From Magnetococcales bacterium (GTDB lineage: Bacteria > Pseudomonadota > Magnetococcia > Magnetococcales > Magnetaquicoccaceae): a stretch of 34,627 nt of DNA. Of the stretch, positions 1-34,627 are shown in pieces; positions within the stretch are counted from its first letter, which is position 1; each line of letters opens with the position of its first letter. The DNA lies in the NCBI GenBank assembly GCA_015231775.1, contig JADGAY010000021.1, positions 1 through 34,627 on the forward strand, given 5' to 3'. The notes beneath the pieces were generated by a model. The model did not search any database and was not told the DNA's origin. It worked only from the letters and a program-made list of their open reading frames with translations. Made by a program: the position numbers and the translations under genes.

Positions 1-1
1 A

Positions 2-193
2 ATAATCACCTTGTCAAGGCTTGGCACCAGCGTTTCTGATCTGAACGGTTACAAAATAAATTCCCCAGATTTACGGCTTATTATATCTAGCTATGATTAT
101 GAACTCCCACTTTCAAACTATTATGAAGTGACAGAAGCAAGCAATATAAGCAAAATGTCTCGAACAAACTCATGGAAAGTCGTTGGTGACTGA
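2..193 (+). CDS. C-terminal fragment of an unrecognised protein, cut by the window edge
   Basis: An open frame runs from the window edge to a TGA at 191-193 and gives about 63 residues. It may be the end of a longer gene that starts outside the window; an internal TTG at 11 could also start it but has no clear ribosome site. The peptide is rich in Ser, Asn, Tyr and Ile, unlike the Ala/Arg/Leu-rich proteins in the rest of the window, and the DNA here is much more AT-rich. I recognise no family. The composition fits recently acquired DNA beside the tRNA-Arg. It could equally be a chance open frame. Confidence 0.3.
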   Translation: MITLSRLGTSVSDLNGYKINSPDLRLIISSYDYELPLSNYYEVTEASNISKMSRTNSWKVVGD

Positions 194-550
194 CCTAAAG
201 TTCAGTTTTTTAATAGGGTTTTTGAACGATTCGCCCGAAACGTAATTATACCCGAGATAATCAATTCATGAGTTTGACCGATTCATGTCGTAGCAATCGA
301 TTGATCTATCAAGATATCTGATGTAGTGTCTTTAATTGCATAGGCATTGATATATCGACTAAACCCGAACTATCGACACCGGGCAGTTTGTATTTTAACT
401 TGCGCGAATCTCGATTTCCGTTCTGATTTCAAAAAGCTATTCCCGGATTCTAAACGACATAGCCGTGATCATGAACCTTTCTTGCAGTCTCATGCAAGGC
501 GTTCTGCGAGTGTGTGTCTGGAAAGGGCTTTGGGGGGTTTCTCCTTGTCG

Positions 551-587
551 GTGGAACGCGCCAGACGAGCACACAGAGGCCGCAACG
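551..587 (+). repeat. 37-nt imperfect direct repeat, copy 1
   Basis: This copy matches the segment 688-724 at 33 of 37 positions. It ends in the shared phrase CACAGAGGCCGCAACG. The copies are 137 bp apart and neither lies in a recognisable gene. Confidence 0.7.
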
Positions 588-687
588 GGGGATCTGTGAC
601 GCTGGACTTCGAGCGGTGCCCGTAGACGCGATAGAACGATGCCGGTTCCTCCTGTCTCGGGTGGTGCGAACCGATTGAAGCCGTGTC

Positions 688-724
688 GTGGAACGCATCA
701 GACGTGCGCACAGAGGCCGCAACG
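688..724 (+). repeat. 37-nt imperfect direct repeat, copy 2
   Basis: Second copy of the repeat at 551-587, with four substitutions. The shared core is GGAACGC, CAGACG and CACAGAGGCCGCAACG. Its function is unknown. Two copies 137 bp apart do not make a CRISPR array. Confidence 0.7.
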
Positions 725-1109
725 AACATTCCGCAACGGGTATCCCGCAAGGGTGTGGGTCATGATGGGCTGAATGGACACCCGCAAGCCGAGTTGATCC
801 TGGATTCGGTTCTATTGTTCAAGGGTGGCATGCTGGTCTGGAAGGACGCCCACTAGCCGAGGCGATCCTGAATCCCTTCAGGTGATCACAGGGGGGTGGT
901 CGGTGGGCGGTGACAGGCAGACGGCAGAGGGTTGGAACCTTCCTTGGCAGTCAGGAGGAAGGTGGAATCAACAAAGGCTTGATCAGGAGTCGGAAGAGAT
1001 CCCGGTTTCGCGGGCGGATGCACCCCGGCATCGGGAGGGGCGTTTACCCTCGACCGAAGCGTAATCCCTGTCATGTCAGGATGTTTGCAAACACTCCGAT
1101 TTTTTTCTG

Positions 1110-1129
1110 GTGGGTACTATGTGGGTACT
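1110..1129. repeat. Paired 9-bp direct repeats, possible integrase arm sites
   Basis: GTGGGTACT occurs at 1110-1118 and again at 1121-1129, an 11-bp period or one helical turn. The pair lies about 50 bp from the 3' end of tRNA-Arg. Closely spaced repeats of this sort next to a tRNA 3' end are typical of arm-type binding sites of tyrosine integrases in genomic islands. That role is inference: no integrase gene and no second copy of the tRNA 3' end are visible in the window. Confidence 0.45.
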
Positions 1130-1134
1130 GGAAC

Positions 1135-1162
1135 AAAAAAGCCACCCTTGCGAGTGGCTTTA
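1135..1162 (-). terminator. Intrinsic terminator of tRNA-Arg
   Basis: Read on the minus strand, a stem AAGCCAC/GTGGCTT with an 8-nt loop is followed directly by a run of T (plus-strand A run 1135-1140). It sits 16 bp beyond the CCA end of tRNA-Arg and should end that transcript. Confidence 0.8.
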
Positions 1163-1177
1163 ACATATTGATTTAAT

Positions 1178-1254
1178 TGGTACGCGGTATTGGATTCGAA
1201 CCAACGACCTTTGGCTTCGGAGGCCAACGCTCTATCCAACTGAGCTAACCGCGC
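1178..1254 (-). tRNA. tRNA-Arg (anticodon CCG)
   Basis: The minus strand folds into a full cloverleaf. The 7-bp acceptor stem (plus 1248-1254 with 1182-1188) has a G-U first pair. The D arm is GCTCAGTTGGATAGAGC. The anticodon stem is TTGGC/GCCAA around the loop CTCCGAA, giving anticodon CCG, which reads the arginine codon CGG. A T arm with TTCGAAT is present, and the CCA end is encoded at 1178-1180. The gene appears to stand alone, with its own terminator just downstream. Its 3' end faces the gene-poor left region, the side on which integrative elements insert. Confidence 0.95.
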
Positions 1255-1368
1255 ATGGGGAGTGGATCAACGCCACACCATACGCGATTCGGTGATGGGT
1301 TGTCAAATGGGATCGCATTCAATGCGAACGCATGCGGGTTGGATTTTTTGCGGGCGTGGTGTGCGCGG

Positions 1369-1397
1369 TTGACTTTTGAGCGGATCGGTCTTAGCTT
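1369..1397 (+). promoter_or_regulatory. Possible sigma-70 promoter of trxA
   Basis: TTGACT at 1369-1374 is followed after 17 bp by TAGCTT at 1392-1397, about 100 bp upstream of the trxA start. The -35 element is good and the -10 element poor, so this is only a candidate. Confidence 0.3.
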
Positions 1398-1495
1398 TAT
1401 GGGAGTTTTCCGGAGGCGCCGAATGGTGGGGAACCCATTCGCGGGCCTTCGGATATTTTTTTAGCCCGAAGACCCGTCAAGGAGCTATCCGCGTC

Positions 1496-1822
1496 ATGAG
1501 CGATAACATTCTGCAAACCTCCGACGCCGCTTTCGAGCGCGACGTTTTGCAAGCCAACATGCCGATCCTGGTCGATTTCTGGGCCGATTGGTGTGGTCCG
1601 TGCAAGCAGATCGCCCCCTTCCTCGAGGATATGGCCGTCGATTACAAGGACCGTCTGATCGTCGCCAAGCTCAACATCGATCACAACCCCAGCACCCCTG
1701 GCAAGTACGGCGTGCGCGGCATCCCGACCCTGATGATCTTCAAGGGTGGACAGATCCAGGCCACCAAGATCGGTGCCCTGCCCAAGTCCAAACTCTACGC
1801 CTGGGTGGACGAAACCCTGTAA
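1496..1822 (+). CDS. trxA: Thioredoxin
   Basis: Thioredoxin of 108 residues, the normal length for the family. It reduces protein disulfides in the cytoplasm with electrons from thioredoxin reductase. The active site WCGPC is at residues 32-36, the buried Asp at 27 and the cis-proline in the motif RGIPT at residues 74-78. The segment around VAKLNID (57-63) is very close to Escherichia coli TrxA. The ATG at 1496 is chosen over upstream starts because AAGGAG ends about 11 bp before it and the protein then begins exactly where thioredoxins do. The gene stands alone and converges on the yggS-proC operon, with a palindromic repeat between them. Identification is firm. Confidence 0.96.
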   Translation: MSDNILQTSDAAFERDVLQANMPILVDFWADWCGPCKQIAPFLEDMAVDYKDRLIVAKLNIDHNPSTPGKYGVRGIPTLMIFKGGQIQATKIGALPKSKLYAWVDETL

Positions 1823-1830
1823 CGTCTCTG

Positions 1831-1887
1831 ATGGGGGGAGAGGCGCCTCACCCCCCAACCGTGGACCTCCCTTCGGGAGTTCCGCGG
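1831..1887. repeat. Palindromic repeat family A, copy 1 (also likely bidirectional terminator)
   Basis: A G-rich then C-rich lead (GGGGGGAGAGGCGCC..CCCCCC) is followed by a hairpin at 1859-1887. Its arms are CCGTGGA-CTCCC and GGGAG-TCCGCGG, with one internal mismatch and a TTCG loop. The element lies between the convergent trxA and yggU genes. Related elements occur at 22982-23038 and 27691-27736. Confidence 0.75.
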
Positions 1888-1924
1888 CCAGCCCCGAGTT
1901 GTTACAAGCCGGCGTCCGTCCCGT

Positions 1925-2254
1925 CTAGCGCGGGACGGCGCGCGTCTCCTCCTCGATCCCCCCCAGCCAGGCCTCCACCCGCTCCCGGTCCGCGCCCGCG
2001 ATCCGGATCACCTTGTCGCGCGACCGCTCACCCCGCGCGATCCGTACCCGTCCCGTGGCCACATGCAACGCCTTGGCAAACAGTCGCGTCACCGCCTCGT
2101 TGGCTGCTCCCTCCACCGGAGGCGCGGTCAACGCCACGGCCAGCACCCCGTCCCGGCACCCGAGAATCCGGTCTCGCGAGGCGCGCGGTTGCACCCGCAC
2201 GGTGAGAACCAGCTCCTCCCCCTCGCGCCGCAGCCAGGGGGGATCGTCAGCCAT
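1925..2254 (-). CDS. yggU: DUF167 / YggU family protein
   Basis: Small protein of 109 residues of the DUF167 (YggU) family, typical in length. Family landmarks are the motif RVQPRASRDRI near residue 20, the segment APPVEGAANEAV near residue 44 and the later segment GERSRDKVIRI. The fold is a small alpha/beta domain and the biochemical function is not established. Its start overlaps the end of yggT by 8 bp, so the two are probably translated together at the downstream end of the yggS-proC operon. The yggS, proC, yggT, yggU neighbourhood is widely conserved in proteobacteria, which supports the assignment. Confidence 0.9.
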   Translation of the reverse strand: MADDPPWLRREGEELVLTVRVQPRASRDRILGCRDGVLAVALTAPPVEGAANEAVTRLFAKALHVATGRVRIARGERSRDKVIRIAGADRERVEAWLGGIEEETRAVPR

Positions 2255-2861
2255 GCAGCGTCAGACGCGCGCCCGATACCCCCACCATCAACTCCTGGAG
2301 AATCGACAGCACCAGCAACAGCACCACCGCTGCCGCGAACGGGGAGATGTCCAGGCCGGAAAAATTGGGGACAAACCGGCGCAACGGTCGCAGCGCCGGT
2401 TCCGTGGCCTGGAAGACGAAGCGAATGAGGGGTTGGCGCAGATCGATGCCCGGCGGCTCTCCCTTGCGGAAGGTGTGCCAGGAGTGGACATGAAAACCGC
2501 CCCGGGCCAGCAGCAAAAGCATGTAGAAGGTTACCAGCAGATGGAGGATGCCGACCATCTCGGCAATCAGCGAGCCGATGGCCCCGCCGCCCATGCCGCC
2601 GTGAAACAGGGTCACCACGATGCGTTGGGTGAAGTGGACCGCCAGCAGAGCCACGATCGGCGAGAGGTCGAGCCCGGCGAAACTCGGGATCCAGCGCCGG
2701 AAGAGCGCCAGGACCGGCTCCGTGGCGCGCACCAGAAACTGCACGATCGGATTGTACGGGTCGGGATTGACCCAGGAGAGCAATACCCGACCCAGGATGA
2801 GCCAGGCATAGATCTCCAGAAGAAAATTCAAGAGGGTGCCGATGGAACCCGTGATACCCAT
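2247..2861 (-). CDS. yggT: YggT family integral membrane protein
   Basis: Inner-membrane protein of 204 residues with the internal duplication usual in the YggT family. Each half has a hydrophobic helix followed by a repeated block: the first near residues 37-72 (ATEPVLALFRRWIPSFAGLD) and the second near 145-180 (ATEPALRPLRRFVPNFSGLD). Hydrophobic stretches lie around residues 8-30, 66-86, 100-120 and 175-193. YggT proteins have been linked to osmotic or cation tolerance and to cell division in some bacteria, but no mechanism is settled. The ATG follows a GGAG-like site in the 33-bp gap after proC, and the gene overlaps yggU by 8 bp. Confidence 0.92.
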   Translation of the reverse strand: MGITGSIGTLLNFLLEIYAWLILGRVLLSWVNPDPYNPIVQFLVRATEPVLALFRRWIPSFAGLDLSPIVALLAVHFTQRIVVTLFHGGMGGGAIGSLIAEMVGILHLLVTFYMLLLLARGGFHVHSWHTFRKGEPPGIDLRQPLIRFVFQATEPALRPLRRFVPNFSGLDISPFAAAVVLLLVLSILQELMVGVSGARLTLHG

Positions 2862-2894
2862 GAGAGCTGTTCTCCTTGTTCGGATCGTGCCAGG

Positions 2895-3731
2895 TTACTT
2901 TTTCCCCAACTCCCTGGAGCGCTGACAGGCGGCCTGCACCGCTCCCATCAACGCGCCGCGCACCCCGCTTCGCTCCAGCACCTCCAGACCGGCGATGGTG
3001 GTCCCGCCCGGCGAGGTGACCTGATTCTTCAACACGCCGGGATGCAGGCCGCTCTCCTCGAGCAGCTTGGCCGACCCCAGCAGGGTACGGATCGCCAGCC
3101 GATCGGCCAACGGACGCGGCAGCCCGCTCGCCACGCCCCCATCCGAGAGCGCCTCGGCGATCAGATAGACATAGGCCGGTCCCGATCCCGACAAGGCGGT
3201 GATGCCATCCATCAGGGACTCCTGGTCGATCTCTTCGACCAGCCCCACCGCCTCCATGATGCGTCGGGCCAGAAGACGCTGCTCCGCCGAACAGCCGGGT
3301 GCCGCCAACAGCGCGGAGATCCCCGCACCCACCAGTCCGGGGGTGTTCGGCATGACCCGCGCCAGGGGTTGTCCCGCCGGCAGATGGGCGGCCAGGGTCG
3401 CCAGGGTGACCCCCGCCGCGATCGAGATCACCAGCACGCCGGACCCCAGGGCGTCCGCCACCTCGTCGAGCACGCCGGCCACCACCCCCGGCTTGACCGC
3501 CACCACCACCACGTCAGCGCCCCGGACCGCCTCGCGGTTGGCTGAAAACACCGGTACGCCGTACCGTTCGGTCAACGCCAGGCGCTGACCCTCCACCGGT
3601 TCGGCGACCCGGATCCGCTCCAGGGGGACCGAGGCCCGGATCAAACCCTGAATCAAGGCGCCGGCCATGGCCCCGCCCCCCAAAAAGGCGATCACGCTCC
3701 CGGCGGGGGTGATGGAATCATGCATGTTCAT
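2895..3731 (-). CDS. proC: Pyrroline-5-carboxylate reductase
   Basis: ProC of 278 residues, full length. It reduces 1-pyrroline-5-carboxylate to L-proline with NAD(P)H, the last step of proline synthesis, in the cytoplasm. The N-terminal Rossmann motif FLGGGAMAGALIQGL is at residues 17-31 and AVKP at 78-81. VMPNTP is at 126-131, the substrate-binding SGSGPAYVY at 181-189 and the C-terminal signature VTSPGGTTIAGL at 238-249. Its start overlaps the stop of the upstream TPR/SPOR gene by 4 bp (ATGA type), which implies translational coupling. A second Met at residue 3 could also start the protein. In this operon proC lies between the SPOR gene and yggT. Confidence 0.96.
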   Translation of the reverse strand: MNMHDSITPAGSVIAFLGGGAMAGALIQGLIRASVPLERIRVAEPVEGQRLALTERYGVPVFSANREAVRGADVVVVAVKPGVVAGVLDEVADALGSGVLVISIAAGVTLATLAAHLPAGQPLARVMPNTPGLVGAGISALLAAPGCSAEQRLLARRIMEAVGLVEEIDQESLMDGITALSGSGPAYVYLIAEALSDGGVASGLPRPLADRLAIRTLLGSAKLLEESGLHPGVLKNQVTSPGGTTIAGLEVLERSGVRGALMGAVQAACQRSRELGKK

Positions 3732-5881
3732 CGTTTGGATATCTCTCCAGGTTTCTGTTTCAACATCTCGCCAACCCGCGTTCTGGCCTCCTCGGCCTCG
3801 CCCTGCTCCGGGAAGGGACCGATCACGATGCGATGGAAGGTCTTCTCCCGCACCTGACCCGCCTCCACATAGGCGGGCACCCCGAGGCGCAAAAACTGAT
3901 CCAGGCCGTTGTTGGCATAGGTGGCGGTGGAGTAGGAGGCGGCGGTGAAGATATAGCCCCCCTTGCTCTTTCCAGTCGGTTTTTTGGCCGTGGGGAGATC
4001 GGTCCGAGGGTCCGCGGCGCGGGCCGCCTCGGCGGGGGAGGTGGCACGACCCGGCGCGCCCGTTGCCACCGGCTTGTCGGCCCGTGGCGCCGCCGCGCCG
4101 TTGTCATCCGATGCGGCTTCCGGATCGTTGACGATGCGGGTCGGAGCCGGTGTCTTCTTCGGCGCCCGTCCATCCGGGGCCGCGCCGGGCATGGCAACCC
4201 GCTCACCGGAGGCCTCGGGCACCCGCACGCGCGTCTCCTCGAAACTCGGCACGGGCCGGGCGATCGGCGCCTGGGGAATCGCCTCCGTTGCCTTGGTGGC
4301 CGGGAGAGCCGCCACGGGCTTGCCCGACGGTGCGACGCTCCCTTCCGGGGGCTTGGCCGCCGCGCGTGGGATCTCCTTCACCGTTGGGGTGGGCGCGCGG
4401 GGACGCAGCGGCTCCCTGGGCGCGGGGATCGGCTTGTCCGCGAAGGTCGGGGTGGCGGGGATCTCTGGATGCGCGGCGGTGGATTCCCCCTCCGGCTCGA
4501 TTGGGGCGCGGGAGGTAGAACGGGGGGCCTGGCTCTCCGGCCCGGACGTGGACCGTGGGGTCGCACGGGCCGCGGATGCCGGGCGCTCATCCCCCTTGGC
4601 ACTGGGTTTGGGTTCCGACGCGCCGGGGGCGGCCAGGGCCGCGACCGCATTGACGGGCGGTTGTCCTGCGGGGTTGGCGGCCAGCAGCGGGGCATGCCGC
4701 ATGGCCTGGCGGGCCAGACGATAATAGGGGGCCTCGCGCTCCTGTCCGGCCTGGATCGTCTCCAGCCAGCGGGTGGCATCCGCCTCCTTGCCATCGATGC
4801 GCGCCTTGTGACCATACAACAGCAGGGTGAGGTTCTCCCGCAGACGGCTCTCCACCGCATCCTCGCCGGCTCGGGCCGCCTCCAGCCCCCGTTCGGCGGG
4901 GATGTCTCCCAGAAACACGAACACCAGCGCCTCGGGCCAACTCTGCTGGCTGCGCTTGATGACTGGATCGGTCAACAGCTCCCGGCCCGGCTTGCCCAGC
5001 TTCAAGCGTGTCAGATAGAGCCAGAGACGGGTCTCCACGCGGGTGGGGTTGAGTGTCATCGCCTGGGCCAGATCCTGCTCCGCCTCGGCGTGGCGATCCA
5101 GCAGGAAATAGGCCATGCCCCGCGCCAACAACGCCTCGGGATTGCTCTTGGGACGCAGCCGCAACGATTCATGGAAATCCCCGACCGCCTGCTGCGGCAG
5201 ACCGATCAACAGACGACTCATGCCACGCAGTCGATAGACCTCCTCGTGATCGCGCTTGAAGCGGATGAAGGCGATGAAGTCATCGATGGAGGTCTCGTAA
5301 TCCCCCTGGGCCACCCGCAAGCGGCCCCGGTTGTAGTAACTCCACGGTTGATCGGGCTTGAGCCGGATGGCGGCATCCAGTTCCGCCATCGCCTCGCGAC
5401 CGCGCCCCAGTTTGGCCAACGCCAGCGCGCGGTTCTGAAAGGCCAGCACATCCTCGGGATTCAAGGCCAGGGCCACGCTCAGATCCTCGGCGGCGCGATC
5501 CGCGTGACCGGCGCTCAGCAGGGCCACGCCCCGGATCCGGTAGGCCTGTTGCAGATCGGATTTCAGCTCCACCGCCCGATCGCAATCGCCGATGGCCTGG
5601 GGCAGGAGCCCTGGATTGCGCTGGTTGAGGCTCTGTTTGTAGCGGGTCGCGCAGCGTCCCGCGAAGGCCGAGGCCCGTTGCGAGCGGGTGGAGTTCGGCG
5701 CGTTGAGCACCTGGTCATCGAGTTGGATCGCCTCTTCGAGTCGATCCTTGGCCAAGGCCTCGGTGGCGGCTTTCAGGGTTTCGTCGTGGCTGTTTTCGGC
5801 GCCAAGGGGGCGGGCGGTCGCCAACCCCCACAAGCAGACCAGCAGGGCCAGGAGTCGGCATGATGACAAAGCGTGGTTCAT
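3728..5881 (-). CDS. TPR-repeat protein with C-terminal SPOR domain
   Basis: Predicted exported protein of 717 residues. It starts with a signal peptide (hydrophobic core about residues 9-24, likely cut after ARPLGA). Tandem tetratricopeptide repeats follow from about residue 30 to 310, with consensus spacing in YYNRGRLRVAQGDYETSIDDF and neighbours. A long linker rich in Pro, Ala, Thr and Lys runs from about 395 to 635 and looks disordered. The last 79 residues form a SPOR domain with the segments YIFTAASYST and FHRIVIGPFPEQGEAEEARTR. SPOR domains bind peptidoglycan stripped of stem peptides, usually at division sites, and TPRs bind proteins, so a periplasmic cell-envelope scaffold is likely. 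It lies between yggS (37-bp gap) and proC (4-bp overlap). Confidence 0.88.
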   Translation of the reverse strand: MNHALSSCRLLALLVCLWGLATARPLGAENSHDETLKAATEALAKDRLEEAIQLDDQVLNAPNSTRSQRASAFAGRCATRYKQSLNQRNPGLLPQAIGDCDRAVELKSDLQQAYRIRGVALLSAGHADRAAEDLSVALALNPEDVLAFQNRALALAKLGRGREAMAELDAAIRLKPDQPWSYYNRGRLRVAQGDYETSIDDFIAFIRFKRDHEEVYRLRGMSRLLIGLPQQAVGDFHESLRLRPKSNPEALLARGMAYFLLDRHAEAEQDLAQAMTLNPTRVETRLWLYLTRLKLGKPGRELLTDPVIKRSQQSWPEALVFVFLGDIPAERGLEAARAGEDAVESRLRENLTLLLYGHKARIDGKEADATRWLETIQAGQEREAPYYRLARQAMRHAPLLAANPAGQPPVNAVAALAAPGASEPKPSAKGDERPASAARATPRSTSGPESQAPRSTSRAPIEPEGESTAAHPEIPATPTFADKPIPAPREPLRPRAPTPTVKEIPRAAAKPPEGSVAPSGKPVAALPATKATEAIPQAPIARPVPSFEETRVRVPEASGERVAMPGAAPDGRAPKKTPAPTRIVNDPEAASDDNGAAAPRADKPVATGAPGRATSPAEAARAADPRTDLPTAKKPTGKSKGGYIFTAASYSTATYANNGLDQFLRLGVPAYVEAGQVREKTFHRIVIGPFPEQGEAEEARTRVGEMLKQKPGEISKR

Positions 5882-5918
5882 GACGCGCTCCTGACGAGTG
5901 TCGCGTGAAAAAGAGTGC

Positions 5919-6605
5919 TCATGCCGACGCGAAGAGTGCGCTGCCGATGCGCACCAGGGTTGCCCCCTCTTCCACGGCCACCTCGAAATCGAGGCTCATG
6001 CCCATGGAGAGTTCGCGCATCGAAACCCCGTCGATGCCGGCGGCCTCGATCGAGGCGCGCAGTCCGGCCAGTTGGCGAAACCACGGTCGCGCCGCCTCGG
6101 CCTCATCACAGAACGGCGGGATGGTCATCAATCCCTGGAGTGCGATCCCCGGAAGCGACGCCATGGCCCGTGCCAGCGCCAGGGCATCCTCGGGGGCCAC
6201 CCCGGATTTTTGCGGTTCGCGACCCACGTTGACCTGCATGAGCACCGGCATGGGACGGATCCGTTCCGCCCGCCTGGAGATCTCCTCGGCCAGCTCGAGT
6301 GAGTCCACGGCGTGGAGCATGGCGAAGATCTCCACGGCGTTCTTGACCTTGTTGCGCTGCAAGGGACCGATGAGGTGCCAGGTGAGGGTCGGATCGGCGA
6401 TGAGGGGAATCTTGTCGCGGGCCTCCTGGACACGGTTTTCGGCGAACAGGCTCTGGCCGCGGGCCGCGACGGCACGGATCTCCTCGGGGGAGCGGGTCTT
6501 GGAGACCACCACCAGGCGCACCGAGGCCGGATCGCGACCCACCCGCGCGCAGGCGGCGGTGATGCGGGCACGGATCGATTCGAGGGGGTGGGATCGACTG
6601 CTCAT
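5919..6605 (-). CDS. yggS: YggS/PROSC family pyridoxal-phosphate homeostasis protein
   Basis: YggS-family protein of 228 residues, normal length. It binds pyridoxal 5'-phosphate in a single TIM-barrel domain related to alanine racemase, has no known catalytic activity, and maintains vitamin B6 and amino-acid balance. The PLP lysine is Lys36 in VVVSKTRSP. FAENRVQEA (residues 54-62), WHLIGPLQRNKVK (77-89) and the C-terminal SMGMSLDFEVAVEEGATLVRIG are hallmark segments. It is the first gene of the operon leading to proC, yggT and yggU. The 335-bp gap upstream separates it from a divergent gene, so its promoter should lie there. Confidence 0.95.
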   Translation of the reverse strand: MSSRSHPLESIRARITAACARVGRDPASVRLVVVSKTRSPEEIRAVAARGQSLFAENRVQEARDKIPLIADPTLTWHLIGPLQRNKVKNAVEIFAMLHAVDSLELAEEISRRAERIRPMPVLMQVNVGREPQKSGVAPEDALALARAMASLPGIALQGLMTIPPFCDEAEAARPWFRQLAGLRASIEAAGIDGVSMRELSMGMSLDFEVAVEEGATLVRIGSALFASA

Positions 6606-6940
6606 GGCCTCATGCGGTGAAAGCGGGGTGGGAAGCGGAGCGTGATTGACGCGCGGCCCCGGAAAATGACAATATTTTGTCTGGCCGTATCGCAGTACGC
6701 AAGCAAATTTCGCTGCATGCCGTTTGGCGATCGGTATTCAGAGGCGGTCTGGTGCTTCCATTCATGGAATCACCTAACCTGCACGCATCGAACGAATCGA
6801 TGCGTGCTTCTCAAATTGGTGCGCAATTTGGCGGGCCATGCATGGTCCGCAGCGGCTGTTGGGCATTGGCCAAACAGCCTCTCAGACCCTTTGCGGACTC
6901 GGTGCCGCATCCACATTTCAGGTCAAGGATCTATCCCAAG
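6606..6940. other. Divergent intergenic region with a hairpin array
   Basis: This 335-bp gap separates the divergent yggS and the 677-aa gene. It should hold both promoters, but I see no strong -35/-10 pair. The half near the rightward gene contains four consecutive inverted repeats, annotated separately. An open frame continues through the gap from 6677 in frame with the downstream gene. Its residues look non-coding and lack a ribosome site, so I do not count it as part of that gene. Confidence 0.6.
6781..6879 (+). repeat. Array of four adjacent stem-loops
   Basis: Four inverted repeats follow each other with almost no spacing. The first has 11-bp perfect arms GCACGCATCGA (6781-6791) and TCGATGCGTGC (6797-6807). 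The second has 7-bp arms CAAATTG/CAATTTG (6812-6818, 6824-6830). The third is GCGGGCCATGCATGGTCCGC (6831-6850), palindromic apart from one G/T position. The fourth has arms GGCTGTT/AACAGCC (6854-6860, 6873-6879). The array lies 62-160 bp upstream of the start at 6941. It could be a structured leader, a processed RNA or a small palindromic mobile repeat. Confidence 0.7.
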
Positions 6941-8971
6941 ATGGTCGATCACCCAGGTGGGGATGAAGAGAGGCGCGAGGAGACCGGGGCATGGCTGGAG
7001 GGCTTTGTCGCCAGTGGTCAACATGGGGGTCTGACCGCCATCCAGCGGCGTCACTGCGGGTATGTGATCGGTTGTTTCAGCACGGCGATGCGGCTGGAGT
7101 TGGGACGTCCACCGGGCAAGTGGAGCGCCGCATCCGTGGAGCGCTGTTGCCTGGAGATCCTGCCGGAGAGCGGGGTCTTCAAGGGGTCGCAACTGCTGGC
7201 CATGCCGGTGATTCTGGCCGGGTTTCTCGATTTTTTGGGGCAGACCGGTCGCATCGCCAATGCCACCCCCTTGATTCGCGCGGTGCATCGCGCCCAGGAG
7301 CGGCTGTTGCGACACTTGAGCGCCGGAGAGGCGCGGGCCAGCGAAACCGATGGTCACGATTTCGGACCGGAGAGCGATGACACCCTGTCCGGCTTGCGCC
7401 GTTTTGCCGCCCGGATCGCCCGTGAGATCGTCAAGGAGCGTCCGGCGTTGATCTCCCGCGAGGAGATGGAGCGGTTCGAACGGCAGCCGATTCTGATTTT
7501 CGATCTGTTGCAGCTCTTGATCGAGGAGTTCAACACCACCCGCGCCACGGACGACGCCATGGTCTCGGCCTGTTTCATGCTGCTCTCCCACGCCCTGCGC
7601 AACATTCGCCTGGGGGTCGAGCGTCGTTTCGAATGGGCCGTGGAGCTGGATCGCGAGTTCCAGTCCCTGGTGGTGCGTCGCACCGCCGAGGAGCAGCTCT
7701 CCCCGCAATTCCTGGCCGGTATTCTCGAATCCCTGGCCGAGGCCCGGCTCGAGCCCTCCCGCGCTCTGTTGGAGATCTACGAACAGCAGATCATGCACCA
7801 CGCACCGCGGGAGGCGTTGCCGTCACGGGGGCAGATCGATGCCATGTTCGAGAGTCTGGTCGATGAGCACGGGGGGGATCCGTTCGCCATCGGCGAGACC
7901 CTGGCCCAGATGACCCGCGCCCTGCCCAGCGAGGCGCAATCCGCCCTGATCGGCGAGTTTGCCGCCTCGATGCTGCCGGGGATGAAGGATGCCGTGGTGA
8001 TCCTCGCCCTGCACCCCGAGGAGCCGGTGCGACGCGAGGCGTTGCGGTGGCTGTTGGAAAACGCCCGCTCCGTGACCCCCACGGCGTTGCGACGGTTGAT
8101 CGTGATCCGCAACTGGCTTCCGGAGGGGGAGAAAAAGAACCTCGATGCCCTGATCAAGGCGGCGCGCATCAAGGGGGTTGAGTGCGCCCGCTGGGATCCG
8201 CCCTTGCCGTTGGAGGGGTTGCAGGCGTCACGCATGGATGGGGTGGGCGCGTTGTCGTTGTTGTTGTCCATGCCGGTCAAGCCCAACCGGGCGCGCATCG
8301 CCGGCATCCTGTTGAAACAACGGGTCGGCATCGCCGACTCCTGGATCACCCCCCCGATCCCGCGCAACGAAGCACAAACCACCTTCCGACAGGTGGCGCG
8401 GCAGGAGTTGTTCCTGGATGTGACCCGTGGCTTTCTGGATGCCGCCATCCGCCACCATCTGGCCGTCGGCCTGGCGGAGGGGATGCCGGCTCCGGTGGGA
8501 TTGTTGCAAATGGCCGAAGCGTTGGTCGTGGATACCTGGGTGCCGGAGCGTCTCGAGGGGCGCGACCTGCTCGAACGGTTGATCGGCGCGGATCAGCCCG
8601 CCTCCGCATCCGACACGGAGCGGTTTTCCACCGATCCGGTGGCCTGGGAAGAGATCGAACGGATCACCGGTTCCTGGTTCGAGGAGAGCCAGGAGGTGAT
8701 GGATTTCCTCGAGAGCACCCGGATGCGCGGTCGCGAGCGGCTGACACGGCGGATTCTGGAGCTGTTCTGCGAGCCGAACCGGGAGATGTGGGCGGAACGG
8801 TGCGCCTGGACCGCCTATTGGTTGCGCGAACAGAGCCTCAAGGTCAAGCGCATGGTGGGGGTGGATCTCCATTTCGCCTGGATCGCCCGTGAGCTTTATC
8901 GCGGCAGACCGCTGCACGAATTGTCGCTGATGCGACGGGTGGCCGAACGCACCCTGGGGGGTGGGGAGTAG
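6941..8971 (+). CDS. Uncharacterised 677-residue protein, helical-repeat-like
   Basis: I do not recognise this protein. It is predicted to be cytoplasmic, with no signal peptide or clear membrane helix, and almost entirely alpha-helical and rich in Leu, Ala, Arg and Glu. Its N-terminal part has GLTAIQRRHCGYVIGCF and a Trp/Cys motif near residues 60-75 (KWSAASVERCCLEILP). The middle has a HEAT-like helix pair around ILALHPEEPVRREALRWLL. The C-terminal quarter contains EEIERITGSWFEESQEVMDFLE followed by an Arg-rich helix. The ATG at 6941 is chosen because AAGGA lies about 12 bp before it and upstream residues look non-coding. It is read toward the kinase gene after a 304-bp gap, so co-function is possible but not shown. 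A protein-binding scaffold is a guess from helix content. Confidence 0.75.
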   Translation: MVDHPGGDEERREETGAWLEGFVASGQHGGLTAIQRRHCGYVIGCFSTAMRLELGRPPGKWSAASVERCCLEILPESGVFKGSQLLAMPVILAGFLDFLGQTGRIANATPLIRAVHRAQERLLRHLSAGEARASETDGHDFGPESDDTLSGLRRFAARIAREIVKERPALISREEMERFERQPILIFDLLQLLIEEFNTTRATDDAMVSACFMLLSHALRNIRLGVERRFEWAVELDREFQSLVVRRTAEEQLSPQFLAGILESLAEARLEPSRALLEIYEQQIMHHAPREALPSRGQIDAMFESLVDEHGGDPFAIGETLAQMTRALPSEAQSALIGEFAASMLPGMKDAVVILALHPEEPVRREALRWLLENARSVTPTALRRLIVIRNWLPEGEKKNLDALIKAARIKGVECARWDPPLPLEGLQASRMDGVGALSLLLSMPVKPNRARIAGILLKQRVGIADSWITPPIPRNEAQTTFRQVARQELFLDVTRGFLDAAIRHHLAVGLAEGMPAPVGLLQMAEALVVDTWVPERLEGRDLLERLIGADQPASASDTERFSTDPVAWEEIERITGSWFEESQEVMDFLESTRMRGRERLTRRILELFCEPNREMWAERCAWTAYWLREQSLKVKRMVGVDLHFAWIARELYRGRPLHELSLMRRVAERTLGGGE

Positions 8972-9275
8972 CGGCAGGCGCCGCTTCCCGTATCCATGTA
9001 CGCTTCGCGTTGACAACTGATCTGGGTGATACAAGTTTCATCACAATACCTTCGCAACGAAACAAGGCATGACCATCCGGTTGGTCCAAGGTGGCGTTGC
9101 TCAGGCAATCCTGCCGATACTCTTGGATTTTATTCCTGGGACAGCACCACCATGGTCGATGACCAACCCAGAGTCGGCATCGCGCATCGCGCGTGATGCC
9201 ACCATCGCCAAGCGGGCGTATCTTGGTTATGATGGATTTGGCATCTGGCTGTCGTTTGGGATCCGGCCTGTTGGC
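8972..9275. other. Intergenic region upstream of the kinase, with an inverted repeat
   Basis: This 304-bp stretch has no separate gene. TTGACA at 9014-9019 resembles a -35 box, but no good -10 follows at the right distance. An inverted repeat GGCATC/GATGCC spans 9176-9200. The reading frame of the kinase stays open back to 9069, so part of this region would be coding if an upstream start (9069 or 9159) were used. Those residues do not resemble a kinase N-lobe. Confidence 0.5.
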
Positions 9276-10259
9276 ATGGGTCTGCTGGGGATTATCCTGG
9301 AGGGACTCGAACCGTTGTCCGCTTATCCGGCCACCCTGGGAGGATGGCGCATCCTGGCGCCCAGCGACATCGAGTCGCGGCGGGGCATCGTGCGCGGTCT
9401 CGATCCGGCGCATGATCGAGTGGTCGCCATCAAGAGCGTCCCGTTCTCGTTACCCGAAGGTGCGGAGCGTCAGGCCTGGATCGCGCGGTTGCGTCATGAG
9501 GCCACCATCGCGGTGCGATTGGCCCATCCCAACATCGTGCCGCTGTTGGAGCAGGGTGAAGACCAGGGGGTGCCGTATCTGGTGTATGCCTGGCAGCCGG
9601 AGGCCACGGTGCGTGAACGTCTTGACCAGGGGTGGTTGCCGGATCTGGCGGGTGCCGTGTCGATCACCCAGGCGCTTTTGACCGGCCTGGCCCACATTCA
9701 CGCCAGGGGATACCGGCATGGGGATCTCAAGCCATCCAATCTGTTTCTGACCTCGGGTGGTGCGGTTCACATCGTCGATTTCGGCGCGGCCCGTCCCCTT
9801 GACGCGCCCGCGTGCAGGGATGGCCGTCTGACGGGCACCCACGGTTTCATGCCGCCTGAGCAGTTGATGGGTTTGCCCATCGATGAGCGGGCCGATCTGT
9901 TTGCCGTTGGGGTGATTCTTTATGAGTTGTTGACCAGGAGCAAGCCCTTTTTGGGCAGCGATTCGTGGGAGATCACCCTGCGGGTGCTTGGAAGCGAACC
10001 CCCTGCGTTGGTTGGGGAGGCGGCGCGGTTGAATGGGGTGGTGTGGCAAGCCTTGGCCAAGCGGCCCGAGGCCCGTTTCGGATCCGCCCAGGCGTTTGCG
10101 GAGGCTTTGCGGGAGACCCTTGGGACGGAGGGCGGCTCTGTCGTGATTCAGCCCCCCCCGGTTACGGTGGTCCAGGGGCCGAAAGCCCCCGGACCACCGC
10201 AAACGTTTTCCGCCGGGGATCTTGCGGTCCCCGGATTGCTGCAATCCTTGGAAATCTGA
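9276..10259 (+). CDS. Serine/threonine protein kinase (soluble, HRD changed to HGD)
   Basis: Hanks-type kinase domain of about 327 residues with no membrane segment. Counting from the ATG at 9276, VAIK gives the ATP lysine Lys53 and Glu75 is the helix-C partner. The catalytic loop is RHGDLKPSN (147-155) with Asp150, Lys152 and Asn155. DFG is at 168-170, PPE replaces APE at 194-196, and Asp207 lies in the helix-F motif. The usual HRD arginine is Gly149, and the Gly-rich loop is hard to see. The catalytic Asp and Lys remain, so activity is plausible. The start is uncertain: a TTG at 9315 has a better ribosome site (GGAGGGA), and in-frame ATGs lie at 9069 and 9159. The last 30 codons lie in hairpin-repeat DNA. 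Substrates are unknown. Confidence 0.87.
   Translation: MGLLGIILEGLEPLSAYPATLGGWRILAPSDIESRRGIVRGLDPAHDRVVAIKSVPFSLPEGAERQAWIARLRHEATIAVRLAHPNIVPLLEQGEDQGVPYLVYAWQPEATVRERLDQGWLPDLAGAVSITQALLTGLAHIHARGYRHGDLKPSNLFLTSGGAVHIVDFGAARPLDAPACRDGRLTGTHGFMPPEQLMGLPIDERADLFAVGVILYELLTRSKPFLGSDSWEITLRVLGSEPPALVGEAARLNGVVWQALAKRPEARFGSAQAFAEALRETLGTEGGSVVIQPPPVTVVQGPKAPGPPQTFSAGDLAVPGLLQSLEI
10166..10247 (-). repeat. Composite hairpin repeat (family B) inside the 3' end of the kinase gene
   Basis: Three hairpins lie in a row. The arms GGTGGTCC-GGGGC and GCCCC-GGACCACC (10166-10198) pair over 13 bp with one mismatch. CCGGGGA/TCCCCGG is at 10213-10219 and 10228-10234. GGATTGC/GCAATCC is at 10233-10247. 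The layout resembles the double-hairpin repeats near 20049, 24834 and 27352. Here it encodes the Pro/Gly-rich C-terminal tail of the kinase. It sits 26 bp before the end of the convergent DUF47 gene and could end transcription from both sides. Confidence 0.7.
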
Positions 10260-10272
10260 CGCCCCGCGGCGA

Positions 10273-10974
10273 TCAGGAGATCTGCACCACGATATCTTGA
10301 AGCACGGCGCCAGCCTTGGCCAACTGATCCGCGCAGTTGGACATGTGACGATACACCTCACGACGCTTGAACATCTCCATCACCTGCATCATCGCCTTGG
10401 GAGCCGCCTCGACCGGATTGGCATCCAGTTCGTTCATGAAGGCCTCATCGGCGTGGAAGAGCGTGGCGAGCGCCTTGCGATAGCACTTCTCGGTGGTGCG
10501 CTCGGCCTTCTTGGCCGCCATCGCGTCATCCGTGGCGGCGAGGGGGGTGGTGGCAAGCTTCTTGAAACCGGCATTCAAGGCGATCACGCCATCGCGCATG
10601 ATCTGGGCCATCTCCAGGGTGTAGGCATCCGGAGCCAACTCCAACACCTCCAGTTCACGCACCGTGGTCTTGGCATAGTTGATGATTTGATCCACGGCCA
10701 CCACCGCCCGATAGATATCCTCGCGATCCAACGGCGTGGCAAAGGCCTGATTCAACACCGCCATGTTGCGCGCCTTGATCTCGTCGCCCTTTTTCTCCAG
10801 CTCCCGCACCAAGTTACCCTGTTGGGCGTCGTGGGTCTCCATGAAGGCCACCAGGGCATGCATCGATTGCACACACACCTCGCTGTGCTCCACGAGCATG
10901 CCGTAAAAGTCCGGCACGGTCGGAAAGATGTTCTCAAGGATTTTTTCGGTCAACGTTTTGGCATTGCCACTCAT
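10273..10974 (-). CDS. DUF47 / PhoU-like phosphate transport regulator
   Basis: Protein of 233 residues of the DUF47 (PhoU-like) family, cytoplasmic and almost all helical. Such proteins are usually encoded beside low-affinity phosphate transporters (Pit) and are thought to regulate them. No pit gene is present here. Recognisable parts are the N-terminal FPTVPDFYGMLVEHSE, the helix LVRELEKKGDEIKARN, DREDIYRAVVAVDQIINYAK with the family's acidic metal-binding pattern, and a C-terminal FKRREVYRHMSNCADQLA. The ATG at 10974 is chosen over 11010 because GGAGG lies 8-10 bp upstream and the protein then starts like its relatives. It converges on the kinase gene with only 13 bp between stops. Confidence 0.88.
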   Translation of the reverse strand: MSGNAKTLTEKILENIFPTVPDFYGMLVEHSEVCVQSMHALVAFMETHDAQQGNLVRELEKKGDEIKARNMAVLNQAFATPLDREDIYRAVVAVDQIINYAKTTVRELEVLELAPDAYTLEMAQIMRDGVIALNAGFKKLATTPLAATDDAMAAKKAERTTEKCYRKALATLFHADEAFMNELDANPVEAAPKAMMQVMEMFKRREVYRHMSNCADQLAKAGAVLQDIVVQIS

Positions 10975-11020
10975 GATCAGACCTCCCTCTGGAATGATTG
11001 AAACATCCATCTAATGAATG

Positions 11021-11039
11021 CTTGACAAAGCTGGTCAAG
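11021..11039 (-). promoter_or_regulatory. Inverted repeat in the presumed DUF47 promoter
   Basis: CTTGAC and GTCAAG form a 6-bp inverted repeat with a 7-bp spacer, about 50-65 bp before the DUF47 start. On the minus strand its TTGACC could be a -35 box, with ATTAGA 17 bp further on as a poor -10. It may be a promoter overlapped by an operator. Confidence 0.35.
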
Positions 11040-11290
11040 ATTGGTCACCAGCAAATCCGGAAGAGGAAGCGTAACGGAATAATGTAAAGACAGTGCAAAT
11101 GATGTGTGAATTGATGGTTAAGGGTTCATGAAGCTAAAAATTTCAATGAATTAACAGGTTATATCTAACCTTCCCCAGCGGAATTGAACCGCGGTTTCGA
11201 GCCTCCTGGCCGTTTCCGGGGGATATCTGTAAAAATTGCGTGAACCCTTCATGGCTGGCTCCAGGCCAGAGCGGCCACAGACGGCGAACG
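11040..11290. other. Intergenic stretch between DUF47 and GNAT genes
   Basis: No gene is seen here. The sequence is more AT-rich than its surroundings. A 9-bp inverted repeat, AAGGGTTCA at 11120-11128 and TGAACCCTT at 11241-11249, frames a 112-bp interior. That interior includes a small hairpin AGGTTA/TAACCT at 11156-11171. It may be a 3' structured end for the leftward GNAT operon or a small palindromic insertion. Confidence 0.45.
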
Positions 11291-11734
11291 TCACGCCCGC
11301 CATGCCAACCGGATCATCCCCGCCGCCCCACCCGCCTCCCCGGTGGCCACGAATCCCGCTGATCGATAGAGCCGCAAGGCCGGTTCGGATCCCGCCCCCA
11401 CCTCCAGCTCGATCGACGCCACCCCGCGTCGGCGCGCCTGGGTCACAACCTCGGCCAGCAACGCCGATCCCACGCCACGTCCGGCCCAACCGGCCTCGAC
11501 GCTGACATTGGTGATGTAGCCGCGGATGTCATTCCAGTAGATGGCCACCAGGCCGACCAGCCGCGCCCCATCCCACGCCTCGACGGTCATGGCGTGGGCG
11601 CGCAGTTTTTCGGCATAGGCGGGGATCGCCACCCGAGGGCTCAAGGGGGGGATGAAACGGTCGTCGCAGGCGCTCAGATGACGCCGGATCTCCTCCGGCG
11701 ACGCGGTGTCGATCCGGAACGCCAGCCCGGTCAT
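11291..11734 (-). CDS. GNAT family N-acetyltransferase
   Basis: GNAT-fold acetyltransferase of 147 residues, normal for a single domain. It should transfer an acetyl group from acetyl-CoA to an amine. The acetyl-CoA signature is GWAGRGVGSALLAEV at residues 82-96, with the preceding strand ITNVSVE, and the C-terminal ALRLYRSAGFVATGE is the usual LYxxxGF motif. The substrate is unknown. The ATG at 11734 overlaps the stop of the upstream propeller gene (ATGA), so it is the last gene of the WbqC/propeller operon. That context suggests an amino-sugar or glycan-precursor substrate, but this is inference. Confidence 0.88.
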   Translation of the reverse strand: MTGLAFRIDTASPEEIRRHLSACDDRFIPPLSPRVAIPAYAEKLRAHAMTVEAWDGARLVGLVAIYWNDIRGYITNVSVEAGWAGRGVGSALLAEVVTQARRRGVASIELEVGAGSEPALRLYRSAGFVATGEAGGAAGMIRLAWRA

Positions 11735-12720
11735 GATTCGTGCAACACGGCGGCCCCGAACCCATGCCGGCCAAAGGCGTTGCCGTTGTACAGCAGATAG
11801 ACTCGCCCGTCCCGGGCAAACAGATGGGGATAACACTGCATATCCCCATCCCACGCCCCGGCCTCTCCGGCGATGGCGCCCCGTTCGTCGTCTCGATGCC
11901 AGTCGCGTCCATTTTCGGACCAGGCATAACCGATCCGGTAGCCGCGACCGCGATTCAGGCGGAAATCGTCCGCGTGTCGATAGCAGAATACCATGTGATA
12001 CAGCCCGCCATGGGCGAGCACGCTCGGCAGTGCCTGACATTCGTCCGGACCCAGACGGTCGGGAATGAGCTGACTCCCCGCTTCGGGTCGCGCCCAGGTG
12101 AGGCCATCCGTCGAGACGGCGTGGGCGATCTTGTAGATCCGATCCGGCGGGGCATCCGGGGCAAGGTGCTTCCAGCCGGTGCCGAAGATGTACCACATGT
12201 GGAACAGCCCATCGATCACCCGCACGAAGCCGTCGCACACCAGACACGGCTCATGGGGCGCGGCAGCCAGCACCGGGCCCATCCCGACCCGCTCGAAGCG
12301 CTCCCCCTGGTCGTGGCTGACCACCAGCCCGATGGCGGTCTCCACCGACACCGCCACCCGCCGGCTCCAGCCGCTGGTGTAGCCGTACACCTTGCCCTGG
12401 TGGGCAAGGATGTTGATCGGAAAGATGCCGTGCTCATCAAAGCAGCCCAACCCACCCAGGGGCAGCACGGTGTGATCGCATACCCCGAGGAGCGCTCCCA
12501 GATCCGGGGTGAAATCCGCATAGGCCACGCGGCTGAAGAACTTGCCATTGGCCGGATCCACCGAGCGGGTGGAGAAGTAGATCCGGGTTCGGTCCGGCAA
12601 CAGGAGGGTCTGGGGGGATTGGGCGAACTCCTGGCACCCATCCGGCAGGCGATGCGCCCTGGGGTCGAATATTTTTCCCAGTTTGCGCCACGACAGACCC
12701 GCACCACGCGCCTCAGCCAT
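11731..12720 (-). CDS. Five-bladed-propeller glycosidase-like protein (GH43/GH32-like), copy 2
   Basis: Protein of 329 residues related to the beta-propeller glycosidase clan (GH43/32/62/130-like). The N-terminal block has WRKLGKIFDP and CQEFAQSPQTLL, followed by RIYFSTRSVD. The middle repeats strand motifs such as AIGLVVSHDQGERFERVGMG and FHMWYIFGTGWK. The end has GYRIGYAWSENGRDW and CYPHLFARDGRVYLLYNG. It has no signal peptide, so it probably acts in the cytoplasm on a sugar or glycan precursor; catalytic residues cannot be assigned with confidence. The start at 12720 follows AAGGAGAT. It overlaps the end of its upstream paralogue by 8 bp and the GNAT start by 4 bp. The two propeller proteins share most motifs in the same order and are probably a tandem duplication. 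Confidence 0.82.
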   Translation of the reverse strand: MAEARGAGLSWRKLGKIFDPRAHRLPDGCQEFAQSPQTLLLPDRTRIYFSTRSVDPANGKFFSRVAYADFTPDLGALLGVCDHTVLPLGGLGCFDEHGIFPINILAHQGKVYGYTSGWSRRVAVSVETAIGLVVSHDQGERFERVGMGPVLAAAPHEPCLVCDGFVRVIDGLFHMWYIFGTGWKHLAPDAPPDRIYKIAHAVSTDGLTWARPEAGSQLIPDRLGPDECQALPSVLAHGGLYHMVFCYRHADDFRLNRGRGYRIGYAWSENGRDWHRDDERGAIAGEAGAWDGDMQCYPHLFARDGRVYLLYNGNAFGRHGFGAAVLHES

Positions 12721-13678
12721 CGAGATCTCCTTGCAGCTCAGCCAGACCAAAGCCGTACCGACCCACCTGGTTGCCCAGATAGGCCATGTAGATCTTGCCA
12801 TCCAGGGCGAAAACATGGGGATAGCTGATCATCTCGTCATCCCAGCCGCTCGGGGAGATGTCGATGCCCGCCCGGTCGTCGTGGCGTTGCCAGTTGACCA
12901 GATCCGTGCTCACCGCGTAGCCGATCCGATACCCCCGCTCCCGCCCCCGGTAGCCGGTGCTGTAACGGTAGCAGAAGAACATGTGATAACGTCCACCCGA
13001 GAAGAAAACGTCCGGACTGGCCTGGGCCTCGTCCGGCTCGACCCGGGAGGGGAGCAGATCCCGGTTGTGGCGGATCCAGTGGATCCCATCCTCGGAGTGG
13101 GCCATGCGGATCTTGTAGACCGGTTCGGCCCGGCCATCGGCCAGGATCCATTTGCGACCCGCGATGTAGAACAGATGATAACGACCGTTGAACCAACGGA
13201 TCTTGGGACCGCTCAACACGAACGGCTCGTCCGGGGAGGCCGAAAGCACCGGTCCCGGACCGAACCTGGTGAAGGTTTCGCCGCCGTCGCGGCTGATGGC
13301 CACTCCGATGGCGACATCAAACGGCACCGATTCGCAGCGGGTCCAGCCGCCGTAGTAGGCCCACACCTCCGCCCCGCGCCGGATCACCGAGACCGGATAG
13401 ACGCCGAACTCATCGAACATCCCCAGGCCACCCAGGGGAAGGATCGGCGCCTCGGCCACCCGGATGATCCGGAACAGATCCCGGCGGTCCAGCTCGACAA
13501 AGGCGGAGTAGCTCACATAGCGTCCCTGCGCGTCCGCCGGCGGACGACAGGAGAAGTAGACCCGTACCGTCTCGTCCTGGATGAGCACCGCCGGTCCCTG
13601 GGCGAACTCCTGGAGCCAGGGACGCCCGGTCACCTCTTGCGGGGTGAAGAGTTTTCCGAGTTTTTTCCAGGTAAACAT
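12713..13678 (-). CDS. Five-bladed-propeller glycosidase-like protein (GH43/GH32-like), copy 1
   Basis: Protein of about 321 residues, paralogous to the next gene downstream. Shared landmarks are WKKLGKLFTP near the N-terminus, QEFAQGPAVLI, VRVYFSCRPP, APILPLGGLGMFDEFGVYP, FDVAIGVAISRDGGETF and GYRIGYAVSTDLVNW. The end has SYPHVFALDGKIYMAYLG. There is no signal peptide, so a cytoplasmic role in sugar or glycan metabolism is likely. I start it at ATG 13678 because AGAGG lies about 9 bp upstream and relatives begin directly with the W-K-K-LG block. An ATG at 13723, overlapping the WbqC stop as TGATG, would add 15 residues and remains possible. It overlaps the downstream paralogue by 8 bp. Confidence 0.82.
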   Translation of the reverse strand: MFTWKKLGKLFTPQEVTGRPWLQEFAQGPAVLIQDETVRVYFSCRPPADAQGRYVSYSAFVELDRRDLFRIIRVAEAPILPLGGLGMFDEFGVYPVSVIRRGAEVWAYYGGWTRCESVPFDVAIGVAISRDGGETFTRFGPGPVLSASPDEPFVLSGPKIRWFNGRYHLFYIAGRKWILADGRAEPVYKIRMAHSEDGIHWIRHNRDLLPSRVEPDEAQASPDVFFSGGRYHMFFCYRYSTGYRGRERGYRIGYAVSTDLVNWQRHDDRAGIDISPSGWDDEMISYPHVFALDGKIYMAYLGNQVGRYGFGLAELQGDLDG

Positions 13679-13722
13679 GGTGATCCATCCTCTTTTAGCC
13701 GGTTGAGATCGCGCGTCTGACA

Positions 13723-14421
13723 TCAGATCAAGGCGTGGCTGGGAAGAAACCGTTCCTGAATCTGGGCGACCGAATTGAACATCATCACATCAAGAATCGA
13801 CAGCCACGGCACGAACGGGGCGTCGAACTGCCGGTATTCCACCAGCTCCGACTGGAGGAAGCGCAGCTCGATCCCCTGCCCGGCAAACGCGGCGCGCTCA
13901 TAGAGCGACTGGCCGCCGATGGGATTGACATAGAGATCGGTTCCCACCGCCCGGCACAGGGCGATCACCTTCTCCTGGGCCTTGAGGTCATGATCGATGG
14001 GCACGCTTGACGAGACCACCCAGGCGGTTTGGATGCCGAGATAGTCGCACACCCGGCGCAGGCCGTGGTCGAGAAAGGCGAACAGATTGGGATCCGGATG
14101 GCGCAGGATCCCCTCGGCAAGGGTGTAAACCGGCTCGAAGCAGGGCGCGCGCCGATAGTTGCCATGCAGGCGGTTCAAAAGCGACTCGGGTCGGAAATCG
14201 GACGCCAGACGCCGCGCGTCGATGGCAAGGTCATCGGAACCGGCCATCAGGGGCAGGGAGAACCAGACCGGCGCGCCATGTTGCAGAATGCGGTTGCGAT
14301 TGATCCACCCCTTTTTCGTGTATTTGATAGTATCATACACGATGAAGCGGTCCACGGCCCGGATCAGTTGGAAATAGCCGATATAGGGGAAGAAATAGGG
14401 CTGCATGATCGCGGTGCGCAC
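13723..14421 (-). CDS. WbqC-like family protein
   Basis: WbqC-family protein of 232 residues, normal length. Members are encoded in O-antigen, capsule and other glycan loci and are thought to take part in making modified sugars, but the reaction is not established. The signature AIMQPYFFPYIGYFQLI is at residues 5-21, followed by VYDTIKYTKKGWINRNRIL, and later YVNPIGGQSLY and the C-terminal SILDVMMFN. I choose the GTG at 14421: AGGAG lies 10 bp before it and the family begins two to five residues before AIMQPY. The frame continues further upstream to 14877, but those residues look non-coding and overlap the start of the divergent kinase gene. It heads the operon with both propeller proteins and the GNAT. 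Confidence 0.9.
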   Translation of the reverse strand: MRTAIMQPYFFPYIGYFQLIRAVDRFIVYDTIKYTKKGWINRNRILQHGAPVWFSLPLMAGSDDLAIDARRLASDFRPESLLNRLHGNYRRAPCFEPVYTLAEGILRHPDPNLFAFLDHGLRRVCDYLGIQTAWVVSSSVPIDHDLKAQEKVIALCRAVGTDLYVNPIGGQSLYERAAFAGQGIELRFLQSELVEYRQFDAPFVPWLSILDVMMFNSVAQIQERFLPSHALI

Positions 14422-14692
14422 GCTTGAGGGACTCCTGTTTTCGATTGCCAAGTGTGGCTTGAAATGATAGACCGTTTCCACGCCGAAGCCCAGACCGTTC
14501 GGGAGGGCGCACGCCCGAACCTTGATCCGTGGCCAGGCTTTCCCGACCCGGCCACGCGCCTGGGATAATCCCGCACCAAAAATACGGGTATAGTCTGGAT
14601 CGATGGTTGCCCGCAGGAACGATCGATGCGAGTATTTATCCAAATGGTCATGAATGCATTGCCGTCTCTGGCGGAAGGAAAGGAAATAGACG
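14422..14692. promoter_or_regulatory. Divergent promoter region between WbqC-like and hybrid kinase genes
   Basis: This 271-bp gap separates two divergently read genes, so promoters for both are expected. TATAGT at 14590-14595 could be a -10 box for the kinase, but I find no matching -35. No inverted repeat stands out. The assignment rests on gene layout only. Confidence 0.4.
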
Positions 14693-17428
14693 ATGAGCGG
14701 GTTTGACTCCCGTATCCTGGTGGTGGATGACAAGCCGGCCAATCTTCTGGCCATGCGCCGGCTGCTGGCCCCGTTGCGCGTCGAAATCCTGGAGGCGGAC
14801 AGCGGCCAGGCGGCGTTGAGCCTAGCGCTGCAGCAGGAGCTGGCCCTGATCCTGTTGGACGTGGACATGCCCGGCATGGACGGCTACGAGGTGGCCCAGG
14901 CCCTCAAGGGGTTCGAGGGCACCCGCCAAATCCCGATCATCTTTCTGACCGCGGCTTTCAAGGATCACCCCCACCTGTTGCGCGCCTATCAGTTCGGAGG
15001 GGTGGACTATCTGGAAAAACCCTTCGACGATCAGGTCTTGATCGCCAAGACCCAGGTTTTTCTGGATCTGCATCGCGCCCGCCTCGCCCAGAAACATGCC
15101 CTGGATCTGCTCGCCCAGGGCGAGGCGAAGTTCCGTGCCATGGTCGATCACGTCGGCATCGGCCTGATCCGGCTCGACACGGAGTATGGACAGATTCTCG
15201 AGGCCAACCAGGCCTTTGCCGCCATGCTCGGTTACGACTCCGCCAACGAACTCCTCGGCACCACCATCATGGAGGTGACCCATCCGGACGACCTGGAGTC
15301 AAGCCGCGACGCCATTTTGCAACTGCGGGACGGACAGTGCACCTCGACCTGGTTCGAAAAGCGGTATGTCAAACGGGATCAAGAGGTGATCTGGGCCAGG
15401 GTGACCGCCTCCTTGCAACCCGGTCCGGAACCGGATCGTCTCTTCATCGTCTCGGCAATCGAGGACATCACCGAAAACAAGCGTCTCGACCAGCGTCTGC
15501 GGGAGCAGAACGAGGCTTTGGGGCTGTTCTACAATCTCCCCTTCATCGGCATGGCCATCACCAGCCCGGAGACCAAGCAGTGGCGTTCGGTCAACGATGC
15601 CTTGTGCCAGATGCTCGGCTACGGTCGGGATGAGCTGTTTGCCATGACCTGGGAGGAGCTGACCCATCCCGAGGATCTGGACCTGGATCTGCGACAGTTC
15701 CAACAGGTCATGAATGGCATCATCGACGGCTACGTGATCGACAAGCGCTTCATCCGCAAGGATGGTCAAGTCGTGGAGACCCAGCTCGATGTCAAATGCC
15801 TGCGCGGTCCGGATGGACATGTGGAGCGCGTCGTGGCCACGATTCTGGACATCAGCGAACGCAAGCACACCGAGACCACCCTGCGCAAATTGACCGCGGA
15901 TTTGGATCGCTTCTTCACCATGTCCCTGGATCTGCTCTGCATCGCCGACATGCAGGGTCGCTTTCTGCGCCTGAACCGCGCCTGGGAGCAGACCCTCGGC
16001 TATCCCCTGGACACGTTGCAGGGGAGTTTATTCATGGATTATGTCCACCCCGAGGACCGGGAAGCCACCCTGGAGGCGATGAAGCAGCTCGAACAGGGGG
16101 ATCAGGTTATCAACTTCACCAATCGCTACCTCTGCCGGGATGGAAGTCACCGCTGGATCGAATGGCGTTCCACCCCCTATCGGGACAAGCAACTGGTCTA
16201 TGCCGTTGCCCGTGACATCACCGAACGGATGCATCTCGAAGAGGAGCTGCGCCATGCCAAACAGCGCGCCGAGGAGGCCAGTCAGGCCAAGAGCGAATTT
16301 CTGGCCAACATGAGCCATGAGATCCGCACGCCGATGAACGTGGTGCTGGGCATGGCCGAGATGCTCCTCGAGAGCGAATTGACCGATCAGCAGCGCCTGT
16401 TCGCACAGACCATGCACAACTCCGGCAAGACGCTTCTGGGGGTGATCAACGATGTCCTGGACTTCTCGCGCATTGAGTCGGGCCGGCTTTCGCTCACCCA
16501 TCTTCCTTTTTCACCCGCTCGGGTCACCGAGGAGATTGTCCATCTGATGCGCATCGCCGCGGAGGGAAAGGGTTTGACGATGAGCCTGGAGCTGGCCGAC
16601 GATCTGCCCGAAGCCATGCTCGGCGATGAGAGCCGGGTGCGCCAGATTCTGATCAACCTGTTGGGCAATGCGTTGAAATTCACCGAGCAGGGCCACATCC
16701 ACGCACGGGTGCGACGGGATCCGGAGGCATCGGACCGTTTGCGTTTCACGGTCGAGGATAGCGGAATCGGCATTGCGCCCGAGCAGCAACGGGTGATCTT
16801 CGAGCAGTTCATGCAGGCCGATACCGGCGTGACGCGCCGCTATGGCGGGACCGGTTTGGGGTTGTCGATCTCGCGCCGGCTGGTGGAGTTGATGGATGGA
16901 CGGATCTGGGTGGAGAGTCGTCTGGGGGAAGGGAGTCGCTTTGAATTCACCCTGCCGATCCGGGAGGTGGCGCGGGTCGAGGAGAACCAGGACACCGAAC
17001 ACCCCATGATCGAACCACACGGTCCGTCCCTCACGATCCTGTTGGCCGAGGATGTGGAGGAGAACCGCATTCTGTTCGAGAACTATCTGCTGCACACCAC
17101 GCATCGTCTGGTGATGGTCACGGATGGGGTCCAGGCCGTGGATCGAATCCAAAAGGAGCGGTTCGACGTGGTGTTCATGGATGTGCGCATGCCGCGCCTG
17201 GACGGCTATGAGGCGGCGCGGCGCATTCGCGATTGGGAACGGGCAACCGGCCAGCCGCCGGTCACCATCATCACCCTGTCGGCCCACGCCATGGAGGGGG
17301 AGCAGGAGCGGAGCCTGGCGGCGGGGTGTGACCACTATCTGGCCAAGCCGATCGGCAAAAGGGCGTTGCTGAAGGTCTTGTGCAACCTCGCCGGGCGTGG
17401 CGAGATGGATCAAAAGGGGCAGCCATGA
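14693..17428 (+). CDS. Hybrid sensor histidine kinase: REC - three PAS - HisKA - HATPase - REC
   Basis: Cytoplasmic hybrid histidine kinase of 911 residues with no membrane segment. Order of domains: receiver (about 7-125, phospho-acceptor Asp56, Lys109 in LEKP), PAS (about 142-262), PAS (about 275-390) and PAS (about 400-512). HisKA follows with phospho-His542 in MSHEIRTPMN. The HATPase has the N box NLLGNALKF (655-663), G1 DSGIGI (689-694) and G2 GTGLGLSI (719-726). The C-terminal receiver is about 781-900 with Asp830 and Lys885. Each PAS has a HPED or HPDD motif and ends in a PAC-type DIT/DIS segment. The ligands are unknown. It starts at the ATG after AAGGAAA, and its stop overlaps the start of a 57-aa Cys-rich membrane protein. 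Signals likely leave through an unlinked HPt or response regulator. Confidence 0.95.
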   Translation: MSGFDSRILVVDDKPANLLAMRRLLAPLRVEILEADSGQAALSLALQQELALILLDVDMPGMDGYEVAQALKGFEGTRQIPIIFLTAAFKDHPHLLRAYQFGGVDYLEKPFDDQVLIAKTQVFLDLHRARLAQKHALDLLAQGEAKFRAMVDHVGIGLIRLDTEYGQILEANQAFAAMLGYDSANELLGTTIMEVTHPDDLESSRDAILQLRDGQCTSTWFEKRYVKRDQEVIWARVTASLQPGPEPDRLFIVSAIEDITENKRLDQRLREQNEALGLFYNLPFIGMAITSPETKQWRSVNDALCQMLGYGRDELFAMTWEELTHPEDLDLDLRQFQQVMNGIIDGYVIDKRFIRKDGQVVETQLDVKCLRGPDGHVERVVATILDISERKHTETTLRKLTADLDRFFTMSLDLLCIADMQGRFLRLNRAWEQTLGYPLDTLQGSLFMDYVHPEDREATLEAMKQLEQGDQVINFTNRYLCRDGSHRWIEWRSTPYRDKQLVYAVARDITERMHLEEELRHAKQRAEEASQAKSEFLANMSHEIRTPMNVVLGMAEMLLESELTDQQRLFAQTMHNSGKTLLGVINDVLDFSRIESGRLSLTHLPFSPARVTEEIVHLMRIAAEGKGLTMSLELADDLPEAMLGDESRVRQILINLLGNALKFTEQGHIHARVRRDPEASDRLRFTVEDSGIGIAPEQQRVIFEQFMQADTGVTRRYGGTGLGLSISRRLVELMDGRIWVESRLGEGSRFEFTLPIREVARVEENQDTEHPMIEPHGPSLTILLAEDVEENRILFENYLLHTTHRLVMVTDGVQAVDRIQKERFDVVFMDVRMPRLDGYEAARRIRDWERATGQPPVTIITLSAHAMEGEQERSLAAGCDHYLAKPIGKRALLKVLCNLAGRGEMDQKGQP

Positions 17429-17598
17429 ACCCAACCCTGGATGCCATCCTGCTCGGCGTGATCCTGCTGGGTTGCCTGGTCTACATCGCCCGGCGGCTGC
17501 GGGGGATGTTCTCCCCCCGGCGCGGCGGCGGATCCGGCTGCCAAGGGTGCGCCAAGGGTGCAAGCTGCGACGCCCGCCGACCCGCCGACCCGCCGTGA
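17425..17598 (+). CDS. Small Cys-rich membrane protein, FeoB-associated type
   Basis: Protein of 57 residues: one N-terminal transmembrane helix (about residues 7-24), then a basic stretch, then a tail with GSGCQGCAKGASC, a C-x2-C-x5-C cluster. Size and layout match the FeoB-associated Cys-rich membrane proteins, which usually lie next to ferrous-iron transporter genes; their role is not known. No feoA or feoB is visible here. Its ATG overlaps the kinase stop (ATGA at 17425-17428), so the two are probably translated together. The cysteines could bind iron, a cluster or zinc. It ends 9 bp from the convergent ParA gene. Confidence 0.75.
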   Translation: MNPTLDAILLGVILLGCLVYIARRLRGMFSPRRGGGSGCQGCAKGASCDARRPADPP

Positions 17599-17607
17599 CA
17601 TCCGCCG

Positions 17608-18612
17608 TCACTCGGGCAAGGGGATCCCGGCACGCTGGAGAATGTCCAGGGTCAAGTTCTTGAAAAGGTCGTAAGCTTTCTTGACGTAATCAGCATGTGA
17701 CCCGATGGCGCCATCACTGGGTTTCAGGTGAAAGATCGGCTTGCGCGCCTCCTGGGCCATGGGCATCAGGCTGCGAAAGTGGCGCAACAAGGCGAAGCAG
17801 TGCGGATCCTGGGTCGTAGTGGGCCAATTCCCGTCCGGGGAGGACTCCTCCAGAACCGCGACATGATAGGTCTCCGGGATGCGCGCGATCCATTTCTCAT
17901 AGGCCCGGACCGGTTCGTTTTCGCGGGTTGAATGGGCCATCACCATATAACCCAGTGGCCGCATCTCCCCCTTGGGCAGGATCAGGGAGGGATCGGGATT
18001 TCTTTGCAGCCGCTCCCGCCACCCCTTGCGCCAGTCGCGCAGGGTCGGTCCCAGGTTGCGCAACCCCTGCAATGAGAAGAGATCCGGCGCCAGGGGAATC
18101 ACCACGCTGTCGGCGGCGATCAGCGCCGAACGGTTGATCGCCCCCAGATTCGGCCCCAGATCCACCAGAATCACCTGGGCCGCGTGCGCTTCCGCCCCCT
18201 TCTGCAACACGCGCCAAAAGGCAGAGATAACCCGAAAGGCGCGTTTATCGTGGTCCAGACATTTGGGCCAAACCTGAGAGAGATCGTCCTCGAAACGGGT
18301 CAAGGACATTTCGCCTGGTATCAAGGCCAATCTCTCATCGATCAGCGCCAATTGCGGCGTGACGATATCGCCGATGCCATCCTTCAAGGGTTGAATGGCG
18401 CGAAAGATGGTCTTGGGGGTCTCGTCTTCCGGCCAAAGCGCCTCCAGCCGTTCTTCGTCCAGGAGTACGCTGGTCAGATTGCCTTGTGGATCCAGATCCG
18501 CGACCAGCACACGCAACCCCAGATCCGACATCATCCAGGCCAAATGATAGACCAGGGAGGTCTTGCCCACACCTCCCTTGTTGTTGAAAAAAGCGATGAC
18601 CGGGGTGCTCAT
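17608..18612 (-). CDS. ParA-family ATPase
   Basis: ParA/MinD-type ATPase of 334 residues, somewhat longer than typical ParA (about 260). The deviant Walker A KGGVGKTS is at residues 12-19, the switch motif VADLDPQGNLT at 37-47 and the Walker B-type VILVDLGPNLGAINRSAL about 146-163. Such ATPases form DNA-bound dimers that position plasmids, chromosomes or protein complexes. No parB gene or parS-like sites are next to it. Instead its ATG overlaps the stop of the upstream AlbA_2/GHKL gene (ATGA at 18609-18612). The C-terminal part (from about 215) lacks familiar motifs and may contact the partner protein. Confidence 0.88.
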   Translation of the reverse strand: MSTPVIAFFNNKGGVGKTSLVYHLAWMMSDLGLRVLVADLDPQGNLTSVLLDEERLEALWPEDETPKTIFRAIQPLKDGIGDIVTPQLALIDERLALIPGEMSLTRFEDDLSQVWPKCLDHDKRAFRVISAFWRVLQKGAEAHAAQVILVDLGPNLGAINRSALIAADSVVIPLAPDLFSLQGLRNLGPTLRDWRKGWRERLQRNPDPSLILPKGEMRPLGYMVMAHSTRENEPVRAYEKWIARIPETYHVAVLEESSPDGNWPTTTQDPHCFALLRHFRSLMPMAQEARKPIFHLKPSDGAIGSHADYVKKAYDLFKNLTLDILQRAGIPLPE

Positions 18613-19805
18613 GACCGTTGCCTCAGGGTGACCAGAACATGGTTCTCCTCGATCGTGAACTCGGGCGGTGGATTGCCATTCTGATGCAGCGCCTTGCGCG
18701 CCATGGCGATGCCCGCGCCAAACCGTTGCACATAGCCGAGGTTTTTCATCACCTCCGCGACATTCGGGTTGCGGTAGTCGGTGACATTCGGCGCGCCGAA
18801 ATTCTCCCGGTTCACCTGCCCGAACGGACCGCCGGGATTCTGGATCTCCACCCGGTCATCAAACCAATAAACCCGCACCGGCGCATGACTGGTGCAGTAG
18901 TCCCGGTGCATGATGGCATTGCGCGCCAACTGTTGCAGGGCGGTCAGGGGGTAATCCGAACGGCGTACCTCCGTGGGACCGGCCATGAGATCGGTGGCCA
19001 CGCGGTTATGAAGTCGAAAAAGCTCTTCGAGTTGGCGCAATTGATCATGAATCGTACCGTGGATCTCCTTCTGGTCGAGAATCTGGCCATCCGCCATATC
19101 CAAACCCGCGAAGCGAACGAACTGCACATAAGCCCCCGGCAGGAACTCCACCGGTGACCGGCCCACCGCCAGCAGCCCGACCACGGTGGGCACGGGTGGC
19201 GGGTCCGATGTGGTGAAACGCAGGGAGGCCAGTTGGTGCGCGTAAGGGCGATGGTTCTCCTCCAGGGTCTCGGGAGCCACGGCGCAGGGCAGATAGGTTC
19301 GTGAGAAAAAGTCACGATCCAGATCGTCGAGGGTGGCCTGGCGGATGGGTGTGAGATCGTGGGGCAGATTTCGTCCGCGCTGTTTTTCACTCAGGCGATG
19401 TTCTTCCGCCACGGTGGCCACGGCGCGGCGCGGTCCCACGCGAATCCAGGTGCGGCCATCGGCCCGGACCGGAGGGGAGTCCGAGGGTTGCACGATGATC
19501 ACGGCCAGGGTGCGCTCCAGCAACGTGCGCTTTTCCACGCTCATGACGGGAAATGGCAGGATATTGCCATCGGAACGCACGTGAGCCAGCTTCAAAAGCA
19601 GTGCGTCGTCGATTGTCAGACCAGACCACCCACCACGATCCTTCTCCCCGATGAACAGCACCCCTGGCAGACGATGGTTGGGCATGTCGTTGGCAAAGGC
19701 GCAGATGGCTTGCCGAATTTTATCCCTTTCCGTAAAGGACTCCTTGCGCTCCACGCGGTCCGACTCCAGGTCGGTCAACAAGGCGATCAGCTCTTCGTCG
19801 GTCAT
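18609..19805 (-). CDS. AlbA_2 (Schlafen-type) and GHKL-like ATP-binding protein
   Basis: Protein of about 398 residues with an N-terminal AlbA_2 domain (about 8-130), shown by ESDRVERKES, IRQAICAFANDMPNH, GVLFIG and the end IRVGPRRAVAT. The middle part (about 140-275) is family-specific. The C-terminal third is like the ATPase-like region of RecG-type regulators, with RNAIMHRDY, VEIQNPGGPFG, RNPNVAEVMKNLGYVQRFGAGI and FTIEENHVLVTL. Such proteins are annotated as transcriptional regulators or RNA-binding proteins, and the function of this subfamily is not settled. The ATG at 19805 is favoured because relatives begin with MTDEEL; an ATG at 19823 would add six residues. It is coupled by ATGA to the ParA gene, so the two likely act together. 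Confidence 0.85.
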   Translation of the reverse strand: MTDEELIALLTDLESDRVERKESFTERDKIRQAICAFANDMPNHRLPGVLFIGEKDRGGWSGLTIDDALLLKLAHVRSDGNILPFPVMSVEKRTLLERTLAVIIVQPSDSPPVRADGRTWIRVGPRRAVATVAEEHRLSEKQRGRNLPHDLTPIRQATLDDLDRDFFSRTYLPCAVAPETLEENHRPYAHQLASLRFTTSDPPPVPTVVGLLAVGRSPVEFLPGAYVQFVRFAGLDMADGQILDQKEIHGTIHDQLRQLEELFRLHNRVATDLMAGPTEVRRSDYPLTALQQLARNAIMHRDYCTSHAPVRVYWFDDRVEIQNPGGPFGQVNRENFGAPNVTDYRNPNVAEVMKNLGYVQRFGAGIAMARKALHQNGNPPPEFTIEENHVLVTLRQRS

Positions 19806-19872
19806 TTGGCTCGGCCCATCCAAAGATTTGGAATCCAGATGTTTGTGTTTATGCTAACAGAGGCGCGCGCAT

Positions 19873-19895
19873 AAAAAAACCGCCCATGGGCGGTG
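19873..19895 (-). terminator. Intrinsic terminator downstream of aclA
   Basis: The perfect palindrome CCGCCCATGGGCGG at 19880-19893 is followed on the minus strand by seven T (plus-strand A run 19873-19879). It should stop leftward transcripts from the ACL operon before the AlbA_2/ParA operon. It lies 262 bp past the aclA stop. Confidence 0.75.
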
Positions 19896-19982
19896 ATTTC
19901 GTGGCAAGGTTTGGAGCATGAGACAGAGGTTGCCCGCGACATCAAGCCGTCTCCGGGGGCCTACCTCAAGGCAAGGCGACGC

Positions 19983-20015
19983 TGGGTCGTTCTGCCGACA
20001 CCGCAAAACGACCCA
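19983..20015. repeat. 12-bp inverted repeat with TGGGTCGTT core
   Basis: The arms TGGGTCGTT-TGC and GCA-AACGACCCA pair with one mismatch around a 7-nt loop. The same TGGGTCGTT core forms the larger perfect palindrome at 27508-27544, so the two are probably related repeats. It lies in the 351-bp gap between the AlbA_2 gene and aclA, which holds no gene. Confidence 0.65.
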
Positions 20016-20034
20016 TCATCCAAGCCCGCGCGCG

Positions 20035-20143
20035 GCGATTTTGCAAAAATCGCTTTTTTGTAGAGCACGCAAACCACGAAGACAAAGGCAAAATCAAAGG
20101 CAAAGTCACACCCTGCCGGGGGCGGTAACCGCCCCCGGACCCG
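20035..20143 (+). repeat. Composite A-rich / hairpin repeat (family B)
   Basis: It begins with a hairpin GCGATTTT/AAAATCGC (20035-20053) and a T run, which also looks like a rightward terminator. An A-rich part with the tandem phrase AAAGGCAAAATC / AAAGGCAAAGTC follows. Then comes a perfect inverted repeat CCGGGGGCGGT/ACCGCCCCCGG (20116-20138) and ACCC. The first 22 bases from 20049 match those at 24834 in 20 positions. It sits just past the stop of aclA and could shape the 3' end of that mRNA. Confidence 0.65.
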
Positions 20144-20156
20144 GTGATGACGTGCG

Positions 20157-22922
20157 TTACGACACGAACGAGCAGGCGCTCGCCGCAGTGCGGGTATCCA
20201 TGTCGCGACCACGATTGGTGTGATCGTCCACCTCGGCGGCGGTGCCGATCATGCGCCCGAACAGGAAGGTGATGAAGGCCGCGCTCTCCATGGACTCGGC
20301 ACTCACCTCGCCCCGCGCATAGGGCTGCCAGAGCATCTTCAACAGCAGAACCGCGATCACCGCGTCCACGTTCACGCAGTAGATCTCCCGGCTGATGCCG
20401 CTCTTGTAGAGCGCGTTCACCAACTGGTGATAGAAATCCTGAAACACGTTGTACGAGCCGCGCTGCTTGAAGAGGTTGTCCACAAACACCTCACGCGGAT
20501 CGAAGTTCTCCGGCTTGCCCTTGAACACCGGATGGTTGACGCAGGGGATCTTGGCGTAATCCATGCTCCCGGCGCCCTTGGCCTTGACCTTGTACGCCTT
20601 GTACTCGGCGGCGTAGGCCATGGCCATGGCCATCAGATCCAATCCGTGATTCGCATCGCCCGGATCCGTGAGCCCGGAATCCTTGAACCGCTCCATCAGG
20701 AAGGCGATGGCCTCGTAACCGTTGCCGCCGTGGGCGAAACCGGTGTGGGTGAGGAAACCCAGATAGGCCTTGTTGATCTGGATCCGCTCCGGGGCCATGG
20801 GGCCGTCGGCGCTGACCGCGCCCTTGGGGCCCTGGGCGGAGATGGTACCCGGTCCGTTGGTGACCAGAAGACCCACCAGAACCGAGAAGCTGAACAGCTC
20901 CTCCTCGCTGGGACGACGGTTGAACAGGGAGAGGAAGGCGGTCTCGGTGAAGCTCCAGGATTCGAGCAGCTCGGTGTTGTCCACCCCCGAAAAGCTCTTC
21001 TTGTCCTGACGCGCGGAGGGGACCACGCAGCCGACCAGGGAGCTGAAGATGCGCATGTGCCACGGCATGGCCAGCAAAGTGGTCACCGACAAACGACGCC
21101 GCGCCAGCCCACGCCAGGCCAGATGGCAACAGATGGCGGCCAGAACCGTGCTGTCGCGCACCCCGTCGCTGCCCGTGCCGAGCGCCTTGACGAAATCGAT
21201 GAAGACCGACTTGCAGCCACGCGCCTCCAGGGCACTCAACATCGACTTGCCGCGCTTGCCGCTCTTGGGAGAGATCAGCATGTCACGGGCGCCGCTTTCG
21301 GTGGCCTGGGCCAACTGGGCCTGGAAATCGAACGCCACGTTGTTCGGATCGGTCAGCCCGGAGTGTCCGAACAGCTCCACCAGGGCCTGCACCGCATCCC
21401 GCGTCGGCTTGATCTCATTGGGACCAAGCATGGCCAGACCGGTGGAGAGCACCACGTTCGGGCTGCTGCCCGCCTCGCGGGCCGCATCCGCGGCCAGGAT
21501 TCCCGGCAGGCCGAAGTGGTTGACAAAGGCGTTCAAGGCGACGTTGGCCATGGCGCGTCCGGTGGCATCCGGATACTCACGGGTCAACGCCATCACCAGA
21601 TTCTCTTCCAGGGTGTGGGTGGAGGCATCGAGCACGCTCACCCCATGCACCTGGGAGACCTGGGTTTTGGGATCCATGCGCGAGGCGCCGGAGCAATCCT
21701 TCATCGCCTGACGCGGGAAGATGGCGCCCACCTGCCTGCTTTGGGCCGCGATCTGCTCGTTGTAGGGGGCGAGCGCCTCGACCACCGGGAGCTGCAGCTC
21801 CTTGGGCAGCGGGATATCCTGGTCGGCGAAGTACCAACACTTGAGGGAGAGATCGCCACGGGGCTCGAAGTCCGGCTTGATGCCGTTCATCATCATCACG
21901 GCGGTCATGGCCTGGGGGATGTGGGCGATGTTGGTCACCACCGCGCCCTTGGCCGAGCAGGCCGGGGAGTCCGGGGTGAAGATCGACTTGACCCCGAACT
22001 TCTCCATGAACCAACGCTCCTTGGAGGCCGCGTCGTCGCCGGAACCGGCGATGGCGCCCGCGTGACCGCAGGAGCGGGTCAGCTTGGCCTTCCAGCGGCC
22101 CACCACGCAGGCCACCACCGGCTTGCGGAACACCAGATCACGTTCGTAGTATCCGCCCGGCTCGATGTACATGACGGCGGCTTTGGAGCGGTCGTCGTTG
22201 TGCATGGCATGGGTGAACTCGGGGGCGGCGTAGTGGATGTAGACATCCTTGCCCGACGACACCGACACCGTGGTACCCCAACCAGCGGTGAGCAGGTAGG
22301 TGGCGATGGTGGTGGTGAAGTTGCCGGAGTTGGAATAAAGGGCCACCGAACCCGGCACCAGGGACTCTTGCGGGGCGTTGCCGCCCAGCGCGCCGCCGAT
22401 GCGCACATGGTTGTGGGCATCGCCGATGCCAAGGCAGTTGGCGCCGAAGACATCCACGCCGCGCCACTGGCAGTATTGGCGGATCATGCGGGCGTGCTTG
22501 ACCTTCACCTTCTCGGTGAGGATCACCACCTTGTTGAGATCCGGATTGACCCGCACCGCCTCGATGACCGCATCCTTCACCCCGTCCGGTGGCACGTAGA
22601 CCACCGCGACATTGAATTTCTTGCCGTCGTTGATGGCCTCGAGCACGTTGTTGTAGACCGGGATGTCGCCGATCTTGGTTTTCATGACCGAGCCGGAACG
22701 GCCCGGCATGACGCCGCAGACGATGTTGCCGCCGGAGTACTCATGGCTGATCGGCGTGACCGTGGTACTTTCGCCGCCCAGGATGTTGAGCACGCAGACC
22801 CGATCATCCTTGGTGGCCAGGTCGGCCAGGGAGTGGATGCCGACGAAGTAGGGGAACTCCTTTTCACCCTTCGGATGCAGAAAAGTTTGCCCGATGGCGG
22901 GCATGGTATCGATCAATGGCAT
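20157..22922 (-). CDS. aclA: ATP citrate lyase, large subunit (divergent, type II-like)
   Basis: Protein of 921 residues with a succinyl-CoA-synthetase-alpha-like N-terminal half and a citrate-synthase-like C-terminus. With AclB it should cleave citrate with ATP and CoA into acetyl-CoA and oxaloacetate, a key step of the reverse TCA cycle. ALYSNSGNFTTTIAT is at 195-209. The phospho-histidine is His287 in SCGHAGA. The citrate-synthase-like part covers about 640-905, with FAHGGNGYEA (729-738) and NVDAVIAVL (851-859). The protein is about 300 residues longer than type I AclA of green sulfur bacteria (about 610); the extra length lies mainly around 400-640. The ATG at 22922 follows GAGG, and upstream residues cover the repeat. 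Divergent enzymes like this are known from the magnetotactic coccus MC-1. Confidence 0.87.
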   Translation of the reverse strand: MPLIDTMPAIGQTFLHPKGEKEFPYFVGIHSLADLATKDDRVCVLNILGGESTTVTPISHEYSGGNIVCGVMPGRSGSVMKTKIGDIPVYNNVLEAINDGKKFNVAVVYVPPDGVKDAVIEAVRVNPDLNKVVILTEKVKVKHARMIRQYCQWRGVDVFGANCLGIGDAHNHVRIGGALGGNAPQESLVPGSVALYSNSGNFTTTIATYLLTAGWGTTVSVSSGKDVYIHYAAPEFTHAMHNDDRSKAAVMYIEPGGYYERDLVFRKPVVACVVGRWKAKLTRSCGHAGAIAGSGDDAASKERWFMEKFGVKSIFTPDSPACSAKGAVVTNIAHIPQAMTAVMMMNGIKPDFEPRGDLSLKCWYFADQDIPLPKELQLPVVEALAPYNEQIAAQSRQVGAIFPRQAMKDCSGASRMDPKTQVSQVHGVSVLDASTHTLEENLVMALTREYPDATGRAMANVALNAFVNHFGLPGILAADAAREAGSSPNVVLSTGLAMLGPNEIKPTRDAVQALVELFGHSGLTDPNNVAFDFQAQLAQATESGARDMLISPKSGKRGKSMLSALEARGCKSVFIDFVKALGTGSDGVRDSTVLAAICCHLAWRGLARRRLSVTTLLAMPWHMRIFSSLVGCVVPSARQDKKSFSGVDNTELLESWSFTETAFLSLFNRRPSEEELFSFSVLVGLLVTNGPGTISAQGPKGAVSADGPMAPERIQINKAYLGFLTHTGFAHGGNGYEAIAFLMERFKDSGLTDPGDANHGLDLMAMAMAYAAEYKAYKVKAKGAGSMDYAKIPCVNHPVFKGKPENFDPREVFVDNLFKQRGSYNVFQDFYHQLVNALYKSGISREIYCVNVDAVIAVLLLKMLWQPYARGEVSAESMESAAFITFLFGRMIGTAAEVDDHTNRGRDMDTRTAASACSFVS

Positions 22923-22981
22923 GGATGACCTCGTTTCCTTATGAAAGCGCGTGGGATCGCGAGTTTGACGAGCGTTGCACG

Positions 22982-23038
22982 ATGGGGAGGAGGCCCCCCG
23001 CCCCCCACCCGTGGAACTCCCCGAAAGGAGATCCACGG
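22982..23038. repeat. Palindromic repeat family A, copy 2, between aclB and aclA
   Basis: A lead GATGGGGAGGAGGCCCCC with C runs is followed by a hairpin at 23009-23038. Its arms are CCGTGGA-CTCC and GGAG-TCCACGG, with one mismatch and a 6-nt loop. It matches the elements at 1831-1887 and 27691-27736 in layout and core. It occupies much of the 142-bp gap inside the ACL operon and could act as an attenuator or mRNA stabiliser. Confidence 0.72.
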
Positions 23039-23064
23039 CAAATGCCGTATTTTACCCGAACGGA

Positions 23065-24336
23065 TTACCTGACCCCCATCTTCTGGGCGATCACCTGACG
23101 GCCACCGTTTTTCATCCAGGTGTCCACGGCCACCGCGTAGTTGATCACTTCGCTCATGGCGGAGTCGTAACCGAACATGGCGTGCGGGATCCCCAGGGAG
23201 TCCATGGTATCCTTGAGGTAGCCCAGACCTTGCACCAGATTGGGTCCGCCGCGTCCCACCACCACGAACATCGGCGTGGGACCGCGCTCGTTGAAGTAGG
23301 AGCGCAACCCGTCGCCCATGGCGCGGAAGGTCTCGTAGATGTCGGTGTTGTTGGCCTTGCCGCCGATCAGGAACAGCACGTTGGTCTGGGAGAGCCAGTG
23401 CTTGTAGGTGATGTCGCTGATCAGCTTCATCTTGGCGTAGGGCGGGTTGCCACCGAAGTCCGAGGAGATGGTGGCCAAGTCACCCAGAAGCTCGGTCACC
23501 AGGGCGTTGGCGCCACCGCCGAAGGTCATGGCGGTGATGGTGCCGGCGGGATTGATCACATACACATCCGACTGCCCCTGATAGGTGCGCAGTTGGTTGA
23601 CCTCGATTTCGTAGTCCGAGAGGTGGATGTTGTCCAGGGTCTCGGGCAGGTTGAGGCGCTTGGCGTTACGGTCGTCGCCGTCAAACGAGCACTTGAAGTC
23701 GCAGGCGATCGGGACCAGACGACCGTTCGGATCCCGCCACATGCGGATCGGATTGATCTCCAGTGTGGTCATGCCGTAGTTGTTGAACAGATCCCACAGC
23801 TTGGTGATGTTCTGCACCAGCGGGCTCAGGATCTCGTTCGGGGCATTCATCTTGTCCAGGGCGTTGGAGATGACGAACCCCTTCAAACCGGTCAGCGGAT
23901 CGAACGGCACCACCGCGATCTGGCTGGGTGGCAGCTCCTCGATGTCCATGCCGCCGTGATGGGTGATGGTCAGGGTCGGCGCGCGGTAGATGGTGTTGTC
24001 GGTCAAGGAGACGTAGATCTCGTGCTCGGCCTTGACGAACCCCTCGAAGGTGACCCCTTCGGATTTGGAGGTCTGATTGCCGTGGGTGTGTTCGGCGAAG
24101 TAGAGGCGCTCTTTTTCCTTGAGCGCGGTGCGGACATCCGTAGCCTTGCCCACCAGACCAGCCTTGCCTTTTTTGCCAATTCCGCCTTTGAAGATGGGTT
24201 TGATCAGGCATCCCCCCCATTTGTCGATCAGGGCCTTGATCTCATCGGGCGTCGCTTCCGGCCCGAGAACCTGGGCGCAGGGAAAATCGACGTATTTGAG
24301 TAATTTGGCCCCCCATTTCATGCCGGTGATTTGCAT
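23065..24336 (-). CDS. aclB: ATP citrate lyase, small subunit (ATP-grasp, succinyl-CoA-synthetase-beta-like)
   Basis: Protein of 423 residues, in the range of AclB (about 400). The N-terminal ATP-grasp domain includes CLIKPIFKGGIGKKGKAG (43-60) for nucleotide binding, followed by VGKATDVRTAL. ATP- and Mg-binding residues are expected near TTLEINPIRMW and IACDFKCSFDGDDRN. The C-terminal flavodoxin-like part has MTFGGGANALVTELLGDLA, NVLFLIGGKANN and VVVGRGGPNLVQGL, as in the succinyl-CoA synthetase beta family. It provides the ATP site, while AclA carries the phospho-histidine. The ATG at 24336 has GAGTGAGG upstream. It is the first gene of the operon, 135 bp after tRNA-Asp, with aclA following after a gap holding a repeat. 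A plain succinyl-CoA synthetase is unlikely given the citrate-synthase-like domain of its partner. Confidence 0.87.
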   Translation of the reverse strand: MQITGMKWGAKLLKYVDFPCAQVLGPEATPDEIKALIDKWGGCLIKPIFKGGIGKKGKAGLVGKATDVRTALKEKERLYFAEHTHGNQTSKSEGVTFEGFVKAEHEIYVSLTDNTIYRAPTLTITHHGGMDIEELPPSQIAVVPFDPLTGLKGFVISNALDKMNAPNEILSPLVQNITKLWDLFNNYGMTTLEINPIRMWRDPNGRLVPIACDFKCSFDGDDRNAKRLNLPETLDNIHLSDYEIEVNQLRTYQGQSDVYVINPAGTITAMTFGGGANALVTELLGDLATISSDFGGNPPYAKMKLISDITYKHWLSQTNVLFLIGGKANNTDIYETFRAMGDGLRSYFNERGPTPMFVVVGRGGPNLVQGLGYLKDTMDSLGIPHAMFGYDSAMSEVINYAVAVDTWMKNGGRQVIAQKMGVR

Positions 24337-24408
24337 CGGTGCGGTACCTCACTCTTTATTTTTTGTAACGATTGATTGACAATGGATCCCCCCGGATGAT
24401 GCAGAAAC

Positions 24409-24457
24409 AAAAAACGGGTAAATTCGACACCGTGGTGGTGCCTTCATTACCCGTTCC
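24409..24457 (-). terminator. Intrinsic terminator of tRNA-Asp with branched stem
   Basis: On the minus strand the arms AACGGGTAA and TTACCCGTT enclose an inner hairpin GGCACC/GGTGTC, and a run of T follows. It begins 15 bp after the tRNA and ends about 70 bp before aclB. It should therefore separate the tRNA transcript from the ACL operon, though read-through is possible. Confidence 0.65.
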
Positions 24458-24471
24458 TTGAGCATCGTGCA

Positions 24472-24548
24472 TGGCGGGAGCGACGGGGCTCGAACCCGCG
24501 ACCTCCGGCGTGACAGGCCGGCATTCTAACCGACTGAACTACGCCCCC
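24472..24548 (-). tRNA. tRNA-Asp (anticodon GTC)
   Basis: The minus strand gives a full cloverleaf. The acceptor GGGGGCG pairs with CGCTCCC with one G-U pair. The D arm lies in TAGTTCAGTCGGTTAGAAT. The anticodon stem CCGGC/GCCGG holds the loop CTGTCAC, giving anticodon GTC for aspartate. The T arm has GCGGG-TTCGAGC-CCCGT, the discriminator is G, and the CCA end is encoded at 24472-24474. Confidence 0.96.
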
Positions 24549-25003
24549 GTGACTGCTATGTGCGCATCACAAATGAGCGATTGAGAGGTTCGATCCCTTT
24601 TTGGAAAGGTCAGGTCACCTCTGCTTGCCATTTGCGGGGAGGGATTATCCATACATTCGGGTAGCGCGTCAAGGGATGTTCGCGCAGGAATTCATTTCGG
24701 TGCGCCACGACTGGGTGAGCCGCATTTGAACCACGCCCTTGCCGCCCCTTTTCGAACCCATCGGGAACCGTTATCCTCCATGCGTTTGCGGAGATGTTCC
24801 CCCTGTTCACGAACCTGCAAGAACGAGGTGAGAATCGCTTTTTTGCAGAGCGCGCCATGGTCAAAAAAGATAAAGTCAGAAGACGAAAGATGACGACAAA
24901 AAAAGTCTCGGAGGCTCTGCCTCCGAACCTCCGCCGGGAACCTTCGCACCCCGGACCCCTGTAACCGTTTGAAACCGAACCATTCCACTACCCCACCCCT
25001 TGG
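24549..25003. other. Intergenic region between tRNA-Asp and the methyltransferase gene
   Basis: This 455-bp gap holds no convincing gene. An 84-codon leftward frame at 24610-24864 lacks a ribosome site and has unlikely composition. The right part contains a family B composite repeat (24834-24961). Promoters for the leftward tRNA and the rightward methyltransferase must lie here, but I cannot place them. Confidence 0.55.
24834..24961 (+). repeat. Composite A-rich / double-hairpin repeat (family B)
   Basis: The element opens with ATCGCTTTTTTG and an AGAGC phrase shared with 20049, followed by an A-rich stretch. Then come the hairpin TCGGAGGC/GCCTCCGA (24908-24926), the link ACCTCCG and a second hairpin CCGGG..CCCGG ending in ACCCC. 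The same order of parts is seen, in opposite orientation, at 27352-27450. It ends about 45 bp before the methyltransferase gene. Confidence 0.7.
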
Positions 25004-27313
25004 ATGACACACCGCATGAATGGGCACCCCTCGCCACGTCGCTTGACCGACCTGATCACCAGACCCATCTCCCTGGAACAGTTCCTCCCCTTTCTCTGCT
25101 GCCCGAACTGCCATGGAGATCTCCTGCTGTCGCGCCCAACCGATCAACGCTGGAACGAAATCCTGACCTGCAACGGCTGCGGCACACCTTTTCCGGTCAT
25201 CGACGGCATCCCGGTGCTCTTTCCAGGCAACCATCCGGAGAAACTTGATGCCCTCTTCCAACGCTATTGGGACTCCGCCGAAAAGGCGGCACTCTACGAT
25301 GCCAAGGTCGAAGGGGGAGAGGATCCGTTCGGCGTCTATAATCACCGCTCGGAAATCCATGCCATGGCGGTCTATTACGCAGCCCGCCCACCCCGCGCGT
25401 TGCTCGATGCCGGCTGCGGCAACGGTCGCTTTCTGACCACCTTTCCCAACGAAACCCTCAAGGTGGGGGTGGATGCCTCGCTGAACCTGCTGCGCATCGC
25501 CCGCGGCAAGGGTCGCGGGGATTTCCACGTCTGCTGCGAACTGGAGTCCCTGCCTTTCAAAAACAGCTTGTTCGACACGGTGATCAGTTGTCGCGTGCTC
25601 CAACACCTCAAGGAGCAAGAACGCGCCGTCGGCGAACTGGCGCGGATCACCGAAACCGACGGACGACTGATCCTGGAGATCTACAACACCTGGAACCTGA
25701 AAACCCTCTATAAAGAGATCCGCATGTCGCCGATCCGGGAGGTATTCAACGCGCCGTTCCGCCTGCTGTTCCGCTCCATGTCCCCGTTTGCCGACTGGGG
25801 ACTCCATTATGACCGCTACAACAGTTGGTGGGAGATCAAACGGTGGATGCGCCGCGCCGGCGTGGGGCGGATCGAGGGACGCGGCGCGGGGTTCGGGTTC
25901 CATAAATATTTTTTCCAACCGTTCTACATCGATGCCGTGTTGCTCAAGCAGGCTCCAGCCTTTCTGCGCCGCTACTACGATGCCTGCTTCGCCCTGGAAA
26001 AACGGATCGGCGGCTGGCCCGTGGTGCGTCATACCCTGGAAAAGTTCGTCCTGTGCGGCACCATCGGCCCCAAACCCGCCTGGAGCACCCTCGGGGAACG
26101 GATCTCCAAAACCCTCCGTCACGCCTGGACCGCCTCCCCCCTGGTGAGCGCACGGGCCGCGAACGCCTGGATTCGCGACCACCAACCCTTCGCGACCCTG
26201 CCGGTGCATGCTGCCACCACCCATCTGCGTGAGGGGGTGCTCTGGCTGTGCCGCGCCCAGGACGCGACACCCGATGACGGGGTGAGTCGGGCTTTTGGCG
26301 CCGGTTGGAGCCAACAGTTCCGGGGTGGCGGCTGGCAGCCCTCCTATCCAGAGACCACCGGATACATCATTCCCACCCTCTATCGAACCGCGGGGCTGGT
26401 CCCGGAGGCCGAGGCCAGAAGTCGTGCCGCGCGCATGGCCGATTGGGAGATCGCCTTGCAACTCCCCAACGGCGCGGTGATGGGTGGCACGGTCGAACAA
26501 AAACCCTCACCCGCGGTGTTCAACACCGGGCAGGTGATTTTCGGCTGGCTGCGCGCCCACGCCGAAACCGGCGATGGACGCTATCTGGAGGCGGCCACCC
26601 GCGCTGGGGCGTACCTGCTGCGCGCCCAGTCGCCGGAAGGGGATTGGCGCCAGGGCAACTCCCGCTATGCCAAGGCCGAAAGCACCACCTACAACAGCCG
26701 GGTGGGTTGGGCCTTGATCCGTCTGGGCATCGAGAGTGGGGAGAGGAGCTTCCGGGATGCCGGGATCCAAAACATCCGTCACGTCCTCGGGCGTCAGCAG
26801 GAGAACGGCTGGTTTGCCGACAACTGTCTCTCCGATCCTTCCGCCCCGCTGTTGCACACCATCTGCTATGCCATGGAGGGGATCGCGGGTGCGGCGATCT
26901 CCCTGGACGAGCCGGGCTGGTTGCAACGGGTGGAGGTGGCCAGTCGGGCTTTGGTCGGTTGTCAATCCCCCCTGGGGAGAGTTCCCGGTCGATTGGATGG
27001 GCAGTGGCGCGGTGTGGTGAATTGGGACTGTCTGACCGGCAGCGCCCAGTTGGCCGGGTTATGGCTGGTATTGGCCGAGCGGCGCGGGGATGAGGAATTT
27101 CATGCAGCGGCGCGGCGCACCTTGGGATTCCTGAAGCGGGTGCAGCGTTGCGATGGGGTGGATGGAGCCATGCGGGGCGGCATGCCGGGTTCCTATCCGT
27201 TTGGAGGGGGATATGGCCGGCATGAGCTGTTGAACTGGGCCACGAAGTTCTATCTCGATGCCTTGTTGCTGGAGATGGGGGCCGAGCGGGCCGAGGGGTG
27301 GGCCAGGGGGTGA
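25004..27313 (+). CDS. Zn-ribbon class I methyltransferase fused to an alpha/alpha-barrel-like domain
   Basis: Protein of 769 residues with two parts. The N-terminal part has a Trm112-like zinc ribbon (CCPNC at 32-36, CNGC at 56-59, then PVIDGIPVLFPG). A class I SAM-dependent methyltransferase domain follows, with LLDAGCGNGRF (133-143), VGVDAS (154-159), LPFKNSLFDTVISCRVLQHL (183-202) and LILEIYN. From about residue 385 the protein is rich in repeated Trp/Gly helical motifs: AGWSQQFRGGGWQPSYPETTGY, LRAQSPEGDWRQG, GRQQENGWFADNC, GWLQR and GGGYGRHELLNWATKFYLDA. These recall (alpha/alpha)6-barrel enzymes or terpene-cyclase-like folds that act on glycans or lipids. It has no signal peptide. No good ribosome site precedes ATG 25004, and ATG 25016 is an alternative. 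The target is unknown; a glycan or glycolipid is a guess. Confidence 0.83.
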   Translation: MTHRMNGHPSPRRLTDLITRPISLEQFLPFLCCPNCHGDLLLSRPTDQRWNEILTCNGCGTPFPVIDGIPVLFPGNHPEKLDALFQRYWDSAEKAALYDAKVEGGEDPFGVYNHRSEIHAMAVYYAARPPRALLDAGCGNGRFLTTFPNETLKVGVDASLNLLRIARGKGRGDFHVCCELESLPFKNSLFDTVISCRVLQHLKEQERAVGELARITETDGRLILEIYNTWNLKTLYKEIRMSPIREVFNAPFRLLFRSMSPFADWGLHYDRYNSWWEIKRWMRRAGVGRIEGRGAGFGFHKYFFQPFYIDAVLLKQAPAFLRRYYDACFALEKRIGGWPVVRHTLEKFVLCGTIGPKPAWSTLGERISKTLRHAWTASPLVSARAANAWIRDHQPFATLPVHAATTHLREGVLWLCRAQDATPDDGVSRAFGAGWSQQFRGGGWQPSYPETTGYIIPTLYRTAGLVPEAEARSRAARMADWEIALQLPNGAVMGGTVEQKPSPAVFNTGQVIFGWLRAHAETGDGRYLEAATRAGAYLLRAQSPEGDWRQGNSRYAKAESTTYNSRVGWALIRLGIESGERSFRDAGIQNIRHVLGRQQENGWFADNCLSDPSAPLLHTICYAMEGIAGAAISLDEPGWLQRVEVASRALVGCQSPLGRVPGRLDGQWRGVVNWDCLTGSAQLAGLWLVLAERRGDEEFHAAARRTLGFLKRVQRCDGVDGAMRGGMPGSYPFGGGYGRHELLNWATKFYLDALLLEMGAERAEGWARG

Positions 27314-27351
27314 GCAGCCCCATTGGCTTGGGATGGTTGTACTGACGGGGT

Positions 27352-27450
27352 CCAGGGGCCAATGGCCCCTGGTGGGGTTCGGGGCGAAGCCCTGAGGTTT
27401 TGATTTTGATCTTATTTTCGCGGCTTTTGACTTTCGCGCGCTTTTCACGA
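27352..27450 (-). repeat. Composite double-hairpin repeat (family B), reverse orientation
   Basis: Read on the minus strand it has an A-rich part (AAAGTCAAAAG..AAAATAAGATC), a GGGCTTCGCCC hairpin, the link GAACCCCA, the perfect hairpin CCAGGGGCC/GGCCCCTGG (27352-27372), then ACCCC. This is the same order as at 24834-24961. It lies 38 bp past the methyltransferase stop and may terminate that transcript. Confidence 0.7.
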
Positions 27451-27453
27451 TAA

Positions 27454-27485
27454 GCCATTTTTCGCGGCTTTTTGCGAAAAATGGC
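27454..27485. repeat. Perfect 12-bp palindrome
   Basis: The arms GCCATTTTTCGC (27454-27465) and GCGAAAAATGGC (27474-27485) pair perfectly around an 8-nt loop. No other copy was seen in the window. Confidence 0.75.
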
Positions 27486-27507
27486 GCAAGCGCGCGGGTC
27501 TCATGTG

Positions 27508-27544
27508 CCGTGGGTCGTTGCCGCTTTTGGGCAACGACCCACGG
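27508..27544. repeat. Perfect 15-bp palindrome with TGGGTCGTT core
   Basis: The arms CCGTGGGTCGTTGCC (27508-27522) and GGCAACGACCCACGG (27530-27544) pair perfectly around a 7-nt loop. The core recurs in the inverted repeat at 19983-20015. GGGTAACGACCC in the hairpin at 32240 is only loosely similar. Confidence 0.8.
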
Positions 27545-27597
27545 CGAATTGCACGTCAGCACATAAGCCGCCTCCGGTGACCTGTTCTGGCAAGGGA

Positions 27598-27640
27598 GCC
27601 AATGCGATGTTTTGTCAAAACCGCAAAACACCGCATTGGC
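27598..27640. repeat. 17-nt palindrome with one mismatch
   Basis: The arms GCCAATGCG-TGTTTTG (27598-27614) and CAAAACA-CGCATTGGC (27624-27640) pair at 16 of 17 positions around a 9-nt loop. No second copy was seen. Confidence 0.78.
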
Positions 27641-27690
27641 ACCAAGGCTGCGCGCAAGCGATTTTCACACACGGGCATGATGGCGGACAA

Positions 27691-27736
27691 CCCCCCTCAC
27701 GCCCCGACCGCGGACCTCCCTTCGGAAGTTCCACGG
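27691..27736. repeat. Palindromic repeat family A, copy 3
   Basis: The C-run lead (CCCCCCTCACGCCCC) is followed by an imperfect hairpin with CCGCGGACCTCCC, TTCG and GGAAGTTCCACGG. It matches copy 1 (1831-1887) closely across the hairpin, including the loop, with compensating and non-compensating changes. It lies 229 bp upstream of the hemerythrin gene. Confidence 0.7.
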
Positions 27737-27793
27737 TAAAAATCAATCCCGCCCGACCACGCGCAAGCGTGGCTATTTGGTCCGAATACACGC

Positions 27794-27799
27794 TATAAT
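27794..27799 (+). promoter_or_regulatory. Possible -10 box upstream of the hemerythrin gene
   Basis: TATAAT matches the sigma-70 -10 consensus fully and lies 166 bp before the hemerythrin start. The expected -35 region 17 bp upstream (about 27771-27776) does not resemble TTGACA, so an activator would be needed if this is a promoter. Confidence 0.35.
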
Positions 27800-27964
27800 C
27801 CCCATAAAGATCAAAACCCGCCTCCTTGGAAGATCCCAACCCGTGGCACGCCTGTTTCTCGACGTTTTGCACGCTTCGAGGGCGGGGATAACGGTGTCCA
27901 TCGCGTGGGAAGGGGCGGAGTCGCGAATCAGGCCGAGTACCTCGTCGGGTCAGGAGGGTGATGC

Positions 27965-28975
27965 ATGCATACGTCGGATCAGGCGCCACAAGGGGATGGT
28001 TTCCAACGCCATTTCTCTCTGGAGGAGTTCCGGGCCAACATGCGCGCCCGGCTCAAGGATGTGGAGATTCCCGCCCTGCACGGTCAGCACGAACAGTTGG
28101 TGGAGTTGATTGTCCGTCTTTACGGCGAGGTGCGCACGTTGCAAAAGGAGACGCCGGATACGGATTCGGTCGCCTCCCTGCGCGGAACGCTCCAGGAACT
28201 GAAAAGCTATGCCACCCGCCACTTCCAGGAGGAGGAGGCGTTCATGCACCGGATCAACTATCCCGGCGTGACCGCCCACTGCGAAGCGCATCGGGTGTTC
28301 GTCAAGTCGCTGTTGGATCTCGAGGCGCGCATCTGGCGGGAATCGATCTCCTTCGTGGTCGATCTGCTGCATCTGGTGGTGGGTTGGCTGTTTCAGCACA
28401 TCAACCAGTTGGACATGGGGTATGCCCGTTTTTCCAAGGGTGGGGTGCTCCCCAAGGGGGTCACCGAACCCCGTGCGTCTCCGGCTTTGCAGGGGAGCAG
28501 CGGTATCGGACCCGCCAGTGGGCAAACCGGACGCGAAATCTCGTTTCGGGAGTCGATGCTCCTGAGGTTGCGCAAGACCGGCATCGATCCGTTCGATCAG
28601 GAGCATGTGGAACTGATGAATCGGATCGTCCACATCAACACCTTGACGAAACGGCTGACGTCGCGTCCCCCGACCCCCAAGGATTGGGCGGAGATCGATC
28701 AGGCGGTGGAATTTCTCATGGCCTATACCCGCTATCACTTCTCCGGTGAAGAGGCGTGGATGAACAAGGTGGGCTATCCGAAACGTGGCGAGCATGCCCA
28801 GGAGCATCAACGTCTGCTGGCCCGACTCAAGGAGTTGGTGGAGCGCTTGACCCAGGAGCGGAATGTCTATTTCATCGTGGACATGAATCTGTTCGTCACC
28901 GAGTGGTTTCTGACCCATACGGTCCGGGCCGACTCCCTGTATGGGGAGTTTGCCAAGAGCCGGAAGCTTTCGTGA
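27965..28975 (+). CDS. Tandem hemerythrin-domain protein
   Basis: Protein of 336 residues with two complete hemerythrin domains joined by a Gly/Ser/Pro-rich linker (about 158-192). Each keeps all seven diiron ligands with nearly identical spacing. Domain 1 has His42, His86, Glu90, His105, His109, His145 and Asp150. Domain 2 has His214, His258, Glu262, His277, His281, His318 and Asp323. Each should bind O2 at a non-heme diiron site. There is no signal peptide, membrane helix or output domain, so a cytoplasmic oxygen carrier, buffer or sensor is likely. ATG 27965 is chosen over 27961, which is in another frame; AGGAGGG lies about 9 bp upstream. Single-domain bacteriohemerythrins are about 130 residues. 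Tandem forms are less common, and hemerythrins are abundant in microaerophilic and magnetotactic bacteria. Confidence 0.92.
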   Translation: MHTSDQAPQGDGFQRHFSLEEFRANMRARLKDVEIPALHGQHEQLVELIVRLYGEVRTLQKETPDTDSVASLRGTLQELKSYATRHFQEEEAFMHRINYPGVTAHCEAHRVFVKSLLDLEARIWRESISFVVDLLHLVVGWLFQHINQLDMGYARFSKGGVLPKGVTEPRASPALQGSSGIGPASGQTGREISFRESMLLRLRKTGIDPFDQEHVELMNRIVHINTLTKRLTSRPPTPKDWAEIDQAVEFLMAYTRYHFSGEEAWMNKVGYPKRGEHAQEHQRLLARLKELVERLTQERNVYFIVDMNLFVTEWFLTHTVRADSLYGEFAKSRKLS

Positions 28976-29305
28976 TCCGGGGGCTTAAGCGCGTGCGTGG
29001 TCGTCGGAAGAAACAGTCCCATGCGATCCATTTTGCGTACATGATGGCGTTCATCAACCCGCCGGTGCGCGGCGGAGGGTCCGCGATCGAATCCATCCCC
29101 CCAATCGGCATCCGTGCATGGCCGAATGGGTGAATTTTCCATTCAAAATCACATAATACAACTCAGAATGGCCCATTCAACACCGGTCCATCGAGCCATG
29201 CCACACTTTCTTGACCTGAATGTCAAATTTTGCTTGATTCCGGTCATCAACCTGATATTTTCAATTTTACCATTCCCTCCAAAAATATTGTACAAGGAAA
29301 TGATA
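28976..29305 (+). promoter_or_regulatory. AT-rich regulatory region upstream of the export cluster
   Basis: This 330-bp gap is AT-rich in its right half and holds no gene. It has two copies of a GAATGG/CCATTC inverted repeat, at 29124-29144 (9-nt spacer) and at 29166-29178 (1-nt spacer), placed 42 bp apart, about four helical turns. A further inverted repeat TTGAC/GTCAA is at 29211-29226, and TTGATT/GATATT may be weak promoter boxes. The paired palindromes look like operator sites for a dimeric regulator of the downstream genes. Confidence 0.5.
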
Positions 29306-30253
29306 ATGAATATCAAAATCATGATGTTGGCCACGGCCTTGATTTGGGCGCCTCTGTCGGTCCAGGCCGACAACGTGCCCCGCAACCTGGCCCTTCCGAA
29401 AGGGGCGCCCACCGCCGAGGAGGTTGCCAAGCAGGTCTACTTCGTCAATCACTTCTACGCGGTCAAAAACTTCTCCATCGAAAAGGGCAAAAGCGGCAGC
29501 ATCACCGTCATCGCCTCCCGTACCATGGGCGAAGAGCCGATGACCAACACCGTCGAGCGCTATCTGAACAACGACTATGCCGACGGCGAGACCAAGGCCA
29601 AGGACCTGGCCATCTTCCGTTCCGGAAAACTCAACGGCACTGGCATGTTGATCGTCGATTACGTGGATGACGCCAAAAGCCAGGCCTATTCGATCTGGTT
29701 GCCGGCCCTGCGCAAGATCCGTCGGTTCGCCCAACCCGCCTTCGATGACGCCTGGGGCGGCACCGATTTCACCTTCGAGGATGTGACCCTGCGCAAACCC
29801 CATCACGAAACCCATGAACTGCTCGGCAAGGAGAGCTTCAACGACTGCCTCATGGCCATGGAGTTGACCCCGGCCCAGGCCCAGGGCCCCTTGGCCACGC
29901 TGCACAAACCGGCCTGCAACCACAAGGGTCGCGAGGTCTACAAAGTCAAGAGCACCACCCAGTTCAAGAACTGGTGGTACGAATATCGGGTCAGCTTCGT
30001 GGATACCCAGACCTTTGCCGACTACCGCACCGATTTCTTCAAGGATGGCAAAAAGATCAAGACCATCGACCGCGACTGGGCGCCCCTGGGACTCTCGGAC
30101 CCGCGTGCCCTCAAGTGGCGTTACTGGTATGGACGCAACTACGTGACCAATCATGAAACCATGGCCAGCATCCCCGACGACGTGGTGCAGTGGAACACCG
30201 CCAAGGAAGAGGGTCTCTGGAGCGAGCAGACTCTGAGCAAGATCAATCGGTAA
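29306..30253 (+). CDS. LolA-like outer-membrane lipoprotein-sorting family protein
   Basis: Exported protein of 315 residues with a signal peptide (hydrophobic core about 5-16, likely cut after SVQA at 18-21). It belongs to the outer membrane lipoprotein-sorting / LolA-like family often encoded with MMPL-type RND transporters. Supporting segments are SITVIASRTMGEEPMTNTVERYL, GTGMLIVDYVDDAKSQAYSIWLPALRKIRRFA, WGGTDFTFEDVTLRKP and the C-terminal WRYWYGRNYVTNHETMAS. LolA-like folds carry lipids or lipoproteins across the periplasm. The ATG at 29306 is chosen because AAGG ends 8 bp upstream; the ATG at 29300 is too close to it. The DUF1302 gene follows after 38 bp and the RND gene further on, forming one export cluster. 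The cargo is unknown. Confidence 0.85.
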   Translation: MNIKIMMLATALIWAPLSVQADNVPRNLALPKGAPTAEEVAKQVYFVNHFYAVKNFSIEKGKSGSITVIASRTMGEEPMTNTVERYLNNDYADGETKAKDLAIFRSGKLNGTGMLIVDYVDDAKSQAYSIWLPALRKIRRFAQPAFDDAWGGTDFTFEDVTLRKPHHETHELLGKESFNDCLMAMELTPAQAQGPLATLHKPACNHKGREVYKVKSTTQFKNWWYEYRVSFVDTQTFADYRTDFFKDGKKIKTIDRDWAPLGLSDPRALKWRYWYGRNYVTNHETMASIPDDVVQWNTAKEEGLWSEQTLSKINR

Positions 30254-30291
30254 TCCAGGCCATCACCGCACTCGGGACTAGGAATGCACCC

Positions 30292-32208
30292 ATGAAAAAA
30301 ACCATGACCCTCTCCCTTTTTTGCCTTTTCCCTGCGTTGGCATGGGATGCGAACGCGGGGGACACCGACAATGCCCAATCATCGAAATGGGAACTCTCCG
30401 GTTACATCAAGAACGAAACCGGCATGTTCCAGAAGGGCGGTCCGGTGATCGGGGAACGCACCAGCGTCTCCGACACCCGTGAGCACAATGGTGGCGATCT
30501 CTCCAAGTTCGAGAACAGCCTGGTTCTTTACCTCAATGGCGAGCTGTTCCCCAACGCCAAATTGCATGCCCAGTTCAATGGGGTCTACGATTCCGAGGCG
30601 ATTGACGGGTACAAGGAACACAAGAACCACTCCCAGCAGGATGCGCTGCGTGAGTTGTACATCGACTCCAAGGTCGGGAACAATTTCGACCTCAGACTCG
30701 GCAAGCAGCAACTGGTGTGGGGTACCGCCGACGGCATCAAACTGCTCGACATCATCAACCCCACCGACTGGCGCGAGTTCAACCAGAACACCATGGATGA
30801 GTCGCGCATCACGGTGTGGATGGCCAAGGGCGATCTCAACCTCACCCCCAAGGACAACCTTCAGTTCGTGGTCTCCCAACGCCATGAAAGCCGCATTCCG
30901 GGTCTGAACGCCGATGGCGACTCGGGTCAACCGTTCATCATGAAGGGTGTGGATTCGATCACCGGACCGGTGAACGGTTTCAAAAGCATCGTGCCGGAGA
31001 TGGGCGCCATTTCGCGCTCATTCTTCAACTTTGCCGCGGGCGGGGCCTTTGGCGCGGGGGTCACCCTCAACCAGATCACCAACATGACCGTCAATGATTT
31101 CGCCAGCAATCCGAATCCCATGGGCAATGGAGTCACCGGCGCCAACATGCTCAACGGCATGGCCTACACCTATCCTGCCGCGCAGGGGGGCATCAGCGGC
31201 AAGACCAACCTGGTGGACGGCGGCACGGCCAATTGGAACGTCAACAATCCCAATTCGGTCTTCGAATACATGTCCAACGCCACCTTCGCCACCTTCGACG
31301 CTTTTGTGGGTGCCAAGACCGCCTATGTGCGCGATTATCCGGATGAGATCGCCCCCAATCTCGGCTTGCGCTACAAGAGCACCCTGGGACGGGATTTCAA
31401 CTACTCCCTCAACTATCTGTGGCACTACGACCCGAACCCCTACATCGAGATGTCGTGGAAGGGAGACAACGGCGAGACCCTGACCCCGGTCACCACCGTG
31501 AACCCGGCAGGGCTTTCCGGCCCCACCACCACCGTCACCCTGCCCGGATACGGCGGCGCGGCGGGCAAGGCCCCGACCCTGACCTTCACCGAGAAGCTCA
31601 ACCGCATCCACAGCATGGGTGCGGCCTTCGACACCACGTTTGACACCGCGGCTCTGGGCCCGGTGGTGGGACGGGGTGAGTTCCTCTATCAGAAGGGGAC
31701 CAAGACCCCGGTCATCGACCGCACCAAGCTCGGCTACGGGGATCTGGTGGGTGGCATGAAGATGGAAGAGGCTGACCAGTTCAAATATGTCCTGGGCACG
31801 GATCTCACCTTCTTCACCAATCTCATGGTCAACATGCAGTTCATCCAGTTCATCAACCTGGACTATGTGGATGAGGCCGGCACCAACGGCGCCAACTCGG
31901 GTCGCTACACCGGGGATCAGGCCACGTTGAGCTTGACCAATGGCCTGCGCAAGGGGGCCAAGTATCGTGAGTTCGTCTCGCTCTTTTTCTCCAAGCCTTT
32001 TGGCGCCGAGCAGCAGGGCCGGGTCAACAACATCACCATCGCCGAGGAGAGTGGCGGCTACTGGAACCGTTTCGATGTCGAATACGGCTTCACCAATGCC
32101 GTCATCGGCACCGCGGAAGTCAACAACTACTGGGGCAACGAAGATACGATGTTCGGCCAGTTCAAGAACAGCAGCAACATTCAGGTTGGCCTGAAGTATC
32201 TTTTCTAG
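30292..32208 (+). CDS. DUF1302 family outer-membrane protein
   Basis: Protein of 638 residues with a signal peptide (cleavage likely after DANA, about residue 22). It is rich in Gly, Asn, Thr and aromatic residues with alternating strand patterns and ends in aromatic GLKYLF, the usual C-terminal signal for outer-membrane beta-barrel insertion. Family landmarks are KWELSGYIKNETGMF, the segment LYIDSKVGNNFDLRLGKQQLVWGTADGIKLLDIINPTDWREF and the later YSLNYLWHYDPNP. DUF1302 proteins are predicted porin-like barrels found with LolA-like proteins and MMPL/RND transporters. The ATG at 30292 has AGGA upstream. It probably provides the outer-membrane step for the transporter encoded next. The substrate is unknown. 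Confidence 0.88.
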   Translation: MKKTMTLSLFCLFPALAWDANAGDTDNAQSSKWELSGYIKNETGMFQKGGPVIGERTSVSDTREHNGGDLSKFENSLVLYLNGELFPNAKLHAQFNGVYDSEAIDGYKEHKNHSQQDALRELYIDSKVGNNFDLRLGKQQLVWGTADGIKLLDIINPTDWREFNQNTMDESRITVWMAKGDLNLTPKDNLQFVVSQRHESRIPGLNADGDSGQPFIMKGVDSITGPVNGFKSIVPEMGAISRSFFNFAAGGAFGAGVTLNQITNMTVNDFASNPNPMGNGVTGANMLNGMAYTYPAAQGGISGKTNLVDGGTANWNVNNPNSVFEYMSNATFATFDAFVGAKTAYVRDYPDEIAPNLGLRYKSTLGRDFNYSLNYLWHYDPNPYIEMSWKGDNGETLTPVTTVNPAGLSGPTTTVTLPGYGGAAGKAPTLTFTEKLNRIHSMGAAFDTTFDTAALGPVVGRGEFLYQKGTKTPVIDRTKLGYGDLVGGMKMEEADQFKYVLGTDLTFFTNLMVNMQFIQFINLDYVDEAGTNGANSGRYTGDQATLSLTNGLRKGAKYREFVSLFFSKPFGAEQQGRVNNITIAEESGGYWNRFDVEYGFTNAVIGTAEVNNYWGNEDTMFGQFKNSSNIQVGLKYLF

Positions 32209-32219
32209 TGTGATGCTCC

Positions 32220-32271
32220 AACCCGGATCCGACGGTTGTGGGTAACGACCCGCAGTCGTTGGATCCGGGTT
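32220..32271 (+). terminator. Strong hairpin between the DUF1302 and RND genes
   Basis: Perfect 11-bp arms AACCCGGATCC (32220-32230) and GGATCCGGGTT (32261-32271) enclose a smaller hairpin GGGTAACGACCC at 32240-32251. There is no T run after it, so it is more likely an mRNA stabiliser or attenuator within the operon than a full terminator. It lies 11 bp past the DUF1302 stop. Confidence 0.55.
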
Positions 32272-32349
32272 CCCATCATCAAGACCCACGGGAGCGGTTT
32301 GCCGCCGCGCCCGTTCTCTCCTTTTTCATCCGGGATCTCGGAGGCTCCA

Positions 32350-34627
32350 TGTCCAAATCGATCAGCCGGCTGTACGCCGAATTCGCCATGGCTCACAGAC
32401 GGGTGATCGTCTGGGGAGTGTTGCTGGTCACCCTGTTTTTGGCCCCCATGATCCGCTATCTGGACATCCGCAACGATCCGGACACCCTGTTGCCCGCCAG
32501 CAACCGCTACGTCGCGACCAATCTCTACGCCGAGAAGAAATTCGGCATGGGAAACCTGATGGTGGTCGGCATCGAGGTGAAGGAAGGGGATATCTATCAG
32601 CCCTGGTTGATCAATCTGGTGCAGGAGATCCACAACAAACTGGAAAAACTGCCCAACTCCCGAGCCAATAACTTCCTCTCCCTGGCGGCCCAGAAGGTGA
32701 AATTCATGGGCGCGGATGCCAATGGTCTGGTGTTCAAGCGTTTGATCCCCACCTCCGGCATCGATACCAAGGATGCCAAGCTCGCCGCGGAGCAACTCGC
32801 CTTTCTGAAAACCGGTCTGGAAGAGAATCCGGTCATGGCCCCCATGCTGCTCTATCAGCAGGATGCCAGTGGCAAGCGGTGTCAATACGGTCAAACCGGA
32901 TGCACCACCCGCGGAACCTTCGTCATCGCCGATTACGACGATGGGGTCAAGGAGCGTTATCTCACCTGGGTGCGCACCCTGCTTGCCGAGCTGGAACCCT
33001 ACAAGAAGGATGACCGCATCCGGGTTCTGGTGGCCGGCGAACCCTATTTCCTCTCCTACATGCTGCTGGATCTGGTCAATCACTGGTGGTTGTACGCCCT
33101 GTCCCTGGTCATCGTATTGTTGATGCTGCTGCGGGAGTGTCGCAGTTTGCTGGGGGCGCTGTTCCCCATGTATGGGGTGCTGACCACGATCATCTGGACC
33201 ACCGGGGTTATGGGACTGTCGGGTTTCCTGTTGACCACGATGATGGTCCTGACCCCGATGTTGCTGTTGGCCATCGGCATGGGTCACGCCGTGCAGGTGG
33301 CACGACGCTTCATGCAGGAACACGACGTGTTCGGCAGTACCGAGGAGGCCGGCATCCGCGCCATCGAGCATACCCTGATCCCGGCGGCGTTGTGCGTGGT
33401 GACCGGGGTGGCCGGTTTCGCGACCCTCGGGTTCGTGGATATCTCGTTCTACAAGGATTACGCCTACTTCGGCATCTTCGGGCTGATCACCCTGCTGCTC
33501 ACCACCACCACCATGATTCCGCTGTTGATGGTGATGTTCCCCATGCGCGCCTCTGGCATCAGCCAGGCGGAAAAAGAGTACAACTGGCGTCGGGAACGTC
33601 ACATCGCCACGGTTTTGACCCGTTTTCTGACCCGGCCTGGAACCCAGTGGATTCCGGTGGGCGTGGTGGTGGCCCTGATGGTGTTGTCGTTGCACTACAC
33701 CGGCATTCTCCATGGCACCCGCGCCGATCTCATGCCCGGCGTGGAGAAGGGGATCAACTACGCCCATGCCGCCTTCAAGGAGAGTTCACGGGTCATCCAG
33801 GATATCAACCGACTCGGGGAGATCATGCCCGGCGTGATCTCGCTCAACATTCCGATTCGCGGCAAGGCCCCCCTTAAACCCCGTTGCGGGCAGGATGGCG
33901 CCGTGCCTCCGAACTGTCATGATCCGGCCACCATGGGCGAACAGGGGATTTTCAACGACGCGGATGTGATGGCCGATCTGGCCCGCATGGAGGATTGGAT
34001 GCGCAAGCACCCCTCCATCGGCTTCACCGGCTCCTATGCCCAGTATCTCAAGCTTGTCAACATGTTGCTCTCCGCCGAACCGGGCGAAAAGACCGACATG
34101 GCGCAGTTCGCCATTCCGGATACCGCCTTTTTGAAGGCCGCGGATCCGGATGACACGCGCAATCCCAACGAAATGATCGCGTTGTACAATGGCCTGCTCT
34201 CCATGATGACCAGTCAGGGTGATCTGGATTCGTTCGTGGATTCGAAAAGCTGGAACGAAGGGGTGGTGTTGGGCTTCGTGAACACCATGGATCCGGTGTT
34301 GACCCATAAAGTCGTCGCCGATATTCAGGGCTACATCGAGGCCCACAAGAACGATCCCGGTTTCAGCAAGGTGCATTTCGGTCTGCGCAATGGGGATACG
34401 TCGGGGGATACCAATGAACTCTCCCAGCCTGGGCCCAACTATCTCGCTCCGGGCATTGGCGGATTCCTGGGCGCCACGGAGGCGACCTGGGAGGTCAGCA
34501 TGGAGAATTGGCTCTCCTCGCCCATTGAGACCGGGGTGGTGATTTTCCTGATCACCGGTTTGATGTTCCGAAACTGGGCGATCTCGTTGCTGCTCACGGT
34601 CATGTTGGCGGTCACCCTGTTCACCCA
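32350..34627 (+). CDS. RND superfamily transporter, MMPL type (cut by window end)
   Basis: The frame is open from ATG 32350 to the window end, giving 759 residues of an inner-membrane RND/MMPL exporter whose C-terminus is missing. TM1 is about residues 19-36, followed by a periplasmic domain (about 40-235, starting RNDPDTLLPA). A TM block at about 240-400 contains LAIGMGHAVQVARRFMQEH. TM7 is about 432-450, then comes the second periplasmic domain, which ends before a TM stretch starting at about 727. Such pumps use proton flow to move lipids or hydrophobic compounds to periplasmic carriers. Each periplasmic loop carries a Cys pair (RCQYGQTGC and CGQDGAVPPNC) that could form disulfides. GGAGG precedes the start closely (4 bp). 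It completes the cluster with the LolA-like and DUF1302 proteins. Confidence 0.93.

Follow-up and report, generated by a model that had tools for sequence, protein, structure and literature searches.

A conserved, overlapping gene pair for an AlbA_2 (Schlafen-type) protein and a ParA-like ATPase, a probable toxin-antitoxin-like module

ParA ATPases are textbook proteins of DNA partition and positioning. A ParA/Soj ATPase has also been proposed as one half of a toxin-antitoxin dyad, the other half being a HEPN protein of the MAE_18760 family, with the ATPase postulated to be the antitoxin (Anantharaman et al. 2013, PMC3710099). The same HEPN family is reported there to occur fused to Schlafen domains as well. 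Schlafen RNases have been described in BREX and BREX-related systems, where the Schlafen domain is joined to a minimal histidine-kinase-type domain and a C-terminal wHTH (2026 survey, PMC12839542). The two genes studied here encode an AlbA_2 (Schlafen-type) protein, hereafter AlbA, and a ParA-like ATPase, and they lie in a stretch of 34,627 nucleotides from a Magnetococcales bacterium, the whole of which is called the window (Table 1).

Table 1. The gene pair and its surroundings, in positions of the window
Feature	Position	Strand	Remarks
AlbA_2 (Schlafen-type) + HATPase_c_4 protein	18609–19805	−	first of the two genes (398 aa); predicted RNase effector
ParA-like deviant Walker A ATPase (KGGVGKT)	17608–18612	−	334 aa; second gene of the pair
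ATGA start/stop overlap of the AlbA_2 and ParA genes	18609–18612	−	from the sequence; possible translational coupling
Terminator-like hairpin with T run	19879–19894	−	separates the pair from the citrate-lyase-like gene upstream of it
57-aa ORF, downstream of the pair, convergent	17425–17598	+	no Pfam match
Histidine kinase, downstream of the pair, convergent	14693–17428	+	

Re-derivation of the open reading frames from the sequence gave the same coordinates, strand and ATGA overlap as a preliminary description of this DNA. The AlbA frame has its ATG at 19805 and an in-frame TTG further upstream at 19823. In Pfam, the ParA protein matches AAA_31 (6.3e-29), and the AlbA protein matches SLFN_AlbA_2 (PF04326; 2.4e-12, 47.9 bits against a cut-off of 25.3) followed by HATPase_c_4 (1.6e-19), which ends at residue 394 of 398. 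The preliminary description had also bounded the pair by a terminator upstream and a convergent gene downstream. Downstream, the 57-aa ORF and the histidine kinase do face the pair. Upstream, the hairpin and its T run are present, but such sites number 3 where 2.5 are expected in shuffles, and the terminator is therefore weak evidence. Farther out, a 921-aa protein (20157–22922) adjoins an ATP-citrate-lyase-like subunit (23065–24336); it has no Pfam match at 1e-8, yet it is present in all 21 genomes searched, its own included.

The predicted structure of ParA reached pLDDT 87.3 and pTM 0.90, and its best match in the PDB was 3pg5, DIP2308 of C. diphtheriae (4.0e-16), followed by Soj (2bek). 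Its C-terminal part (residues about 204–334) is typical of its clade, and the Walker A lysines are kept in the paired ParAs, Lys12 in 29 of 30 and Lys17 in 30 of 30. Matches at 1e-40 were found in at least 34 of 398 genomes of the window's phylum and, in the other sets, in at least 4 of 296, at least 7 of 247, at least 12 of 289 and at least 13 of 274; at 1e-20, a match was present in 17 of 48 Magnetococcia genomes. Homologues of the ParA clade also occur on plasmids and phages (5 of 12 plasmid matches and 2 of 24 phage matches were examined). The genome profile searches, one AlbA-first search excepted, scored 5 to 8 first-look candidates per genome, so that misses are possible.

Across several bacterial groups AlbA and ParA make up a conserved, overlapping and co-varying unit, beyond a chance contact of two genes. 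AlbA lies directly upstream of ParA in 42 of 81 tabulated ParA places (L035 and L036, ParA 23%, were excluded, and by coordinates L034 is L012 and L106 is L072). In 38 of these 42 loci the overlap of 4 bases is kept, counted with an ATG start, or else GTG/TTG, closest to the profile start, and it is not due to chance. These loci are found in Magnetococcales, other Pseudomonadota, Actinomycetota and Acidobacteriota, including Actinoplanes, Kutzneria, Solibacter and Skermanella. Nearly all ParAs of the window's own subclade have AlbA upstream, the exceptions being those of Accumulibacter and of genome G1397. The association also holds when AlbA is the starting point: in AlbA-first profile searches of 322 genomes (48 Magnetococcia and 274 of a second class), every intact member of the AlbA_2 subfamily (17 of 17) adjoined ParA, and a truncated remnant (L192) was found without it. 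The subfamily is well set apart in these searches, at 285 bits or more, small pieces of broken loci excepted, against 160 bits for the best generic match. A pairing explained by the neighbourhood of AlbA_2 genes in general is ruled out, since all 22 generic AlbA_2/HATPase loci fetched were without a ParA-clade ORF within flanks of 1.5 kb. Among 30 intact pairs, AlbA and ParA distances co-vary with a Mantel r of 0.713, species relatedness being uncontrolled, and none of 5000 permutations was as high. The two genes are thus not usually found apart elsewhere, and the self-contained two-gene module without an adjacent ParB that the preliminary description had proposed is supported, recurring at unrelated loci.

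AlbA is not the only partner: elsewhere in the same ParA clade, the adjoining gene encodes toxin-type enzymes of other kinds. In the remaining places the neighbour is a SIR2 protein (11), a HEPN protein (6), a RelA/SpoT protein (5), a protein labelled 'CYC' (3), a PIN protein (1) or none of these (13). Pfam confirmed the assignments as SIR2_2 (1 protein scanned), RelA_SpoT (2), HEPN_RiboL-PSP (3) and PIN_12 (1); for the 'CYC' proteins of L116, L129 and L132 no Pfam family above the cut-off was found. The three 'CYC' proteins are alike and, by eye, possibly resemble nucleotide cyclases. AlbA precedes ParA, whereas the SIR2, RelA/SpoT, HEPN, PIN and 'CYC' partners come after it, at junctions whose overlaps or gaps are mostly small and variable. 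Three of the 13 partnerless ParAs are cut or broken, and L133 groups with ordinary or outgroup ParAs; L084 has a stop codon within its ParA. Partner type follows the ParA tree, from which six ParA fragments were dropped and in which phage Pf1 carried the label 'none': the labels need 13 changes, against a mean of 39.8 when shuffled. SIR2-linked ParAs form a single clade (support 100/100) and RelA/SpoT-linked ParAs stand in two places (p-AU 0.023 for one clade); the tree does not show a single clade of all AlbA-linked ParAs, but a topology test does not reject one either (p-AU 0.23).

Several of the mobile elements deserve mention. Plasmids of Vibrio ponticus, Spirosoma and Salmonella (L057, L058 and L059) bear two-gene modules of ParA and SIR2 with a 4-base overlap, annotated just as 'ParA/AAA family ATPase' and 'SIR2 family protein'. 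In phage Pf1 (prophage record AY324828, L062, 4013–4540), an unannotated ORF overlapping and directly 3′ of the ParA-like gene matches HEPN_RiboL-PSP at 2.4e-9; judged from its sequence, Pf1 seems to carry a ParA-HEPN dyad, and this ORF is one of the six HEPN partners counted above. Salmonella phage ST160 (L061, 3956–5062) has a solo ParA of the clade near the c2 repressor and early genes, which could be an exclusion factor or an antitoxin decoy.

The AlbA protein has the residues expected of a Schlafen RNase. The triad E14/E19/D56 is kept in 32, 32 and 30 of 32 paired AlbA proteins, and its spacing of 5 and 37 residues is close to the 5 and 38 of E205/E210/D248 in SLFN13, a match by spacing and not by superposition. 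In SLFN13, mutation of E205, E210 or D248 diminished cleavage, and the E205A and E210A proteins were inactive (PMC5862951). Conservation at these positions is only slightly lower in generic AlbA_2 proteins (21, 20 and 21 of 22); the triad thus speaks for RNases throughout the group and does not set the pair apart. The predicted structure of AlbA is poor (pLDDT 62); with this low-confidence model, Foldseek gave 3lmm (DIP2311) as the best match (1.9e-12), then SLFN13 (5yd0, 2.4e-3), among weak matches to Schlafens (SLFN5/11/12/13/14) and the SAMD9 tRNase at E 2e-3 to 3e-2. At two loci a second AlbA_2-like protein is found downstream of the pair (L138, 5730–6911; L141, 342–2186).

The way in which loci decay leans to ParA as the keeper. 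Of 41 assessable loci, 30 are intact, 7 have lost or broken AlbA and kept ParA, none shows the reverse, and 4 have both genes broken. This count leaves out the loci truncated at contig ends (L051, L052, L053, L104, L112 and L139) and the AlbA fragment L192. Loss of the toxin with retention of the antitoxin is what is expected of a toxin-antitoxin pair. The asymmetry of 7:0 (p 0.016) comes mostly from ParA-first searches; restricted to the two classes for which AlbA-first searches were run as well, the count is 3:0 (p 0.25). In G218, AlbA is disrupted by an insertion that resembles an IS30-type transposase by eye. Among the seven loci, that of G044 has KGGVGTT as its Walker A motif, and its ParA may therefore be dead too; in a locus scored as intact (G001 C102), a stop precedes the usual ParA end by a few residues. 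Some of the broken loci may be assembly errors in MAGs.

The pair moves between loci and lineages. By eye, the neighbouring genes vary from one pair locus to another, and the ParA tree mixes Actinomycetota, Acidobacteriota and Pseudomonadota, as in the grouping of L097 with L117 (95/85). The citrate-lyase-like neighbour of the window's pair was found in every one of the 21 genomes searched, its own included. Beside this gene, no match to the histidine kinase, ParA or AlbA was found in 19 loci of relatives, of which 14 were fully informative, 3 had a contig end less than 400 bases from the gene and 2 had a gene end that was not located. A fixed Magnetococcales locus for the pair is therefore unsupported.

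A few of the loci adjoin defence genes. In Actinoplanes, PglX and PglY of a BREX type 2 operon enclose the pair, and the ParA stop overlaps the PglY start; in L140 the pair is flanked by HmaB and HmaC; and L138 and L148 have, next to the pair, shortened HmaA pieces that look like remnants. Such loci, the two with HmaA remnants included, amount to 4 of 38; among the control regions there were 0 of 20, and the difference is not significant (p 0.29). Among the PADLOC matches listed, those of the first 25 of 42 matched families, Hma, Pgl or Brx models matched 6 of the 72 nearest flank ORFs (of 137) and none of 72 control ORFs (of 125; 73 were drawn and one left out), with p 0.028. The count is 6 and not 7 because two of three HmaA matches were traced to proteins and the third stayed untraced after ten more flank proteins were scanned. 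PADLOC models also match housekeeping genes of the flanks, such as DpdF on a topoisomerase and RTasPolA on a DNA polymerase, and most pair loci lie, by eye, among ordinary genes. A classical defence-island setting is only weakly supported: travel between unrelated loci, one of the checks set out in the preliminary description, is borne out, but defence operons account for only a few of the places. In PADLOC 2023, no named system model matched both proteins, with only partial matches to PDC-M28B, pAgo and Aga.

We favor reading the pair as a mobile module of two genes, toxin-antitoxin-like or of the abortive-infection kind, with AlbA as the RNase effector and ParA as its keeper or sensor, to which we give a probability of about 0.6. 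AlbA_2 is read as the effector chiefly because SIR2, RelA/SpoT, HEPN and PIN proteins are found in its place. The preliminary description had cast AlbA_2 as a regulator or activating partner of ParA; the opposite assignment, AlbA_2 as effector and ParA as controller, is suggested by the swapping of partners, the intact Schlafen triad and the earlier loss of AlbA. The AlbA_2 domain would be a metal-dependent RNase that probably cuts tRNA as Schlafens do, and the GHKL-type C-terminus may serve dimerization or nucleotide-dependent control. ParA would bind AlbA and silence it in one nucleotide- or DNA-bound state. More speculatively, infection might alter the state of ParA, through breakdown of host DNA, a change in nucleotides or a phage protein, and the RNase thus freed might stop translation. 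On a wider scale, we put at about even odds that one lineage of ParA-like ATPases is a shared control hub for a family of defence modules, replacing the chromosome-partition role, with five or more unrelated kinds of effector (Schlafen RNase, SIR2, RelA/SpoT-like synthetase, HEPN RNase and PIN RNase), probably a sixth, and with solo phage ParAs such as that of ST160 as possible antitoxin decoys.

ParA may instead be an infection sensor and activator, with AlbA silent until switched on, as in the sensor-effector pairs of CBASS or Avs. A single conserved ATPase with many swapped effectors would fit a sensor hub as well, and the few loci beside BREX and Hma genes agree with it. Nevertheless, ParA persists in the seven loci that lost AlbA, although an activator would be of no use once its effector is gone, and solo ParA genes exist; we regard an activating ParA as rather unlikely. 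ParA-type ATPases need partners, and this need would also be satisfied if the AlbA_2/GHKL protein were an activator of the ParA ATPase or a nucleic-acid-binding regulator, the two forming a regulatory or positioning pair without toxicity. Annotations of AlbA relatives on plasmids as RNA-binding protein, transcriptional regulator or RecG-like agree with such a role. However, the RNase triad is intact, the location is not conserved in relatives, and the ParA clade is also coupled to SIR2-, alarmone-synthetase- and RNase-type proteins, all of which makes a harmless regulator improbable.

The ParA fold, the deviant Walker A motif and the homologues on plasmids and phages would also suit a partition module of a mobile element, in which AlbA_2 replaces ParB. 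A scan of the genome (89% complete) for the ParB family (PF02195) found it on contigs C370 and C90 and not on C73, the contig of the window. The few short inverted repeats around the pair include none identified as parS. No ParB-like gene was noticed beside the homologous pairs, the scan with the ParB model covering the window's own genome only; the plasmid of Vibrio ponticus has a separate annotated ParA-ParB pair about 2.6 kb from its ParA-SIR2 pair. With no ParB on the contig, loci that by eye lie between ordinary genes, and effector-type partners elsewhere in the ParA clade, a partition system is very improbable, and we reject it.

If the favored reading is true, a branch of ParA proteins that controls swappable toxins would give partition ATPases a second role, and it would make sense of many orphan 'ParA family' annotations, be they chromosomal, plasmid-borne or in phages. 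Defence genes could then be annotated simply by looking for ParAs of about 330 aa that have the conserved C-terminal region and an overlapping neighbor. The Schlafen version would tie the fold of a vertebrate antiviral RNase to a testable two-gene system of bacteria.

The preliminary description regarded the pair as not described before. For ParA-Schlafen this holds in the literature searched: in the published papers, as far as their text was available and with preprints outside the scope, no description of ParA-Schlafen, ParA-SIR2 or ParA-RelA/SpoT pairs was found. The available text of PMC9503650 yielded no ParA-Schlafen pair, that of PMC10561277 treats Alba_2 and ParA apart, again with no such pair found, and the word ParA is absent from that of the BREX-Schlafen survey (PMC12839542). 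The claim does not extend to the ParA/Soj-HEPN dyad of 2013. That dyad is alike in joining a ParA/Soj-like ATPase to an RNase-type protein (PMC3710099). It differs in that the partner in the window is an SLFN_AlbA_2/HATPase protein and lies upstream, HEPN proteins being found only beside other members of the ParA clade. Those HEPN proteins match Pfam HEPN_RiboL-PSP and that of the dyad belongs to MAE_18760, and equivalence of the two is not assumed. SIR2, RelA/SpoT and PIN partners are absent from the account in PMC3710099, in the part of it available.

With the BREX-linked Schlafens (PMC12839542) the pair shares the combination of a Schlafen and a histidine-kinase-type domain, and at some loci a place beside BREX and Hma/DUF499 core genes, but the AlbA protein of the window ends 4 residues after HATPase_c_4, without a C-terminal wHTH. 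The likeness to mammalian Schlafens (SLFN5/11/12/13/14) and the SAMD9 tRNase, which rests on weak Foldseek matches of a predicted model and on the spacing of the Glu-Glu-Asp triad, would be a partial one: AlbA has one AlbA_2 domain and not a two-lobed N′-domain, has a GHKL C-terminus and belongs to a prokaryotic operon. Among solved structures, the best matches of ParA and AlbA are both from C. diphtheriae, DIP2308 (3pg5) and DIP2311 (3lmm), respectively, and their locus numbers suggest that the two genes lie close together. By eye, 3pg5 resembles the SIR2-linked branch of ParAs; 3lmm is longer (583 aa) and matches AlbA in sequence only in the HATPase part. In its general plan, a single conserved partner with many swapped toxin domains, the ParA clade recalls the Panacea antitoxin network (PMC8832971), where the conserved partner is another antitoxin domain and not a ParA-like ATPase.
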